A stretch of 64,000 bases of DNA. Origin: an uncultured Eubacteriales bacterium. Its GTDB lineage: Bacteria; Bacillota; Clostridia; Lachnospirales; Lachnospiraceae. Of the stretch, positions 1 through 64,000 are shown one piece after another. The position numbers and the translations under genes are program-made. Each line of letters opens with the position of its first letter. The first letter of the stretch is position 1. The notes below the pieces were generated by a model that worked only from the letters and a program-made list of their open reading frames with translations, made no database searches and was not told the origin of the DNA. The DNA is taken from NCBI GenBank assembly GCA_949283695.1, contig CASDTX010000018.1, forward strand, positions 85,675 through 149,674, written 5' to 3'.

Positions 1-1
1 A

Positions 2-1567
2 CGTGCATTGCAGATCGGAACATTTCATGCGATCTGCCTGAACTTCCTCAAAGACCAGGGAGAAGAGTTCCTTCTCATGGGCGAAGCGGACCAGAGCAGG
101 CTTGCGGAAGAGGCGGCTGCCGATACGGGGTTGTCCATGGGTACGGGGAAGTTCCTGGAGGCGGTATCCCGCAGAAAGTCCGGTATGTGTTCCGCGGAAC
201 CGGGAGAGAATCACGCACTCTGGCAGCAGACTTATGAGGTCTACGAGAGAAGGAAAGCGGAGCAGAAGCTGCTGGACTTTGATGATCTTCTTCTGCGGAC
301 TGCTGAGCGGATCGAGACAGGGCAGGTGAGAGAAGGCTGGGAGAAGCATTTCCACTACTTGATGGTGGATGAATTTCAGGATATCAACCCGGCGCAGTTC
401 CGCCTGGTCAGGCTGTGGAGCAGCGCTGGGAGAGAGCTGTTTGTGATCGGGGATCCGGACCAGTCCATCTATGGATTCCGCGGGGCGGATGCGGCGTGCT
501 TTGAGAAGCTTCAGCAGGAATACCGGGATCTGGAGATCATAGAACTGAGGGAGAATTACCGGTCTTCGCCGCAGATTCTGTCAGCCGCGCAGACGGTGAT
601 CGCCGCAGCCCAGGATACTGCGCAGCCCAGGACTGCGCTTCACCCCAACTGTGGGGAGAATGTTCCTGTGCGGCTTGTACGTGCCGGAAGCGTGATGGGA
701 GAGGCTATTTTCATCGCCAAGGAGATCAACCGTCTGGCCGGAGGGATCGGGATGCTGGAGGCTCATCGAACGGCGTGGGAGACAGATGGGAGAAAGCCCC
801 GGGGATTTGATGAGATTGCTGTGCTCTGCCGGACCCACCGGCAGGGGGAACTGATCGAGAAGTGCCTGCGACAGGAAGGAATCCCTTGCATTGTGGCCGG
901 GCGGGAAGACTTCCTGAAAGACCCTGTGGTTCAGGGAAGTATTGCATTCTTCCGATATCTGGAAGATCCGGCAGATCTCTGTGCCGGCCAGGCGTTCGCG
1001 AAGACTGTCTGGGACCAGGACTGGAATCCATTGACAGAGGAACTGCTCCGGAATCTGGCAGAGAAGTTCCGCCCCCTGTATCAGAAGAAGAAACCGCAGA
1101 AGTTCCTGCATCAATGGATGGAAGAACGGAAGCTGTCGGATCACCCGGCTATGCGGAAGCTTGAACAGATGTCGCTGTTCTGCGACCAGATGAGCGACTT
1201 CCTGAATCTGCTCCGGCTGGGCGTAGAAAGCGATCTGAAGCGGTGCGGGGAGAAGCATTATACATCGGATGCAGTGACGATTATGACGCTGCACGGAGCG
1301 AAAGGGCTGGAATTCCCAGTGACATTTATCTATGGGGCGGAACAGGGGACGATCCCGCTGGAAAGCGAGAAGCATCCGGCAGATAAGGAAGAAGAACGCC
1401 GGCTTTTCTACGTGGGAATGACGAGAGCCAGGGAAGAACTGATCCTGACGACCTCGGGTGAGCTCTCAGAGTTTCTTGCAGACCTCCCGGAAGGACTGAT
1501 TGAGCAGGAGAGCGTAGAGAAGAAGAAAAAGGAAGAAACCTGGCACCAGATGAGCTTGTTTGAGTAA
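2..1567 (+). CDS. UvrD/PcrA-type superfamily 1 DNA helicase, 3' part only
   Basis: The 5' end lies outside the window: the frame is open from base 2 and already contains the TFHA motif within the first ten codons. Visible SF1A helicase motifs in order are DEFQD (Walker B, motif II), GDPDQSIYGFRGAD (motif III), LRENYRS (motif IV), TLHGAKGLEF (motif V) and YVGMTRARE (motif VI). These belong to UvrD/Rep/PcrA 3'-5' helicases that unwind DNA with ATP in repair or replication. Only about 50 residues follow motif VI, fewer than in classical PcrA, and the protein ends in MSLFE. The Walker A motif cannot be checked here. Family assignment is secure; whether it is PcrA itself or another UvrD-like protein is not resolved. 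Confidence 0.93.
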   Translation, partial: RALQIGTFHAICLNFLKDQGEEFLLMGEADQSRLAEEAAADTGLSMGTGKFLEAVSRRKSGMCSAEPGENHALWQQTYEVYERRKAEQKLLDFDDLLLRTAERIETGQVREGWEKHFHYLMVDEFQDINPAQFRLVRLWSSAGRELFVIGDPDQSIYGFRGADAACFEKLQQEYRDLEIIELRENYRSSPQILSAAQTVIAAAQDTAQPRTALHPNCGENVPVRLVRAGSVMGEAIFIAKEINRLAGGIGMLEAHRTAWETDGRKPRGFDEIAVLCRTHRQGELIEKCLRQEGIPCIVAGREDFLKDPVVQGSIAFFRYLEDPADLCAGQAFAKTVWDQDWNPLTEELLRNLAEKFRPLYQKKKPQKFLHQWMEERKLSDHPAMRKLEQMSLFCDQMSDFLNLLRLGVESDLKRCGEKHYTSDAVTIMTLHGAKGLEFPVTFIYGAEQGTIPLESEKHPADKEEERRLFYVGMTRAREELILTTSGELSEFLADLPEGLIEQESVEKKKKEETWHQMSLFE

Positions 1568-1603
1568 AGGCTGACGCTGTCCTTGTACGCTGAAACTGCA
1601 GAG

Positions 1604-1647
1604 AACCGCGGCCCGGATGAAGGAATCCTCTCATCCGGGCCGCGGTT
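1604..1647. terminator. Strong hairpin between convergent helicase and glucuronidase genes
   Basis: A perfect 17-bp inverted repeat (AACCGCGGCCCGGATGA and its complement) with a 10-nt loop lies between two convergent genes. There is no long T run on either side, so it may act as a bidirectional terminator or mRNA 3'-end stabiliser. Confidence 0.7.
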
Positions 1648-1702
1648 TATGAAAATATGGCAGAAAAGTTAGTTATCTTTCGAAATAAATGTGGGTTTTG
1701 CT

Positions 1703-3520
1703 TTATTTTTTATAATCCAGGGGGAGTGACTCCCATCTCTGTTTTAACTTATAAGCGACATCCTTGGGCTGGCGCTGGCGGGTGAAGACACCTTTCTTAT
1801 TTCCGTTGACACGCATGATGCCTTCTGTGGTCTGGAAGTCGGCAAAGTTCCAGATCTGCTCGCCTTTGATAAAGTCGTAAGAATCGAATACTTCATGGGT
1901 CATATCCAGGTATTCGTTCTGATATTCCTGGCTCCACATAACAGACGGAAGTTTGTGCTCAGAAGCAAGGGTATCAGCGCCGTACTCTGTGAAAATAAAC
2001 GGTTTGTTCAGATTCAGGGCTTTCCAGCCGTCCATCTCTTTGCGGAACATTACCTCTGCGGTACAGATCTCATTTCCGCCGCATACATACCAGCCGTAGT
2101 AGCGGTTCAGGGCAACAATATCGCTGAACTGATAGCATTTACACTTGTCCGGCGTGGAATTCATGACGAGCGCGAATGTACGCGGACGTTTCTGGATATC
2201 CAGTTCGTGTGCTCTGTCAAACACAGCCTTGAAATACGGAACTGCAGAGTCATTTGTCGTCTCAGGCTCATTCAGCAGGCTCCATGCGATGACGCAGGGA
2301 TGATTCTTGTCTCTTGTGATCATCTCCTCGACTGCTTTCAGGTGCGCTTTGAGGAGAATTGGCGTTGTCTCCTTCTCGAAGAAAGCGGTCTGTTTCCCGG
2401 TGCTTGCCTCCATGAAGTTCATCAGACTTTCGAAGAGTCCGACTGCCGGAACCTCGTCAATGATCAGGAAGCCTTCCCGGTCTGCCATCTGATAGATCTC
2501 CTCACTGTACGGATAGTGAGAGGTTCTGAAGGAGTTTGCGCCGATCCATTTCATAAGTTCAAAGTCACGTTTCATCATTCCGATATTGAAGCCGCGGCCT
2601 AGAATGTCACTGTCCTCATGTTTGCCGAACCCTCTGAGATAGACAGGCTCACCGTTGATCAGGATGCTTGTGTCCTTTACCTCTACTGTGCGGATTCCGA
2701 TTTCCTGAGTATATTCATCAATAATATCCGCATCGTCCACGATCCGTACTACAAGGGTATAGAGGTATGCATTGCGTACTTTCCACAGGTGGGCGTCAGC
2801 AACTTCCAGGACGCCTTCCTTGCCATTGCCTTCTGCAGCTTTCGTTCCGTCTGCATCCAGAAGTTCTACAACAACCGGAGATTCGCCGGTGGTATGTACG
2901 GTGTAGTAAACTTTGGCATTGCTTCCGTCCAGCTCATAGTTCAGATCCAGATCGAAAACAGATTCTTTCGGAATTGCAGTCAGATAAACAGATCTCTGCA
3001 GACCGGAGTAGTTAAAGAAGTCAAAATAAGGTTTGCACATCTTTTTCCCGTTGGGAAGTGTGATGGTCTGACCGCAGGGAATGTTGGTTACGGTCAGTTC
3101 GTTGTTGACTTTGACAACGACTTTATTCCATGCATTATACCGGACAATGTCGGTCGCGTCTGCACAGAAGGGAAGAAAGCCGCCTTCGTGTTCTGCGGTC
3201 TGAATTCCGTTTACATACACAACCGCTCTGTGTGTGGCAGCGCCGAAGCGCACCTGGATCTGCTGTCCCTCCCATTCACCCGGGACGAAGACTTCTTTCT
3301 CATACCAGAAGTCACCGGCATACTCGCGGATGTCTTTCTCAGTGTAGAAATCCTGGAAACTTGCGGGAACGGGAATGACTTCCTGGCCGGGAATTCCGTT
3401 CTGCCAGTTTTCACTTTCTCCGACAGCCTTCTCATCCAGGCAGAACTTCCACATACCGTCCAGGGAAACCGCCCGGCGGGACACTGTGTTGCGAGGATAC
3501 AGCATTGAATACTCTAACAT
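1703..3520 (-). CDS. uidA: Beta-glucuronidase (GH2)
   Basis: 605 residues, close to the 603 of E. coli GusA. The GH2 layout is visible: N-terminal sugar-binding domain, immunoglobulin-like domain, C-terminal TIM barrel. The acid/base glutamate is in NEPE (E418) and the nucleophile in TEYG (E512). The NxK pair that recognises the glucuronate carboxylate is present in GNKKG (N574, K576), which argues for glucuronidase rather than galactosidase. The NRYYGWYV stretch is also typical. An insertion of about 30 residues near 362-395 matches the place of the Loop 1 region of gut glucuronidases that act on small conjugates. No signal peptide, so cytoplasmic. Start: ATG at 3520 with AAAGGAGGT nine bases upstream. 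It is transcribed away from an AraC-type regulator that probably controls it. Confidence 0.95.
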   Translation of the reverse strand: MLEYSMLYPRNTVSRRAVSLDGMWKFCLDEKAVGESENWQNGIPGQEVIPVPASFQDFYTEKDIREYAGDFWYEKEVFVPGEWEGQQIQVRFGAATHRAVVYVNGIQTAEHEGGFLPFCADATDIVRYNAWNKVVVKVNNELTVTNIPCGQTITLPNGKKMCKPYFDFFNYSGLQRSVYLTAIPKESVFDLDLNYELDGSNAKVYYTVHTTGESPVVVELLDADGTKAAEGNGKEGVLEVADAHLWKVRNAYLYTLVVRIVDDADIIDEYTQEIGIRTVEVKDTSILINGEPVYLRGFGKHEDSDILGRGFNIGMMKRDFELMKWIGANSFRTSHYPYSEEIYQMADREGFLIIDEVPAVGLFESLMNFMEASTGKQTAFFEKETTPILLKAHLKAVEEMITRDKNHPCVIAWSLLNEPETTNDSAVPYFKAVFDRAHELDIQKRPRTFALVMNSTPDKCKCYQFSDIVALNRYYGWYVCGGNEICTAEVMFRKEMDGWKALNLNKPFIFTEYGADTLASEHKLPSVMWSQEYQNEYLDMTHEVFDSYDFIKGEQIWNFADFQTTEGIMRVNGNKKGVFTRQRQPKDVAYKLKQRWESLPLDYKK

Positions 3521-3542
3521 TTGATTACCTCCTTTTGATTGA

Positions 3543-3590
3543 CCGCGGCAGAATGAAGATACGGAGCTGCCGTCTGCAAGACTGCCGCGG
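3543..3590 (-). promoter_or_regulatory. Leader hairpin in front of uidA
   Basis: CCGCGGCAG at 3543-3551 and its complement at 3582-3590 can form a GC-rich stem in the uidA leader, with a second small stem inside. It ends about 20 bases before the ribosome binding site, so it could affect mRNA stability or translation. Confidence 0.4.
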
Positions 3591-3607
3591 CTCTTATTAA
3601 CCGTAGT

Positions 3608-3622
3608 CTATCTCTGAGATAG
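3608..3622. promoter_or_regulatory. Operator-like palindrome between uidA and araC-type gene
   Basis: CTATCTC-T-GAGATAG is a perfect 7+7 palindrome in the divergent intergenic region, about 90 bases upstream of uidA. A transcription factor site is inferred; the AraC-type neighbour is not the only possible binder, since AraC proteins more often use direct repeats. Confidence 0.4.
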
Positions 3623-3673
3623 AAATTATGTGAGGATAATTTTTTGAGAAACTTGTATAGTTTTTTGATGACC

Positions 3674-3703
3674 TTGCAAGAAACACAAAATTGTACGATA
3701 ATA
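3674..3703 (+). promoter_or_regulatory. Promoter for the AraC-type regulator
   Basis: TTGCAA at 3674-3679, 18-base spacer, GATAAT at 3698-3703. Transcription would start near 3710, which excludes the upstream TTG codon at 3691 as the start of the regulator gene. Confidence 0.5.
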
Positions 3704-3750
3704 GAAAATATAGTATGATTTTGATCATGAAAGGACAGGAAATACCGCTT

Positions 3751-4989
3751 ATGATATATGAAAGGGAACTTGTTTTTTTTGAAAAGCTGCTGGATAATTT
3801 CCATCTGGCACATACGATTGTCACACCGGAGACACAGGAGATCCCGGAGTGTTCCAGAGGTGTGTACCGCCTGGTAGAGTGGAAACCGGAATATATGAGG
3901 CGGCTCTGGGAAAAGAGAAAGGTATATGAAGATCATGTGATATACAGGATCAGTTCGGTTTTTATGTACCGATATCTTCTCTTTCGCCTGCCGGACAGGG
4001 AGGAGGAAGCATTTATGCTCATCGGTCCCTACATGCTCACCGCAGTCAGTAAGGAGATGCTGTTCCGCATTGTGGAGAAGACGGCGCTTCCGGAGAAGTA
4101 TTTCCAGAGGCTTCAGAAGTGTTTCGCAGGAATCCCGAAAGTTTCGGAAGAAAGTGTGCTCCTGTCAATGATGAATGTATTCGGCGAGACAATCTGGGGA
4201 AGTATGGACCGATTCCGCCTGGAGGATATGAACAACGAATATATCCCGGAATTTGATCCTCTTGAAAAGAGTCCGCTGAACCGGGAAGTTGACGAAGTTC
4301 CGCAGGTCATGAAGATTCTGGAAGAACGATACCTGGAGGAAAACAGGATTATTCAGGCAGTGGCAAAAGGGCAGACGCACAAGGCAGAGGCTTATATGAA
4401 TGGGGTCAGCCTGCAGTGGCTGGAGCCAAGGGCAGCGGATCCCATCAGAAATATGAAAAACTATTTGATCGTATTTAATACACTTCTCCGCAAAGCGGTG
4501 GAGACTGCGGATGTTCATCCCATACATATTGACGGGCTTTCATCGGGGTTCGCGCACAAGATTGAAACCGTCACAGGAGAGAACGGGGCAGCGGCGCTTC
4601 GCAAAGAAATGGTAAGAAAGTACTGCCTGCTGGTGAAGAATCATTCCATGAAAGGATATTCACTCCTCGTAAGAAAAGTGCTGACCCAGATCGACTCCGA
4701 CCTGACCGCGGATCTGAGCCTTCGGGCACTGGCGGCCCAGCTTCAGGTGAACGCAAGCTATCTGTCAGCACTCTTCAAAAAGGAGACCGGCAAGACGCTG
4801 ACAGAGTATGTGAACGGGAAACGGATCGAGCAGGCGATCTTCCTTCTGAATTCGACGAACCTTCAGATTCAGACGGTGGCACAGTACTGCGGACTTCCGG
4901 ATGTGAATTATTTTACAAAACTCTTTAAGAAGATGGTCGGAAAGACGCCCCGGGAGTATCGTGAGAGCATTCATCTGCAGCAGCCGTAG
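3751..4989 (+). CDS. AraC/XylS-family transcriptional regulator
   Basis: The last 100 residues are a standard AraC-type double helix-turn-helix: the stretch from LSLRALAAQLQVNASYLSALF through VNYFTKLFKK and the KTPREYR ending are diagnostic. The N-terminal 300 residues show no conserved domain I can name and may bind an effector. Start chosen at ATG 3751 (412 residues), with AGGA ten bases upstream and a promoter that would begin transcription near 3710; an ATG at 3715 would leave almost no leader. The gene is divergent from uidA, so it is probably the local activator responding to glucuronides or a breakdown product. That function is inferred from position only. Confidence 0.88.
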   Translation: MIYERELVFFEKLLDNFHLAHTIVTPETQEIPECSRGVYRLVEWKPEYMRRLWEKRKVYEDHVIYRISSVFMYRYLLFRLPDREEEAFMLIGPYMLTAVSKEMLFRIVEKTALPEKYFQRLQKCFAGIPKVSEESVLLSMMNVFGETIWGSMDRFRLEDMNNEYIPEFDPLEKSPLNREVDEVPQVMKILEERYLEENRIIQAVAKGQTHKAEAYMNGVSLQWLEPRAADPIRNMKNYLIVFNTLLRKAVETADVHPIHIDGLSSGFAHKIETVTGENGAAALRKEMVRKYCLLVKNHSMKGYSLLVRKVLTQIDSDLTADLSLRALAAQLQVNASYLSALFKKETGKTLTEYVNGKRIEQAIFLLNSTNLQIQTVAQYCGLPDVNYFTKLFKKMVGKTPREYRESIHLQQP

Positions 4990-5038
4990 AAAGCCTGAAA
5001 GAGGCGCCCGAAAGAACGGAGATATTTTGGAAATAAGA

Positions 5039-5067
5039 TTGTCAAACAGATGAAAAGTCACTATAAT
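5039..5067 (+). promoter_or_regulatory. Promoter upstream of the CvfB-like gene
   Basis: TTGTCA at 5039-5044, 17-base spacer, TATAAT at 5062-5067. It lies about 125 bases upstream of the start codon. A second TTGACA at 5085-5090 with TAGATT 17 bases on is a weaker alternative. Confidence 0.55.
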
Positions 5068-5192
5068 CGAAGAGAGCAGAAAGCGTTGACAACGGTCCCG
5101 TGATCCATTAGATTATATACGATGTAGGATAATGTCAGACAGCGCAGACGAGTTTCTGGAAGTCTGTCTTGAAAGAAGGAGAAAAGTCAGAT

Positions 5193-6020
5193 ATGAAATT
5201 AGGAGAAAAGCAGGTGCTTACTGTCGTGAAGATCGTGGACTTCGGAGTGTACCTGGGAAATGATGAGGAGCGGGTTCTGCTCCCGAAGAAGCAGGTCCCC
5301 AAAGGGATTGAAGTGGGCGATCCGATCGAAGTATTCTTATATAAAGATTCCTCGGACCGTATGATTGCGACGACCAATGAGCCCAGGCTGACTCTGGGGA
5401 AACTGGCAGTTCTGGAAGTCGTAGACGTGGGAAGGGCAGGCGCTTTCCTTGACTGGGGGCTGGAGAAAGATCTGCTCCTGCCATTCCGAGAGCAGACCGT
5501 GAAAGTAGAGAAGGGCGACCGCTGCCTGGTGAGCCTTTATATAGACAAAAGCGGACGGCTCTGTTCCACAATGAAAGTGTACCCGCAGCTTTGCACAGAC
5601 TCACCGTACAAGAAAGATGATATCGTGACCGGGACGGTCTATGAGATCAGCCGGGAGTTCGGCGTATTCGTGGCCGTAGACAATCAATATTCGGCGCTGA
5701 TTCCCCGGCGGGAGGTGTATGGCAGGATGCAGATCGGCCAGCAGGTGGAAGCACGTGTGGCTGCGGTCAAAGCAGACGGCAAGCTGGATCTGAGTGTGCG
5801 CGGGAAGATCCCGGAACAGATGGACATGGACGCGCAGCGGATCATGGAACAGATCGAGAAGAACAAGGGCTGTCTGCCATTCACAGATAAGGCAGATCCG
5901 GAGACGATTAAAGCAGAGCTCGGGATGAGTAAGGCTGCATTTAAGCGGGCTGTGGGAAGACTGCTGAAGCAGGGCAAGATCGAGATCAACGCAGAGCAGG
6001 AAAAGATCCGGAAACGCTGA
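5193..6020 (+). CDS. CvfB-like S1-domain RNA-binding protein
   Basis: 275 residues with repeated S1-like beta-barrel segments (VVKIVDFGVYLGN near the N-terminus, VVDVGRAGAFLDWGLEKDLLLP next, then TGTVYEISREFGVFVAVDNQYSALIP) and a C-terminal winged-helix part ending in AVGRLLKQGKIEI. This order is that of the CvfB/YitL family, RNA-binding proteins that affect virulence-gene expression in staphylococci. The start is ATG 5193, preceded by AGAAGGAGA; the upstream TTG at 5169 would place that sequence inside the gene. It stands alone with its own promoter. The RNA target is unknown. Confidence 0.88.
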   Translation: MKLGEKQVLTVVKIVDFGVYLGNDEERVLLPKKQVPKGIEVGDPIEVFLYKDSSDRMIATTNEPRLTLGKLAVLEVVDVGRAGAFLDWGLEKDLLLPFREQTVKVEKGDRCLVSLYIDKSGRLCSTMKVYPQLCTDSPYKKDDIVTGTVYEISREFGVFVAVDNQYSALIPRREVYGRMQIGQQVEARVAAVKADGKLDLSVRGKIPEQMDMDAQRIMEQIEKNKGCLPFTDKADPETIKAELGMSKAAFKRAVGRLLKQGKIEINAEQEKIRKR

Positions 6021-6086
6021 GGAGCAGGCGGCGGTGATCACGAACAGGTACTGGCGGCAGCGCTGTGGCTGTGACCGAGAAAGCGC

Positions 6087-6115
6087 TTTTCAATCCCGGG
6101 AAAATCAGTTATAAT
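6087..6115 (+). promoter_or_regulatory. Possible promoter for the 79-residue ORF
   Basis: TATAAT at 6110-6115 with a weak TTTTCA 17 bases upstream (6087-6092). The 25-bp dispersed repeat begins 12 bases downstream, so this repeat would lie in the transcript leader. Confidence 0.4.
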
Positions 6116-6126
6116 AGCGTTAGTGC

Positions 6127-6151
6127 AGCGTCGGTGTACAAGGGGCAATAC
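6127..6151 (+). repeat. 25-bp dispersed repeat, copy 1
   Basis: Reverse-complemented, this matches 41197-41221 at 24 of 25 positions; a shorter, more diverged copy is at 29493-29515. The shared core on this strand is AGCGTCGGTGTA. All copies are outside genes. Confidence 0.75.
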
Positions 6152-6189
6152 TGATGCCAATCAGTAGAGAAACAGAAAGAGAGCAGAAT

Positions 6190-6429
6190 ATGAAAGTTCA
6201 GGATATCACAGATATAGACGGTTTTTTCAAAGCAGTTGATGCGTGCAGGGGCAGGGTGGAGCTTGTGACCGAAGAAGGAGACAGGCTGAACCTGAAGTCC
6301 AAACTGTCCCAGTATATTTTCATGGCGGGAATCTTTTCCAATGGAGATCTTCCGGAGCTGGAGATCATCGCGTGTGAAAAAGCGGATGCTGACAGACTCC
6401 TGGACTTTGTCGTAAAGAGTGCGGAATAG
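6190..6429 (+). CDS. Small conserved-looking protein of unknown function
   Basis: 79 residues from ATG 6190 (MKVQDITDIDGFFKAVD...). It is acidic, has no membrane segment and no motif I recognise; the alternation of helices and strands looks like a small folded domain. It sits just upstream of dnaE with its own candidate promoter. An earlier in-frame ATG at 6154 would add 12 residues and has AAGGGG nine bases upstream, so the start is uncertain. Codon use resembles neighbouring genes, which favours a real gene. Confidence 0.6.
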   Translation: MKVQDITDIDGFFKAVDACRGRVELVTEEGDRLNLKSKLSQYIFMAGIFSNGDLPELEIIACEKADADRLLDFVVKSAE

Positions 6430-6507
6430 CGCAGAACCAAAGGAAAACGCAAGAGGGCAGTTCCTGCAGGGGACGGCCCTCTTCAATATTGTGAAGAAAC
6501 TGTGAAC

Positions 6508-6541
6508 GGGGACAGGCACTTTTGCAAAAGTGCCTGTCCCC
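6508..6541. repeat. Perfect 34-bp palindrome, REP-like
   Basis: Left arm GGGGACAGGCACTTTTG is followed directly by its exact complement, with no loop. It is related in sequence to the 44-bp palindrome at 57281-57324 (shared core CAGGCAC and TTTTGCAAAA). It lies 26 bases before dnaE and could also fold in RNA. Similar GGGGACAGGCAC-type palindromes are, from general knowledge, widespread in clostridial genomes. Confidence 0.8.
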
Positions 6542-6567
6542 AATGAATCAACCATCGGAGGTGAAAG

Positions 6568-9500
6568 ATGAGTTTTGTACATTTGCATGTCCACACGGAG
6601 TACAGTCTTCTGGACGGATCGAACAAGATTAAAGAATATGTCTCTCGTGTGAAGGAGCTGGGGATGGACAGCGCGGCTATCACGGATCACGGGGTGATGT
6701 ACGGTGTGATTGATTTCTACCGGGAGGCGCGCAGGCAGGGGATTAACCCGATTCTGGGCTGTGAGGTTTATGTGGCTCCGCACTCCCGGTTCGACCGTGA
6801 GGTTACCGGCGGGGATGACAGGTATTACCATCTTGTGCTTCTTGCGGAGAATAATGAAGGGTATGCGAATCTGATGAAGATTGTATCCAAGGGGTTTGTA
6901 GAGGGATATTATTATAAGCCCCGCGTGGATAAGGAGCTTTTGCGGCAGTATCATACGGGGCTGATTGCGTTAAGTGCCTGCCTGGCCGGGGAAGTCCAGC
7001 GCTATATTGTGAAGGGGCTGTATGATGAGGCGAAGAAGACCGCGCTGGAATATCAGGAGATCTTCGGCGAGGGGAATTATTTCCTGGAACTGCAGGACCA
7101 CGGGATACCGGATCAGGCGCTTGTGAATCAGCAGCTGCTCAAGATGTCCCGGGAAACGGGAATCGGTCTTGTCGCGACCAATGATGTCCACTATACGTAT
7201 GCAGAAGACGCCAAGCCGCATGACATCCTGCTCTGTATCCAGACGGGCAAGAAGCTTACGGATGAGAACCGGATGCGCTATGAGGGCGGACAGTATTATG
7301 TGAAATCTCCGGAGGAGATGGAGAAGATCTTTCCGTATGCGCTGGAAGCTCTGGATAATACCCAGAGGATTGCGGACCGGTGCCATGTGGAGATCGAGTT
7401 TGGGGTGACCAAGCTGCCGAAATACGATGTGCCGGGGGGAATGACGTCCTGGGAATATCTGCAGAAACTCTGCTACGAGGGATTGGAGCGGCGCTACGGG
7501 AACCCCACGCAGGAGTTAAAAGACCGGCTGGCGTATGAGCTGGACACGATCCAGAATATGGGGTACGTGGATTATTTCCTTATTGTATGGGATTTCATCA
7601 AATACGCCAAAGATCATGGGATCGCAGTTGGCCCCGGCCGTGGATCGGCGGCCGGCAGTATTGTTTCTTATTGTCTGGGGATCACCACGATTGACCCTAT
7701 CCGCTATCAGCTCCTTTTCGAGCGTTTCCTGAATCCGGAGCGAGTGTCCATGCCGGATATCGACGTGGACTTCTGCTTTGAGCGCAGGCAGGAAGTGATC
7801 GATTATGTGGTGCGCAAGTACGGGAAGGACCGGGTGGTGCAGATCGTCACATTTGGAACGCTGGCAGCCCGCGGTGTGATCCGCGATGTGGGCCGGGTTA
7901 TGGATCTGCCGTATGCATTTGTAGACTCGATTGCCAAGATGATCCCGCAGGAGCTCAATATTACGATTGACAAAGCGCTGAAGGAGAATTCCGAGCTGAG
8001 ACGGACGTATGAAAGCGACGCCCAGGTGAAGAATCTGATCGACATGGCGAAACGTCTGGAAGGACTCCCAAGGCACAGTTCTATGCATGCGGCGGGCGTG
8101 GTGATCAGTCAGAAATCCGTGGATGAGTACGTTCCCCTCTCAAGAGCGGCAGACGGGACGATTACTACCCAGTTCACGATGACCACACTGGAAGAACTGG
8201 GACTGCTGAAGATGGACTTCCTGGGGCTGCGGACACTGACGGTGATTCAGAATGCAGTCAATATGGCCAGAAAGAAAGATCCGTCCATTCAGATGGAACA
8301 GCTTGACTACAATGACCAGGCTGTCATGGATTATATCGGAACCGGGAAGACAGACGGGATCTTCCAGCTGGAAAGCGCGGGGATGAAGAGCTTCATGAAA
8401 GAGCTGAAGCCGCACAGCCTGGAAGACATCATAGCCGGAATCTCTCTGTACCGTCCGGGTCCCATGGATTTTATCCCTCAGTATATTAAGGGGAAGAACG
8501 ATGCTGCCTCGGTCACTTACGACTGCCCGCAGCTGAAGCCCATCCTGGAGCCGACATATGGATGTATCGTTTACCAGGAGCAGGTTATGCAGATCGTGCG
8601 GGATCTGGGCGGGTATACGCTGGGACGAAGCGACCTTCTGCGCCGCGCCATGTCGAAGAAAAAGGGCGACGTCATGCGCAAGGAGCGCCAGATCTTCGTC
8701 TACGGAGATGAAGCGACCAACGTGGCAGGATGCGTGAAGAACGGAATTGATGAGAAAACAGCCAATAAGATCTATGATGAGATGATCGATTTCGCCAAAT
8801 ATGCTTTTAACAAGTCCCATGCAGCGGCCTACGCTGTCGTGGCATATCAGACAGCCTGGCTGAAATATTATTATCCGGTAGAGTTTATGGCGGCGCTGAT
8901 GACTTCCGTGATTGAAAATCCGCCCAAAGTGGCAGAATATATCTATGCCTGCCGGCAGATGGACATCCAGATCCTGCCTCCGGATATTAATAAAGGTGAG
9001 GCAGACTTCTCAGTGGACGGCAGGAATATCCGCTACGGACTTGCCGCCATCAAGAGTATCGGGCGGCCGGTTGTGCAGGCAGTGATCGAGGAGCGCAAGG
9101 CCTACGGACCGTTCAAGAACCTGGAAGACTTCATCACACGTCTCTCGGCCAAAGACGTGCTGAACAAGCGGGCAATTGAGAACCTGATCAAGGCAGGTGC
9201 GCTGGATACGCTGGGGGGCACGCGGAAACAGTTTATGACCGTCTATGTGCAGATCGTGGATCATGTCAACCAGGAGAAGAAGTATTCCATGTCCGGCCAG
9301 ATGAGCCTCTTCGATCTTGTGGCGGAAGACCAGAAAGAGCAGTTTCAGATCCGGATGCCCGATGTGGGAGAGTACGCCAAGGAGAATCTGCTGGCATTCG
9401 AGAAGGAAGTGCTGGGAATCTATATCAGCGGACATCCGCTGGAGCAGTACGAAGAGAAGTGGCGTAAGACGATCTCTGCAACCACACTGGATTTCCAGCC

Positions 9501-10041
9501 GGATGAAGAGACCGGGAGAGCGAAAGTACGGGACGGGGCGAAAGAGATCATCGGCGGCATGATCACGGACCTGACCGTGAAGCATACCAAGACGAATCAG
9601 ACGATGGCGTTTCTCACAGTGGAGGATCTGGCCGGAACCGTAGAAGTTGTAGTATTCCCCAGGGACTACGAGAATAACAGACAACAGCTGGAAGTGGACA
9701 ATAAGGTCTTTATCCGGGGCCGTGTCTCAGAAGAGGATGAGAAAGCCAGCAAGCTGATCTGCGAGAAAGTGATCCCCTTCGAACGAATGAAAAAGGAGCT
9801 GTGGATCCAGTTCCCGGACAAAGCAGCCTATCTGGATGAAGAGCAGATCGTCTACGGATATCTGGCAGATTCAGAGGGGGAGGATGAGGTTGTGATCTAC
9901 TGCGCGAAAGAGCGGGCGGTCAAACGGCTCCCCAGAAATCGCAATATCAGGATCAATCCGCAGGTTTTGAGCCGGCTTATGAACCATTTTGGGGAAAGCA
10001 GGGTAAAAGTGGTTGAAAAAGCTATTGAAAACCACTTCTAA
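6568..10041 (+). CDS. dnaE: DNA polymerase III alpha subunit
   Basis: 1157 residues, the usual length of DnaE. The order is PHP domain (HLHVHTEYSLLDG at the N-terminus), polymerase palm with GRGSAAGS and the metal-binding aspartates of PDIDVDF, the HAAGVVI stretch, a helix-hairpin-helix region, and a C-terminal OB fold (from about KEIIGGMITDL to VFPRDY). It is the replicative polymerase of the DnaE type; Clostridia also carry PolC, which is not in this window. ATG 6568 is preceded by GGAGGTGA. A REP-like palindrome is just upstream. pfkA follows 89 bases downstream, and the pair dnaE-pfkA is common in Lachnospiraceae and relatives. Confidence 0.97.
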   Translation: MSFVHLHVHTEYSLLDGSNKIKEYVSRVKELGMDSAAITDHGVMYGVIDFYREARRQGINPILGCEVYVAPHSRFDREVTGGDDRYYHLVLLAENNEGYANLMKIVSKGFVEGYYYKPRVDKELLRQYHTGLIALSACLAGEVQRYIVKGLYDEAKKTALEYQEIFGEGNYFLELQDHGIPDQALVNQQLLKMSRETGIGLVATNDVHYTYAEDAKPHDILLCIQTGKKLTDENRMRYEGGQYYVKSPEEMEKIFPYALEALDNTQRIADRCHVEIEFGVTKLPKYDVPGGMTSWEYLQKLCYEGLERRYGNPTQELKDRLAYELDTIQNMGYVDYFLIVWDFIKYAKDHGIAVGPGRGSAAGSIVSYCLGITTIDPIRYQLLFERFLNPERVSMPDIDVDFCFERRQEVIDYVVRKYGKDRVVQIVTFGTLAARGVIRDVGRVMDLPYAFVDSIAKMIPQELNITIDKALKENSELRRTYESDAQVKNLIDMAKRLEGLPRHSSMHAAGVVISQKSVDEYVPLSRAADGTITTQFTMTTLEELGLLKMDFLGLRTLTVIQNAVNMARKKDPSIQMEQLDYNDQAVMDYIGTGKTDGIFQLESAGMKSFMKELKPHSLEDIIAGISLYRPGPMDFIPQYIKGKNDAASVTYDCPQLKPILEPTYGCIVYQEQVMQIVRDLGGYTLGRSDLLRRAMSKKKGDVMRKERQIFVYGDEATNVAGCVKNGIDEKTANKIYDEMIDFAKYAFNKSHAAAYAVVAYQTAWLKYYYPVEFMAALMTSVIENPPKVAEYIYACRQMDIQILPPDINKGEADFSVDGRNIRYGLAAIKSIGRPVVQAVIEERKAYGPFKNLEDFITRLSAKDVLNKRAIENLIKAGALDTLGGTRKQFMTVYVQIVDHVNQEKKYSMSGQMSLFDLVAEDQKEQFQIRMPDVGEYAKENLLAFEKEVLGIYISGHPLEQYEEKWRKTISATTLDFQPDEETGRAKVRDGAKEIIGGMITDLTVKHTKTNQTMAFLTVEDLAGTVEVVVFPRDYENNRQQLEVDNKVFIRGRVSEEDEKASKLICEKVIPFERMKKELWIQFPDKAAYLDEEQIVYGYLADSEGEDEVVIYCAKERAVKRLPRNRNIRINPQVLSRLMNHFGESRVKVVEKAIENHF

Positions 10042-10130
10042 ATAGGGTAGAATAATTTCGAAATTGTGAAAAAATTTTCAATTTCTGGGTTTGGCAGTTA
10101 TCTTAGTTTTATGGAAAGGTGGAGAAAATC

Positions 10131-11150
10131 ATGGCAGAAAACAATGTAATGGACAAGGAAAAGTACCTGGAAGAGATTGAAGACAGTATCCGTACAATCG
10201 GCGTGCTGACCAGCGGCGGCGATGCGCCGGGTATGAACGCGGCAATCCGTGCAGTCGTAAGAAGAGCTCTTTCCAAAGGGCTGAAAGTTCGGGGAATCCG
10301 CAGAGGATACCATGGACTGCTGAAGGAAGAGATCATCGACCTGTCAGCGCGTGACGTATCAGATACGATTCAGCGCGGAGGTACCATCCTTCAGACCGCA
10401 CGCTGTAAGTCCATGCGTACGGAAGAAGGACAGCAGAAAGCAGCGGCAATCTGTAAGAAATACGGTATCGACGGACTGGTAGTAATCGGCGGTGACGGTT
10501 CCTTTGCAGGTGCGCAGAAGCTGGCGAATCTCGGAGTGAATACGATTGGTGTGCCGGGAACGATTGACCTGGACATTGCATGTACAGATTATACGATCGG
10601 TTTCGATACAGCAGTAAATACTGCAATGGAAGCGATCGATAAAGTGCGTGATACATCCACATCTCATGAGCGCTGCAGTATCATCGAAGTTATGGGACGT
10701 GACGCAGGTTATCTGGCTCTCTGGTGCGGAATTGCCAACGGCGCAGAGCGCATTCTGATGCCGGAGGAGCATGACTTTGACGAGCAGGCGCTGGTTCAGG
10801 ATATTATGGCAAATAAAAAGCGCGGCAAGAAGAACTATATTATCATTAATGCAGAAGGTATCGGAGACTCCATCAATATGGCTAAGAGAATTGAGGAAGC
10901 GACCGGAATCGAGACCCGCGCGACAATCCTGGGACACATGCAGCGCGGCGGAAGCCCCACATGTAAGGACAGAGTGTATGCATCCATCATGGGCGCTATG
11001 GCTGTGGATCTGCTCTGCCAGGGCAAGACGAACCGCGTGGTAGGATATAAAGACGGAAGATATGTAGATTACGATATCGAAGAAGCACTTGCGATGAAGA
11101 AGACCATCTCAGATTATCAGTATAATATCGCGAAATCACTGGCAATCTAA
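10131..11150 (+). CDS. pfkA: ATP-dependent 6-phosphofructokinase
   Basis: 339 residues from ATG 10131, with AAAGGTGGAG just upstream; the GTG at 10119 falls in that ribosome binding site. It phosphorylates fructose 6-phosphate in glycolysis. The ATP-binding signatures LTSGGDAPGMNA and VIGGDGS are present; the glycine in GGDGS rather than aspartate points to ATP, not pyrophosphate. The catalytic loop reads GTIDLDI where most relatives have GTIDNDI: both aspartates are kept but the middle asparagine is leucine. The substrate stretches MGRDAGYLA and LGHMQRGGSP are intact, so the enzyme is probably active. Confidence 0.95.
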   Translation: MAENNVMDKEKYLEEIEDSIRTIGVLTSGGDAPGMNAAIRAVVRRALSKGLKVRGIRRGYHGLLKEEIIDLSARDVSDTIQRGGTILQTARCKSMRTEEGQQKAAAICKKYGIDGLVVIGGDGSFAGAQKLANLGVNTIGVPGTIDLDIACTDYTIGFDTAVNTAMEAIDKVRDTSTSHERCSIIEVMGRDAGYLALWCGIANGAERILMPEEHDFDEQALVQDIMANKKRGKKNYIIINAEGIGDSINMAKRIEEATGIETRATILGHMQRGGSPTCKDRVYASIMGAMAVDLLCQGKTNRVVGYKDGRYVDYDIEEALAMKKTISDYQYNIAKSLAI

Positions 11151-11211
11151 GACAGGCCGGACACAGGCAGAATATGAGGGAAACTTCAGCCAGGGCAGGA
11201 GAGATCAGAGC

Positions 11212-12039
11212 GTGAATATGGAAAACAGGAAGACAGCGCCGGTGGGCGTGTTCGATTCCGGAGTCGGAGGGCTGACTGTGGCGAGAGAGATCGCCCGTCA
11301 GCTTCCCAATGAAAACATCATATATTTTGGAGACACAGCCCGTGTTCCGTACGGAAGTAAATCCCAGAACACGATTATTCGTTTCTCAGAGCAGATTATC
11401 CGCTTCCTGAAGACAAAGCAGGTGAAAGCGATTGTCATTGCGTGCAATACAGCCAGCGCACTGGCGCTGGACGCGGTGAAGGATGAGTTTGATCTGCCTG
11501 TCATAGGCGTTGTCGTTCCGGGGGCCAGGGCAGCTGTGGAAGCTACGAAGAACCGTAAGGTCGGCGTGGTCGGGACGGACGCAACCGTACAGAGCGGCAT
11601 GTACACGAAGATTATTCAGGGCATGGCGCCGGATGTCACAGTGATTGAGAAGGCGTGCCCGCTCTTTGTCCCTCTTGTGGAAGAAGGATTTAAGGAGCAT
11701 GTAGTGACACAGGAGATTATTGAGTATTATCTGGAGTCCATGCGGAATACAGACATTGACGCCATGATTCTGGGCTGTACCCATTATCCGCTGCTGCGGT
11801 CTAAGATCCGCGCCTATATGGGCGAGAAGATTCAGATTGTCAATCCTGCGTACGAGACGGCCATGGATCTGAAGCGGCTTCTGCACGATCAGGATATGGA
11901 AAATGACGGGGCCAATCCGCAGCACAGCAGGTATTCCTTCTATGTCAGCGACGCCGCGGAGAAGTTCCGCAGCTTCGCGAACACTGTAATGCCCTTTGAC
12001 GTACCTACAACGAATGTGGTCAATATTGAGGAATATTAA
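11212..12039 (+). CDS. murI: Glutamate racemase
   Basis: 275 residues. It makes D-glutamate for peptidoglycan. The N-terminal PVGVFDSGVGGLTV, both catalytic cysteines (ACNTAS and GCTHYP) and YFGDTARVPYG are all present. The start is GTG 11212 with AGGAG ten bases upstream; an ATG two codons later has less favourable spacing. It follows pfkA by 61 bases and may be co-transcribed. Confidence 0.95.
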   Translation: MNMENRKTAPVGVFDSGVGGLTVAREIARQLPNENIIYFGDTARVPYGSKSQNTIIRFSEQIIRFLKTKQVKAIVIACNTASALALDAVKDEFDLPVIGVVVPGARAAVEATKNRKVGVVGTDATVQSGMYTKIIQGMAPDVTVIEKACPLFVPLVEEGFKEHVVTQEIIEYYLESMRNTDIDAMILGCTHYPLLRSKIRAYMGEKIQIVNPAYETAMDLKRLLHDQDMENDGANPQHSRYSFYVSDAAEKFRSFANTVMPFDVPTTNVVNIEEY

Positions 12040-12042
12040 TTT

Positions 12043-12068
12043 ACAGTGCCGGTGTAAACCGGCACTGT
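12043..12068 (+). terminator. Hairpin after murI
   Basis: ACAGTGCCGGT, loop GTAA, ACCGGCACTGT. The 11-bp stem is not followed by a T run, so it may be a weak terminator or a processing/stability hairpin. Confidence 0.5.
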
Positions 12069-12142
12069 CATCTATGATTCGGGAGAGCAGGATCGGATGC
12101 CTGCTCTTCTGAATGTCTGAAAACAGAAAGCGGGGTGTAGAG

Positions 12143-12619
12143 ATGACAAAAGACGTTTTAGTCAGCATTTCCGGGAAACATATCGATATCATGGACGACC
12201 CCGCACAGGGGTATGAGACCGGTGACGACGCGATTGAAGTGGTGACGCCGGCCAGCTATTACTGCCGGAACGGAAAGCACTATATTCTTTATGACGAAGT
12301 GCTGGAAGGGATGGCGGGGACCATCAAGAATAAGATCAAGATCACCGGTACAGACAGTCTGGAGATCATGAAAAGCGGCGTGTCCAGCTCCCATATGGTC
12401 TTTGAGAAGAATAAGAAAAATCTCACCTACTACCGAACACCTTACGGTCAGATGCTGGTGGGAGTGAATACGCGGAAGATGGAGATCAATGTAGACGAAG
12501 ATCAGATAGATGTACAGGTGGATTATGAATTGGACGTCAACCATGAACCACTTGCTGACTGCAAGATCAAAATGAATATCATGTCCAAAGAAAGCGGCGG
12601 TTTCTCCGTCCTGAGCTGA
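12143..12619 (+). CDS. DUF1934 (YwiB-like) beta-barrel protein
   Basis: 158 residues from ATG 12143. The stretches KHYILYDEVLEG, IKNKIKITG, TPYGQMLVGVNTRKM and DVQVDYELDVN match the DUF1934 family, small calycin-like barrels related to B. subtilis YwiB. The function of the family is unknown. It is followed by a hairpin shared with a convergent gene. An upstream ATG at 12113 would add ten residues, but lacks a clear ribosome binding site. Confidence 0.8.
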   Translation: MTKDVLVSISGKHIDIMDDPAQGYETGDDAIEVVTPASYYCRNGKHYILYDEVLEGMAGTIKNKIKITGTDSLEIMKSGVSSSHMVFEKNKKNLTYYRTPYGQMLVGVNTRKMEINVDEDQIDVQVDYELDVNHEPLADCKIKMNIMSKESGGFSVLS

Positions 12620-12627
12620 GGATAATA

Positions 12628-12657
12628 CAGGAGCCTGCCGATTTCGGCAGGCTCCTG
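12628..12657. terminator. Hairpin between convergent genes
   Basis: A 14-bp perfect stem (CAGGAGCCTGCCGA and its complement) with a two-base central gap, between the DUF1934 gene and a convergent membrane-protein gene. No T run follows. Confidence 0.6.
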
Positions 12658-12695
12658 TGCCTGACAGATCTGAGTGCATCAGTCTGTAACGTTCT

Positions 12696-13139
12696 TTATT
12701 GATCCTTTTTGCCAAAGAATCTTCTTTTCTTCTTTACCGGCTGTTCGATGGAACCGCCCCGGACGCTCTTGATCCCGGTTATGTAGAGCCCGCTGACGAC
12801 TGCTTTCACTTCCTTCTTTACGGGAAGTACCTCGAATACTTTGTTCTCGCACATCAGTGTCATGATCCTGGGGCCGACCTTCGCTTTTACGACCGGTACC
12901 TTTGTCCGTCTTAAATATTTGGGCGTGTTTTCAATCACTGCCGCGGGCAGTCCGGACTCTTTTAGTTTCATCTTCTTCTTGTCAATGATAAGCATACTGA
13001 CGGTCTGGGCTGCCGCTTCCATCTGCTCCTGCTGCTCAGCCTGTTTCTTTTCGGCTCTTTTGCCAAAGAAATACAGCCCCACACACAGCCCGATCAGTAC
13101 CACAATAATGACGATCATCACAATGCCAGTTGTATTCAC
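12696..13139 (-). CDS. Membrane-anchored protein of unknown function
   Basis: 147 residues: one N-terminal membrane helix (about residues 6-26, IVMIVIIVVLIGLCVGLYFF), a charged coiled-coil-like stretch rich in K, E and Q (27-45), then a soluble domain of about 80 residues with alternating strands and a very basic tail (VKKKRRFFGKKDQ). I do not recognise the family. The start is GTG 13139, with AGGAGG nine bases upstream, giving MNTTGIV. The helix is followed by positive residues, so the domain should face the cytoplasm. Confidence 0.75.
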   Translation of the reverse strand: MNTTGIVMIVIIVVLIGLCVGLYFFGKRAEKKQAEQQEQMEAAAQTVSMLIIDKKKMKLKESGLPAAVIENTPKYLRRTKVPVVKAKVGPRIMTLMCENKVFEVLPVKKEVKAVVSGLYITGIKSVRGGSIEQPVKKKRRFFGKKDQ

Positions 13140-13249
13140 AACAAAATCCTCCTAGATATTAGATTTTCGCATTTCCGCATTTAGTATTGTAACATTGTTT
13201 TCAGACATGTGCAAGCGTTAGCGTCAGAGCTGATACCACAAGTTTGGGT

Positions 13250-13278
13250 TTGCTTTTCACAGACAGAACAGGTATACT
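13250..13278 (+). promoter_or_regulatory. Promoter for cardiolipin synthase
   Basis: TTGCTT at 13250-13255, 17-base spacer, TATACT at 13273-13278, about 70 bases before the start codon. Confidence 0.55.
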
Positions 13279-13345
13279 GATATCGTAGCATTTTAACGGA
13301 GGCGGTGGCAGAACCAGGGCGCGCTGTTAAAAAGGAGTTTTATTT

Positions 13346-14821
13346 ATGGCAGAAATGATTTGGAACGGAGCGGTGGCAGTCTATGATTTTATTATGGACA
13401 ATATTGTCATCATCAACACCCTTCTTGCACTGATTATCGTGTTCTTTGAGAGAAGGTCTCCGCAGGCGGTATGGACATGGCTTCTTCTGCTGTATTTTAT
13501 ACCGGGCCTGGGCTTCCTTCTGTATCTGGTGATCGGGCAGGATTTCCACAAGAGCAGGATGTTTAAGGCCAAGGAGATCGAGGGGGAACTGAAATACGCG
13601 GTCCGGAGACAGGAGGAGACCATCTATCACAAGCGTCTCAGAATGGCGAATCCGGAGATGGACAGATTCAAAGATCTGATTCTCTATAATCTGGAAGCCG
13701 GAGAAGCGGTGCTGACGGATAATAATGATATCCGGATCTATACAGACGGCAAGGCGAAGTTCCGCGCACTGATCGAGGAGATGAAGCACGCCAGGAAATA
13801 CATTCATCTGCAGTATTATATTATTCGCAATGATGAGCTGTGGCAGGAGATCGAGAAAGTTCTGATCGAAAAAGCCCGCGAGGGAGTAGAGGTCCGGGTG
13901 CTTTTTGACAGTATGGGCTGCAGAACCATGAAGAATAAAGACTGGGAACGCCTGGAAAAGGAAGGAATCCAGGTGGCTGAGTTCTTCCCGGCGCTTCTGG
14001 GGCAGCTTCAGCTGCGTGTGAACTACCGGAATCACCGGAAGATCGTAGTGATCGACGGACGGATCGGATTCGTGGGCGGCTTTAATGTAGGAAGAGAATA
14101 TCTGGGACGGGACAAGAAGTTCGGATACTGGAGGGATACCCATCTGTGCATCGAGGGCGCGGCTGTGACCTCTCTGGCGGTACGGTTTGTTCTGGACTGG
14201 AACTATGCGGCCAAGGAGAATCTGTTCCTGGAGGATCGGTTGTTTGAGATCCCGACCTATCTGCGGGGCGGCAGAGATCCGGTGCAGATCATATCCAGCG
14301 GCCCGGACTCGCAGACGAAGACCATTCACGATAACTATCTGCGTTTGATCCACAGTGCCAAGGATCATGTATATATTCAGACGCCGTACTTCATACCGGA
14401 TGAATCTATTCTGGATGCACTGAAGATTGCCAGCCGGTCCGGCATTGATGTGAGGATAATGGTGCCATGCAAACCGGACCATCCGTTTGTCTACTGGGCA
14501 ACCTACTCCTACATAGGAGATATGGTTGCGGCCGGGGCGAAGTGTTATGTATACAATAACGGGTTCCTGCATGCGAAGACGCTGAGCGTGGACGGCATGG
14601 TGGCCTGCGTGGGAACCGCCAACATGGATATCCGCAGTTTCGGATTGAATTTCGAAGTAAACGCAGTTATTTACAGTGAGCGGACCGTGCAGCGCCTGGA
14701 GCGGGCATTTCAGAATGACATGATGCAGTGTACACATGTGACCAGAAAGGTTTATGATGATCGGGGACTGATCGTAAAAGGCAAAGAACAGTTCTCGAGA
14801 CTTCTGTCGCCGCTTCTGTAA
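13346..14821 (+). CDS. cls: Cardiolipin synthase
   Basis: 491 residues. Two N-terminal membrane helices (residues about 17-33 and 42-62) precede two phospholipase D domains. The HKD signatures are NHRKIVVIDG with GGFN and, in the second half, HAKTLSVDG with GTANMDIRSFGLNFE. This is the bacterial enzyme that joins two phosphatidylglycerols to make cardiolipin at the membrane. The ATG at 13346 has AAAAAGGAG upstream. It is followed 45 bases later by the trigger-factor-like lipoprotein gene. Confidence 0.94.
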   Translation: MAEMIWNGAVAVYDFIMDNIVIINTLLALIIVFFERRSPQAVWTWLLLLYFIPGLGFLLYLVIGQDFHKSRMFKAKEIEGELKYAVRRQEETIYHKRLRMANPEMDRFKDLILYNLEAGEAVLTDNNDIRIYTDGKAKFRALIEEMKHARKYIHLQYYIIRNDELWQEIEKVLIEKAREGVEVRVLFDSMGCRTMKNKDWERLEKEGIQVAEFFPALLGQLQLRVNYRNHRKIVVIDGRIGFVGGFNVGREYLGRDKKFGYWRDTHLCIEGAAVTSLAVRFVLDWNYAAKENLFLEDRLFEIPTYLRGGRDPVQIISSGPDSQTKTIHDNYLRLIHSAKDHVYIQTPYFIPDESILDALKIASRSGIDVRIMVPCKPDHPFVYWATYSYIGDMVAAGAKCYVYNNGFLHAKTLSVDGMVACVGTANMDIRSFGLNFEVNAVIYSERTVQRLERAFQNDMMQCTHVTRKVYDDRGLIVKGKEQFSRLLSPLL

Positions 14822-14865
14822 CGGCCGGTAGAGAACAAAGAAACAGGGAGAAAGAGGAGACAACG

Positions 14866-15921
14866 ATGAAGAAGCAGACAGCGGCAGTTCTGGCGGCATT
14901 GGTGATGGGATCCCTTGTGGGATGCAGCTCAGAACTGTCTAATGAATATGTGACAGTGAAACAGTATAAAGGGCTGGAGGTACCCCAGGTATCTGTGACG
15001 GAAGTGACGGACGACCAGGTGGAACAGGTGATTCAGTCCTATCTGGAGGCAGATGCCGTGAAGACGTCGATCACAGACCGGGCGGCGCAGGACGGCGATT
15101 GGGTGAACCTGGATTACACGGGGACTCTGGATGGTGTGGCGTTTGACGGAGGAACGGCCCAGGATCAGGAGATTCAGCTGGGGCAGGCAGGTTTCATCCA
15201 GGCAAGCGGAGACTATCAAGGCTTCGAAGAACAGATTGAAGGACACCGGGCAGGAGAGGAGTTCGATATTACGGTGCAGTTCCCGGAGGATTACTATCCG
15301 GATATGGCCGGGAAGGTGGCGGATTTCCACATCGCGCTGAATGATATCTTCGAGAAAGAGATCCCGGAGCTGACGGACGAGTGGGTGAAGGAGAACAGTG
15401 AGACAGCGGAAACTGCCGATGAATACCGGGCAGAGATCCGCAGTCAGTATGAGGAGCAGGCAGAGGCGTCTTACCGGTCCCAGCTGGAGAGTTATGTGCA
15501 GTCAGCGCTTCTGGATCAGATCGAGGTTAAGAAGTATCCGGAAGATACGGTTGCCAGCGAGAAAGAGCGGCTCACTGCGTATTATGAACAGATCGCGGGC
15601 CTGTATGGCATGGAACTCAAAGAATACATCGAGACTCAGCTTCAGATGACAGAGGACGACTTCGATCAGCAGGCGGAGGAAGCGGTGCAGCAGACGGTGG
15701 CCCTGGACGAAGCCTTCGGGCTGATCGCCGAGAAGCAGGGGCTGGAACCGTCTGAGGAAGAGTATGAAGAGAAGATCGCAGAATACGCAGAACAAGCCGG
15801 AGCGGAAGACGTGGAGGAGTATAAGGAGCAGGTCGGAGAGGACGTGCTTAGGAAAGCGATCCTGCGGGAAATTATAACCGATTACCTGGCCGATGAATGT
15901 GTCCAGGTAGAAGAACAATAA
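14866..15921 (+). CDS. Trigger-factor-like peptidyl-prolyl isomerase lipoprotein
   Basis: 351 residues. The N-terminus is a lipoprotein signal (MKKQTAAVLAALVMGSLVGC, lipid on C20). Residues about 75-165 form an FKBP-type isomerase domain (DYTGTLDGVAFDGG, LGQAGFI, GFEEQIEGHRAGEEF, TVQFPEDY). The rest is a helical, very acidic region like the C-terminal chaperone arm of trigger factor. The ribosome-binding N-domain is absent, so this looks like a trigger factor relocated to the outer face of the membrane, perhaps acting as a foldase similar in role to PrsA. Function is inferred from domains. ATG 14866 has AGAAAGAGGAG upstream. Confidence 0.85.
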   Translation: MKKQTAAVLAALVMGSLVGCSSELSNEYVTVKQYKGLEVPQVSVTEVTDDQVEQVIQSYLEADAVKTSITDRAAQDGDWVNLDYTGTLDGVAFDGGTAQDQEIQLGQAGFIQASGDYQGFEEQIEGHRAGEEFDITVQFPEDYYPDMAGKVADFHIALNDIFEKEIPELTDEWVKENSETAETADEYRAEIRSQYEEQAEASYRSQLESYVQSALLDQIEVKKYPEDTVASEKERLTAYYEQIAGLYGMELKEYIETQLQMTEDDFDQQAEEAVQQTVALDEAFGLIAEKQGLEPSEEEYEEKIAEYAEQAGAEDVEEYKEQVGEDVLRKAILREIITDYLADECVQVEEQ

Positions 15922-15944
15922 TTCACAGATAAGGAGGAAAGATC

Positions 15945-16817
15945 ATGAAACTGGAGAATGAGAGACTTTGTGTGGAGATCGCGGAGCTGGGGGCAGAAGT
16001 GACGCGGATCTATGACAAGAAGCAGAAGGCAGAACTGCTGTGGGAGGGGGATCCGGCCTATTGGAAACGGCATTCACCGGTTCTCTTTCCGAATGTGGGG
16101 AAGACCTACCACAATACGGTGCGGATCAACGGGACGCAGTATCCGACAGCGCAGCATGGATTTGCCAGAGACAGCGTGTTCAAATGTACCTGCCAAAAGG
16201 AACAGATGGCTTCGTTCCTCCTGGTTTCTAACGAAGAGACGAAGGAAGTCTATCCCTTTGACTTCGAGCTGGTGATTACTTACAGGCTGGAAGGGCCGGC
16301 GCTTCAGGTCGCATGGGAGGTCCGCAATACAGGCAACGAGACGATGTATTTCACCATCGGAGGACATCCGGCGTTCCGCTTCGCAGAGGCAGAAGAGCGG
16401 AAGAGTGATTATATCCTGAAGTTCCCGGGCAAGGAATCTTTGAACTATATCCTGATCAATCAGGCGGAAGAAACCGTAGACACAGAGCATGTTTACACGC
16501 TGGCGCTTGAGGATGGCTGCTGTGCGGTGACTGAGGAGATGTTTGCGAATGATGCGCTCATCTTCGACGGGGGACAGTTTGACGAGGTATGGCTGTGCCG
16601 CAGGGACGGAACCCCCTATGTGGGAATGAAGTGCGCGGGGTTCCCGAACTTCGGGATCTGGTCCGTGAAGAACGCGCCCTTTGTCTGCCTGGAACCGTGG
16701 ATGGGCCGGTGTGATAATATCGGATTTCATAAAGAAATCTCCGAGAAGCCGGATATCAATCAGGCGGCTCCCGGAGAACGGTTTGAAAAGAGTTATACAA
16801 TTCTTGCAGGAAACTGA
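15945..16817 (+). CDS. Aldose 1-epimerase family protein (LacX-like)
   Basis: 290 residues. The ENERLCVEIAELGAEVTRIYDK start, SPVLFPNVGKTYHNT, QHGFARDSVF and the GGHPAFRF motif with its histidine are typical of GalM-fold mutarotase-like proteins, closest to the LacX type. It probably interconverts sugar anomers. ATG 15945 has AAGGAGGAAAG upstream, 23 bases after the lipoprotein gene, so the two could be one transcript, although no functional link is obvious. Confidence 0.88.
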   Translation: MKLENERLCVEIAELGAEVTRIYDKKQKAELLWEGDPAYWKRHSPVLFPNVGKTYHNTVRINGTQYPTAQHGFARDSVFKCTCQKEQMASFLLVSNEETKEVYPFDFELVITYRLEGPALQVAWEVRNTGNETMYFTIGGHPAFRFAEAEERKSDYILKFPGKESLNYILINQAEETVDTEHVYTLALEDGCCAVTEEMFANDALIFDGGQFDEVWLCRRDGTPYVGMKCAGFPNFGIWSVKNAPFVCLEPWMGRCDNIGFHKEISEKPDINQAAPGERFEKSYTILAGN

Positions 16818-16840
16818 TTCGTCCTTCAGGAGAATCTGTT

Positions 16841-17452
16841 TCAGGCCATAAGGAAATTCAGCGAGCCGGGCGGATTATCTGTCCCTTTTTCCAGAAGGGA
16901 GATCAGCCCGGCGATTGTGTTTTCTATCTCTTCTTTCGAAGAAGGGATCAAAGTGTTATCCATTTTTACAGTGAGTACAATCAAAACGATTTCGGCCAGA
17001 GCCTCAGGATTGTCGAAAGAGATCTCTCCGTTGGCAATCCCCTGCCGTATGATCTCAGCGAGCACAGGCTTCAGCTCTGTAATCAGGTGGTTGAGGTATT
17101 TCTGATGAAGGAAGGACTCTTCCTGGGCACCCATGCCCTTCCCTTCCTGAAACCTTACATATTCGGAAGAAGAGTTCCGGCAGGCCTGAAAGATCATGGC
17201 CATCCGTGTAAACGGCGGGATGTCGGTCTGCGTGGAAAGTTTCTTCGCGGTGGTGAGCGGCTGCTCATAATTGCGCTCTACCAGCGCGTCAAGGATTGCG
17301 TCCTTGGACGGAAAATAATAATAGATGCTCCCTTTGCCGATGCCGGCGGTCTGCGCGATTTCGCTGACGGAGATAGTCTGGAGCTTCTGGCTCTCCAGAA
17401 GCTTCTGGAGGGAGTCAAGGATGAGATCGTATTTCTGTGATTGTGCTGCCAT
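16841..17452 (-). CDS. TetR-family transcriptional regulator
   Basis: 203 residues. The N-terminal helix-turn-helix is clear: ISVSEIAQTAGIGKGSIYYYFPSKDAILDALV at about 29-60. The remaining helical domain should bind a ligand that is not predictable. It is transcribed away from the SCP2-hydrolase-condensation-ACP-ligase cluster, and the shared intergenic region has three operator-like repeats overlapping the cluster promoter. It is therefore most likely the local repressor, sensing a lipid or acyl compound; that is inference. The gene converges with the epimerase gene, leaving 23 bases between the two stop codons. Confidence 0.92.
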   Translation of the reverse strand: MAAQSQKYDLILDSLQKLLESQKLQTISVSEIAQTAGIGKGSIYYYFPSKDAILDALVERNYEQPLTTAKKLSTQTDIPPFTRMAMIFQACRNSSSEYVRFQEGKGMGAQEESFLHQKYLNHLITELKPVLAEIIRQGIANGEISFDNPEALAEIVLIVLTVKMDNTLIPSSKEEIENTIAGLISLLEKGTDNPPGSLNFLMA

Positions 17453-17625
17453 ACTTAATGCCTCTCTATTGCAAAAACTTCAGGATCAGTTACACGCCGG
17501 CCTCAGCCGGCATATTTGCTGTGCTATTTTACACCTCAGTATAGCATATCAAAATGAAAAGAGCCACTGATCAAATCGCACAAAAAATAAGAAAAATTTT
17601 GCTTTCATTTTGATGATGCTGTAAG

Positions 17626-17702
17626 TTGACCGCCAGTCGAAAAGGTGATAATCTAACAGAAGAATAAATGTGACCGCTGGTCGAAAACGACCGAAGCGGT
17701 CG
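17626..17702. promoter_or_regulatory. Promoter with three TetR-type operator repeats
   Basis: Three related inverted repeats each followed by GAAAA: GACCGCCAGTC at 17628-17638, GACCGCTGGTC at 17672-17682, and CGACCGAAGCGGTCG at 17688-17702. The first overlaps a TTGACC -35 element (17626-17631) with GATAAT at 17647-17652 or TAATCT at 17649. The third ends eight bases before the Shine-Dalgarno of the SCP2 gene. Repeated operators in this position suggest tight repression by the divergent TetR protein. Confidence 0.75.
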
Positions 17703-17717
17703 AAAAAGGAGGACAAC

Positions 17718-18059
17718 ATGACCTACGCAGATATGTTTTCAAAAGTAAAGGGGATGCTGGTAGGAGCTGATGTGAGTGACATTCATGAGCACCTTGCATA
17801 TCAGTTCAATATCACCGGAGAGGCAGAAGGAATCTTCTATGTTGAGGTGAAAGACGGGCAGCTCTTTATTGAACCATATGAATATTTTGACCGCGACGCG
17901 ATGTTTATCTGCAGTGCAGAGACATTATTTAAGATTGCGGCAGGAAAGACAGATCCGATCCTTGCGTTTACGCTTGGAAAGCTGAAAGTAGAAGGAAATA
18001 TTGACAAGGCGCTGAGACTGAAAGAACTGATCAACAGCAAGAAAGACCAGTTTAAATAA
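17718..18059 (+). CDS. SCP2-type sterol/lipid-carrier domain protein
   Basis: 113 residues from ATG 17718 (AAAGGAGGA upstream; 129 residues if an unlikely upstream start is used). It is a single SCP2 domain: YQFNITGEAEGIFYVEVKDGQLFIEP, the strand-helix part MFICSAETLFKIAAGKTDPILAFTLGKLKVEGNIDKALRLKELI. SCP2 domains bind acyl chains or other hydrophobic molecules in a cavity. As the first gene of the cluster it may present or hold the lipid substrate or product. No enzyme activity is expected. Confidence 0.88.
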   Translation: MTYADMFSKVKGMLVGADVSDIHEHLAYQFNITGEAEGIFYVEVKDGQLFIEPYEYFDRDAMFICSAETLFKIAAGKTDPILAFTLGKLKVEGNIDKALRLKELINSKKDQFK

Positions 18060-18125
18060 GAGGCTGACAGGCCATGAAAGGCTGATCGGTCAAAAACGCT
18101 GACAGAATATAAAGCAGGTGAGAAA

Positions 18126-19070
18126 ATGAGCAAATTACTGAAAGGAGCCGCAGCTCTTCTGAGCGCGGCGGCTGCGGCAGAAGTAGCAGGAAGCGCGTAT
18201 TTATACAGAAGGACCATGATCCGTTACAATGCGAAGACAGAGCGGACGATGAAGATGTCCGGGGTGGACTGGGAGAAATACATTCCCATTATGAAAGAGC
18301 GCAGAGAATGGATGATGGAACAGCCTCACGAAGATGTGTGGATTACCTCCCACGACGGACTGAAGCTTCACGGGACTTATTTCAAAGGCAGCGAGGGAAA
18401 TAAAGCGGTGATCTGTTTCCACGGGTATACGAGTGCAGGTCTGAATGACTACGGCAGCCTCTCTGACTACTACCTGAAACATGGATTCCGGATGCTTCTG
18501 ATTGATGAGAGAGCACACGGAGAGAGTGAGGGCGAACATATCGGATTCGGCAATATGGACCGGCTGGACGGAAAGCGGTGGGTAGACTGGATGGTCGAAA
18601 CCGCCGGCGATGATGTGCAGATCCTGCTCCATGGGAACTCTATGGGCGGGGCCACGGTCTGTATGATGAGCGGTCTGGATCTGCCGCCGCAGGTGAAGGG
18701 AATTATCTCTGACTGTGCATTCACTTCTATGAAGGAAGTATTCACTCACGTGCTCCACAGCATGTACCATATCCCGGCATTCCCCATGCTGCAGCTGGCG
18801 GACTGGGCGAACAAGAAGCAGGTGGGATACGGGCTGGATGACTTAAGTTCCGCGCGGGAAGTCAGGAAAGCGAAAGTTCCGTTCCTCTTTATCCACGGGG
18901 ACAAGGACGTTTTCGTTCCGTGCTGGATGACAGAAGAGATCTATAAGAACTGCGCGGCGCCGAAGACGAAGCTGATCGTCCCGGATGCCGGCCACGGGGA
19001 GAGTTATTATAAAGATACAGAAGGTTATGAGAGAGCCATGGATTCATTTATAGGAGGAGTAATACAATGA
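18126..19070 (+). CDS. Membrane-anchored alpha/beta hydrolase
   Basis: 314 residues. A hydrophobic N-terminal helix (residues about 6-28) precedes an alpha/beta hydrolase domain. The nucleophile elbow is HGNSMGG, the acid is in HGDKDVFVP and the histidine in DAGHGESY, so the catalytic triad is complete. CFHGYTS forms the oxyanion-hole region. It belongs to the broad family of serine esterases and thioesterases often found as lysophospholipase-like proteins. Its stop overlaps the start of the next gene (ATGA), which shows tight co-expression with the condensation enzyme. It could release or hydrolyse the acyl product; the substrate is not known. Confidence 0.88.
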   Translation: MSKLLKGAAALLSAAAAAEVAGSAYLYRRTMIRYNAKTERTMKMSGVDWEKYIPIMKERREWMMEQPHEDVWITSHDGLKLHGTYFKGSEGNKAVICFHGYTSAGLNDYGSLSDYYLKHGFRMLLIDERAHGESEGEHIGFGNMDRLDGKRWVDWMVETAGDDVQILLHGNSMGGATVCMMSGLDLPPQVKGIISDCAFTSMKEVFTHVLHSMYHIPAFPMLQLADWANKKQVGYGLDDLSSAREVRKAKVPFLFIHGDKDVFVPCWMTEEIYKNCAAPKTKLIVPDAGHGESYYKDTEGYERAMDSFIGGVIQ

Positions 19071-20473
19071 TGAAGACAAGGAAAGGGTACAAAGTATATC
19101 CATTGACAGTAGCACAGAAATTTCATCTGTTTTATCTGCCGTACTGTCCGACAGCGGCGGTGCTGAACATCGGTACAAGCCTGACGATCGAGGTGGAGAT
19201 CGACTGGGATGTGTTAAAGCAGGCGATCAATAAAGCATACGAGAGATGCGAAGGAATGCGGATCCGGTTTGCCAGGGATAAGGAAGGCAACTGCTATCAG
19301 TATGTGGTGAAGCATGAAGACCAGGATATCGAGTTCGTGGATTTCACGGACAAGACAATGGAAGAAGCAGAGGAGATCATGAAGGAATGGACGAGAGTTC
19401 CGTTCAAACTCGAGGATACGCAGCTTACACGGATCGTCATGATCAGGATGCCGGACGGATTCAGCGGCGTATACTTCCTGGGACATCATATGATCGTGGA
19501 TGCACAGTCCCTGATCGCATTCCTGAAGGATATCATTGAGCTCTACTGTAATGCGAAGTACGAGGGGGTTCCGTATCCGAAGGATATGTGCTCCTATATC
19601 GAGCAGCTTCAGAAGGATCTTGCTTATGAGGCAGGCAGCAAGGCCCAGTTAAGAGATATCGAGTACTTCCAGAAAGAGATTGAGAAAGGCGAGCCGATCT
19701 TCAGCGGCATCACAGGCAGAGGCAGGCTGGAGGCAGCCAGAGAGATGTTTCATAATCCGGAGCTGCGCACCGCGTTCAGCGCGTCAGACGATACGAAATC
19801 AACGCTGGATATCTTCCACCTGGAAGAAGAGCCGACCAGACGTCTGATGAACTTCTGCGAGCAGTATCACGTATCACTGGCATGTCTGCTTCTGATGGGT
19901 CTGAGAACATATCTGCAGAAGATGAACGGGTTCGAAGACGTGTCCATCAACAATGCGATCGCAAGACGTGCAACACTGAAGGAGAAGAAGTCCGGCGGAA
20001 CCAGGATCCATTCGTTCCCGATCCGTACGATCTTCCCGGAAGATATGAAGTTTATCGACGGTGTCTATGCAATCCGTGACAAGCAGAACGAATATTTCCG
20101 CCACGCGAATTATAATCCGACGTCATATTTCGCATACAGATCGAAGATGTATCCGCAGCCCCAGGCCGGACTGACCTATGAGCAGATCTCACTGACGTAT
20201 CAGCCGATGACGCTGAAAGAGAAGGGGCTGGATCAGCTGGGAGACATCCGCTATAAGACGAAATGGTATCCCAACGGATCCTGCGCGCAGGCGATGTATC
20301 TGACAGTCATGCACCGTCCGGAGGACAATGGACTTGACTTTAACTTCGAGCATCAGATCAAGGCAGTGTCCAGAGATGAGCTGGAGTACCTGTATTACTA
20401 TCTGTGCAAGATCATGTTCAAGGGCGCAGAGAATCCGGATCTGACCATCGGTGAGATTATCAAGCTTGTGTAG
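19067..20473 (+). CDS. Stand-alone condensation-domain acyltransferase
   Basis: 468 residues. The hallmark HHMIVDA motif (H140, H141, D145) matches the HHxxxDG active site of NRPS condensation domains, PapA acyltransferases and WS/DGAT enzymes, with alanine instead of the last glycine. The N-terminal YPLTVAQKFHLFY resembles the C1 motif, and LDFNFEHQ takes the place of the DFGW region. Such enzymes form an amide or ester between a carrier-bound acyl group and an amine or alcohol. The next two genes supply a carrier protein and an activating enzyme, so a three-part acylation module is complete. AGGAGG precedes the overlapping start. The acceptor is unknown. Confidence 0.85.
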   Translation: MMKTRKGYKVYPLTVAQKFHLFYLPYCPTAAVLNIGTSLTIEVEIDWDVLKQAINKAYERCEGMRIRFARDKEGNCYQYVVKHEDQDIEFVDFTDKTMEEAEEIMKEWTRVPFKLEDTQLTRIVMIRMPDGFSGVYFLGHHMIVDAQSLIAFLKDIIELYCNAKYEGVPYPKDMCSYIEQLQKDLAYEAGSKAQLRDIEYFQKEIEKGEPIFSGITGRGRLEAAREMFHNPELRTAFSASDDTKSTLDIFHLEEEPTRRLMNFCEQYHVSLACLLLMGLRTYLQKMNGFEDVSINNAIARRATLKEKKSGGTRIHSFPIRTIFPEDMKFIDGVYAIRDKQNEYFRHANYNPTSYFAYRSKMYPQPQAGLTYEQISLTYQPMTLKEKGLDQLGDIRYKTKWYPNGSCAQAMYLTVMHRPEDNGLDFNFEHQIKAVSRDELEYLYYYLCKIMFKGAENPDLTIGEIIKLV

Positions 20474-20608
20474 GTCCGTCATTTGTGAAACGGCGTACCA
20501 GGAAGCCGGGGAAGAGAAGCACGTATCCGGCAAACGTAGAAGATATAGAGCACAGGGATCTGCAGGAGCGGAACCTGATGCAGAATCAGAGAGAGAAGGA
20601 GAACGATC

Positions 20609-20842
20609 ATGTTTGAGAAATTAGTTGAAATTATCTGTAACTATGTGGAAGTAGAACCGGAAAACATTCATCCGGAATCTCGTTTCATGGAGGACCTCGG
20701 ATTCACATCCTTTGACTTCATGAGCATGCTCGGTGAGATCGAGGACGAGTTTGATGTAGAGGTTGAGCAGACAGAGGCTGCCAACATCCGCACCATTCAG
20801 GAAGCTGTTGATTATCTTGAGAAGCTGACTGCCGAGAACTAA
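20609..20842 (+). CDS. Acyl/peptidyl carrier protein
   Basis: 77 residues, the size of a stand-alone ACP. The phosphopantetheine attachment serine is S34 in DLGFTSFDFM, and the preceding helix (LVEIICNYVEVEPENI) and following acidic helix (LGEIEDEFDVEV) are standard. It lies between a condensation enzyme and an AMP-forming ligase and is most likely dedicated to this pathway rather than to fatty-acid synthesis. ATG 20609 has AGAAGGAG upstream; 135 bases separate it from the condensation gene. Confidence 0.93.
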   Translation: MFEKLVEIICNYVEVEPENIHPESRFMEDLGFTSFDFMSMLGEIEDEFDVEVEQTEAANIRTIQEAVDYLEKLTAEN

Positions 20843-20869
20843 GTTTGACGCAGGGAAAGGATGAGAACT

Positions 20870-22378
20870 ATGCTTTGCAGTACGATTCGCGAGATCCTGT
20901 CAAGTACGGAGAAGAAATATGGTCCGGAGGACGCGGTCCGTTATAAAATCAGTAAAAATGAGATTGAATCCAAAACGTATACACAGCTGAAAGAGGACAG
21001 TGAGAGCTTTTCGAATGTTCTGAAGAGTCTGGGCGGGCAGGAGAGTCATATCGCGGTTATCGGAATGACCTCTTATGCGTGGCTTGTGACTTACTTCGGA
21101 ACAGTCAACAGCGGCAGCGTCATCGTGCCGCTGGATGTGAATCTTCCGGCGGAGGATGTATGTGATCTGGTTGACCGGTCAGATTCTACCGTGTTTGTGT
21201 ATGATGAAGTGCGCAAGGATGTGGCGGCTGTTGTCAAGGAGCGCTGCCCCAAGCTGAAACACCTGATTTCCATGCAGCAGGAAGAACATGATGATCATGC
21301 ATATGCCTTCTGGAAACTCATCGGGGAGCATCAGGGAAGCTTCGATTATGACCCGAAGCCGGACCAGCTCTGCACCATCATGTTTACATCCGGAACCACA
21401 GGCAAGAGCAAGGGCGTCATGCTTACCCACAGAAATGTGGCGGAGAACGCGACCTGCCTGGACATGAAGCTTAAGGAGAGAACGGTGATTCTGTCCGTGC
21501 TTCCGATACATCACGCTTACTGTCTGAGTATGGATATTCTGAAAGGAATCTCCCTGGGATCCGTGATCTGTATCAACGATTCCCTGATGCGTGTGGCGAA
21601 GAATATTAAGCTCTTTAAGCCGGAGATGATCCTGATGGTTCCGCTGATGATCGAGACGATGGCGAAGAAGCTGGAGGAGGCGTCCCTTCTCCCGGCGAAG
21701 ATCGTGAAGAACCAGGTCTTCGGAAAACAGCTCCACACGATCTGCAGCGGCGGAGCATATCTTGATCCGGCGTATATCGATCTGTTCAACAAGTATGACA
21801 TCACGATTCTCCAGGGATATGGAATGACAGAATGTGCGCCTGTAATCAGTACGACAGTCGGCTGGAATATCCGCAGGGAGTCTGTGGGACAGCTGATCCC
21901 GAACTGTGAGGCCAAGACCGTGGACGGAGAGCTCTGGGTAAAAGGCAGCAGCGTGATGCAGGGATATTACAAGATGCCGGAAGAGACCGCGGAGACGCTG
22001 GAGGACGGCTGGCTGAAGACCGGTGATCTGGGCTATGTGGATGAGGAAGGCTTTGTCTATCTGACGGGACGTAAGAAGAACCTGATTATCACCAAGAACG
22101 GCGAGAACGTATCTCCGGAGGAGCTGGAGAACGCTCTGAGCACGAATCGCCTGGTGGGAGAAGTGCTTGTGCGCGAACATAACGGTGTGATCGAGGCAGA
22201 GATCTATCCGGATCAGGATTATATGAAGAAGAAACGGATCAAAGACGCGCGGGAGAAGCTGCAGGAAGTGATTGACGAGTATAACCGCACCGCAGCCCCG
22301 CAGAAGAAGATCTACAGTCTGATCGTGCGGGACACAGAGTTCGAGAAGACAACAACAAGGAAGATCAAGAGATTTTAG
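20870..22378 (+). CDS. AMP-forming acyl/amino-acid ligase (adenylation enzyme)
   Basis: 502 residues from ATG 20870 (AAAGG nine bases upstream; ATG 20861 is too close to it). ANL-superfamily core motifs: FTSGTTGKSKGVMLTHRN (A3), GYGMTECAPVI (A5), GELWVKGS (A6/A7), KTGDLGYVDEEGF (A7), TGRKKNLIITKNGENVSPEELE (A8), and the C-terminal catalytic lysine in TTTRKIKRF. The overall look is that of long-chain fatty-acid ligases rather than NRPS amino-acid domains. With an adjacent ACP it is likely to activate an acid as acyl-AMP and load the ACP. The substrate cannot be read by eye. It is followed by a strong terminator that ends the cluster. Confidence 0.9.
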   Translation: MLCSTIREILSSTEKKYGPEDAVRYKISKNEIESKTYTQLKEDSESFSNVLKSLGGQESHIAVIGMTSYAWLVTYFGTVNSGSVIVPLDVNLPAEDVCDLVDRSDSTVFVYDEVRKDVAAVVKERCPKLKHLISMQQEEHDDHAYAFWKLIGEHQGSFDYDPKPDQLCTIMFTSGTTGKSKGVMLTHRNVAENATCLDMKLKERTVILSVLPIHHAYCLSMDILKGISLGSVICINDSLMRVAKNIKLFKPEMILMVPLMIETMAKKLEEASLLPAKIVKNQVFGKQLHTICSGGAYLDPAYIDLFNKYDITILQGYGMTECAPVISTTVGWNIRRESVGQLIPNCEAKTVDGELWVKGSSVMQGYYKMPEETAETLEDGWLKTGDLGYVDEEGFVYLTGRKKNLIITKNGENVSPEELENALSTNRLVGEVLVREHNGVIEAEIYPDQDYMKKKRIKDAREKLQEVIDEYNRTAAPQKKIYSLIVRDTEFEKTTTRKIKRF

Positions 22379-22389
22379 ATTCATGATAC

Positions 22390-22440
22390 AAGGGTATCGC
22401 GATTCATCGTTTTCGATGAATGAGCGATACCCTTATTTTA
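22390..22440 (+). terminator. Rho-independent terminator of the ACP-ligase cluster
   Basis: A long stem: AAGGGTATCGC with GCGATACCCTT, plus an inner CATCG/CGATG stem around a TTTT loop, followed by ATTTTA. It separates the cluster from the convergent LacI-type gene. Confidence 0.85.
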
Positions 22441-22470
22441 TCAGAACATCAATGCGGGCGGCCGGGAAGG

Positions 22471-23490
22471 CTAAAAGAGAGAGACCACGGACTGCCGCGC
22501 CACAATCTCCACATCCATCATAACCTTTGCAGGCTGAGACAGAGTTCCGGTCTGGATCTTCTCCAGAAGAAGCTGGGCAGCCATGCTCGCTTTGGCGGTA
22601 ATATTCTGTGAAACAGAGGATAGCTTGGGATAGGTGTACTGACACAGCGGCAGGTTATCATATCCCATAACGGAGAGATCGACCGGGACCCTGCATCCTC
22701 CGAGCCTGGCGCCTTCCATAATTCCGATGGCGCAGATATCCGCGGTCGTGACTGCCGCAGTGACTCTGCTGTTGGCAGAAGCGAGCGCTTTCCCCGCTGC
22801 GATCCCGCCTTTGTATGAGATGTGATACGGGAAGACCAGCTCCGGGCGGAAGGGGATTCCGCTGTCTTCCAGGGCCTGGCGGTAACCTTCGAAACGGCGC
22901 TGCACCACATCTCCGGTGCTGCAGTCGCCGACGAAAGCGATCTGATTGTGACCGCTGTTGATCATATACTTTGTTGAAAGGTACATCCCTTTTCGGTCGT
23001 CTGAACAGATGTTAATCAGGTCAGGAGACTCAATGCTGCTGTCGAAAATGGCGACCGGGCAGGGCGCGGATGGGAGAAAACTCTCCAGGTAATAATCACA
23101 GTTGGGATACAGGAAGATAATCCCGTCTACACTCCAGTTCTTCAGCAGCGTGGTCAGATCCGTCTGACAGTAGATGGAGCGGACCAGGATATAGTACCCC
23201 TGGGCACGAACCTTCTGCTCAATCGTACCGATCATTGTGCTGATATACGGGTTCTCCAGATAATTTTCCTGGGAGTCGGCTTCCCCCCAGGAGATGATGA
23301 TCCCGATGATATTTGTGGTTTTATTTGTCAGGCTGCGCGCGCTCAGATTCGGCACATACCCATATTCTTCTATAATCGCATTTACATGTTCAATCGTTTT
23401 GGCGGATACCCGGTTGTGTTTGCCGTTAATGACATTCGATACTGTCATCATGCTGACGCCGGCTTTTTCTGCGATATCTTTCAGTGTCAT
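22471..23490 (-). CDS. LacI-family transcriptional regulator
   Basis: 339 residues from ATG 23490. The N-terminal helix-turn-helix is MTLKDIAEKAGVSMMTVSNVINGKHNRVSAKTIEHVNAIIEEYGY, followed by a periplasmic-binding-protein-like sugar domain to the end (MGYDNLPLCQYTYPKLSSV is typical of the family). GTG 23499 and ATG 23502 are alternative starts; GGTGA lies just before 23490. It is divergent from a sugar ABC transporter and GH31 glycosidase, and a perfect LacI-type operator overlaps the start of that operon, so it most probably represses those genes until their sugar appears. Confidence 0.92.
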   Translation of the reverse strand: MTLKDIAEKAGVSMMTVSNVINGKHNRVSAKTIEHVNAIIEEYGYVPNLSARSLTNKTTNIIGIIISWGEADSQENYLENPYISTMIGTIEQKVRAQGYYILVRSIYCQTDLTTLLKNWSVDGIIFLYPNCDYYLESFLPSAPCPVAIFDSSIESPDLINICSDDRKGMYLSTKYMINSGHNQIAFVGDCSTGDVVQRRFEGYRQALEDSGIPFRPELVFPYHISYKGGIAAGKALASANSRVTAAVTTADICAIGIMEGARLGGCRVPVDLSVMGYDNLPLCQYTYPKLSSVSQNITAKASMAAQLLLEKIQTGTLSQPAKVMMDVEIVARQSVVSLF

Positions 23491-23524
23491 ATCGTTCACC
23501 ATTCCTTTAATGTTTAAAATTATA

Positions 23525-23536
23525 GGTTTATAAACC
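23525..23536. promoter_or_regulatory. Palindrome near lacI-type gene start
   Basis: GGTTTATAAACC, a perfect 12-bp palindrome 35 bases upstream of the regulator start. It could be an autoregulatory operator. Confidence 0.4.
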
Positions 23537-23552
23537 ATATAATAAACAGCCT

Positions 23553-23603
23553 TAATAGATTTAAAGTATAAATCTATTATACGTGATTCAGATACAAAAT
23601 CAA
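23553..23603 (-). promoter_or_regulatory. Promoter of the LacI-type gene with overlapping inverted repeat
   Basis: On the minus strand TTGATT (23598-23603), 16-base spacer, TATAAT (23576-23581). An 11-bp inverted repeat (TAATAGATTTA at 23553-23563 and its complement at 23569-23579) overlaps the -10 and start site, which suggests a bound regulator or a leader hairpin. Confidence 0.5.
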
Positions 23604-23684
23604 GTATGTAATCACATATAAAAGTAAAAATACACAAAAAAAACACAGAAAAAATAGGTATAATAACGAAAAAATAGAAAAGCG

Positions 23685-23734
23685 TTGACATTTAGAGCAA
23701 GTGACAGTATATTAATAATAGATTTAGCGCTAAA
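23685..23734 (+). promoter_or_regulatory. Promoter and LacI-type operator of the sugar operon
   Basis: TTGACA at 23685-23690, exactly 17 bases, TATATT at 23708-23713. The perfect palindrome TTTAGCGCTAAA at 23723-23734, with the central CG typical of LacI-family operators, covers the expected transcription start. This arrangement fits repression by the divergent LacI-type protein. Confidence 0.85.
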
Positions 23735-23774
23735 CCAAAAAATGAACGAAGAACTGAAAGGAGAGGTAAAAAGT

Positions 23775-25151
23775 ATGAAAAAGAAGATCATTGCATTGAT
23801 GATGGCATCGGCTATGGCTGTCGGTCTGCTGGCGGGATGTGGTTCAGGCGGATCAGACAGTGAAAAGAAAGAGGTAGAAGTTCCTACAGAGCCTTTCGGA
23901 GATACAGTGAAATACGATCCTTCTGTGGAAATCAATGAGGGGAAAGACATTACAGTGGAGCTCTGGGAGTGGGGCAGCGACGACCTGTTCCAGGAAGTGA
24001 TTGACGGATACACAGCCATTCATCCCAACGTAACGATTAAGCTGGTGAACAACCCGTGGGAAGACTACTGGACCAAGCTTCCGCTTGCACTGGACGGCGC
24101 GAACGGACCGGCAATTTTCAACGTACATAACAGTTATCATGAGAACCTGATCAATTATATGGCTCCTCTGGAGATTCCGATTGAAGATCTTGAAGCGGAC
24201 TTCAACGGCGTAAACGCCCATGTCATCGACGGAGAGGTATACTATATCGACTATGGTATGATGACCGGATCTGTCTATTACAACAAAGACATGTGGGAAG
24301 CTGCAGGCCTTACAGATGAGGATATCCCGAAGACCTGGGACGAGCTGATCGAAGTGGCTAAGAAACTGACGATCAAGGACGGCGATACGCTGATCCAGGC
24401 AGGACTGAACTTCAACGATGATTTCCACCAGAACTATCTTCTCGGCCTGAACTATCAGCTGGGAGAGAATCTGTTCCAGGAAGACGGCAGAACTCCGAAC
24501 GTGAATTCTGAGACCATGGCTGAGATTATGCAGATGCTTGTTGATATGTACAGAACAGAAGGAATCGGTTCTGAGAACTTCGGCGAGAAGTCTTCAGACA
24601 GCTTCGGACAGGGGCAGTCGGCAATGGTCATTCAGTGGGGACATTATTATAATACGCTGAATACAACATGGAGCGGAATCAATTTCGGTGTGTTCGAGAT
24701 CCCCACATTTGACGGTGAGATCCCGTACGCATATAACAGGTACAACGGCGAGTCTACATTCGGAATTAATAAAAACGCGCCGGAAGACCAGCAGGCAGTG
24801 GCACAGGACTTTGTGAAATACTTCCTTGCCAACGATGACGCGCAGATCGCGTTTAACCTGGCAATGAGTACGTTCCCGGCGAAGAAATCTCTGGCAGATA
24901 ATGAAGAGATTCTGGCGAATCCGTCACTGGCAGTTTTGGCAGATCACATTGACCGCTATATCTGGCCAGGTCCCATGCCGGCTACCGTTGAGAATTCCTT
25001 AAAGAAGGCCGGACAGGATGTCTTCTATAATGGAGTAGATATCCAGACCGCGCTTGACGAGGCTCAGGAATCCATCATAAGAGATATGAGGAACAGTTCC
25101 TTTGAGTCGGTAGAAAGTCTTTATATTTACGCATCTGAGAAAGCCAATTAG
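23775..25151 (+). CDS. ABC sugar transporter, substrate-binding lipoprotein
   Basis: 458 residues from ATG 23775 (AAGGAGAGG upstream). Lipoprotein signal MKKKIIALMMASAMAVGLLAGC, lipid on the cysteine of LAGC. The mature part is a family 1 solute-binding protein: ITVELWEWG, VIDGYTAIHPNVTIKLVNNPW, YYIDYGMMTGSVYYNKDMWEAAGL, and WDELIEVAKKLT. It should capture an oligosaccharide outside the cell and pass it to the two permeases downstream. The ligand is not known; the GH31 gene in the same operon suggests an alpha-linked glycoside. No ATPase gene is present, so a shared MsmK/UgpC-type ATPase is probably used. Confidence 0.93.
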   Translation: MKKKIIALMMASAMAVGLLAGCGSGGSDSEKKEVEVPTEPFGDTVKYDPSVEINEGKDITVELWEWGSDDLFQEVIDGYTAIHPNVTIKLVNNPWEDYWTKLPLALDGANGPAIFNVHNSYHENLINYMAPLEIPIEDLEADFNGVNAHVIDGEVYYIDYGMMTGSVYYNKDMWEAAGLTDEDIPKTWDELIEVAKKLTIKDGDTLIQAGLNFNDDFHQNYLLGLNYQLGENLFQEDGRTPNVNSETMAEIMQMLVDMYRTEGIGSENFGEKSSDSFGQGQSAMVIQWGHYYNTLNTTWSGINFGVFEIPTFDGEIPYAYNRYNGESTFGINKNAPEDQQAVAQDFVKYFLANDDAQIAFNLAMSTFPAKKSLADNEEILANPSLAVLADHIDRYIWPGPMPATVENSLKKAGQDVFYNGVDIQTALDEAQESIIRDMRNSSFESVESLYIYASEKAN

Positions 25152-25224
25152 CAGCATGTGCCGGATCCTTCGCGGGATCCGGCGTGCATTCAACCTTCAG
25201 GAATAGAATGGGGAGGAGGATTCT

Positions 25225-26103
25225 ATGTTTAAAAAATCACACCCTCTGCAGAGCAAAAGTGAAATTATTCTCCGGAATATCGTAGTGGTGGCAATGATTA
25301 TATTTTTTACGATATTCCTGATCGTCCCGATCGGGATCGCGTTCGCCGGAAGCTTCCATGACTGGAACCCCTTGAGCGGAACCTACGATTTCCTCGGACT
25401 GGAAAACTATAAAGATGTGTTTACCAGCGGGCTGTTCGGCACATCCATGCTGAATACGCTGATTTTCTCGGTGGTTGTTATTATCTTCCGCGTGGGCCTC
25501 GGTCTTGGAATCGCCTACGCGATCTACTCCACTCTGGTAAAGCATAAAAGCTTCTTCCGTGCAATCTACTACATGCCTGTTGTTACCCCGATGGTGGCGG
25601 TAGCATTTGTATGGAAATTCATGTATAATCCCCAGATCGGTACGATCAATCAGATCTTTGGTCTGGATATCAACTGGCTGATGAATCCGAAGACAGCGCT
25701 TGCAGCAGTTATGGTGATGACCATCTGGAAAGATTTCGGATATGCAGTCGTTATGTATATGGCGGGACTCTATTCCCTTCCGTCAGACGCGCTGGAAGCG
25801 GCGAAGGTAGACGGTGCGAACAGCTGGCAGACATTCCGTTATATCACGCTGCCGCTGCTGAAGCCTATGACGCTGTTTGTTGTGATTACCTCGATCATTT
25901 CCTATATTCAGGCATATGTCCAGATCCTGATCATGACAGAAGGCGGGCCGGGAACGGCGACGTACCTTGCTTCCTATATCATCTATGACGAGGCATTTGT
26001 GAAATATAACTTCGGTTATGCTTCCGCTCTGTCATTTGTATTGTTTGTTATTACGGCGTTCTTCACCTGGTTATCCTTCCGGGTGTCCGGAAATGAAGAG
26101 TAG
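25225..26103 (+). CDS. ABC sugar transporter permease (MalF type)
   Basis: 292 residues with six predicted membrane helices. The coupling EAA loop is present at about residue 190 (ALEAAKVDGANSWQTFRYITLP). ATG 25225 has GGGGAGGAGG upstream. It forms the membrane channel with the next gene product. Confidence 0.93.
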   Translation: MFKKSHPLQSKSEIILRNIVVVAMIIFFTIFLIVPIGIAFAGSFHDWNPLSGTYDFLGLENYKDVFTSGLFGTSMLNTLIFSVVVIIFRVGLGLGIAYAIYSTLVKHKSFFRAIYYMPVVTPMVAVAFVWKFMYNPQIGTINQIFGLDINWLMNPKTALAAVMVMTIWKDFGYAVVMYMAGLYSLPSDALEAAKVDGANSWQTFRYITLPLLKPMTLFVVITSIISYIQAYVQILIMTEGGPGTATYLASYIIYDEAFVKYNFGYASALSFVLFVITAFFTWLSFRVSGNEE

Positions 26104-26115
26104 GAGGGACGGATT

Positions 26116-26937
26116 ATGAGAAGAAGAATAAGTAAAATTGTCCTGAACGTGGTCCTGCTGCTGCTCGGAGTTGTGACCGTATATCCTTTTGTCTGGATGC
26201 TTGCGTCCTCGTTCAAGAAGAACAGTGAGATTATGGCGCTTGAACAGCATCTGCTTCCGCAGATATTTACGGTGGAAAATTATATTAACATGAACGAGCG
26301 GTTCAATTTCATGCGGTTCTTCGCAAACAGTTTGTTTGTGACGCTGGCTGTGACAGTGCTTGTGATCTATACGAGTACGATCTGCGGGTTTGTGCTCAGT
26401 AAGTACCAGTTTAAAGGGCGGAACCTGATTTTCGGGTTCGTGCTTTCCACCATGATGATTCCGTGGTGCGTAACAATTATTCCGAAGTACTCCATGATTC
26501 AGGCGTTTGGGTGGATGGACAGCTATAAAGCGCTGATTATCCCGGCCATGTTCAGCGGGTTTGGGATTTTCATGATGAAACAGCATATCGCGTCGCTTCC
26601 GGATGAAATCCTGGAGGCGGCCAGGATTGACGGGGCGAATGAATTTTTCATTTTCCACAGAATTATTTTCCCCATGGCAAAGAACGGAATCTCCAGTATC
26701 GCGATCTTCCAGTTCCTTTGGGCATGGGAGGACTACCTCTGGCCATACCTGGTGATTAACACGCAGGAAAAGCAGCTTCTGTCAGTGGGACTTAAGATGT
26801 TCAACGGGCAGTATTCTACGGATTACGGCGCTCTGTTCGCAGCGACGGCGATCTCCATCATCCCGGTTCTGCTGATCTATCTGTTCTTCCAGAAACAGTT
26901 CATAGCAGGTATTGCAGCGTCGGCCGTAAAGGGGTAA
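26116..26937 (+). CDS. ABC sugar transporter permease (MalG type)
   Basis: 273 residues with about six membrane helices and the EAA loop ILEAARIDGANEFFIFHRIIFP near residue 170. It starts 12 bases after the first permease and has AGGAGGGACGG upstream. Its ending IAGIAASAVKG is typical of MalG-type subunits. Confidence 0.93.
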   Translation: MRRRISKIVLNVVLLLLGVVTVYPFVWMLASSFKKNSEIMALEQHLLPQIFTVENYINMNERFNFMRFFANSLFVTLAVTVLVIYTSTICGFVLSKYQFKGRNLIFGFVLSTMMIPWCVTIIPKYSMIQAFGWMDSYKALIIPAMFSGFGIFMMKQHIASLPDEILEAARIDGANEFFIFHRIIFPMAKNGISSIAIFQFLWAWEDYLWPYLVINTQEKQLLSVGLKMFNGQYSTDYGALFAATAISIIPVLLIYLFFQKQFIAGIAASAVKG

Positions 26938-26956
26938 AATCAGCTTGGAAACGTAA

Positions 26957-26987
26957 CGGCGCCGCGGCGTTATGGCCTGCGGCGCCG
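26957..26987 (+). other. Intercistronic GC-rich hairpin
   Basis: CGGCGCCGC and its complement around a 13-base loop, between the permease and the GH31 gene. It has no T run and probably modulates mRNA stability or read-through to the glycosidase gene. Confidence 0.45.
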
Positions 26988-27018
26988 GCAGAAGCGGATC
27001 TTGAATAAGGAGGCAGAC

Positions 27019-29409
27019 ATGCAGGAACGATACAGAGTGAGAACTTCGCCTCTGGCATGCGAAGAGAATATCATAGAAGGCGGAAAATACAGAATCACCA
27101 TGCTCACAGACGGGCTGGTTCGTCTGGAGTACAGTGAAGAAGGAGTGTTTGAAGACCGTGCGACACAGATGGTATTTCACCGGGATTTCCCGGAGACGAA
27201 ATACAGAGTTGTCCGCAAGGAAGACGGAATCGAGATCCATACGGACAGGATCCACCTGATATATGACGAAAAGGAATTCTCGGCAAACGGGCTCAGCATC
27301 CAGGTAAAAGGAAATCTGTCTGCCTATCACAGCATCTGGCATTACGGCAGCGGTATCAGCGATTTGGGCGGAACTGCCAGAACACTTGACGAGGCTGACG
27401 GGGCGGTGCCTCTGGACCATGGGGTGATCTCCAGGACCGGGTACTCCCTGCTTGACGACAGCTGTTCTCAGGTGGTGCTGGAAGACGGATGGATTGAACC
27501 CAGGAAAAAGGGAATCAAGGATCTTTATTTCTGGGGGTACGGGCATGATTACAAACAGGCGGTAGCAGATTTCTACAGGCTTTGCGGCCGCGCGCCCATG
27601 CTTCCAAGATTCGCGCTTGGCAACTGGTGGAGCCGGTTTTATAAATACTCGGAGGAGAGCTATTTGGCCTTGTTTGACCGGTTTGAGAAAGAAGAACTGC
27701 CGTTTACTGTGGCAGTGATCGATATGGACTGGCATCTGACCGAGATTGATCCGAAATATGGCAGCGGATGGACCGGATATACGTGGAACAGGGAATTATT
27801 CCCGGATCCCGCGCGTTTCCTGAACCGGCTCCATGAACGTGGGCTTAAGACCACAATGAATGTACATCCGGCGGACGGCGTCCGGGCGTACGAAGAAATG
27901 TATGAAGATATGGCCAGGGCTATGGGTGTGGACTATGAGAAGGAAGATCCCGTGATCTGCGATCCTGCCAGCCCGCGGTTTATGGAGGCGTATTTCCAAT
28001 ATCTTCATCATCCGAGAGAGGAAGAGGGCGTGGATTTCTGGTGGATCGACTGGCAGCAGGGAAGCCTGTGCAAGGTGGAAGGGCTGGATCCGCTGTGGAT
28101 CTTTAACCATTATCATTTCCTGGACAGCGGGAGGAGAGGGAAACGTCCGTTTACATTTTCCCGATACGCAGGACCGGGCAGCCACCGGTATCCCGTGGGA
28201 TTCTCCGGAGACACACTCATCACGTGGGAATCACTGGATTTCCAGCCGTATTTCACCCTCACAGCTTCGAATGTGGGGTATGGATGGTGGAGCCATGACA
28301 TCGGCGGCCATATGATGGGATATAAGGATGATGAGCTGGCGGCACGCTGGGTACAGTTCGGGGTCTATTCTCCGATTCTGCGTCTGCACAGCTCGAGCAG
28401 TGAGTTTAACGGCAAAGAACCGTGGAGGTATGGCCGGGAGACGGAAGAAGTCATGGGCGAGGCGCTCCGGGAGCGGCATCGGATGATCCCTTACCTGTAT
28501 ACCATGAATTACAGGAATTACAGCGAGAATGCGCCTCTGATTTCACCGATGTACTATGAGTGGCCAGAAGCACGGGAAGCATATGAAGTGAGAAACCAGT
28601 ACTATTTCGGCACAGAAATGATCGTCGCGCCGGTCACTGCACCGCGCATCAGCCGTCTGAATACCGCGAAGGTCAAGGTCTGGCTGCCGGAGGGACTCTG
28701 GTATGATATACATACAGGTTTGGTTTATGACGGAGACCGGATGATCGAGATGTACCGGGGAATTGAAAGTATCCCGGTGCTGGCGCCGGCAGGAGGGATC
28801 CTGCCGTTTACAGACGAGATCAGCGGCCTCCAGGCCGGGAGGAATCCCGGGTCGCTGAGGATCAAAGTCTATGCAGGGAAAGACGGAGAATTCGAGCTGT
28901 ATGAGGACGATGGCGAGACCTGCTCGTACGAGCAGGGTGTCTGCTGCAGGACCCGGATGACCTATGAGGAGGGAGACAGGGCAGTTTTCACAATATATCC
29001 CGCACAGGGAGAGGTATCCCTGGTTCCGGAGAAACGCAGTTATACAGTGGAACTGACCGGATATCAGGAATGCCGGGCCGCGGTGGCGGTCAACGGAGAG
29101 GCGGCAGCTGCAGTACAGTCCTATGATCCGGACAGACAGGCAGTGATCGTGGAGGTTCCCGCGGCAGCGGTATCCGATAAGATAGAAATCTCTGTGGATG
29201 TCAGGTCCAGGACCAGTCAGAACGATGTGAGAAAGAGATGTTTCGATTTCCTGAATCAGGCGGAGATCGCATTCATGCAGAAGGACCGCATCTATGAGCT
29301 GATCTGTAAGGAGGAGAGAGTGTCCGTTCTCGGACAGACGCTGACTGCCATGGGAATCGACCGTGAGCTGTGCGGCGCGCTGATGGAGATCCTTACGGCA
29401 CGCCAGTAA
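27019..29409 (+). CDS. Glycoside hydrolase family 31 enzyme
   Basis: 796 residues from ATG 27019 (AAGGAGG six bases upstream). The N-terminal beta-sandwich is followed by the GH31 barrel. The likely nucleophile is D344 in WWIDWQQG and the acid/base D398 in FSGDT; VIDMDWH, RYAGPGSHRYP and WSHDIGGHMMGYKDDELAARWVQFGVYSPILRLHSS are further family features. GH31 contains alpha-glucosidases, alpha-xylosidases and others; the WQQG after the nucleophile is unlike classical WxDMNE enzymes, so the specificity is left open. About 60 extra residues at the C-terminus (from NDVRKRC) look helical and do not belong to the sandwich domain. No signal peptide: it acts on imported sugar. Confidence 0.92.
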   Translation: MQERYRVRTSPLACEENIIEGGKYRITMLTDGLVRLEYSEEGVFEDRATQMVFHRDFPETKYRVVRKEDGIEIHTDRIHLIYDEKEFSANGLSIQVKGNLSAYHSIWHYGSGISDLGGTARTLDEADGAVPLDHGVISRTGYSLLDDSCSQVVLEDGWIEPRKKGIKDLYFWGYGHDYKQAVADFYRLCGRAPMLPRFALGNWWSRFYKYSEESYLALFDRFEKEELPFTVAVIDMDWHLTEIDPKYGSGWTGYTWNRELFPDPARFLNRLHERGLKTTMNVHPADGVRAYEEMYEDMARAMGVDYEKEDPVICDPASPRFMEAYFQYLHHPREEEGVDFWWIDWQQGSLCKVEGLDPLWIFNHYHFLDSGRRGKRPFTFSRYAGPGSHRYPVGFSGDTLITWESLDFQPYFTLTASNVGYGWWSHDIGGHMMGYKDDELAARWVQFGVYSPILRLHSSSSEFNGKEPWRYGRETEEVMGEALRERHRMIPYLYTMNYRNYSENAPLISPMYYEWPEAREAYEVRNQYYFGTEMIVAPVTAPRISRLNTAKVKVWLPEGLWYDIHTGLVYDGDRMIEMYRGIESIPVLAPAGGILPFTDEISGLQAGRNPGSLRIKVYAGKDGEFELYEDDGETCSYEQGVCCRTRMTYEEGDRAVFTIYPAQGEVSLVPEKRSYTVELTGYQECRAAVAVNGEAAAAVQSYDPDRQAVIVEVPAAAVSDKIEISVDVRSRTSQNDVRKRCFDFLNQAEIAFMQKDRIYELICKEERVSVLGQTLTAMGIDRELCGALMEILTARQ

Positions 29410-29415
29410 CGACAG

Positions 29416-29456
29416 GCCGGCACGGCCGGGGAAAATTCCCCCGGGGTGCCGGCTTT
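29416..29456 (+). terminator. Terminator of the sugar operon
   Basis: GCCGGCAC at 29416-29423 pairs with GTGCCGGC at 29446-29453, with an inner GGCCGGGG/CCCCCGG stem, followed by TTTC. Confidence 0.65.
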
Positions 29457-29492
29457 CTGCAGTGCAGTTTCACGAATGATACAGGCTGAAGG

Positions 29493-29515
29493 GCTGCCCC
29501 TGATACACCGACGCT
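29493..29515 (-). repeat. 25-bp dispersed repeat, diverged copy
   Basis: Shares TGCCCCT, a two-base mismatch, and TACACCGACGCT with the copy whose complement is at 6127-6151, in an otherwise gene-free stretch upstream of dus. Confidence 0.6.
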
Positions 29516-29679
29516 GGCGCGTGCAGGGGACACCTGCCGGAAACTGTTGACAAAAATTCCGGGAGCCGATAGACTACTCGTAAAAGTGCTGTGCTGCGCT
29601 TTGTATATTAACACTGTATAGACTGGCAGCTGACTCTGAACGGACTGCGGCTGATCTGTGAGAGGATGAAGGAGAATCT

Positions 29680-30639
29680 GTGAAACGCTTAAAAATAGGA
29701 AACGTAGAACTTGATAACCGCTATATACTCGGACCCATGGCAGGCGTGACGGACCTGCCATTTCGTCTGCTCTGCCGGGAGCAGGGCGCGGGCCTTCTCT
29801 GCATGGAGATGGTGAGTGCCAAGGCGATCTATTACCAGAATAAGAATACGGAAAGCCTGCTGGAAATCCACCCGGATGAACGGCCGGTGTCTCTCCAGCT
29901 CTTCGGGTCTGACCCCAGGATCATGAGCGAGATGGCGAAACGGATCGAGGAACGGCCATTTGCCATCCTGGATGTAAATATGGGGTGCCCGGTGCCGAAA
30001 GTCGTGAAGAACGGGGAGGGCTCCGCGCTCATGAAAGATCCAAAGCTGGTCTATGAGATCGTCCGCGCGCTGGTGAAAGCCATTGAGAAGCCTGTGACTG
30101 TGAAGATCCGCAAAGGGTTCGACGACAGCCAGGTCAATGCGGTGGAGATCGCCAAGGTGATTGAGGAGGCAGGAGCGGCGGCAGTGGCGGTTCACGGCCG
30201 GACCCGGGAACAGTACTACAGCGGGAAAGCGGACTGGGATATCATCCGGCAGGTGAAGGAGGCTGTGGCTATCCCGGTGATCGGCAACGGGGATGTAACA
30301 TCTCCTGAGGCAGCGGACGAACTGGTGCGGCGGACCGGCTGTGACGGCGTGATGATCGCCAGAGGGGCTCAGGGAAATCCCTGGATCTTCTCCGAGCTGA
30401 CCGCGTGGGAAGAGAGCGGAAGGATTCCGCCCCGACCGGACAAAGACGAAATCCGCCGGATGATCCTGCGCCATGCACGTCTGCAGCTGGAATATAAGGG
30501 CGGCTACTCAGGCATCCGGGAAATGCGGAAACATGTGGCATGGTATACAAAAGGACTCAAAGGCGCGGCACGTCTGCGGGAGAAAGTCAATCTGGTAGAA
30601 TCCTATGAAGAGCTGGAAGCACTTATGGCGCTGCTGTAG
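29680..30639 (+). CDS. dus: tRNA-dihydrouridine synthase
   Basis: 319 residues. This flavoenzyme reduces uridine to dihydrouridine in the tRNA D-loop. Signatures: LGPMAGVTDLPFR, the active-site region DVNMGCPVPKVVKNGEGSALM with the catalytic cysteine, HGRTREQ, GNGDV and MIARGAQGNPW. It fits the DusB group of Bacillota. The start is GTG 29680 with AAGGAG seven bases upstream. It lies upstream of greA and lysS, a common clostridial neighbourhood. Confidence 0.95.
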   Translation: MKRLKIGNVELDNRYILGPMAGVTDLPFRLLCREQGAGLLCMEMVSAKAIYYQNKNTESLLEIHPDERPVSLQLFGSDPRIMSEMAKRIEERPFAILDVNMGCPVPKVVKNGEGSALMKDPKLVYEIVRALVKAIEKPVTVKIRKGFDDSQVNAVEIAKVIEEAGAAAVAVHGRTREQYYSGKADWDIIRQVKEAVAIPVIGNGDVTSPEAADELVRRTGCDGVMIARGAQGNPWIFSELTAWEESGRIPPRPDKDEIRRMILRHARLQLEYKGGYSGIREMRKHVAWYTKGLKGAARLREKVNLVESYEELEALMALL

Positions 30640-30696
30640 GAGGCTGCGGAAGTACGTGTACTGATGCGCGTACCGATGCTGACGCCTCAAAATCTC

Positions 30697-30725
30697 TTGA
30701 CATTAACAGGCCTTTTGGTTATAAT
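30697..30725 (+). promoter_or_regulatory. Consensus promoter for greA (and possibly lysS)
   Basis: TTGACA at 30697-30702, 17-base spacer, TATAAT at 30720-30725: a perfect sigma-A consensus, about 105 bases before greA. Confidence 0.85.
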
Positions 30726-30834
30726 ATTGAAATTGCGAAATAGACTTAAATGACAGGATACAGGACAGGCATCCTGTGTCAGAAATAGCAGAAATTAGAA
30801 CGAAAATCTGAAGAGACAGAAAGGAAGCAAACCA

Positions 30835-31320
30835 ATGGCAGAGGCAAAGAAACGATTACTTACTTATGCCGGATTAAAGGCACTTGAGGATGAACTTGAA
30901 GATCTCAAAGTGGTAAAGCGAAAGGAAGTCGCAGCCAAGATTAAGGAAGCCAGGGAGCAGGGCGATGTCTCAGAGAATGCAGAGTATGATGCTGCGAAAG
31001 ACGAGCAGAGAGACATCGAGGCCCGCATCGAAGAACTGGAAGGAATTCTGAAAAATGCAGAGGTAGTCGTAGAGGACGAAGTTGACTTTGACAAGATCAA
31101 TGTGGGATGTACTGTGAAAGTATATGACATCACATATGACGAGGAGATGGAGTTCAAGATCGTGGGATCTACAGAGGCGAACAGTCTTGAGGGAAAGATC
31201 TCCAACGAGTCACCGGTGGGCCAGGCGCTGCTTGGAAAGAAAGTCGGCGAGACAGTTACGGTAGAGACACAGGCAGGCGACATTGAGTACAAAGTGCTTG
31301 AGATCAGCCGTTCAAAGTAA
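30835..31320 (+). CDS. greA: Transcription elongation factor GreA
   Basis: 161 residues, the normal length. The N-terminal coiled coil carries [19 protein letters not shown], which holds the acidic tip residues that enter RNA polymerase and stimulate cleavage of backtracked RNA. The C-terminal FKBP-like part has [19 protein letters not shown] 30835 has AAAGGAAG upstream. Confidence 0.97.
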
Positions 31321-31336
31321 ACAAAGGACCATGATA

Positions 31337-31363
31337 CAGACCTCTTAGTTCTTAAGAGGTCTG
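31337..31363 (+). other. Hairpin between greA and lysS
   Basis: CAGACCTCTTA, five-base loop, TAAGAGGTCTG, without a T run. It may partly end greA transcription or protect the message. Confidence 0.5.
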
Positions 31364-31402
31364 AATTCGCGTGTATGGGGTTATAAGAAAGGAGAAAATA
31401 CA

Positions 31403-33364
31403 TTGGCACAGCAGCAGAAAAACGGACAGGAGCAGGATCTGAATCAGTTGAGAAAAGTGCGCCGCGAGAAACTTGCGGAGCTGCAGCAGAACGGAAAAGA
31501 CCCGTTCGTGATCACAAAATATGAGCAGTCACATCACAGTCAGGAGATCAAAGACAGTTTTGACGAGCTGGAAGGAACGCAGGTCTCCATCGCAGGACGC
31601 ATGATGTCCAAGCGGGTGATGGGAAAAGCCTCTTTCTGCAATGTGCAGGATCTGAAGGGGAATATCCAGTCTTATGTGGCCAGAGACAGTGTAGGAGAGG
31701 AGAACTACAAAGAGTTCAAGAAACTGGATGTGGGCGATGTGATCGGCATCGAAGGAGAGGTCTTCCGCACAAAGACAGGCGAGATCTCCATCCACGCTTC
31801 GCATGTGACGCTGCTCTCCAAGAGCCTGCAGATCCTTCCGGAGAAATTCCACGGACTGACAAACACAGATATCCGTTACCGCCAGAGATATGTGGATCTC
31901 ATTATGAATCCGGAAGTGAAAGATACCTTTATCAAACGTTCCAAGATCCTGAGCGCGATCCGCAGATACCTGGACGGCCAGGGCTTCATGGAAGTGGAGA
32001 CTCCTATGCTGGTCAGCAATGCAGGCGGTGCTGCGGCAAGACCCTTCGAGACACATTTCAACGCGCTGGACGAGGACTTCAAGCTGCGGATCTCACTGGA
32101 ACTCTATCTGAAGCGTCTGATTGTAGGCGGCATGGAGCGTGTGTACGAGATCGGACGTGTGTTCCGCAACGAGGGTCTGGACACAAGACATAATCCGGAG
32201 TTCACACTGATGGAACTCTATCAGGCATATACAGACTACAACGGCATGATGGATCTGACCGAGAACCTGTACCGTTATGTGGCACAGGAAGTGCTGGGAA
32301 CTACGAAGATCAGCTATAACGGCGTGGAGATGGATCTCGGCAAACCGTTCGAGCGCATTACCATGGTAGACGCTGTGAAGAAATACGCAGGCGTGGACTG
32401 GAATGAAGTAGAGACGCTGGAGCAGGCAAGAGAACTTGCCAAAGAGCATCATGTCGAGTTCGAGGAGAGACATAAGAAAGGCGACATCCTCAATCTGTTC
32501 TTCGAGGAGTATGTTGAGGAACATCTGGTCCAGCCGACCTTCGTGATGGATCATCCGATCGAGATCTCACCGCTGACCAAGAAGAAACCGGAGAATCCGG
32601 ATTACGTAGAGCGTTTCGAGTTCTTTATGAACGGCTGGGAGATGGCGAACGCTTACTCCGAGCTCAATGACCCGATCGATCAGAGAGCGCGCTTCAAAGC
32701 TCAGGAAGAGCAGCTCGCTCAGGGAGATGAGGAAGCCAACACGACAGATGAAGACTTCCTGAACGCGCTGGAGATCGGTATGCCGCCGACAGGAGGCATC
32801 GGATACGGCATCGACAGAATGTGCATGCTGCTCACAGACAGTGCGGCGATCCGGGACGTACTTCTGTTCCCCACCATGAAATCACAGGGAGCGGCAAAGA
32901 ACGCCGCAAATAACGAAACACAGGCTGAAAAAGCTGCCGGAAAAGCAGCTGAGGCAGATACTGCTGCAGAAGTTAAAGCTGAGAAGATCGACTTCTCCAA
33001 TGTGAAGGTGGAGCCGCTGTTTGAGGAAATGGTAGACTTCGAGACCTTCAGCAAGTCCGATTTCCGAGCGGTGAAGGTAAAAGAGTGCGAGGCAGTGCCG
33101 AAGAGCAAGAAGCTTCTGAAATTTGTTCTGGATGACGGAACAGGCGAAGACCGCGTGATCTTAAGCGGAATCCATGAGTATTACGAGCCGGAAGAGCTGG
33201 TCGGAAAGACCTGTATCGCAATCACAAACCTGCCGCCGAGAAAAATGATGGGAATTGATTCCTGCGGAATGCTGATCTCGGCAGTCCATGAGGAAGATGG
33301 CAAGGAAGGACTCAATCTGCTGATGGTGGATGATCGGATTCCTGCGGGAGCGAAACTGTATTAA
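31403..33364 (+). CDS. lysS: Lysyl-tRNA synthetase with C-terminal tRNA-binding domain
   Basis: 653 residues, about 150 longer than usual LysS. Residues 1-497 are a complete class II LysRS: OB-fold anticodon domain ([18 protein letters not shown]), motif 2 ([17 protein letters not shown]) and motif 3 ([12 protein letters not shown]). An alanine- and lysine-rich linker (about 498-528) leads to a second OB fold (529-653) of the Trbp111/MetRS C-terminal type: [51 protein letters not shown]. This tail is expected to raise tRNA affinity. The start is TTG 31403 with AAAGGAG upstream. Charging of lysine to tRNA is certain; the tail function is inferred. Confidence 0.95.
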
Positions 33365-33410
33365 GATGAATAGAATAAGCTTTGCGGCGGCGTGTGCTTG
33401 ATTGACAGAG

Positions 33411-33445
33411 AAAATGGGCAGTTCCAGGAGGAATTGCCCATTTTT
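33411..33445 (+). terminator. Rho-independent terminator of lysS
   Basis: AAAATGGGCAGTTCC, four-base loop, GGAATTGCCCATTTT and a further T; 15-bp stem with one G-U pair and a T run. Confidence 0.85.
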
Positions 33446-33554
33446 GGCAGACGGATATTTGAGATGCCGGAAGAAAGTTCCCGGTACTGATTCGGTATGT
33501 GGAAAATCTTTCATCTGCAGATAATGAAAAATAGTGAAAAAATAGTGTAATTTT

Positions 33555-34022
33555 AATGGAATAGGTTCCCTGGAAGAATATTTCGCATATGATCCTGACG
33601 AGTACTATGCGTCGCTGCAGATGGGTTTGCCTGCATTATACTATTCAGGAAGAGAAAATCCTCCGCATCCGGAAATCTGGATCAATTATTTTTTGAAAAT
33701 GATGGAGCTGTATTCTAAAAAGGTTTATGAGTTATCGAAATCCTCTGAAGAAGATGAATTAGCAGCCAGATTGTCTTTTCTGAATGCAAGAGAGAAAGAA
33801 TTCCTGGTATTTTTGCTAAAGAAAAAACTATACGAATTTACACCGATTGAGGTGAGTAAGATGATTGGTGTGACGAACAAGACCGTGATTAACAGATGTG
33901 TAAAGCTTGTAAATAATGGTTTTGTAATTCCGCTTATTGTAAAAACAAGGATACGTTCCTATCAGTTGAGCGATTTCTCAATAGCAAATGAAAATAAGAT
34001 TTTAGCGAAACTGCGGATTTGA
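33555..34022 (+). pseudogene. Fic-family protein, C-terminal remnant
   Basis: The frame encodes SLEEYFAYDPDEYYASLQMGLPALYYSGRENPPHP-like sequence followed by a winged-helix tail (about 155 codons). This resembles the region after the catalytic loop of Fic proteins with a C-terminal helix-turn-helix (VSKMIGVTNKTVINRCVKLVNNGFV). The Fic core HPFxxGNGR is missing and the frame is closed by TAG at 33543, so the 5' part is gone. ATG 33621 could still start a 133-residue protein with the helix-turn-helix, but no good ribosome binding site precedes it. Classified as a remnant; the family call is moderately sure. Confidence 0.65.
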
Positions 34023-34076
34023 GCGTCCGCCGGCACCCGGTTACTTTTGAGATTTATGAGAGGTGAAAGAAGAAAT

Positions 34077-34315
34077 ATGAGACTGTTTATCGCCATCGGA
34101 TTATCTGATGAAATGAAAAAGACACTGGTCTCCTGTATGCATGACCTGAAAAAGCAAGGTGTGGAAGGAAACTTCCGCATATTACACTGATCCGGAAGAC
34201 CGTGGCTAAGAAACCATATGAGGTGCATCTGAGTAAAGCGGAGATGACGGTGGGGAAGGTTTCACTTATGAAGTCGGAGATGAAGAACGGGAAAGTGACG
34301 CATCGCGAGATATGA
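34077..34315 (+). pseudogene. thpR: RNA 2',3'-cyclic phosphodiesterase (ThpR/LigT) with internal deletion
   Basis: From ATG 34077 the frame gives the ThpR start MRLFIAIGLSDEMKK through GVEGNF, then ends at a TGA. In another frame, beginning with CAT at 34174-34180, the sequence reads HITLIRKTVAKKPYEVHLSK and runs to TGA 34313-34315, which is the normal ThpR C-terminus. The middle (both HxT motif regions except the last HIT) has been lost by a deletion that also shifted the frame. The gene is therefore dead. The deletion is read directly; the family call rests on recognition of both ends. Confidence 0.75.
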
Positions 34316-34338
34316 GAGATGTGATGGGGAGGAAAGTT

Positions 34339-34461
34339 ATGGCTAAGGCCGGGGCGTTCATGAAAATGCGATTTGATATTACGGAGATTGACGCTACCGA
34401 TCATTCAGCTGAAATTTTGGTTGGAGATTCTGAAATAAGAAGAGAAAATAAAAGCCTGTAA
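34339..34461 (+). CDS. Possible 40-residue protein
   Basis: ATG 34339, with GGGGAGGAAAG well placed upstream, encodes MAKAGAFMKMRFDITEIDAT and 20 more residues to a TAA at 34459. It directly follows the ThpR remnant and ends in a terminator. The sequence looks like protein rather than chance, but I do not recognise it; it may be an intact small protein or the end of a once longer gene. Confidence 0.4.
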   Translation: MAKAGAFMKMRFDITEIDATDHSAEILVGDSEIRRENKSL

Positions 34462-34478
34462 TAGATCCAGGCTTCTAT
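34452..34478 (+). terminator. Weak terminator after the remnant genes
   Basis: AAGCCTG and CAGGCTT pair around nine bases, followed by CTATTT. It overlaps the end of the convergent LysR gene. Confidence 0.45.
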
Positions 34479-35359
34479 TTCCATCTTGACGCGGCGTATC
34501 CGGGGGTAAAGCGGATGAATTTCTCCACGCTGCTGTTCAGATATTTCCCTTTTTTCCAGATAAGCCCGATGTCCTGCTCAATAGCCGGCGCGATGGGAAT
34601 GCTGACCAGATCCGGGAGATCTGCCGATACGGAGGAATAGAGGATTGCCCCGCCCAGATGGTCTGAAATAAAGCGCTTTATGGTGTATAGCTGGCTCGAA
34701 TGCAGAAGAATATTGGGTTTGCAGTTCAGGCTGTCGAACAGGCAGAGGAGTGTCTGGTTCAGTACAGAGTCTGTGTTGTACAGAAGGAGAGGTTCCTGAT
34801 CAAGCTGGGCGAGGGAAACCTCTTTTTTCTGTGCCAGCGGATGTTCTTTCGAGACACAGAATACCAGCCAGTCTGTCAGAATCCGGGCAGTGTTCACATT
34901 GGCGGAGTCCGGAAAATGCAGGTTGACAAGTGCCAGATCCAGTGTCTCTTCCTGTACAAGTGAGGCTGCCCGGATAGAACCGTATTCAAAGAGCTTGATC
35001 GGAATGTCCGGGTATTTTTGACGGAATGCAAGCAGCATATCCGGGAAAAACACGATGCTGAGAAGGGGCGGTATTCCGATGCGGAGCGGTGCGGTCTGCA
35101 TGCCAAGATCATGGAATTCCTCAGCAGTCTGATCAATCTGAGAGAGCAGGTCGCTGGCCTTTTTGTAGAAGATTTCCCCCTCTCTGGTCAGTGTCAGATG
35201 ATTCTTCGAACGAGTGAACAGACTGACAGAGAATTCTTTCTCCAGTTCCCGGATGGCAGAAGAGATCGCCGGCTGTGTGACATAGAGTTTCTGAGCTGCC
35301 TGGGTAATACTGTGGTAGCGGCTTACGGCGCAGAAATATTCTAACTGACTGATCTTCAT
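34475..35359 (-). CDS. LysR-family transcriptional regulator
   Basis: 294 residues. The N-terminal helix-turn-helix is MKISQLEYFCAVSRYHSITQAAQKLYVTQPAISSAIRELEKEF; the remainder is the periplasmic-binding-like effector domain. AAAGGAG lies ten bases upstream of ATG 35359. It is divergent from the anion transporter and tartrate dehydratase remnants. It was probably their activator in the ancestor and may now have lost its target. Confidence 0.92.
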   Translation of the reverse strand: MKISQLEYFCAVSRYHSITQAAQKLYVTQPAISSAIRELEKEFSVSLFTRSKNHLTLTREGEIFYKKASDLLSQIDQTAEEFHDLGMQTAPLRIGIPPLLSIVFFPDMLLAFRQKYPDIPIKLFEYGSIRAASLVQEETLDLALVNLHFPDSANVNTARILTDWLVFCVSKEHPLAQKKEVSLAQLDQEPLLLYNTDSVLNQTLLCLFDSLNCKPNILLHSSQLYTIKRFISDHLGGAILYSSVSADLPDLVSIPIAPAIEQDIGLIWKKGKYLNSSVEKFIRFTPGYAASRWK

Positions 35360-35541
35360 AATGAGGTGCTCCTTTCAGAAAATAGTTTCTGTATTTTTTG
35401 GACGAGATTACTAAAAAATGTGTCTTATCTATCCTGAATTTTATCATATCATAAGTGAAAATGATCAAAAATACTCCACAGATTAAAAAAATTTTATAAG
35501 GGTATTATTTTTGCTGAATATACAGCTGGCAAGGCGGACGG

Positions 35542-35547
35542 TATAAT
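35542..35547 (+). promoter_or_regulatory. -10 element of the transporter remnant
   Basis: TATAAT without a good -35 (TATACA 17 bases upstream), as expected for a LysR-activated promoter. An ATCAT...ATGAT dyad with a T-N11-A core lies upstream at 35448-35465. Confidence 0.4.
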
Positions 35548-35618
35548 GAAACCGTAAGTAACAGTTCGGCCGTTCTGATTACTCGATGAAAAATCTTATA
35601 AGGAATGGAGGGACAATC

Positions 35619-36358
35619 ATGAGTCCATCTGTAATTACCCTGCTTTTTCTTCTGTTCGCGATTGTTATGTTTGTGCTGGAGAAGATTCCGCTGGGCATCA
35701 CATCCATGATCGTCTGTATCGGACTGGTCCTGACAGGGGTACTGGATGCAGAGACAGCTTTTGCAGGATTTGTTGACAGTAATGTTATTTTATTTGTGGC
35801 GATGTTTATTGTAGGCGGTGCGCTGTTTGAGACCGGAATGGCAAACAGAATCGGGGGCCTTGTCACTCGTTTCGCCAAGACGGAGCGCATGCTGATCGTC
35901 GCGATTATGACGATCGTAGGCTTGATGAGCGGCGTTCTTTCGAATACGGGGACAGCGGCGGTGCTGATTCCGGTGGTGATCGGAATCGCAGCGAAATCCG
36001 GATATAACAGATCGCGCCTTTTGATGCCGCTTGTATTTGCGGCAGCAATGGGCGGCAATCTCTCAATGATCGGGGCCCCGGGGAATCTGATTGCACAGAG
36101 TGCGCTTCAGGAAATCGGACTCAAATTCGGATTTTTTGAATATGCGGTGGTTGGGCTGCCGATACTTCTGGCCGGGATTCTGTTTTACGCGACCGTCGGG
36201 TTTCGCTTGCTGCCGAATCATGCAGTGAGCGGTGATACTACATTTGATACAGAACAAGATTTCAGCAGTGTACCCGTATGGAAGCAGTGGCTTTCACTGA
36301 TCATTCTTGTGCTGACTCTGCTGGCAATGATCTTTGAGGATGTGATTGGGATTCCGCT
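35619..36358 (+). pseudogene. Anion permease (DASS/ArsB type), 3'-truncated
   Basis: ATG 35619 (GGAGGG upstream) begins MSPSVITLLFLLFAIVMFVLEKIPLGITSM, a membrane permease of the SLC13/ion-transporter superfamily; FVDSNVILFVAMFIVGGALFETG and VLSNTGTAAVLIPVVIGIA are characteristic. About 245 residues (roughly half the usual length) remain before the sequence joins tartrate dehydratase subunit B in another frame. The open frame runs on to 36401 with 15 unrelated residues. Substrate was probably a dicarboxylate such as tartrate, judging from what it is joined to. Confidence 0.75.
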
Positions 36359-36934
36359 GAGGATCTGCAGGACATCCATATCGGCGATATCATCTATCTG
36401 AACGGAAGTATGACCACATGCCGTGATGTGGCGCACAGACGTCTTGTGGAGGGCGGCAGAGCGCTTCCGGTGAATGTACGGGACGCCGCAATATTCCATG
36501 CGGGCCCGATCATCCGGCCGCTTGACAATGATCAGTTCGAGATGGTGTCTGTAGGACCGACAACAAGCATGAGAATGGAGAAATTTGAAAAAGAATTTGT
36601 CCGCGACACAGGGGTGCGCGTGATTATAGGAAAAGGCGGCATGGGACCCAACACGGAGTATGCCTGCAAAAATTATAAGGCAATTCACTGTGTATTCCCT
36701 GCGGGAAATGCAGTTGTGGCGGCAACAGAAGTAGAAGAGATTGTAGAAGCTCAGTGGAGAGATCTGGGGATGCCTGAGACGCTGTGGCACTGCCGGGTTA
36801 AAGAGTTCGGGCCCTTGATTGTTTCCATTGATATGGAAGGGCGGAACCTGTTTGAAGAGAACAAAGTGATCTTCAACGAAAGAAAAGAAAAGGCTATCGA
36901 GGAGATCTGCAGACACGTAAGCTTTATCAAATAA
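36356..36934 (+). pseudogene. ttdB: L(+)-tartrate dehydratase/fumarase beta subunit lacking its start
   Basis: Reading from 36356: [64 protein letters not shown] and [16 protein letters not shown]. This lines up with E. coli TtdB from about residue 11 to the end (HVSFIK), so only about ten N-terminal codons are missing. No start codon precedes this in frame; the first ATG (36410) would drop another 18 residues. The alpha subunit gene is absent. The sequence is otherwise undamaged, suggesting a recent deletion. Confidence 0.8.
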
Positions 36935-37044
36935 AAAGCGTCGAAATTATGCGGCTTGAAATGCTGCAGAAATTTTGAAAGAGTGGGCAATGTTTACAGA
37001 GGAGAAATCATTGCTGAATGCGGAATAAGAGCATTTATAGAACG

Positions 37045-37122
37045 GAGAGAGGATAAGAACCTTCCGTGTGAAATGATGTGAGAGAAAGCCTTGTTTCCCG
37101 CGGCGGGTTCTTTTTTAATGAG
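37045..37122 (+). terminator. Possible terminator after the ttdB remnant
   Basis: AAGAACC (from 37057) can pair with GGGTTCTT followed by TTTT near 37106-37117, with a further small stem between. The stretch 36935-37213 otherwise holds nothing I recognise. Confidence 0.45.
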
Positions 37123-37213
37123 ATATAAAGAGAAGATCTTATGATTGACAGAGGTTGAAAAAGCATAAGATATTGGCAAAAATGCATAAATAAATAATAT
37201 TAAATAAAGGAAA

Positions 37214-37242
37214 TTGATATTTAGTGCACAATTCGATATAAT
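37214..37242 (+). promoter_or_regulatory. Promoter of the TRAP operon
   Basis: TTGATA at 37214-37219, 17-base spacer, TATAAT at 37237-37242. Transcription would begin near 37249, leaving a 30-base leader to the ATG at 37279. Confidence 0.75.
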
Positions 37243-37278
37243 TGGCTTATGAGTAAAAAGGAAAGGGAGGAGATTTCT

Positions 37279-38310
37279 ATGAAACATTTCAAACGTGTGG
37301 CTGCAGCGTCACTGTCCGGACTGCTTGCGGCCGGATGTCTGGCCGGCTGTGCCGGTTCTGGCGACGACGATGTACAGATCATCCGAATCGGACATAACCA
37401 GTCCACCAGTCATCCCACACACATCGGGCTCACAGCATTTGAGGAATTTATTGAAGGAGAGCTGGGGGACAAATACGACATCCAGATATTCCCGAGTGAG
37501 CTCTTAGGTTCCCAGAATGAGATGGTACAGCTGACGCAGACCGGTGCGATTACGTTCTGTGTGGCTTCCAACTCCCTGTTGGAGACGTTCTCGGAGAACT
37601 ATACGCTGTTTAACCTGCCGTATCTGTTCTCCAGTGCTGAGGCTTATCATGCATCCATGGACGACCCGAACATTATTGATCCGATTTTCGAGTCTACCAA
37701 GCAGGCCGGATTCGAGGGCGTGACCTGGCTGGATGCCGGTACGCGTAACTTCTATACGATCAATACTCCGATCAATACCCCGGAGGATCTGCACGGGCTG
37801 AAGATCCGTGTGCAGCAATCCCCTACGAATGTGCGGATGATGGATCTGCTGGGCGGAAGCGCTACCCCCATGGGATTTGGAGACGTGTACACTGCGCTTC
37901 AGTCACAGATGCTGGACGGCGCGGAGAACAACGAACTGGCGCTGACGAACAATGGACACGGAGATGTATGTAAGTATTATTCCTACAATATGCATCAGAT
38001 GATTCCGGATATGCTGATCGCAAATATTGCATTTCTGGACGGGCTGAGCGAGGAAGAACGTGCGATCTTCGACGAGGGATTTGAACTGCTCAATCAGACC
38101 CAGCGCGACGCCTGGGAGTCTTCTGTAGAAGAGGCGAAGGATTACGCGCAGAATGTGCAGGGAGTGGAATTCCTCTATCCGGATATTGAACCGTTCCAGG
38201 AGGCTCTGGCCCCCATGCATGAAGAGATGCTCAACGATTACCCGGATCTGGCTCCGATCTATGACCTGATCCAGGAGCACAATGCCGAGTTCGCCTCGGA
38301 ATCTGAATGA
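37279..38310 (+). CDS. dctP: TRAP transporter solute-binding lipoprotein (DctP)
   Basis: 343 residues from ATG 37279 (GGGAGGAG upstream). Lipoprotein signal with lipid cysteine in LAGC. DctP features: IRIGHNQSTSHPTHIGL, PSELLGSQNEMVQLTQTGAI, the substrate arginine in HGLKIRVQQS, and GDVYTALQSQMLDGAENN. It captures an organic acid or sugar acid for sodium-driven uptake by DctQ and DctM. The ligand is not predictable by eye; a hexuronate or dicarboxylate is plausible given neighbours. Confidence 0.93.
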   Translation: MKHFKRVAAASLSGLLAAGCLAGCAGSGDDDVQIIRIGHNQSTSHPTHIGLTAFEEFIEGELGDKYDIQIFPSELLGSQNEMVQLTQTGAITFCVASNSLLETFSENYTLFNLPYLFSSAEAYHASMDDPNIIDPIFESTKQAGFEGVTWLDAGTRNFYTINTPINTPEDLHGLKIRVQQSPTNVRMMDLLGGSATPMGFGDVYTALQSQMLDGAENNELALTNNGHGDVCKYYSYNMHQMIPDMLIANIAFLDGLSEEERAIFDEGFELLNQTQRDAWESSVEEAKDYAQNVQGVEFLYPDIEPFQEALAPMHEEMLNDYPDLAPIYDLIQEHNAEFASESE

Positions 38311-38330
38311 AAGGAAGGTGTCCGGATATT

Positions 38331-38810
38331 ATGCAGGCGTTACGTAAAGTTTTGAATAAGATTATGAATGTCCTTGCCGGTGTGAGCCTGATCGCCATGG
38401 TAGTGCTCACCTGCTGGCAGGTGTTTACCCGTTATATTCTCAGCAACCCATCTACCTGGTCAGAAGAGCTGGTAGGATACCTTTTCGCATGGGCCAGCCT
38501 CTTTGGCGCGTCACTGATCACCGGTGAGCGCGGCCATATGAATATTCCTGTCGTTGTAGAGAAGATGCCCGCCGGCGCACAGAAATTCTTCGCAGTGCTC
38601 GGAGAGCTGATCGCTCTGGCTTTCTCAGTGATCATCCTGGTCTACGGCGGCTATAAGATCACACTGCTGGCAATGGGACAGATGACGTCTTCCCTGGGAG
38701 TGGCTGTAGGCGTGTTCTATGTCACCATGCCGGTGTGCGGTATTATTAACGTTCTCTATACGATTCTCAACATCGCAGATATATGCAAAAAAGCAAAGGA
38801 GGTGGCTTAA
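38331..38810 (+). CDS. dctQ: TRAP transporter small permease (DctQ)
   Basis: 159 residues with four membrane helices (first LAGVSLIAMVVLTCWQVFTRY). The WSEELVGYLFAWASLFGAS stretch is typical of DctQ. ATG 38331 follows GGAAGGTG by ten bases; an earlier ATG at 38307 overlaps the dctP stop but lies before that sequence. Confidence 0.92.
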   Translation: MQALRKVLNKIMNVLAGVSLIAMVVLTCWQVFTRYILSNPSTWSEELVGYLFAWASLFGASLITGERGHMNIPVVVEKMPAGAQKFFAVLGELIALAFSVIILVYGGYKITLLAMGQMTSSLGVAVGVFYVTMPVCGIINVLYTILNIADICKKAKEVA

Positions 38811-38813
38811 GCT

Positions 38814-40115
38814 ATGGCAATGCAGTCATTGGTGATGATTATTGCGATTTTGGCGATCCTTCTGATTGTGGGAGTCCCGATCTCTTACTCGATTGGCATC
38901 GCTTCTCTGATTACGATTCTGCAGACCGTGCAGCTCGACGTCTCCGTGGTAACCGGTGCACAGAGAATCTTCGTCGGTATGAGCAAGTTCAGTCTGACGG
39001 CGATCCCGTTCTTCATCCTGGCCGGAAATCTGATGAACCAGGGCGGTATCGCGAAGCGTCTCGTAGATTTCGTTATGGCAATCCTGGGGAAGATGCCGGG
39101 CGCTCTGCTGGTGACGAACGCAGGTGCCAACGCACTGTTCGGCGCGATCTCGGGGTCGGCTTCCGCAGCGGCGGCAGCAGTGGGCTCCATGGTACGTGAA
39201 GGCGAAGAGGAGCAGGGGTATGATGTGGCCCTGTGTGCGGCGACCAACGGTGCTTCCGCTCCGTCCGGTCTTCTGATCCCGCCGTCCAATGCCCTGATTA
39301 CGTATTCGCTGGCAGCAGGCGGAACCTCAGTGGCGGCGCTGTTCATGGCAGGCTATCTTCCGGGTCTGATCTGGACACTCTGCTGTATCGTGGTAGCCAT
39401 TATTCTGGCAAAGAAGAAAGGCTATAAAGGCACTCCGGGCAAGTTCAGCTGGGCAAATCTGGGCAAGGCAACGCTGCATGCGATCCCGTCACTGTCCTTG
39501 ATCGTTGTCGTGATCGGCGGTATCGTCATCGGAGCGTTCAGCGCGACAGAAGGTTCTGCGATCGCAGTGGTCTATGCACTGATACTCGGAATCTGCTACC
39601 GCAACATTACTCTGAAGAAGCTGTGGGACATCGTGGTAGACAGTGCGAAGATGAGCGGTATGGTTGTATTCCTCATCGGTGTATCCAATATCCTCGGATG
39701 GGTTATGGCATTCCTGCAGATCCCGCAGGCTGTATCTGCGGCTCTCCTGAGCATTACGGATAATCAGATCGTGATCCTGCTGATTATGAATGTGATCCTG
39801 CTGATTGCCGGAACATTCATGGACGTTACACCGGCGATTCTGATCTTCACGCCGCTGTTCCTGCCGATTGTACAGACATTCGGAATGGATCCGATCCACT
39901 TCGGTCTGATCCTTGTATATAACCTGTGTATCGGAAATATCACTCCGCCTGTAGGAAATACGCTCTTTGTAGCGATCAAGGTGGGACGGACATCCCTGTC
40001 GAAGACGATGCCGTACATGTTGTGGTATTACGTGGCCATTCTCGTGGGACTGCTGCTGGTGACCTACGTGCCGGCAATCAGTATGATCCTGCCGCAGCTT
40101 ACCGGACTTGCGTAA
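38814..40115 (+). CDS. dctM: TRAP transporter large permease (DctM)
   Basis: 433 residues with about twelve membrane segments. FFILAGNLMNQGGIAKRLVDF, GAISGSASAAAAAVGSM, PSGLLIPPSNALITYSLAAGGTSVAALFMAGYLPGL and GNITPPVGNTLF are classic DctM motifs. AAAGGAGGTGG precedes ATG 38814, inside the end of dctQ. It is the ion-coupled channel of the transporter. Confidence 0.95.
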   Translation: MAMQSLVMIIAILAILLIVGVPISYSIGIASLITILQTVQLDVSVVTGAQRIFVGMSKFSLTAIPFFILAGNLMNQGGIAKRLVDFVMAILGKMPGALLVTNAGANALFGAISGSASAAAAAVGSMVREGEEEQGYDVALCAATNGASAPSGLLIPPSNALITYSLAAGGTSVAALFMAGYLPGLIWTLCCIVVAIILAKKKGYKGTPGKFSWANLGKATLHAIPSLSLIVVVIGGIVIGAFSATEGSAIAVVYALILGICYRNITLKKLWDIVVDSAKMSGMVVFLIGVSNILGWVMAFLQIPQAVSAALLSITDNQIVILLIMNVILLIAGTFMDVTPAILIFTPLFLPIVQTFGMDPIHFGLILVYNLCIGNITPPVGNTLFVAIKVGRTSLSKTMPYMLWYYVAILVGLLLVTYVPAISMILPQLTGLA

Positions 40116-40138
40116 GTCCGGCACGCCGGACGGCCGAG

Positions 40139-40261
40139 AGGGGCATAGAGCGTGAGGAAAGTAATATTTTGATTCCCATACATAAGATTATCCCGTTAGA
40201 TCGAATTTTCTATCATTCGAATCCTCACGGGATAATCTTATTTTTTAATCCGGACTCATAT
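40139..40261 (+). repeat. 123-bp terminator-like repeat, copy 1
   Basis: Nearly identical to 46190-46312; the last 90 or so bases are identical. Within it AAGATTATCCCGT pairs with ACGGGATAATCTT around an inner TCGAAT/ATTCGA stem, followed by ATTTTTT, so it has the form of a rho-independent terminator on the plus strand. Here it follows dctM and touches the transposase remnant. See copy 2. Confidence 0.85.
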
Positions 40262-40693
40262 GGAGGATGCCGAAGTCCATGCAGCATTGGCGCATGGTTT
40301 CCGGATAACCATAGAGGCATTCATTCTGCGTAAGGAAAAGGCCGACGACCTGGCCGGTAGCATCATCGATGGCGCCGTGGAGGGCGTATTTAACACTGCC
40401 GCCGAACCATTCATAAGGAGTGGCATCGATCTGGATGAGCTGTCCGGGATGAGGTTTGCGTTTCCGGCGGTGGGTGCGGTGGAGGATTTTTTCTTTTTAG
40501 GGCTTTCAAAACCTGCATTTTTTAGTATACTGGAAAGAGCAGAGTAGGAAAGAGAGATTCCAAAGTCTGCCAAGAGTATATCTTTGAAATGGAGGAAGCT
40601 GACCCCAGAGAATTCCGGGCGGGAAAAATCTTGAGGACAGTTTCCTTCGTTTCATCTGAAACAGCGTGAGCAGGTTTTCTGCCAATATTTTTA
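40262..40693 (-). pseudogene. Transposase remnant (ISNCY-like)
   Basis: Minus-strand frames give, in order, NIGRKPAHAVSDETKETVLKIF, then PEFSGVSFLHFKDILLADFG and SLSYSALSSILKNAGFESPKKK, then HRTHRRKRKPHPGQLIQIDATPYEWFGGS, ALHGAIDDATGQVVGLF and ETMRQCCMDFGI. These resemble the integrase-core transposases grouped as ISNCY; QIDATP would carry the first catalytic aspartate. At least two frameshifts (one before PEFSG, one in the A-rich run near 40488) and both ends are lost. Direct reading of the frames is certain; the IS family name is from memory. Confidence 0.75.
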
Positions 40694-40809
40694 TGTCATA
40701 GTATCAGATGAAGATGCAAGGGCAAAAAAATTTGTCTTACAGACAAAGGAGCAGTCATCTGTGATGACTTAAAGGCAAAGGGCCCATTTAACTAGAAGAA
40801 ATACAAGAT

Positions 40810-40849
40810 AAAAGGAAACCGTCTATGATCAACAGGACCGTTTCCTTTT
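40810..40849 (-). terminator. Terminator after the flavin oxidoreductase remnant
   Basis: On the minus strand a 14-bp stem (one mismatch) ends in CCTTTTATC and overlaps the stop codon at 40848-40850. Confidence 0.65.
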
Positions 40850-41196
40850 ACTCATTTATCGCGTGAATATAGATTTTGCGAGCGATCTTATTTTCATCAC
40901 ACATCAATGTCACGCTGCCATCTTCGATTTTTGTACACACAGAATTTGTGTATAGCTTAATATCATTTTTCTTAAGGTAATCTGCGTAATAAGGACGGAT
41001 ATACATTTCCAGACCATGTCCTACTTCGCCGGCCATTTCTGCAATAGCTACCTGTTTGCCCTGTTCTGCCAGGATTATCACAGCTGGATCTAATCTGGTT
41101 ATGCGCTCTTCAGTAGCCTCTGTGTAAAGGCGGATGTCTGCTCCCCGGAGGCTTGCCAATCTGGCAGCATCAAGTTCGCTGGGGCCTTTATTGACC
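40848..41196 (-). pseudogene. Flavin-dependent oxidoreductase (2-enoate reductase-like) fragment
   Basis: Frame begins GPSELDAARLASLRGADIRLYTEATEERITRLDPAVIILA and then jumps to EQGKQVAIAEMAGEVGHGLE and KKNDIKLYTNSVCTKIEDGSVTL. These are two separated pieces of the FAD/NAD-binding half of old-yellow-enzyme/enoate-reductase proteins; the part with the NAD-binding glycines between them is missing. The N-terminal barrel is also absent: homology stops exactly where the 25-bp repeat (41197-41221) begins. About 115 codons of perhaps 650 remain. Confidence 0.65.
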
Positions 41197-41221
41197 GTAT
41201 TGCCTCTTGTACACCGACGCT
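41197..41221 (-). repeat. 25-bp dispersed repeat, copy 2
   Basis: Complement of 6127-6151 with one mismatch. It marks the truncated 5' end of the oxidoreductase fragment. Confidence 0.75.
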
Positions 41222-41340
41222 AACGTAAAAGAATAAGGAATAGGAGATGAATTTGTTTAGCTATTAAAATATTAATTATTGAAATAGCACAAAAAATATG
41301 AATATAAATTATAATATATAAACAAAAAATAAATTTTCTA

Positions 41341-41369
41341 TTGATTTATAACTGAAAATGAGGTATAAA
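41341..41369 (+). promoter_or_regulatory. Promoter of the patB operon
   Basis: TTGATT at 41341-41346, 17-base spacer, TATAAA at 41364-41369, within a very AT-rich stretch (41222-41411). Confidence 0.6.
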
Positions 41370-41411
41370 TTGCTTAGCAGCGAAGTAATAAAACAATAGG
41401 AGGAGTTACAA

Positions 41412-42611
41412 ATGAAATATGATTTTGAAACAGTAATCAATCGTACGGGAACAGGCGCGTGTAAATGGGAACATATGCTGGCAGATCATCCGGAAGTGGA
41501 CGAGGATATCATACCGCTGTCGATCGCTGATATGGAGCTTGTGAATGCGCCAGAGATCCAGAAAGGTCTGAAGGAGTATATTGATAAGCACGTTCTCGGG
41601 TATAATAATCCATGGCCGGAATATCTGGAAGCTGTCTGCGGCTGGATGAAGCGCCGCCATGACTGGGAAGTGAAGAAGGAGTGGATCACCCAGACTCCGG
41701 GCGTGGTACCGGCTATGTTCTTTGCAGTGAAAGCATTTACAGAACCGGGCGACGGCGTGATCATCATGACACCGGTGTATTATCCGTTCTATGGGGCAGT
41801 GAAAGCCAATGAGCGTAAGCTTGTGGAGACACATCTGCTGGATGATGGAGAAACATATACAGTTGATTTTGAAGATCTTGAATGTAAGGCAAAAGATCCG
41901 GAAAATAAGCTTCTGCTCCTGTGCAGTCCTCACAACCCGGTAGGACGTGTATGGACTGTGGAAGAGTTAGAGCGTATCGGTCGTATCTGTATTGACAATG
42001 ATGTGGTAATTGTCTCGGATGAGATCCATTTTGACCTGATCATGCCGGGATATAAGCATCATGTATTTGCTTCGCTCAGCGAGGAGTTCGCACAGCATTC
42101 TGTAATCTGTACAGCGCCGAGCAAGACGTTCAACCTGGCGGGAATGCAAACTTCTAATATTATTATACCAAATCCGGAGCTTCAAAAGAAATTTGTTGCA
42201 CAGGTGGACAGCTGCGGTATGGAGCTGGCGAACATTCTTGGGTATGAAGCATGCCGCATTGCTTATACGGAGTGCGAGGAGTGGCTGGAAGAATTGCTTC
42301 AGCTCATTGTGCGCAATAAGGAATATGTCGAGAGGTTTACGGAGGAACATTTCCCGATTATCAAATGCCGAAAGATGGAAGGGACATACCTGCAGTGGCT
42401 TGATTTCCGGGCTCTGAATATGGACCCGAAGGAGCAGGAGAAGATGCTGCAATCCGAAGCGCAGCTGTTTCTGGATGCCGGATATATGTTTGGCGGTGGA
42501 GGAGATGGGTTTGAGCGTATCAACCTTGCGTGTCCGACATGGGTGATCGAGAAAGCTATGGCGCGTCTTTTAGATGTGTTGAGAAAACATTTTTCGGAGC
42601 ATGTAAGATAG
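41412..42611 (+). CDS. patB: PatB/MalY-type PLP-dependent C-S lyase or aminotransferase
   Basis: 399 residues, fold type I PLP enzyme. CSPHNPVGRVW, SDEIHFDLIMPGYKH and the PLP lysine in APSKTFNLAGMQ are the family signatures, and the N-terminal FETVINRTGTGACKWEHM resembles MalY/PatB. Such enzymes usually split cystathionine or cysteine to a keto acid, ammonia and a thiol or sulfide. AGGAG lies ten bases before ATG 41412. It is followed by an amino-acid permease and an MFS transporter on the same strand, suggesting uptake and breakdown of a sulfur amino acid. Confidence 0.88.
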   Translation: MKYDFETVINRTGTGACKWEHMLADHPEVDEDIIPLSIADMELVNAPEIQKGLKEYIDKHVLGYNNPWPEYLEAVCGWMKRRHDWEVKKEWITQTPGVVPAMFFAVKAFTEPGDGVIIMTPVYYPFYGAVKANERKLVETHLLDDGETYTVDFEDLECKAKDPENKLLLLCSPHNPVGRVWTVEELERIGRICIDNDVVIVSDEIHFDLIMPGYKHHVFASLSEEFAQHSVICTAPSKTFNLAGMQTSNIIIPNPELQKKFVAQVDSCGMELANILGYEACRIAYTECEEWLEELLQLIVRNKEYVERFTEEHFPIIKCRKMEGTYLQWLDFRALNMDPKEQEKMLQSEAQLFLDAGYMFGGGGDGFERINLACPTWVIEKAMARLLDVLRKHFSEHVR

Positions 42612-42633
42612 ATCTCAAACAGAGGAGAATCAG

Positions 42634-43986
42634 ATGGCGGAAGAAAGACGGAACGGTTCTGGCGCGACATCAGAACTGAAACGGGTACTGACCTTTAAAG
42701 ATTTGCTTTTTACATGTGTCGGAGGAATCATAGGGTCGGGCATTATGTCGATCATGGGGATTACGATAGGAATGACGGGACGCAGTGTTCCGATTTCCAT
42801 GTTCTTTGCGGCTGTTTTCGTCCTGCTTGGGATTACTCCGATCATCATCATTACGGGAACCGTGAGAATCCGGGGCGGCCAGTATACGATTGTCGGCATG
42901 CTGGCAGGAAAGAGGATGTCAGGTCTGTTTATCATTATTGATGTGGCAACCAATATTTCTCTTTCTATGTATGCACTAAGTTTTGCAGATTATTTTCTGG
43001 CGTTTTTTCCGGATGTGCCAAGAAGGCTGGTGGCGGCGGCAGTGCTGACATTCTTCTGGATCCTGAATATGCTGGGGATAGACAAGATGGCGAAGCTGCA
43101 GAATCTTATTGTATTTGTGCTGATGCTGGCTTTGGCTCTGTTTGCCGTATATGGACTTCCGAACGTATCACCGGATTATCTGACGGAGGACTTTGCCCCG
43201 AATGGATTTACAGGGATGATCACGGCGGCGGCACTGCTGTATTTCGCAACATCGGGCGGACAGCTGATCGCCGGACTGTCAGGAGAGGCGAAGAATCCGA
43301 CAAGGGATATCCCAAGAGCGATTATAATCTCTACGTTTTCGGTAGCGGTTTTGTATGCGGTGGTAGCTGTGGTGGCAGCCGGGGTACTGCCGGTAGATCA
43401 GGTGGCGAATAAGCCTTTGACAGATGTGGCGCGGACGGTTCTCCCCACGCCGCTGTATGTATTCTTTATGGTTGGAGGAGCGATGTTTGCGATCGTGTCT
43501 ACGCTGAATGCCCAGCTCGCCTGCGCTCCAAAGGCGCTCCTGCAGGCCTGTTCGGACGGATGGTTTCCGAAGAAAATGGCTTATATCCATCCAAAGTATA
43601 AGACACCCATGGTTTTGCTGACATTCTATTATCTGGTGGGAATGCTGCTGATCATATTCGGTTTTGATATCGGTCTCGTGGCGAACCTGACTGTATGTCT
43701 GAGTCAGATAAATTTTATCATCATAAGCTGGAATCTGGTTAAACTCCCCGGGCTGATTCCAGAACTCTGGGAGAAATCCAGCTTCCGGATGTCGCCCGGT
43801 GCTCTGAAGATCTGGTCAAGGGTCGCGGTATGTGTAGGCTTTATCCAGCTCTGGCTGCTTGCGAGGGACTTGAGCGTTCCGATGCTGATAGGGAATGTCT
43901 GCTACTTTATATTTGCTCTGATTTTCAGTAAGGTGCGTTCGAAGAGCCCGGATGTCAATATCGAAGTCAGCTACGAGGCTAATTAG
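42634..43986 (+). CDS. APC-family amino-acid permease
   Basis: 450 residues with about twelve membrane helices. KDLLFTCVGGIIGSGIMSI is the APC consensus at helix 1, and SGEAKNPTRDIPRAI is the typical loop after helix 6. It starts 22 bases after patB and probably imports the substrate of that enzyme. The specific amino acid is unknown. Confidence 0.88.
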   Translation: MAEERRNGSGATSELKRVLTFKDLLFTCVGGIIGSGIMSIMGITIGMTGRSVPISMFFAAVFVLLGITPIIIITGTVRIRGGQYTIVGMLAGKRMSGLFIIIDVATNISLSMYALSFADYFLAFFPDVPRRLVAAAVLTFFWILNMLGIDKMAKLQNLIVFVLMLALALFAVYGLPNVSPDYLTEDFAPNGFTGMITAAALLYFATSGGQLIAGLSGEAKNPTRDIPRAIIISTFSVAVLYAVVAVVAAGVLPVDQVANKPLTDVARTVLPTPLYVFFMVGGAMFAIVSTLNAQLACAPKALLQACSDGWFPKKMAYIHPKYKTPMVLLTFYYLVGMLLIIFGFDIGLVANLTVCLSQINFIIISWNLVKLPGLIPELWEKSSFRMSPGALKIWSRVAVCVGFIQLWLLARDLSVPMLIGNVCYFIFALIFSKVRSKSPDVNIEVSYEAN

Positions 43987-44081
43987 CTGCGCTGCGGCGG
44001 TAAGTATCATGCCGGATCCTATCCGCTGGGACGGAGCGCGGAAGAACTGTAGTTATAAAATGCTAAAGGAGAATGACAGAT

Positions 44082-45374
44082 ATGAGTGAAAGTACAAAGA
44101 ACAAGAAGGTAAAAATGACGTTGAAACAGTTTATGGCTGTATTTGCCTGCAGTATGGCATATGTTGCTCTGGCAAACCTGCAGTATCTTGCCAGAGATTA
44201 TTATGTAATTTATCAGGAAGCAAATAACCTGACAAGTGCCCAGATGGGTATGATCATGTCAGCGGTAGGAACGGCTGCGGTAATTGCAAGTTTTTATAAT
44301 GGTTTCCTTACAGATATGTTCAGGCCCAAGACACTGTTGATGTTGTCATGCAGCATCTGTATAATATTTGGGGCTGTGATCCTGACTGACCCGGGATATG
44401 TGATTTCTATGGTGGCATTTTGTGTGTTTGCTATACTGCCATTCTGGATGCCGATGTCAAAACTTTTGGCGGGCATCAGTGAGAGTAATGAGCAGAGTAG
44501 TAAAGTATTCGCGTGGCTGGATTTCTTTATCGCAGGCGCGGGCCTGCTGGCCGGTTTCATTGCATCCGGAGCGGTAGCGGCGGCTGGTGCGGCTTTCGGT
44601 GTCAAGATTATCGTTGCAGTGTATATGATAATGAGTGCGCTGTGTGTTGTAACGATTCCGTTTGTGGATAAAACAACAAAAGAAGAGTTCAAGAAAAATA
44701 AAGGCAGCGGTGACCAGGGGATGAACCTTAAGAATGTCATGATCCTTTTCTGTGATCCGAACCAGTGGCTGACATGGCTTGCGATTGGACTTGGATATAC
44801 TGCGTATGTAGGTATGACATATATCAGCCCTCTTCTGGCTACAGAATTTGGCGTGGAGGCTTCGGTTATCACAGTGCTGGATACAATTAAGAACAGTGGA
44901 ATTGGTCTTGTTGCTCCGCTGATCGCAGGCTTCTTGGCTACAAAGCACGGCGCGGTACGCTCTTATTTCTGCTGGCTGGGCCTGTATATTGTCAGCATGG
45001 CGCTGATCATTGTTATACCGTGGAAACCTGCGCTGGCTATTATTGCCATTCTGAGTATTATCCTTCTGTCCTTTTCCGCGAAGGGAAGAAGCGCCATCTC
45101 AAATACGGTATTAGTGGAGATCAAGACTCCCATGTACCTGTTTGGTACGTCAGTGGGCATTGAAGCACTGATCATGAGGATTCCGGATATCTTTATGTTT
45201 ACACTGGCTGGAAATATGATCGATGCCTATGGAAATACAGGATATTACATAGTATTCGGCAGCTGCCTTGTATTTGCGCTGGCAGGATTGCTCTGCAATG
45301 TGATCCTTACCCGCAGGATAAAAGAGGGAAAGACTTCTGAATGGTTCTTTGAAAACGCACAGAAAAAGGCGTGA
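44082..45374 (+). CDS. MFS transporter
   Basis: 430 residues from ATG 44082 (AAAGGAG ten bases upstream; ATG 44073 is too near). About twelve membrane helices with a central charged loop (DKTTKEEFKKNKGSGDQG). The loop between helices 2 and 3 has GFLTDMFRPKTLL, a relaxed version of the MFS motif A. It is the last gene of the patB operon and may export or import a related metabolite. Confidence 0.85.
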   Translation: MSESTKNKKVKMTLKQFMAVFACSMAYVALANLQYLARDYYVIYQEANNLTSAQMGMIMSAVGTAAVIASFYNGFLTDMFRPKTLLMLSCSICIIFGAVILTDPGYVISMVAFCVFAILPFWMPMSKLLAGISESNEQSSKVFAWLDFFIAGAGLLAGFIASGAVAAAGAAFGVKIIVAVYMIMSALCVVTIPFVDKTTKEEFKKNKGSGDQGMNLKNVMILFCDPNQWLTWLAIGLGYTAYVGMTYISPLLATEFGVEASVITVLDTIKNSGIGLVAPLIAGFLATKHGAVRSYFCWLGLYIVSMALIIVIPWKPALAIIAILSIILLSFSAKGRSAISNTVLVEIKTPMYLFGTSVGIEALIMRIPDIFMFTLAGNMIDAYGNTGYYIVFGSCLVFALAGLLCNVILTRRIKEGKTSEWFFENAQKKA

Positions 45375-45389
45375 AATGAGTAAATGAGG

Positions 45390-45432
45390 AAACAGGGCGT
45401 TCCCAATGCTTCGGCTTGGGAACGCCCTGTTT
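45390..45432 (+). terminator. Terminator of the patB operon
   Basis: AAACAGGGCGTTCCCAA pairs perfectly with TTGGGAACGCCCTGTTT around a nine-base loop; the T's fall within the stem end. Confidence 0.75.
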
Positions 45433-45442
45433 CGTTGTGGTG

Positions 45443-45460
45443 GTGCGCCTGGCGGCGCAC
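45443..45460 (-). terminator. Small hairpin facing the MarR gene
   Basis: GTGCGCC, loop TGGC, GGCGCAC about 80 bases beyond the MarR stop; a modest candidate. Confidence 0.3.
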
Positions 45461-45541
45461 ATTTCTTAAGGGAGCAAGTCGTGTGTTCTGCTCGATCGCC
45501 TTCCAGTAAGAAGAGGCTGGAAAGAAGAGGGCAAAGAGGAT

Positions 45542-46057
45542 TTATTTGCCTGTGCGCTGATCCTTCCGCACCAGCTCTAGATAGATGCCGAGAACTTTGT
45601 AAAATGTATTGATCTCATCCATTGTACAGCTTTTCAGAAGCTCCTGTGTAGTTTCTGTAATATCCGCGATATCGTACATCATGTGGGCACGGTTCACAGT
45701 CTGTCCGAGTTCGGAGGGGTAGAGATGTACGGTCTTGCTGTTGCCTTCGGCTTTCTTCCGGGTGATCAGACCTTTTCTGTCCAGCTTTGAAAGCACCTGG
45801 CAGACTGCCCCTGTGGTGCGTTCCCAGCGGTGGGCCAGTTCGGTTACGGTAGTACCCGGGGTCAGGGCGATGGAATTAAGCATATGGGCTTCTGTCATGG
45901 TGAGCTCGGGCCCGACTCCGTAATGGCGGAGTTTTCCAATATAATTGGAGTAGAGAGCAACGAAAAAATACAGCATGTCTGCTTTTTCACTTAGACGCCC
46001 GAAGGTGGTTTCGATGTTTTCAGTAGTGGGAGAAGTGTGATTTGATGAATGTTCCAT
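45542..46057 (-). CDS. MarR-family transcriptional regulator
   Basis: 171 residues. Winged-helix core: LTMTEAHMLNSIALTPGTTVTELAHRWERTTGAVCQVLSKLDRKGLITRKKAEGNSKTVHLYPSELG. AAGGAC lies upstream of ATG 46057. It converges with the patB-permease-MFS operon and may regulate it or be independent; the binding site is not visible. Confidence 0.9.
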   Translation of the reverse strand: MEHSSNHTSPTTENIETTFGRLSEKADMLYFFVALYSNYIGKLRHYGVGPELTMTEAHMLNSIALTPGTTVTELAHRWERTTGAVCQVLSKLDRKGLITRKKAEGNSKTVHLYPSELGQTVNRAHMMYDIADITETTQELLKSCTMDEINTFYKVLGIYLELVRKDQRTGK

Positions 46058-46189
46058 AAACTTTGTCCTTTCTAAAAATACTTAGATGCTAAATATAATA
46101 TAGCATAAAAATAGAAAATGATGAAAGAGAAAAATAAATTTAGGAATACAATCAACGATATGAGCGCTGTAATCTCCTGCGGCGGGGAA

Positions 46190-46312
46190 AGGGGCATGGA
46201 GCGTAAGGAATGTGACATTTTGATTCCCATACATAAGATTATCCCGTTAGATCGAATTTTCTATCATTCGAATCCTCACGGGATAATCTTATTTTTTAAT
46301 CCGGACTCATAT
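46190..46312 (+). repeat. 123-bp terminator-like repeat, copy 2
   Basis: Same sequence as 40139-40261, including the hairpin and T run. Here no plus-strand gene lies directly upstream; the repeat abuts the 3' end of a minus-strand remnant, whose stop is at 46320. Start and end of the match to copy 1 are both sharp. Confidence 0.85.
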
Positions 46313-46319
46313 TCCAAAG

Positions 46320-46957
46320 CTATTCGACATCGGGGATATCTATTACCATATTATCGACGTAATCAATGATTTCCAAATACTCAATTTGATAAAAGCCCCC
46401 CTGCAGCTTCAGCGTTTTCCTTGGCGGTTTCTATGGAACCCCCCATTGTTTGTTATGTCATTTGCTATATAAGTTTTTTCATGCAGATCAGAAAGATCCG
46501 TTTCTATTTTAGTAAGCATCTTATTTTGCACATCGTAATAATACGTCTGGCTGACAACCGCTGTCAAATCCTCTGTCAGCTGAAAGTTTTTGCTCAGATC
46601 TACCGGATATTCTGCTGTATAGATTTCAGTACTGGGATTCTCACTCTCTAAAGTAAATATCAGTTTTCTCCATAACCATAAGGCATTTCTTTATTCATTT
46701 TTGTTTTCTGCCATGTTCCGCCTGTATTTAATAGTGCGTTTACAATATCTCCGCTGCCATAGTAATAGGCTTCCGTCTAAGTACCGGTACTGTCGCCGGA
46801 TCGAAGCAGGTATTCTGTATAGGGTGACTGTTTGCGCCGCCCTTCAATGACAGAAGGATTCTCGGCGTTGTCGGAAGAAGTTATGATAGTTTTGTGATAT
46901 TCATAATCACTATCGCAGAAGTGCTGAACAGCTTCTTCAATTTCGGTTGCGGGATCT
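46320..46957 (-). pseudogene. Decayed gene for an unrecognised protein
   Basis: Minus-strand frames read DPATEIEEAVQHFCDSDYEY..., SPYTEYLLRSGDSTGT then an in-frame TAG, TEAYYYGSGDIVNALL, and after a frameshift near 46663 IFTLESENPSTEIYTAEYPVD, LTAVVSQTYYYDVQNKMLTKIETD, and after another shift near 46440 QIEYLEIIDYVDNMVIDIPDVE and stop. Sequence style (many Y, T, D, N) fits a secreted or lipoprotein domain. The 5' end is cut exactly at the 46959 palindrome. I do not recognise the family. Confidence 0.6.
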
Positions 46958-46958
46958 T

Positions 46959-46996
46959 ATTGACGTACTATAAATTTTTATTTATAGTACGTCAAT
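46959..46996. repeat. 16-bp perfect inverted repeat
   Basis: ATTGACGTACTATAAA and its complement around six bases, without a clear T run after either side. It lies between the decayed gene and the 47-residue gene and may be a terminator-like hairpin or the trace of a small mobile element. Confidence 0.65.
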
Positions 46997-47014
46997 ACAT
47001 ACTGTAGACAATGA

Positions 47015-47158
47015 TTATTTGAACAAGGATGTTCCGAAACGAGCTTTCCTGTAAAACTTCTGTATGATGGTCAGCGGAAGGCTGATAACGATGTAAAGTG
47101 TAGAGAGAAGGCCGGCAGCACCGCCAATGATCATAAGTAGGATCAGTCCGATATTCAT
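47015..47158 (-). CDS. 47-residue membrane protein
   Basis: From ATG 47158 (AAGGAG 12 bases upstream) the frame encodes MNIGLILLMIIGGAAGLLST and continues through a hydrophobic helix to a basic tail (KFYRKARFGTSLFK). It has one membrane segment of about 28 residues and a positive C-terminus. It is downstream of a KdpD/KdpE-like pair in the same direction. The size recalls small accessory subunits such as KdpF, but the sequence is not the same and no Kdp genes are visible. Confidence 0.6.
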   Translation of the reverse strand: MNIGLILLMIIGGAAGLLSTLYIVISLPLTIIQKFYRKARFGTSLFK

Positions 47159-47270
47159 AATGATACACGCTCCTTTGGTAAAATGAAATACACATCTATT
47201 CTAATCGAAGCGTTTCTAAAATGAAACTTGTTCCCGGACTTCTTAACGGGATTTTAACAGGCCGTGACGG

Positions 47271-47978
47271 CTATTCTTCTTCATCTTCTGCCATTCGGTA
47301 ACCCACTCCCACTTCTGTGAAGATATACTGCGGCTGGGCGGGATCCGTCTCGATCTTGCGGCGGATATTGGCCATATTGACCCGGAGGATCTTATTGTCG
47401 TCGTCAGCGTAGGGGCCCCATACATTTGAGAGGATCGAGGCGTATGTCATTACTTTCCCGGAATTTTGTGCCAGGTAAGCTACGATCTTATACTCAATGG
47501 GAGTGAGGTGGATCTCAGCGGACCCGATTGTTAGCAGCCGTCTGGAGAAATCCAGGGTCATGGCACTGTGCCGGTAAGGCCGGATATAGAGAGCACTGTC
47601 TGTGTTCAGACGGTTGCTGTGGCGCAGAGAGGCGCGGATCCGGGCCAGAAGTTCAGAGGTCCCGAACGGTTTGGTAATATAGTCGTCGGCGCCCAGATCG
47701 AGAGCAGAGACCTTCTCACGTTCAGCGGTTCGGGCGGAGATTACGATCACAGGTGTGCTTGTCCACGTGCGGAGCTCGCGGATGATATCATTGCCGTCCA
47801 TATCCGGAAGCCCCAGGTCCAGGAGGATGATATCCGGACACTGGGAACGGCTCAGCTCAAGGCCCTGGGCGCCGTTGTCCGCGTACAGCACACGGTAGTC
47901 GTGGCGCTTCAGAACTTTTCCCATGAAAGCCTGTATGTTTTTTTCATCTTCAATGATCAGAACCGAGAATTTAGGCAT
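47271..47978 (-). CDS. KdpE-like OmpR-family response regulator
   Basis: 235 residues. Receiver domain with phosphoacceptor D54 in LLDLGLPDMDG, acidic pocket E10/D11, T in VISARTAE and K in YITKPF; then an OmpR winged helix (LTPIEYKIVAYLAQNSGKVMTYASIL, LRVNMANIRRKIE, VGVGYRM). Start ATG 47978 overlaps the kinase stop by eight bases, so translation is coupled. The sequence is close to KdpE, the potassium-response regulator, but what it controls here is unknown. Confidence 0.92.
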   Translation of the reverse strand: MPKFSVLIIEDEKNIQAFMGKVLKRHDYRVLYADNGAQGLELSRSQCPDIILLDLGLPDMDGNDIIRELRTWTSTPVIVISARTAEREKVSALDLGADDYITKPFGTSELLARIRASLRHSNRLNTDSALYIRPYRHSAMTLDFSRRLLTIGSAEIHLTPIEYKIVAYLAQNSGKVMTYASILSNVWGPYADDDNKILRVNMANIRRKIETDPAQPQYIFTEVGVGYRMAEDEEE

Positions 47979-49056
47979 TGATGAGATCCTCCTTTTCTTT
48001 TGGCAGCGTAAATGTGAATTCGGCGCCGCCGGTGCCGGTATGATTTCGTGCGGCAATGCGGCCGCCGTGCGCCTGAATGATCGTTTTGCAGATCGACAGA
48101 CCGATGCCGATTCCCTTGTGTCCGTCCGCGTTTTCAGAGGAGGTCTGGGTGCCTTCAAATATATATGGCAGCCGTTCCTCCGCGATCCCTTTCCCGTAGT
48201 CCCTTACGGTGAAGACAATGCTCTCCGGATTGCTGCGGATAATGAGGTCGATCGGAGCTTTGCTGCCGGAGTGTATGAAGGCATTTTCTAACAGGTTAAT
48301 CAATACCTGTTCGATCAGAGTGGGATCCATGGAGATCATGAGAAAATGATCTGGCATATCTACCCGGATCTGAATATCAGGCAGCCGTTTCCTGAGCCTC
48401 TGAATCGCTTCGGAAATGACCTCTTCCACGACCTCAGGGGATTTTTTTACCTTATCAGATGAGGCATCATTAATCCGTGTGACTGTGAGCAGATTTTCTA
48501 CCATGTTCAGAAGCCACTGGGAATCTTCACGTATATTTGATATGAGTTCTGTCCGTTCTTCATCTGACAGTTCGCGATAGTTTTCCAGAAAAGAAGAGGA
48601 AGAACCGATAATGCTGGTCAGCGGCGTGCGCAGATCATGGGAGACTGCCCGCAAGAGATTGGCGCGGAGTTTCTCACGGTCTGCCTCGTCCAGCGCCTGC
48701 TTCTGTTCAGCCGCGGCTCTCTGCTGGAGTTTCAGCGAGGTGGTGGTGGTGCTGGTAATCAGCGCGATGGCAAGCATTCCAATAAATGTTACAGGGTACC
48801 CGTCAAGGAAAAAGTTAAACCGAAAATACGGGTACGAAAAGAAAAAGTTCACGGCTACCACGCAGAACAAGGCGGCTATAATCCCGTACAGATACCCGGT
48901 TGTACGCCAGGCAGTCAGGATCAGAGCCAGAGTATAGATAATCGTGATGTTTGCCACGTTTTTATTCCCAAGCAGGAAGAAACCGAACGAAATTCCGGTG
49001 GCTGCGCACAGCATCAGCAGGGTAAAGAAAGTATCGGACAGGATGTTCTTTTTCAT
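47971..49056 (-). CDS. KdpD-like sensor histidine kinase without the N-terminal KdpD part
   Basis: 361 residues from ATG 49056. Four membrane helices of the DUF4118 (KdpD transmembrane) type occupy residues about 10-105, then a short linker, the HisKA helix with phosphorylated H140 in AVSHDLRTPLTSI, and an ATPase domain (LLENAFIHSG, VRDYGKGI, GIGIGLSICKTIIQAHGG). Full KdpD has about 400 further N-terminal residues with a Usp domain; they are absent. It follows prs by 49 bases. Signals may be turgor or potassium, by analogy only. Confidence 0.88.
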   Translation of the reverse strand: MKKNILSDTFFTLLMLCAATGISFGFFLLGNKNVANITIIYTLALILTAWRTTGYLYGIIAALFCVVAVNFFFSYPYFRFNFFLDGYPVTFIGMLAIALITSTTTTSLKLQQRAAAEQKQALDEADREKLRANLLRAVSHDLRTPLTSIIGSSSSFLENYRELSDEERTELISNIREDSQWLLNMVENLLTVTRINDASSDKVKKSPEVVEEVISEAIQRLRKRLPDIQIRVDMPDHFLMISMDPTLIEQVLINLLENAFIHSGSKAPIDLIIRSNPESIVFTVRDYGKGIAEERLPYIFEGTQTSSENADGHKGIGIGLSICKTIIQAHGGRIAARNHTGTGGAEFTFTLPKEKEDLINA

Positions 49057-49105
49057 AGGTTCGTCTTCTTTGCCGGATGGATGAAAACAATGAAAGAAGA
49101 GCCGT

Positions 49106-50290
49106 TTATACCGGCTCTCCGTTTTTATATTTCTGAATGACATGCTGAATCCTCTCATTTGGACTTAAGATAGAACTGATAGACCCGTCATGGTTGAGTG
49201 TATCAATAATGAGCGCAATATATTTGCTCATATCACAGTTAATATAGTAGGGTTTCGAGAGGAGTTCCGGTGTCTGATAGATCAGATTCGTGGTAAGTAT
49301 GCCGGTGATAAGTCCCTCTTCATACGCTTTGTCAAATTTCTCAAGGCCATTTGTGAACAGACCGAATGTTGCCGCCGCAAAGATCCGATTCGCTTTCCTG
49401 CGCTTCAGCTCTGTGGCAACATCGATGATGCTGTCGCCTGAAGAAATCATATCGTCAATAATGATAACATCCTTGCCTTCAACGGAGCTGCCGAGGAATT
49501 CGTGTGCAACAATGGGGTTGCGTCCGTTTACGATGCGGGTATAATCGCGGCGCTTATAGAACATACCCATGTCAAGGCCCAGCACATTGGCCAGATAAAC
49601 TGCACGGTTCGTTCCGCCTTCGTCCGGACTGATGGCCATCATATGATCACTGTCAATCTTCAGATCTTTTACGGTACGCAGCAGCCCCTTGACGAACTGA
49701 TAGGTCGGGGAGACGGTCTCGAATCCGCTTAACGGAATGGCGTTCTGCACACGGGGATCATGGGCGTCAAAGGTAATGATATTCTCAGCACCCATGCGCA
49801 CCAGTTCCTGCAGCGCCAGCGCGCAGTCCAGGGATTCACGGGAGCTTCTTTTATGCTGGCGGCTCTCGTAGAGGAACGGCATGATCACATTGATCCTGCG
49901 TCCCTTGCCTCCGATCGCGGCGATGATCCGCTTCAGATTCTGGAAATGATCGTCCGGAGACATGTGGTTGGTCTTGCCGGTAAGAGAATATGTTACGCTG
50001 TAATTGCACACATCCACCATGAGGTACAGATCTTTTCCCCGGACGGATTCTCCGAGGATTCCTTTGGCTTCCCCGGATCCGAAACGCGGAACCCGTGCGT
50101 CGATGAGATAGGTGTCTTTCTCGTATCCGGCGAATGCAATATCATCCCGGTATTCATTCGCGCTCTCGTGGCGCCATGCTACAAGATATTCGTCTACCTT
50201 TTTCCCCAGTTCTTCGCATCCTGTCAATGCGATCAGTCCAAGACTTCCAACGGGGATGTTTTCTAAGATTCGTTCTGTTCGGCGTAACAT
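49106..50290 (-). CDS. prs: Ribose-phosphate pyrophosphokinase, long form
   Basis: 394 residues, about 80 more than the usual Prs. It makes PRPP from ribose 5-phosphate and ATP. The PRPP loop DVIIIDDMISSGDSIID and the region MPFLYESRQHKR, ITFDAHDPRVQNAI are present. Extra sequence is at the N-terminus and around residues 100-130. Its ATG overlaps the stop of the helicase-loader gene by one base (TAATG), with AGGGAGG upstream, which shows coupled translation. Linking nucleotide precursor supply with replication initiation genes is an attractive but unproven reading. Confidence 0.9.
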   Translation of the reverse strand: MLRRTERILENIPVGSLGLIALTGCEELGKKVDEYLVAWRHESANEYRDDIAFAGYEKDTYLIDARVPRFGSGEAKGILGESVRGKDLYLMVDVCNYSVTYSLTGKTNHMSPDDHFQNLKRIIAAIGGKGRRINVIMPFLYESRQHKRSSRESLDCALALQELVRMGAENIITFDAHDPRVQNAIPLSGFETVSPTYQFVKGLLRTVKDLKIDSDHMMAISPDEGGTNRAVYLANVLGLDMGMFYKRRDYTRIVNGRNPIVAHEFLGSSVEGKDVIIIDDMISSGDSIIDVATELKRRKANRIFAAATFGLFTNGLEKFDKAYEEGLITGILTTNLIYQTPELLSKPYYINCDMSKYIALIIDTLNHDGSISSILSPNERIQHVIQKYKNGEPV

Positions 50291-51288
50291 TAATGATCCT
50301 CCCTGCGTTTTAACTTTTTCTTGATACGTATATCATCACCGATCATCTTCAGCAGTGTATAGCTGCTGGTAATCCTGGAAAAAGACCGTTCCGTATAGAG
50401 GTCGGCGAGCGATTCCAGAGAAAGATTGGTTGAGATGATCGTTGACTTCCTGTGTATGAGCCTTTCATTGATGCAGGTGAAAAACTGCGCGGCAATGAAA
50501 GCATTTGTGTATTCGCTCCCCAGATCATCAATGATCAGGAGATCGGAGCTGAAGATATATTCGCTCATGTTTTTGGCGTCAGTGTCATTTTTGTCAAATT
50601 TATTCTGTGCAAGTGTGCTGAACAGCTGAGGTGCCGAAAAATAAACAACGGAAAATTCACGTTCCATAATCTCACGGGCAATACAGGTGGAGAGGAATGT
50701 TTTCCCGACACCAACGCTGCCGTAAAAAAAGAGGTTGTGAAACTCTTTCCCGAATGTGTCTATATACCGGCGGCAGATCTGCAGCGTATCTGCCATCATG
50801 GCACGTGCAGAACGCCCGGTTGTTTTATCATAATGTGAAGCAGAATAAAAATCAAGGCTAAAATTGTCAAAGGATGCCTCGGAGGGGAACTCTTTGATAT
50901 TTGACTGCTCGTACAGAAGCTGGATCACAGCCTGTTTGAAACAGTGGCATTTCTGATTCCCGATGTATCCGGTGTCCTTGCAGTCTGGACAGTCATATAC
51001 CGGCTCCAGATAATCTTCCGGAAAACCGGCGGAAGTCAGCAGTTCTTTCTTGCTGCTGCGAAGGATTTCCAATTCCTCCTTCAGAGAACCGAGGGCGCTG
51101 TCGTCACCGTTTAACAGTCTCTTGCCATATTGTACGGAGAGGATGGAGATAGACTCATCCAGTGTCTTAAATTCCGGCAGTTTCCTGTATACTTCCTCAT
51201 AACGGGCGGCCTGAATGTCGTGATTTTTCAGACGTTTCTGCTCGTATTCCCGCATGATTGCATAGTATTGTGAGTTCTTCAGTGCCAT
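50290..51288 (-). CDS. DnaC/DnaI-type helicase loader ATPase
   Basis: 332 residues. An N-terminal helical part with a zinc-like cluster (DCPDCKDTGYIGNQKCHCF) is followed by an AAA+ core: Walker A in FYGSVGVGKTFLS, Walker B in LLIIDDLGSE. This is the organisation of DnaI/DnaC loaders that place the replicative helicase on DNA. It lies directly after the dnaD-like gene, as in many Bacillota. Confidence 0.92.
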   Translation of the reverse strand: MALKNSQYYAIMREYEQKRLKNHDIQAARYEEVYRKLPEFKTLDESISILSVQYGKRLLNGDDSALGSLKEELEILRSSKKELLTSAGFPEDYLEPVYDCPDCKDTGYIGNQKCHCFKQAVIQLLYEQSNIKEFPSEASFDNFSLDFYSASHYDKTTGRSARAMMADTLQICRRYIDTFGKEFHNLFFYGSVGVGKTFLSTCIAREIMEREFSVVYFSAPQLFSTLAQNKFDKNDTDAKNMSEYIFSSDLLIIDDLGSEYTNAFIAAQFFTCINERLIHRKSTIISTNLSLESLADLYTERSFSRITSSYTLLKMIGDDIRIKKKLKRREDH

Positions 51289-51302
51289 GGATATGCTCCT
51301 TA

Positions 51303-52454
51303 CTAATTACTGTTCAATAACTGCTCTTCCAGGGATTCCATATCATAGCTGCGGCGCTCGAAATTGTTGAGGTTCTTCGCAGCAGTCCGGGATCTGGAAG
51401 CTGTTTTGGCTGCAGAGCGCTCTTTCAGATATTCTTCATCAAGAACGGAGATATCTGCAAGATGCCGGATGTTCTTTTGTTTCCATCTGGACAGGATCGA
51501 GTCTGCATACTCGAAGCTGGGCTGATGGGTGGAGCTGATCGTCCGGCGGCATGCCTCTGCAATAATATCGGAAGAGAACCCGTAGTCCTCGGACCACTTT
51601 CTGATATAAGCCAGCTCCGAGGAAGCAGGACCGCGGCTTTTGATGCCGAAGGCATTCAGTACCGTATAGCAGGTTCTGCTGTACAGCGCAGATTCCTCTT
51701 TGGCCTGGGAGACCGTCTCAATGCCTGCCTCAGACCAGGAGAAAGCGACCTTCCGTATGTAATGCATGCTTTTGTGTCCGTTCTCCACGCAGGACTCGAT
51801 CAGGTATTCAATGAGGTCTGCAGACATGTGCAGGGTCTCATAGAAGTAGGTGATCGTCTCCATCTCCGTATGAGTCAGTGTTTTCCCCAGATACTGCTCG
51901 GCAATGAACAGAAGGGAACGGATCTCCTTCTGTGCGCGGAATGCATCCAGGGGAACTGCTTTTGAGGCTGCGGGTGACGGAACTGCGGCTGATGGGGCAG
52001 CAGAGGGCAGTGCGGCCTGATCGGAAGAGCCGGTCTTCTGTCCCTGCATGTCCGCTTCGCGGACGGAAGTTTCCGTTCGGTTCTGCATCTGTGCAGACGC
52101 GGCAGGACGCGGCGAAGCTGCTGAGACAGAGGAACCGGAGGAAGCCGGCCGGGACTGGGCCGTCCGCTGCAGTTCCAGCCCTGTGATCCGCCCCTCAGCA
52201 TCGCGCTCCAGGCGAAGGAGACCTTCTTTCTCCCAGTAGCGGAACGCCCGCAGAATATCGCCTTCCGTATTGTTCAGGCAGTCCGCGATTGTGGTAAGAG
52301 TCAGGGACGAGCATGGATCGTCCAGATGACGCAGAAGGAAAAGATATACCTTCACGAATTCGCCGTTCGCATCAATCATGTAGTTGTCTATAAAGTCATT
52401 TGGCAGTAATGTCGCGTTCGTCTGAACTTTGTTTTTGAGTGTTAATGTTTTCAT
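51303..52454 (-). CDS. dnaD: DnaD-like replication initiation protein
   Basis: 383 residues. The N-terminal domain (LPNDFIDNYMIDANGEFVKVYLFLLRHL, LTTIADCLNNTEGDILRAFRYWEKEGLLRL) is a winged helix of DnaD. A linker rich in S, A and P (about 100-170) follows, then two DnaB_2-type helical segments (VPLDAFRAQKEIRSLLF..., YIRKVAFSW, and YIRKWSEDYGFSSDIIAEACRRT). DnaD helps open the origin and recruit the helicase loader encoded next. A run of DnaA-box-like 9-mers is upstream. Confidence 0.85.
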   Translation of the reverse strand: MKTLTLKNKVQTNATLLPNDFIDNYMIDANGEFVKVYLFLLRHLDDPCSSLTLTTIADCLNNTEGDILRAFRYWEKEGLLRLERDAEGRITGLELQRTAQSRPASSGSSVSAASPRPAASAQMQNRTETSVREADMQGQKTGSSDQAALPSAAPSAAVPSPAASKAVPLDAFRAQKEIRSLLFIAEQYLGKTLTHTEMETITYFYETLHMSADLIEYLIESCVENGHKSMHYIRKVAFSWSEAGIETVSQAKEESALYSRTCYTVLNAFGIKSRGPASSELAYIRKWSEDYGFSSDIIAEACRRTISSTHQPSFEYADSILSRWKQKNIRHLADISVLDEEYLKERSAAKTASRSRTAAKNLNNFERRSYDMESLEEQLLNSN

Positions 52455-52687
52455 AGATCCCGTCCCACTTTCTTTGCATTCGCTTTTGTATCCGTCTGCC
52501 TGCAGATCAGACCGGTGAGATCTGAATCCCCGGCAGAGTGTAAAAGAGAAAGCGGACCTTACATGTTCCGCTTCCCTTATGTTCCAGTGACAGAAAATAC
52601 AAGGTCTGCATTTCCTGATGACATGAATAATATATCATCTTATATCCGGGTAAAAAAGCATTTTTTCGTGGGTAACTCCGGGTTTTT

Positions 52688-52775
52688 TGTAGATAACTAT
52701 GTGTAAAAATATGTGGATAACTGTGGAAAACTCTACGAAACCGCGTAAATACAGGGATTCAGCCACTGTGGATAA
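52688..52775. promoter_or_regulatory. Cluster of DnaA-box-like 9-mers upstream of dnaD
   Basis: Same-orientation 9-mers: TGTAGATAA (52688-52696), TGTGGATAA (52712-52720), TGTGGAAAA (52722-52730), TGTGGATAA (52767-52775); two are exact complements of TTATCCACA. CGTGGGTAA just upstream is a weaker relative. The gene-free stretch 52455-52788 otherwise shows AT-rich runs and no ORF. Expected role: DnaA binding that controls the dnaD-loader-prs transcript, or part of a replication site. Confidence 0.6.
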
Positions 52776-52788
52776 ATCCCCGCTCCTG

Positions 52789-54165
52789 TCAGTTCAGCAG
52801 GTCCTCTCCTACAGTGACAACGTCCCCGGCGCCCATGGTGATCAGCAGGTCACCGGGCTGACAGTTTTCTCTTAAGAAGTTTTCAATCTCTTCAAAGCTC
52901 GGGAAATAATGCGTGTCTGTCCCCAGCTTCGCTGCTTCTTCAGCGAGATCAGCGGAGGAGATCCCAAGGGTGTCCGTCTCCCGCGCAGCGTAGATATCAG
53001 CCAGTACAAGGTGGTCTGTGTGAGAAAGTGCCTCTGCAAACTCGTGGAAAAAGGCTTTGGTACGGGTGTAAGTATGAGGCTGGAACACACACCATACGCT
53101 GTTGTGCGGGGAGTGCTGCGCCGCCTTTAACGTAGCGGCGATCTCAGTCGGATGATGGGCGTAGTCGTCCACGACGGTCACTCCGTTGAATTCCCCTTTG
53201 TACTCGAAACGGCGGTCCGTGCCGGTGAAGGAAAGCAGTCCTTTCTTCGTGACATCCATGGAAATGCCGAGCAGATCGGCGACAGCAATGGCGGACAGCG
53301 CGTTCGAAACATTGTGATCCCCGGTGACGGACAGTTCGATGTGGTCTGCGGGTTCTCCTCTGCGAATCAGATCAAAGGAAACATGTCCATTGTCATCATA
53401 AGTAATGTTGGCCGCACTGTAATCAAACGCAGCGGAAGGCCCGTAAGTGACAACCTTGCAGGGAAGTCCGTCACAGAGTTCCTCATAGTCCGTAATTTCT
53501 CCGTTGATGACCAGTGTTCCGTCTTCCGGAAGAAGAGCGGCAAACTGACGGAAGGAATGACGGATGTCTTCCAGATCTTTGAAGAAATCCAAGTGATCCT
53601 CTTCAATATTAAGTATGACAGCGATCTTCGGGAAAAAGTGAAGAAAACTGTTCGTATATTCACAGGCCTCAGTAATAAATGTCTCAGAATTTCCCACACG
53701 GATATTTCCGCCGATGGCTTTCAGAATCCCGCCGACAGAAATCGTCGGGTCGAGTTCGCCCTCCAGCAGAATATGGGAGATCATAGATGTGGTGGTTGTC
53801 TTGCCATGGGTGCCGGATACGGCGATGGGCATGTCATAATTCTTCATCAGCTGTCCCAGAAGCTCGGCACGTGTAAGCAGCGGAAGCTTCTGCGCAACAG
53901 CCTCGATCAGTTCCGGATTGCTGCGGTTGATTGCCGCGGTATAGACGACGCATCCGATGCCCGGGATGATATTTTCCGCCTTTTGTCCGTAGAAGATCCG
54001 GGCGCCCTCGGATTCCAGCTTTTTCGTCAGAGGAGACTCTTTCGAATCAGAGCCGGAAACCGTAAACCCTTCTTCCAGCAGGATTTCGGCAAGGCCGCTC
54101 ATACTGATGCCGCCGATACCGATAAAATGAACGTGTATCGGATGGTTAAAATCGATCTTATACAT
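52789..54165 (-). CDS. murC: UDP-N-acetylmuramate--L-alanine ligase
   Basis: 458 residues, the normal length. It adds L-alanine to UDP-MurNAc in peptidoglycan synthesis. N-terminal IHFIGIGGISMSGLAEIL, the ATP loop GTHGKTTTTSM, EACEYTNSFLHFFPKIAVILNIEEDHLDFF, TGDHNVSNALSAIAVA and the YAHHPTEI motif are all present. It is divergent from glgC. Confidence 0.97.
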   Translation of the reverse strand: MYKIDFNHPIHVHFIGIGGISMSGLAEILLEEGFTVSGSDSKESPLTKKLESEGARIFYGQKAENIIPGIGCVVYTAAINRSNPELIEAVAQKLPLLTRAELLGQLMKNYDMPIAVSGTHGKTTTTSMISHILLEGELDPTISVGGILKAIGGNIRVGNSETFITEACEYTNSFLHFFPKIAVILNIEEDHLDFFKDLEDIRHSFRQFAALLPEDGTLVINGEITDYEELCDGLPCKVVTYGPSAAFDYSAANITYDDNGHVSFDLIRRGEPADHIELSVTGDHNVSNALSAIAVADLLGISMDVTKKGLLSFTGTDRRFEYKGEFNGVTVVDDYAHHPTEIAATLKAAQHSPHNSVWCVFQPHTYTRTKAFFHEFAEALSHTDHLVLADIYAARETDTLGISSADLAEEAAKLGTDTHYFPSFEEIENFLRENCQPGDLLITMGAGDVVTVGEDLLN

Positions 54166-54336
54166 GTAGATTCCTCTTCTCTTTATAGTTTTTTAAGTTC
54201 GTAAATCTTTGAATGATAGTCATAAATTATCTCGGTCTTCTATATTATACTATATATGATAAAAATTAAAAGAAGTTCTTTTTATGCAAAATCAATAAAA
54301 AGTAAAAAAAAATGCAAGTAAAATTGTAAATTATTA

Positions 54337-54364
54337 TTGGCTAAAGGCAAATCTATGGTATAAT
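54337..54364 (+). promoter_or_regulatory. Promoter of glgC-glgD
   Basis: TTGGCT at 54337-54342, 16-base spacer, TATAAT at 54359-54364, about 30 bases upstream of the glgC start codon. Confidence 0.65.
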
Positions 54365-54395
54365 AAGTACATCTAACCAGAAATGAGGTGACGCA

Positions 54396-55670
54396 ATGTT
54401 CAAAAAGGAAATGATTGCCATGCTGTTGGCGGGCGGGCAAGGCAGTCGGCTTGGGGTTCTTACTGCAAAAGTTGCAAAACCTGCTGTGGCTTTTGGCGGA
54501 AAGTACAGGATCATCGATTTCCCGCTGAGCAACTGTATTAATTCGGGAATCGATACCGTAGGTGTGCTGACGCAGTATCAGCCATTACGTCTGAATACAC
54601 ATATTGGGATTGGTATCCCGTGGGATCTGGATAGAAACGTCGGAGGGGTATCTATTCTGCCGCCGTATGAGAAGAGTTCTAACAGCGAGTGGTATACAGG
54701 TACAGCCAATGCGATCTATCAGAATTTAAACTATATGGAAACCTATAATCCGGATTATGTCCTGATTCTCTCGGGAGATCATATCTATAAGATGGATTAT
54801 GAAGTTATGCTTGATTTCCACAAGGCGAATAACGCGGATGTGACGATCGCCGCTATGCCGGTGCCGATCGAGGAGGCCAGCCGGTTCGGTATCGTGGTTA
54901 CGAACAGTGACAGCCGGATCCGGGAGTTTGAGGAGAAGCCGGAGAAGCCGAGCAGCAATCTGGCATCCATGGGAATCTACATTTTCAGCTGGCCGGTGCT
55001 CAGAGACGCACTGATCAAACTGAAAGATCAGCCGAACTGTGATTTTGGAAAACATATCATCCCTTACTGCCACGAGAAGGGGGACAGGCTGTTTGCATAT
55101 GAGTACAACGGCTATTGGAAAGATGTGGGAACTTTAAGCTCCTATTGGGAAGCGAATATGGAGCTCATTGACATTATTCCTGAATTCAATCTGTACGAAG
55201 AATTCTGGAAGATCTATACGAACAGCGCAAGCATCCCGCCGCAGTATATTGCAGAGCAGGGTGTGGTGGACCGCTGCATTATCAGCAATGGCTCTGAGAT
55301 TTACGGAGAGGTGCACAGTTCTGTTTTGGGCGGCGGAGTATCTGTCGGCCGGGGAAGCGTTGTGCGGGATTCCATTATCATGCAGGGAGTGACCATTGGC
55401 GAGAACTGCGTGATTGAGAAAGCGATCATTGCTGAGGATACCGTGATCGGCAATAATGTGTCCATCGGTATCGGCGGCGAGGTGCCGAATCGGATGAAAC
55501 CGAATATCTACAGCGGCGGTCTTGCTACGATCGGCGAGAATTCTGTGATACCATCCGGTGTACAGATCGGGAAGAATACCGCGATCAGCGGTGTGACGAC
55601 CGTGGACGATTACAGCGGAGGAGTGCTGGAGAGCGGCGAAACATTGATAAAGGCAGGTGACAGAGTATGA
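54396..55670 (+). CDS. glgC: Glucose-1-phosphate adenylyltransferase, catalytic subunit
   Basis: 424 residues. It makes ADP-glucose for glycogen. The pyrophosphorylase loop [13 protein letters not shown], the lysine in [15 protein letters not shown], catalytic aspartate in [14 protein letters not shown] and a C-terminal left-handed helix of hexapeptide repeats are present. The stop overlaps the glgD start (ATGA), so the two subunits are co-translated. Confidence 0.96.
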
Positions 55671-56785
55671 GAGCAGTAGGAATTATTCTGGCAGGCGGCA
55701 ATAACAGGAAGATGCATGAGCTGACCGCGAAACGGGCGGTGGCTGCTATGCCGATTGCCGGAAGTTACCGGGCGATTGATTTCGCGCTCAGCAATATGAC
55801 GAACTCTCATATTCAGAGGGTTGCGGTGCTGACGCAATATAATGCCAGATCACTCAACGAGCATCTGAATTCATCGAAATGGTGGGATTTCGGAAGAAAG
55901 CAGGGTGGTCTGTTTGTATTCACTCCGACGATCACGGCTGACAATGGCTACTGGTACAGAGGTACAGCGGATGCGATCTATCAGAATCTGGATTTCCTGA
56001 GGAAGTGCCATGAGCCTTACGTGATCATTACATCCGGTGATGCAGTGTACAAGCTGGATTACAATAAGGTATTGGAGTACCATATCGCAAAGAAAGCAGA
56101 TATTACCGTTGTATGCAAGGAGCTGGGGCCGGATGAAGATGCGACTCGTTTCGGAACCGTGCGTATGAACGAGTCTGCGAGAATAGAAGAATTTGAAGAG
56201 AAACCCATGGTTGCACATTCACAGACTGTATCCACGGGAATCTACGTGATCCGCAGGAGGCTGCTGATTGATCTGATCGAGCACTGTGCGGAAGAAGAGA
56301 GACATGATTTTGTAACCGATATTCTAATTCGATATAAAAATCTGAAAAAGATATATGGTTATAAAATAAATAGCTACTGGAGTAACATTTCGACTGTAGA
56401 TGCATATTATCAGACGAATATGGATTTCCTGAAACCGGAAGTGCGGAACTATTTCTTCAAAGAGCTTCCGGCAGTTTATTCCAAAGTCAGTGATCAGCCG
56501 CCGGCAAAATATAATCCGGGCGCGGTTGTGAAGAACAGTCTTGTGGGAAGCGGAAGCATCATCAATGGTACCGTGGAGAATTCTGTAATCTTCAAGAAAG
56601 TCTTTGTGGGAAATAACTGTGTAATTAAGAACTCCATTATTCTGAATGATGTGTACCTTGGCGACAATACGTACATTGAGAACTGTATTGTGGAGAGCCG
56701 TGACACGATCAGGGCCAACACAAGGCATGTCGGGGAAAATGGTGTGAAAGTAGTAGTAGAAAAGAATGAACGATATGCATTATGA
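55667..56785 (+). CDS. glgD: GlgD, regulatory subunit of ADP-glucose pyrophosphorylase
   Basis: 372 residues, homologous to GlgC but with the nucleotide loop altered from GGQGSRLG to [19 protein letters not shown] replaces the usual [10 protein letters not shown]. These changes fit the known role of GlgD as a non-catalytic partner that modulates GlgC in Bacillota. It has GGCAGGTGA upstream of the overlapping start. No further glg genes follow in this window. Confidence 0.94.
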
Positions 56786-56889
56786 TCCTGCCTGGTAATG
56801 GACGGGCTGCAGGGTCATAAAGGGGGAAACAGTATAATGTTCATCTGACAGGCCCCGCGGTAATGCAGTAGAGAAAGGAGACCTGAAGT

Positions 56890-57177
56890 ATGCAGATCAC
56901 AGATGTACGTGTACGAAAAGTTGCGAAAGAGGGAAAGTTAAAAGCTGTAGTATCTATCACAATAGATGATGAATTCGTGGTTCATGATATTAAGGTGATA
57001 GAGGGTGAGAAAGGGTTGTTCATCGCTATGCCGAGCAAGAAAGCTCTGGACGGCGAATATCGTGATATCGCTCATCCGATTAATTCTGGAACAAGGGAAA
57101 AGATCCAGACGACGATCCTGAACAGATACGGAGAGGCGCTGGAGGAAGAAGAGCCGGAAGCGATCGATGAGATGTAA
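56890..57177 (+). CDS. spoVG: Regulator SpoVG
   Basis: 95 residues. [47 protein letters not shown] and YRDIAHPI are highly conserved in SpoVG, an RNA/DNA-binding protein that affects sporulation, cell division and surface traits. AGAAAGGAGA precedes ATG 56890. A monocistronic gene here. Confidence 0.96.
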
Positions 57178-57280
57178 TGATAGAAAGCAATAACAGAATC
57201 AGCAGAAAGAAAAAGTGGACTTATGCAGAAGCGGCGCGTTGGCGCCGCTTTTATTATGGAAGAAGTGCCGCAAAGGTGCC

Positions 57281-57324
57281 GCAAAGGTGCCTGTCACTTT
57301 TGCAAAAGTGACAGGCACCTTTGC
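57281..57324. repeat. Perfect 44-bp palindrome, REP-like
   Basis: Two exact 22-base complementary arms without a loop (left arm starts GCAAAGGTGCCTGTCA). Just before it, GTGCCGCAAAG occurs twice in tandem (57266-57287). The palindrome is a relative of 6508-6541. Its bases also encode the last nine residues and stop of the convergent pseudouridine synthase gene. Confidence 0.85.
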
Positions 57325-58001
57325 TTCAAATCGTCAGACAATTCAAACTTCATTTTTTCTCCTGTAACCGGATGCCGAAATTCGAGCCGGCAGGCGCACA
57401 GCATCAGCCTTTCAAAATCGGGACCGCCATATTTTCGGTCGCCGATCAGCGGGTGGCCGTTATGGGCCATCTGTACCCGGATCTGATGATGTCTGCCGGT
57501 ATCGAGATGAATGTGCAGTACGGATCGTTCTCCCCGGATCTCGGCGACGCTGTAGTGAAGCCGTGCCAGTTTGGCTCCGGGGGTATCTTTGCTGCATACC
57601 CGTGAGGTGTTCGTGCGGCTGTCTTTGATCATATAATCTTCCAGAAGTCCTTCCAGGGGCTCTGGCGCTCCTTCTGCAACAGCCATGTAGTATTTCCCGA
57701 AGCCGGAAGAAGTGAGCTGCCGGTTCAGCTCTCTGGCTGCGGCAGGTGTCTTGGCGAATACAAGCAGACCTTCCACAGGCTGATCCAGACGGTGGATCAC
57801 GGCGATGTAAGGTTCTTTGTGCTGCCCCTTGGCGCGAGTGCTGTTCCCTGACACAGGACTTTGTGCCAGGTGGTTTTTCAGGATGCTTACCATGTCCCGG
57901 GTGCCGATGCGGCTGGTCTGGGTGGGGATGCCTGCGGGTTTATGGCAGACGATGAGATGGTTGTCTTCATATATGATAAGAGCCGTGTTTTCTGTTGTCA
58001 T
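57294..58001 (-). CDS. RluA-family pseudouridine synthase
   Basis: 235 residues. The catalytic aspartate is in VIHRLDQPVEGLLVFAKT; LIIYEDNHLIVCHKPAG, GKYYMAVAEG, HLDTGRHHQIRVQMAHNGHPLIGDRKYGG and RLEFRHPVTGEKM are standard. It has no S4 domain. It isomerises uridines in rRNA or tRNA; the target is unknown. GGAGAG lies before ATG 58001. The C-terminal QRCLSLLQK and stop codon are supplied by a REP-like palindrome, so the original ending was probably replaced. Confidence 0.92.
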   Translation of the reverse strand: MTTENTALIIYEDNHLIVCHKPAGIPTQTSRIGTRDMVSILKNHLAQSPVSGNSTRAKGQHKEPYIAVIHRLDQPVEGLLVFAKTPAAARELNRQLTSSGFGKYYMAVAEGAPEPLEGLLEDYMIKDSRTNTSRVCSKDTPGAKLARLHYSVAEIRGERSVLHIHLDTGRHHQIRVQMAHNGHPLIGDRKYGGPDFERLMLCACRLEFRHPVTGEKMKFELSDDLKQRCLSLLQK

Positions 58002-58032
58002 TGTTCTCTCTCCTTTTTACAGACCGCAATTC

Positions 58033-58061
58033 TTGACTTTTCTATAGGTTGCGGCTAAACT
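58033..58061 (+). promoter_or_regulatory. Promoter of xpaC-telA
   Basis: TTGACT at 58033-58038, 17-base spacer, TAAACT at 58056-58061; identical hexamers and spacing to the rpsL promoter. Confidence 0.65.
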
Positions 58062-58110
58062 GATTATCATATAAATGAATTTTGAGGTCAAGCTTTCGAG
58101 GAGGATTTTG

Positions 58111-59361
58111 ATGATAAATAATGACTGGGAAAGGTTCGGAGACGAGCTGCGCAGAACGATTCAAAATGCAGTGGACTCCAGGAATTTCAGCAGGCTGAAC
58201 CAGACGGTGACGGATACCATCGGACAGGCTATGGATCAAGTGTCGCGCGGACTGAAAAACGGCGGCTGGTACCGGGATCCGATGGGACAAGACTGGACCG
58301 GACAGAAGGGAATGGATACCGGACAGACGGCAGAACGGGCCGGACAGAAGGGAATGGATACCGGACAGACAGCCAAACGGACTGAGACAGAGCTGCGGAA
58401 AAGGCCGCTGTATTTAAAAGGAACATCTGCGAAAGCCGGAGGGGTATTTCTGGCAGTTACGGGATATGTGTTTGGAGCAGGATCATTGATCTTTGTTCTG
58501 CTGCTGTGTCTGGGGGCAATGGCGTCAGGATGGGATCTGGTACTTAAGGTGGCGGCAGGGCTGTTCGGCGTGGGCGCTGCTGCGTTTGCGGCCATGGCAT
58601 GGGCCGGAACTTCTATGGTGTGCAGTGTGGGGCGTTTCCGGAAGTATGTTAAGATCCTGGAATCCAGAGAATACTGTGATATTAAAGAACTGGCACAGCG
58701 GACCGGACGTTCGGCCAAAAGCGTTGTGAAAGATCTTAAGAAGATGATCGCGAAAGGCTGGTTCTGCCAGGGGCACCTGGATGAACAGGAGGCCTGTCTG
58801 ATGGTCAGCGATCAGGCATATCAGCAATACACCGGGCTGATGGACCGGATGCGCAGAGAGAAGGCGGAGAAAGAAGCAGAGGCAGAAAGACAGCGGAATG
58901 AGTACTCTAAGCTGTCGCCCGAGATTCAGAAGATTGTGAAGACGGGCGACGAGTACGTGAAGAAAATCCGGGAAGCCAATGACGCGATCCCCGGAGAGGA
59001 GATCTCGGCGAAGATCTCCAGGATGGAGACGCTGGTTGACCGGATTTTTGACCGGGTGGAGCAGAACCCGGAGTCGGTTGATGATATACGCAGACTGATG
59101 GAATACTATCTTCCGATGACGATCAAACTGCTGGATGCTTATGAAGATCTGGATGCACAGCCGGTGCAGGGGGAGAATATTATCTCTTCCAAGAAGGAGA
59201 TCGAGAAGACGCTGGATACCTTGAATACAGCGTTTGAGAAACTGCTGGATGATCTGTTCCAGGATACCGCCTGGGATGTCTCCTCAGATATCTCGGTGCT
59301 TCACGCGATGCTGGCCCAGGAGGGGCTGACCGAAGACGGACTGCGGGCAGACAGAAAATAA
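58111..59361 (+). CDS. xpaC: XpaC-family membrane protein
   Basis: 416 residues from ATG 58111 (CGAGGAGG upstream). N-terminal soluble region, then two membrane helices (about 110-140 and 147-170 counted from this start), then SVGRFRKYVKILESREYCDIKELAQRTGRSAKSVVKDLKKMIAKGWF and a long helical, charged C-terminus. The helix-turn-helix-like segment after the membrane is typical of XpaC-type proteins found beside TelA. XpaC was first linked to hydrolysis of 5-bromo-4-chloroindolyl phosphate, but its true role is not known. Residues about 64-91 are a duplicated 14-residue unit. Co-transcribed with telA (14-base gap). Confidence 0.85.
   Translation: MINNDWERFGDELRRTIQNAVDSRNFSRLNQTVTDTIGQAMDQVSRGLKNGGWYRDPMGQDWTGQKGMDTGQTAERAGQKGMDTGQTAKRTETELRKRPLYLKGTSAKAGGVFLAVTGYVFGAGSLIFVLLLCLGAMASGWDLVLKVAAGLFGVGAAAFAAMAWAGTSMVCSVGRFRKYVKILESREYCDIKELAQRTGRSAKSVVKDLKKMIAKGWFCQGHLDEQEACLMVSDQAYQQYTGLMDRMRREKAEKEAEAERQRNEYSKLSPEIQKIVKTGDEYVKKIREANDAIPGEEISAKISRMETLVDRIFDRVEQNPESVDDIRRLMEYYLPMTIKLLDAYEDLDAQPVQGENIISSKKEIEKTLDTLNTAFEKLLDDLFQDTAWDVSSDISVLHAMLAQEGLTEDGLRADRK
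58300..58383 (+). repeat. 42-bp tandem duplication inside xpaC
   Basis: The unit starting GGACAGAAGGGAATGGATAC at 58300 is repeated from 58342 with few changes, giving two copies of GQKGMDTGQTA in frame. Confidence 0.8.
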
Positions 59362-59375
59362 GGGAGGATAAGTAC

Positions 59376-60512
59376 ATGAGCAACGAATTTCAGAATTTCG
59401 ATACAACACCAACGCTGACACTGGATCCGTTTCAGGGCCAGGAAGAGAAGGAACCATTGGTTCCGGAGCCGGAAAAGCCGGTGATGGACGAAAGCATTCT
59501 GTCGGAAGAAGAGCGCAGGATTGTGGATGCGTTCGCGCAGCAGATTGATCTGACGAACTCTTCTCTGGTACTTCAGTACGGCGCGGGTACCCAGAAGAAG
59601 ATGGCAGACTTCTCAGAGTCTGCTCTTGAAAATGTGCGGTCAAAAGACCTGGGCGAAGTGGGAGAACTGCTCAGCGGTGTTGTGAAGGAGCTGAAGGACT
59701 TCGATGAGGAAGAGGAGAAAGGATTCTTCGGGATCTTCAAGAAGGCATCGAATAAGATCGAGTCCATGAAAGCGAAATATGCCAAGGCGGAAACGAACGT
59801 TAATGAGATCGTGAAGGTTCTGGAGAAGCATCAGGTGCAGCTGATGAAGGATTCTGCGCTGCTGGACAAGATGTATGAGCTGAACCTTACTTATTTTAAA
59901 GAGCTGTCAATGTATATTCTGGCCGGAAAGAAGAAGCTGGCCGAGGTGAAAAGCACGCAGCTCGCGGAGCTGACAAGGAAGGCACAGGCCTCAGGACTGC
60001 CGGAGGATGCGCAGGCGGCACGGGATCTTGACGCGATGTGCAACCGGTTTGAAAAGAAGATTCATGACCTGGAGCTGACGAGAATGATCTCGATCCAGAC
60101 AGCGCCGCAGATTCGCCTGGTGCAGAATAACGATACTCAGATGGTGGAGAAGATTCAGTCCACGATTGTGAATACCATTCCGCTGTGGAAGAGTCAGATG
60201 GTACTGGCGCTCGGCGTCGAACATTCTGCACAGGCAGCGGAGGCCCAGCGTCAGGTGACGGATGTGACGAACGCACTTCTGAAGAAGAATGCGGAGAAGC
60301 TGAAAATGGCCTCTGTGGAGACTGCGAAAGCATCAGAACGTGGAATCGTGGATATCGAGACGCTGAAGTCCACGAATGAATCACTGATTTCTACGCTGGA
60401 TGAAGTGATGAATATCCAGCGGGAAGGAAGAGAGAAACGTCAGGCTGCGGAGGCGGAGCTTCGGAATATGGAGCAGGAGCTCAAGCAGAAACTGCTGCAG
60501 ATCAGAGGGTAG
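59376..60512 (+). CDS. telA: TelA-like toxic anion resistance family protein
   Basis: 378 residues, largely helical. PVMDESILSEEERRIVDAFAQQIDLTNSSLVLQYGAGTQKKMADFSESAL, KGFFGIFKKASNKIESMKAKYAKAE, EKHQVQLMKDSALLDKMYELNLTYFKELSMYILAGKKKL match the TelA/KlaA family. These were named for tellurite resistance, but in Bacillota they are general partners of XpaC with unclear function in envelope stress. AAGGGAGGA precedes ATG 59376. Confidence 0.93.
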   Translation: MSNEFQNFDTTPTLTLDPFQGQEEKEPLVPEPEKPVMDESILSEEERRIVDAFAQQIDLTNSSLVLQYGAGTQKKMADFSESALENVRSKDLGEVGELLSGVVKELKDFDEEEEKGFFGIFKKASNKIESMKAKYAKAETNVNEIVKVLEKHQVQLMKDSALLDKMYELNLTYFKELSMYILAGKKKLAEVKSTQLAELTRKAQASGLPEDAQAARDLDAMCNRFEKKIHDLELTRMISIQTAPQIRLVQNNDTQMVEKIQSTIVNTIPLWKSQMVLALGVEHSAQAAEAQRQVTDVTNALLKKNAEKLKMASVETAKASERGIVDIETLKSTNESLISTLDEVMNIQREGREKRQAAEAELRNMEQELKQKLLQIRG

Positions 60513-60549
60513 GCAGGAGAAGAAACAGCTGTGAACTCTGGTTGACAGG

Positions 60550-60858
60550 GGTGATATTTTCGTGTAATATTTCACTTGTGACCAGCGTTGAACGGGAATA
60601 GTATATATGTAGGAATGCCACAGAGAGAAGGCGGCTGGTGAAAGCCTTCGCAGGAGCATATAGAACCGGCCCGGGAGCATCTGCATGAAAGTGCAGCGCA
60701 GAACCTGCGTTAAAGGTGTAAAAGTGAACAGCACGCAAGACATTCCCGGGTGTATTCGGACAGAACCCCGGAGATGGCAGCAGTGGTGTTAATTAGGGTG
60801 GTACCGCCGGGATATCCGGTCCCTTGTTTTACAGGGACGGATGTCCCGGCTATATTTA
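60550..60858 (+). promoter_or_regulatory. T-box riboswitch leader of proS
   Basis: The conserved T-box sequence AGGGTGGTACCGC is at 60795-60807. Upstream are the AGAGAGAAGG and GTGAAAGCC stem I features and a run of further stems. The terminator stem (GCCGGGAT... from 60806 pairing with ATGTCCCGGC at 60841-60850, then TATATTT) competes with the antiterminator. Uncharged tRNA, here presumably tRNA-Pro judging from the gene, allows read-through. It fills most of the gene-free stretch 60513-60880. Confidence 0.93.
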
Positions 60859-60880
60859 TGATATAAAGGAGAATGAGACG

Positions 60881-62323
60881 ATGGCGAAAGAGAAGAAACT
60901 GGTACAGTCAATTACTTCAAGAGACGAAGACTTCGCACAGTGGTACACGGACGTTGTCCGCGAGGCGAAGCTGTGTGATTACTCAGGGGTAAAAGGATGT
61001 CTGAATTACCTGCCGAACGGTTACGCGATCTGGGAGAATATCCAGGCGGATCTGGACGCGCGGTTTAAAGCAACGGGAGTGGAGAATGTCTATCTTCCGG
61101 TTCTGATCCCGGAGAATCTCCTTCAGAAGGAGAAGGATCATATCGAAGGGTTTGCGCCGGAAGTGGCATGGGTGACACATGGAGGAATGGAGCCGCTTCA
61201 GGAACGGTTCTGTATCCGTCCGACGTCAGAGACCCTGTTCTGTGATGTGTGGAGCAAGACGGTGCAGTCTTACCGTGATCTTCCGAAAGTGTGGAATCAG
61301 TGGTGCTCTGTTCTGCGCTGGGAGAAGACGACAAGACCATTCCTGCGCTCCAGAGAATTCCTGTGGCAGGAAGGGCACACGATCCATGCGACCTATGAAG
61401 AGGCGGAAGAGCGCACGAAGATGATGTGGAAGGTATATCAGGATTTCGTAGAGGAAGATCTGGCGATTCCGGTTGTGGCAGGCCGCAAGACGGAGAGCGA
61501 GAAGTTCGCGGGCGCACAGGATACCTACACCATCGAGGCGCTGATGCACGACGGCCAGGCTCTTCAGTCCGGTACCAGCCACTTCTTTGGAAATGCATTT
61601 CCGGATGCATTCAATATTAAATATGCAGATAAGAACAATGAACTTCACAGTGTATACGAGACCTCCTGGGGACTGTCCACGAGAATCATCGGAGCGATCA
61701 TCATGGTACACGGGGATGACAGCGGCTTAGTACTGCCTCCGAGAATTGCGCCGGTACAGGTGAGAGTGATCCCCATCGCACAGCACAAAGAGGGCGTTCT
61801 GGATAAGGCCAATGAACTGCTCGAAGCTCTGAAGGCAGCGGGCTATCGTGCGAAGATCGATGATTCTGAGAAGAGCCCGGGATGGAAATTCAGTGAACAG
61901 GAGATGCTTGGAATCCCGACACGTATCGAGATCGGACCCAAAGACATTGAGAACGGACAGGTTGTTGTGGTTCGCCGTGACACAAGAGAGAAGATTGTTG
62001 TGGCGATTGATGAGATCACGACGAAGCTGGACGAGATTCTGGAGACGATCCAGAAAGACCTTTATGCAAAGGCCAAAGCATTCCTGGACGATCATATCAG
62101 CACGGCTGTGAACATGGAGGAGATGAAAGAAGCTGTACAGAATAAGAAAGGCTTCGTGAAAGCAATGTGGTGCGGCGAAGAGTCCTGCGAGGATGAGATC
62201 AAGGCACAGGCGGGCGGCGTAACATCCAGATGCATCCCGCTGGAAGAGGAACACCTTTCTGATGTATGTGTATGCTGCGGGAAACCGGCGAAACACATGG
62301 TTTACTGGGGAAGAGCATATTAA
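60881..62323 (+). CDS. proS: Prolyl-tRNA synthetase, eukaryote/archaeal-like type
   Basis: 480 residues from ATG 60881 (AAAGGAG upstream). It lacks the large editing insertion of classical bacterial Pro[65 protein letters not shown] (motif 2), and the C-terminal zinc-like domain [12 protein letters not shown]... CVCCGKPA ending in the AY dipeptide are hallmarks of the short type found in many Clostridia. Expression is controlled by the T-box leader upstream. Confidence 0.97.
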
Positions 62324-62356
62324 GAAAGCAAGACGCCGCAGCGCGGTTTTACGGAC

Positions 62357-62375
62357 GGCGCGGGCTGAACGGTTA
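62357..62375 (+). repeat. 19-bp repeat upstream of cysK, copy 1
   Basis: GGCGCGGGCTGAACGGTTA, repeated exactly at 63476-63494. Each copy ends about 30 bases before the -35 element of the next gene. Confidence 0.7.
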
Positions 62376-62405
62376 CATTTTGACCTGGATTTTTCTGAAA
62401 ATCAG

Positions 62406-62434
62406 TTGAGGTCATCTGCCGGGCGTAATATAAT
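62406..62434 (+). promoter_or_regulatory. Promoter of cysK
   Basis: TTGAGG at 62406-62411, 17-base spacer, TATAAT at 62429-62434. Transcription would start near 62441, leaving a very short leader. Confidence 0.7.
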
Positions 62435-62462
62435 AATGTAATTGGATGATTTTCGGAAAGGT

Positions 62463-63407
62463 ATGGAAACAGCAGTGATCTATAATAATATTCTTGAAGC
62501 AATGGGCAACACGCCTCTGATCCGGCTCAGCCGTATGGCAGAGCCGGGGAGTGCGCAGATTCTTGTGAAGTTTGAAGGACTGAACGTGGGCGGATCGATA
62601 AAGACCAGGACCGCGTATAATATGATCCGCGACGCGGAAGAGAAAGGGCTGATTCAGGAGGACACGATTATCGTCGAGCCGACCAGCGGCAATCAGGGCA
62701 TCGGACTGGCGCTTGTGGGCGCGGTGCGGGGCTATCAGACGAAGATCATTATGCCTGATTCAGTCAGCGAGGAGCGCAGAAAGCTGGTGCGGCATTATGG
62801 CGCGGAAGTGATTCTGATCCATGATGCGGGAAATATCGGTGCATGTATTGAAGAATGTCTGAATACCGCGCTGAGGATGGCGGAAGAAGACCCGAGAGTC
62901 TTCGTGCCTCAGCAGTTTGAGAACCCGGCCAATCCTGCAGTGCACAGATCGAGGACCGCGCTCGAGATTCTGGAGCAGGCGGACTGTCCCATCGACGGGT
63001 TTTGTTCCGGAATCGGAACAGGCGGCACGATTACCGGGATCGGTGAAGTGCTCCGGGAGAAGAACCCGGATATGGAGATCTGGGCAGTCGAACCGGAGCA
63101 TGCGGCGATTCTCTCGGGTGGATCCATCGGAACTCATCTTCAGATGGGAATCGGAGACGGCGTGATACCGGAGATCCTGAATACAGAAATCTATAATGAG
63201 ATCTGCATTGTGACGGATGAGGAAGCGATCCGTACATCGCAGGAACTGGCGTCGAAGGAAGGAATCATGTGCGGCATATCCTCGGGCACAAATGTGGCGG
63301 CAGCGATGAAGCTGGCAAGAAAGCTCGGGGAGGGGAAGACTGTGGTAACAGTACTTCCGGACACCGCAGAACGTTATTTCTCAACGCCGCTGTTCGATGA
63401 AACTTAA
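62463..63407 (+). CDS. cysK: Cysteine synthase (O-acetylserine sulfhydrylase)
   Basis: 314 residues. PLP enzyme of fold type II: MGNTPLIRLSRM, FEGLNVGGSIKTRTA with the PLP lysine, EPTSGNQGIGLA, GTGGTITGIGEVL and CGISSGTNVAAAMKLA. It makes cysteine from O-acetylserine and sulfide; VGGSIK in place of the more common NPGGSVK is a minor variation. The start is uncertain: ATG 62463 has AAAGG almost touching it, while GTG 62475 (giving VIYNNIL, the usual CysK beginning) has 13-base spacing. Nearest related function in the window is patB. Confidence 0.9.
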   Translation: METAVIYNNILEAMGNTPLIRLSRMAEPGSAQILVKFEGLNVGGSIKTRTAYNMIRDAEEKGLIQEDTIIVEPTSGNQGIGLALVGAVRGYQTKIIMPDSVSEERRKLVRHYGAEVILIHDAGNIGACIEECLNTALRMAEEDPRVFVPQQFENPANPAVHRSRTALEILEQADCPIDGFCSGIGTGGTITGIGEVLREKNPDMEIWAVEPEHAAILSGGSIGTHLQMGIGDGVIPEILNTEIYNEICIVTDEEAIRTSQELASKEGIMCGISSGTNVAAAMKLARKLGEGKTVVTVLPDTAERYFSTPLFDET

Positions 63408-63419
63408 AATCAGACCAAA

Positions 63420-63462
63420 AACTTCCGGGAGAACGGGCAGACAGTCCCGGCTTCCGGAAGTT
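63420..63462 (+). terminator. Hairpin after cysK
   Basis: AACTTCCGG pairs with CCGGAAGTT around a 25-base region that can form a second stem (CGGG/CCCG); followed by CGGCTTT. Confidence 0.55.
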
Positions 63463-63475
63463 CGGCTTTGCCGAT

Positions 63476-63494
63476 GGCGCGGGCTGAACGGTTA
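63476..63494 (+). repeat. 19-bp repeat upstream of rpsL, copy 2
   Basis: Exact match to 62357-62375, 30 bases before the -35 element of the rpsL promoter. Confidence 0.7.
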
Positions 63495-63523
63495 TGATTT
63501 CTCTGCAAAAATCAAAAAATCCC

Positions 63524-63552
63524 TTGACTTTCCAATATAAACGTAATAAACT
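63524..63552 (+). promoter_or_regulatory. Promoter of rpsL (str operon)
   Basis: TTGACT at 63524-63529, 17-base spacer, TAAACT at 63547-63552. The leader (to 63676) contains small hairpins, including CTTGCGG/CCGCGAG at about 63626-63645. Confidence 0.65.
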
Positions 63553-63676
63553 GATTTAGCGTGCATGAAAAGGCATCGTTCTTTTTGTGCGCGGAAAAGG
63601 ATAATGAGCAGATTATCCGCAGCCCCTTGCGGAGGAAACCGCGAGGAAACGAATAATTCATAGGAGGTGAAAAGGA

Positions 63677-64000
63677 ATGCCAACATTTAACCAGTTAGTT
63701 AGAAAAGGACGTCAGACTTCTGAGAAAAAGTCTACAGCACCGGCACTTCAGAAAGGGTGGAACTCACTGAAGAAGCGTTCCATCAACGCATCTGCACCGC
63801 AGAAGAGAGGTGTGTGCACAGCTGTTAAGACTGCAACTCCGAAGAAGCCTAACTCAGCGCTGAGAAAGATCGCCAGAGTTCGTCTTTCTAACGGAATCGA
63901 AGTAACAAGCTACATCCCGGGCGAGGGACACAACCTTCAGGAGCATAGCGTTGTTATGATCCGTGGAGGAAGAGTTAAGGACCTGCCTGGTACAAGATAC
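63677..64000 (+). CDS. rpsL: 30S ribosomal protein S12, 5' part
   Basis: 108 codons are present before the window ends; the full protein is about 139 residues. [12 protein letters not shown], the basic stretch [17 protein letters not shown] near the decoding-centre lysine, and [27 protein letters not shown] are nearly invariant in S12. GGAGGTGA precedes ATG 63677. It is normally first in the str operon (rpsL-rpsG-fusA-tuf). Confidence 0.98.

Follow-up and report, generated by a model that had tools for sequence, protein, structure and literature searches.

Gene clusters for fatty-acid amides (FAAs) are, according to PMC13142362, one known route from gut bacteria to ligands of human receptors. 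The FAA clusters of gut Clostridia (Chang et al. 2021, Nat Microbiol 6:792, as reported in PMC13142362 and PMC11500036) share their enzyme set and bacterial class with the locus described here, and their products join a fatty acid to a small amine, as in the N-acyl tryptamines and oleoyl aminovaleric acid (PMC13142362, PMC11500036). One such system, OaaA/OaaACP/OaaC of Coprococcus eutactus, has been reconstituted and makes oleoyl aminovaleric acid, and sister clusters make defined signalling amides (PMC13142362). OaaC, the condensation enzyme (PDB 12kh), is an autoinhibited homodimer. The motif (D/H)HxxxD(S/A) is given for 127 FAA domains, and three Oaa proteins are described; an SCP2 protein and a hydrolase go unmentioned in the main text of that source (PMC13142362).

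The window, which is the whole 64,000-nucleotide stretch of DNA analysed, from an uncultured member of the Lachnospiraceae, contains an operon that resembles the Oaa cluster in having a condensation enzyme (C) of the same family, a free-standing ligase and acyl carrier protein (ACP), and a motif of the same FAA class. The initial annotation had named no described product for the cluster; it does have described relatives, its kind, C_FAA, being known already (OaaC, PDB 12kh; PMC13142362).

Organisation and conservation of the operon

All six genes proposed initially were recovered at the same positions, each with a Pfam match above the gathering score (Table 1). A TetR gene diverges, as had been claimed, from the order SCP2–ABH–C–ACP–ligase (ABH, alpha/beta hydrolase), and a conserved promoter with operators lies at SCP2. 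The strong terminator also held up, as none of 200 shuffles equalled its folding energy. It is absent from the list given by a simple terminator scan.

Table 1 Features of the operon and its control region (window coordinates)
Feature	Position	Strand	Details
TetR-family regulator	16841..17452	-	PF00440 TetR_N 43.5 bits; divergent from operon
Proposed promoter	17626..17654	+	TTGACC (-35), 17 nt, TAATCT; TG one base upstream (extended -10)
Operator 1, GACCGCCAGTC	17628..17638		Covers part of -35 and spacer
Operator 2, GACCGCTGGTC	17672..17682		44 bp downstream of operator 1
SCP2-fold lipid-binding protein, 113 aa	17718..18059	+	PF02036 51.5 bits, cut-off 21.3
Alpha/beta hydrolase, N-terminal helix, proposed triad S172/D261/H290	18126..19070	+	Hydrolase_4 57.3, Abhydrolase_1 55.3 bits
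Stand-alone condensation enzyme, fatty-acid-amide type, HHMIVDA, 468 aa	19067..20473	+	PF00668 135.5 bits
Acyl carrier protein, DLGFTS with S34	20609..20842	+	PF00550 PP-binding 49.8 bits
AMP-forming acyl ligase (stand-alone adenylation enzyme)	20861..22378	+	PF00501 217.2 bits
Intrinsic terminator, T-rich tail	22390..22441	+	Fold of 22385-22445: -30.2 kcal/mol, z -7.6

Co-occurrence in relatives, the point on which the annotation had staked its reading beforehand, was borne out: TetR and all five operon genes occur together in 64 of 80 related loci. These are the best 80 of 120 in a similarity ranking against the window's C, which tilts the sample to close relatives, and the gene profiles used for the comparison were built partly from those same loci. 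The automatic rule counts 65 complete loci; L062 was removed because its ligase-like gene is another one, upstream (26% identity), and its contig ends behind the ACP. TetR is absent despite upstream room in four of the 80 (L038, L046, L066 and L076). At L071 TetR lies on the same strand as the operon.

The same gene order recurs across about 100 loci, and dN/dS against four relatives is 0.01–0.09 (rough values, with dS saturated and the ligase comparison with L002 left out); together these argue that the arrangement is not due to chance. Within the window's genus, 41 of 58 genomes carry a window-type C; at family level, sampled by 299 genomes from 299 genera, 29 do, the genomes compared being partly incomplete. 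The 29 carriers span 29 genera, with C identity down to 53%, and in 27 of them SCP2 lies inside the cluster, compared with an SCP2 match at any place in the genome in 39 of the other 270. The presence of SCP2, which had been called unusual for such a cluster, is the rule in one clade of the FAA family. No description of an SCP2-type FAA cluster was found in the open-access literature searched, nor was the type found distinguished there; it appears to be a subclade, most likely of the FAA kind, in which the divergent TetR gene and SCP2–ABH–C–ACP–ligase form a fixed unit.

Condensation enzyme, ligase and carrier protein

The C protein shows 40% identity to OaaC over 455 residues (12kh_A, E 1.2e-110 across residues 9–467). 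Its length falls within the 300–520 residues of a stand-alone OaaC homologue, HHMIVDA conforms to (D/H)HxxxD with S, A or G as the next residue, and a free-standing adenylation enzyme and carrier protein lie beside it. All 39 SCP2-linked rows have the form xHxxxDA. Their first residue is D in 25 rows, N in 8, H in 3, Q in 2 and S in 1, so that this position is looser in the SCP2-linked clade than the D/H given in PMC13142362. In a quick tree (SH-aLRT only, without the 127 sequences of PMC13142362) C groups with OaaC, apart from two NRPS C domains. Long-branch warnings were raised, among others for L123, L189, L129 and the NRPS outgroup; the NRPS C domains of L196 and L197 were left out by a length rule, and L188 yielded no C. 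A canonical multidomain NRPS, in which a single chain holds C, A and PCP and a thioesterase releases the product, was ruled out as these are three separate genes.

The ligase contains the motifs TSGTTG, GYGMTE, TGD and GRKKNLI. Among NCBIfam models it scores highest against a long-chain-fatty-acid ligase, at 259.8 bits under the cut-off of 476, and for all 25 NCBIfam models listed the score stays under the respective cut-off. Identity to 11 OaaC-like clusters (L111–L121) is 44–47% for the ligase and 41–58% for the ACP. The DLGFTS motif was present in 99 of the 109 loci having an ACP match. Of 134 relatives' loci searched, 12 have a PPTase-like gene within the cluster or next to it, placed between ACP and ligase in L171–L174 and, in L133, directly upstream of SCP2 behind the operators. 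The window's own genome has two PF01648 matches, judged by eye to be an Sfp-type PPTase and an AcpS. Together with DLGFTS, this context makes phosphopantetheine on S34 of the ACP plausible.

The kinship of C to OaaC, the FAA motif and the free-standing ligase and ACP make it most likely that the operon encodes an N-acyl amide synthase. That it belongs with the FAA synthases of gut Clostridia, as an SCP2 subtype working by the steps proposed here, is judged probable from sequence comparison. By homology with OaaA/OaaACP/OaaC, the ligase would adenylate a free fatty acid and load it onto the ACP phosphopantetheine, and C would move the acyl group to a freely diffusing small amine, releasing an N-acyl amide. 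The small lipid conjugate suggested initially, amide or ester, is thus supported by the set of ligase, ACP and C; the two options are not equal, as membership of the C_FAA kind, through the kinship with OaaC, makes an amide likelier than an ester.

Regulation and the SCP2 protein

The TTGACC and TGnTAATCT columns of the promoter are strongly conserved in an alignment of 50 related gaps. The pattern GACYnnnRGTC was present in 68 of 71 TetR-SCP2 gaps and in two copies in 58, spaced by 44 bp in 50 of these and by 43 bp in 8; 126 sites were counted in the gaps vs a mean of 1.14 in shuffles. The window's own genome (about 79% complete) has only two GACYNNNRGTCGAAAA sites, with no further genes under the same operator by this sequence, a search that misses looser sites. 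A stringent double-operator pattern was found in 19 of the 299 family genomes, adjoining SCP2 in all 19 (0 for a reversed-pattern control), and it too revealed no further genes in these genomes, looser sites again being missed. No operator pair was seen in the OaaC-like loci L112, L113 and L116–L118 or in L171–L173, and L131, L132 and L207, where TetR and SCP2 are present, have no pair of the GACYnnnRGTC form.

These dedicated, conserved operators at the SCP2 promoter fit the TetR control proposed initially. TetR is proposed to bind both, one over the -35 box and the other in the early transcript, and would keep the whole operon off until its ligand arrives, for which a fatty acid or an acyl derivative is plausible. 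The best NCBIfam match of TetR is the fatty-acid regulator FadR, at 38.3 bits far under the cut-off of 200.

The preferred start of SCP2 is the ATG at 17718 behind AAGGAGG, the longest reading frame beginning at GTG 17670; M was found there in 28 of 28 aligned proteins and MTYA or MTY in nearly all. The profile match is above the gathering score, and the AlphaFold2 model (pLDDT 87.8) has the SCP2 fold, its best PDB matches being SCP2 folds that include 1pz4, an SCP2 protein of the same Pfam family with a bound C16 fatty acid. Each of the 46 best Foldseek matches (11–27% identity) is either an SCP2 protein or an enzyme that carries an SCP2-like domain, as the alkylsulfatases do. UbiJ and UbiT of ubiquinone biosynthesis provide a precedent for an SCP2 protein serving a lipid biosynthesis pathway. 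They share the Pfam family of the window's SCP2, but a ubiquinone-type protein was ruled out since its UbiT NCBIfam score, 20.6 bits, is far under the cut-off of 46.9. Most likely the SCP2 protein would bind the fatty acid, or else the product, and carry it back and forth between membrane and cytosolic enzymes.

This protein is the sole SCP2 match found in the window's own genome (about 79% complete). SCP2 was not found by profile in 14 distant family loci with a C of 33–37% identity or in the 20 loci L171–L190, some of them cut short; SCP2 is evidently not needed for the chemistry. It is also lacking in 5 of 44 rows of the window C's own clade. Conversely, there are the SCP2 matches noted above in 39 of the 270 family genomes that have no window-type C. 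Twenty SCP2 stretches were chosen from the family-genome matches; TetR-SCP2 pairs without conjugation genes were seen in L201, L207 and L211, and in L203 with just a ligase fragment. The persistence of such pairs suggests that SCP2 may have an independent or broader role.

It is quite conceivable, at somewhat below even chances, that the operon mainly handles or detoxifies fatty acids: TetR would sense them, SCP2 buffer them, the hydrolase and ligase process free fatty acids and C park them on an abundant amine, any effect on the host being secondary. The SCP2 matches outside genomes with a window-type C, the fatty acid bound in 1pz4 and the FadR match, far below cut-off as it is, all agree with this, as do the survival of TetR, operators and SCP2 without a C match in L201, L203 and L211 and the presence of operators and SCP2 in genome G264. 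A dedicated stand-alone C with its own ACP would, however, be a costly means of fatty-acid removal, and the same chemistry in sister clusters yields the signalling amides noted above (PMC13142362). Fatty-acid handling and FAA synthesis are in any case compatible.

A tentative extension of the FAA-synthase reading is that the SCP2 subtype is its lipid-sensing, lipid-scavenging version, in which TetR, with its paired operators, would sense a host or dietary lipid, the membrane-side hydrolase free the fatty acid, SCP2 feed the ligase as a dedicated carrier of fatty acid or amide, and C, through an acceptor pocket different from that of OaaC, make an undescribed N-acyl amide. If so, the open-access literature searched would contain no earlier case of an SCP2 protein at work in carrier-protein-dependent conjugation. 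The SCP2-type operon is widespread in the window's family and has a clear, testable switch; the role of its two extra conserved partners, SCP2 and hydrolase, would reveal the fatty-acid source, and once product and inducer are known, lipid from the diet or the host could be connected with a signal from bacteria.

The alpha/beta hydrolase

The hydrolase has the motif GNSMG around S172, and S172, D261 and H290 were invariant in 28 of 28 aligned hydrolases. These residues, which from knowledge of the family we take to be the catalytic triad, bear out the intact triad reported initially. The description of the protein as membrane-anchored fared less well: the model has an N-terminal helix (residues 2–31), but its Kyte-Doolittle value is 1.41, below the 1.6 over 19 residues that 7 of the 28 hydrolases reach, and firm anchoring was downgraded on this weak N-terminal hydropathy. 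The closest solved relative by both sequence and fold is the Pyrococcus furiosus esterase Pf2001 (5g59; 24% identity, phmmer 6.2e-14, Foldseek 1.5e-17), and lower-ranked fold matches include the thioesterase DcsB and a mycobacterial monoacylglycerol lipase. The hydrolase, probably at the inner face of the membrane, would most likely either free acyl chains from esters or clear mis-loaded acyl thioesters.

Rather doubtful, though possible, is the reading in which the hydrolase is a degrading or editing partner, an amidase or thioesterase, that limits the product level or removes incorrect acyl-ACP; the operon would then maintain a steady state and not just turn out product. Its gene overlaps that of C at an ATGA, confirmed with the C start at 19067 and the hydrolase stop at 19070, and it is kept beside C in 12 of the 19 L171–L190 loci where C was found, SCP2 being missing there; the DcsB match points the same way. 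Against this, the best match is an esterase, and in 9 of the 14 family loci with 33–37% C a search of 4 kb showed no hydrolase, so that editing is not a general requirement.

Product and neighbouring genes

The motif reads DHRLMDS in OaaC and HHMIVDA in the window's C, so the acceptor may differ. Beside the catalytic histidine, Met, Leu or Ile was found in 33 of 39 SCP2-linked rows vs Arg in 21 of 21 rows of the OaaC group. Some relatives of C domains can form esters. The product could on these grounds be an ester, an acylated peptide or a cell-envelope component instead of a small amide, but this is improbable, as the amide-forming OaaC is by far the nearest solved relative and no cluster-tied acceptor-making gene was seen by eye among the 45 largest neighbour families listed. 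Nor did these families, drawn from the loci numbered L040 upwards that exceed 8 kb, contain by eye a recurrent decarboxylase or dedicated transporter.

That SCP2 and the hydrolase just happen to lie beside an FAA core of three genes, as the functioning of OaaC-like clusters without SCP2 might suggest, was rejected as very improbable on the co-occurrence across 29 genera and the conserved operators at the SCP2 promoter.

By appearance, the genes that recur near the cluster are housekeeping genes, PPTases and, on varied strands, ABC/MATE-type transporters. A cardiolipin-synthase-like gene lies upstream in 7 loci, which looks like plain synteny.

Features of the operon

Gene calls and a Pfam search bore out the six genes, strands and domain assignments of the initial annotation, and folding confirmed its strong terminator behind the operon. 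The ATGA overlap between the hydrolase and the condensation enzyme (C), the ACP serine and the C motif that it described are all present, and the residues of the putative hydrolase triad, which it called intact, are unchanged across 28 aligned sequences. Compared with four relatives, the operon genes gave dN/dS values of 0.01-0.09, with dS saturated, and look to be under purifying selection. The two genes 5' of the operon are found upstream in a number of relatives too, probably as synteny unrelated to the operon. The region of the convergent LacI regulator and the apparent sugar ABC transporter further on is probably also without relation to it.

Positions of the operon features and neighbouring genes in the window
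Feature	Position	Strand	Remark
Lipoprotein gene	14866-15921		trigger-factor/FKBP-like by eye
Aldose-1-epimerase gene	15945-16817
TetR regulator	16841-17452	-
Operator 1	17628-17638
Operator 2	17672-17682
SCP2	17718-18059	+
Alpha/beta hydrolase (ABH)	18126-19070	+	S172, D261, H290
ATGA overlap	19067-19070
C	19067-20473	+	HHMIVDA
ACP	20609-20842	+	S34
AMP-forming acyl ligase	20861-22378	+
LacI regulator, then sugar ABC transporter	22471-26937		transporter by eye

A probable variant of a known pathway

The solved structure nearest to the window C was 12kh_A (E 1.2e-110, full length; 40% identity over 455 residues). According to preprint PMC13142362, PDB 12KH is OaaC of Coprococcus eutactus, oleoyl aminovaleric acid is the product of the ligase OaaA, the carrier OaaACP and OaaC, and 127 such C domains carry the motif (D/H)HxxxD, followed by S (42%), A (36%) or G (17%). 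The window ligase, ACP and C match this fatty-acid-amide pathway in their sequence-visible features, on which basis homology points to an N-acyl amide as the product of the operon. The kind of pathway is already known. The open-access literature searched yielded no description of this SCP2 subtype and its double-operator switch; Chang et al. 2021, which lies beyond that scope, may have tested a member. The SCP2 subtype is therefore regarded as a variant of a known pathway.

The motif xHxxxDA was present in all 39 SCP2-linked C sequences, and DHRxxD in 21/21 of the group holding OaaC, followed by S in 20/21. After the catalytic histidine, 33 of the 39 SCP2-linked sequences have Met, Leu or Ile and four have Arg, versus Arg in the OaaC-holding group; as a guess, this residue could contact the acceptor.

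Distribution and history of the SCP2 subtype

In a survey of 299 family genomes, one per genus as tallied, 29 had a C more than 50% identical to that of the window, and there were 14 further matches at 33-37%. In the first group the order was mostly TetR<-/->SCP2-ABH-C-ACP-ligase and SCP2 lay within the cluster in 27 of the 29 genomes; G022 and G029 have an SCP2 match on a contig other than the cluster's. Of the 14 loci with a 33-37% C, 12 contained C-ACP-ligase and five a hydrolase within 4 kb; SCP2 was found in none. The C genes of L122 and L124, which belong to the OaaC group, had neither ACP nor ligase with them across the 13 kb searched, and these enzymes may use carriers encoded elsewhere.

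All six genes were present in 64 of the 80 named loci, the best 80 of 120 by similarity to the window C (65 by the script rule, minus L062). Among the 15 script-incomplete loci, the missing gene was at or over a contig or stretch end in L002, L010, L014, L016, L020, L063, L064, L074 and L079, and in L038 for the ligase; TetR was absent despite upstream room in L038, L046, L066 and L076. L077 and L080 lack SCP2 and keep TetR, operators and the remaining genes. Beyond the family, the order ABH-C-ACP-ligase occurs in L171-L182, where the ligase of L171 is cut and L171-L173 also carry TetR; L183-L187 and L189 contain C with ACP, mostly accompanied by a ligase, and no hydrolase was found there. SCP2 was not found in L171-L187 or L189.

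When 82 C sequences were placed in a tree, every one of the 39 SCP2-linked sequences fell inside one group of 44 (SH-aLRT 88, under the 95 mark), and thus SCP2 probably joined an older hydrolase-C-ACP-ligase set, with a few later losses. A single gain followed by losses is likely, and not proven because SCP2 is missing from L129 and L174, which branch near the clade's base. Directly 5' of the hydrolase, L129 and L174 have by eye a MarR-type and a MerR-type regulator respectively, as if the switch had been swapped for another regulator. A further subtype may be represented by L123, which has the order C-ligase-ACP-PPTase and a very divergent C on a long branch, 38% identical to the window C and 28% to OaaC. 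The L046 cluster (Candidatus Faecalibacterium intestinavium) is on a contig of a Faecalibacterium bin with no TetR in reach; its C falls among those of close relatives of the window, reflecting either horizontal transfer or a binning error.

The double operator

The sequence GACYnnnRGTC occurs twice in the window's TetR-SCP2 gap. Across 71 such gaps, 58 had two sites, ten had one and three none (126 sites against a shuffle mean of 1.14), the paired sites being spaced by 44 bp in 50 gaps and 43 bp in eight. A 50-gap consensus reads TTGACC, 17 nt, TGnTAATCT, so that operator 1 would span the -35 box of the predicted promoter and operator 2 would lie in the early transcript. The longer operator pattern occurs in the window's genome (~79% complete) only at these two sites. 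A stringent double-operator pattern was found in 19/299 family genomes, at one place each, a lower bound because it misses looser sites; the reversed-pattern control gave 0 occurrences. Coordinates compared by hand place all 19 next to SCP2, 18 of them at 15-106 bp; in G149 (L133) the distance is 633 bp and a PPTase gene intervenes. Sixteen of these genomes have a window-type C and three (G031, G106, G264) have no C match. An operator pair of this form is absent in L131, L132, L207 and L171-L173 though TetR is present, so the operator is not universal even inside the clade.

Predicted modification of the ACP

Of 134 loci searched, 12 had a PPTase-like gene within or adjoining the cluster: between ACP and ligase (L171-L174, ligase cut in L171), behind ACP (L123), upstream of the hydrolase (L175-L176), divergent and upstream (L181-L182), behind TetR (L061-L062) or ahead of SCP2 (L133). 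Both of the PPTase motifs looked for were present in seven; L061, L062, L133, L181 and L182 had one only. The window's own cluster has no PPTase gene, and its genome has two PF01648 matches elsewhere. Modification of S34 is supported, not proven.

Roles of SCP2 and the hydrolase

The SCP2 model (pLDDT 87.8) resembles SCP2 folds, including mosquito SCP2 with a C16 fatty acid, and esterases were the first fold matches of the hydrolase model (pLDDT 88.1). The hydrolase N-terminal helix is weakly hydrophobic and the 15 residues behind it carry a net charge of +3 to +6. Since the positive-inside rule relates positive charge to the cytosolic side, this suggests that the catalytic domain is cytosolic. 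From the folds, charge and helix we infer that the likeliest roles are carrier for SCP2 and acyl source or editor for the hydrolase.

In four of 20 SCP2 stretches, a sample of our choosing, a divergent TetR-SCP2 pair stood without C, ACP, full ligase or hydrolase (L201, L203, L207, L211); operator pairs were present in L201, L203 and L211, and none was seen in L207. Such pairs point to an SCP2 role beyond conjugation or to operon decay. A ligase fragment of 159 residues persists in L203, and this locus at least therefore resembles a remnant. It may thus be that SCP2 has an independent lipid function, on which the conjugation pathway draws. The other 16 stretches are without C, hydrolase or an adjacent TetR of the operon's family; a weak ACP-like match adjoins SCP2 in L202, and a ligase-like one lies some kb off in L209.
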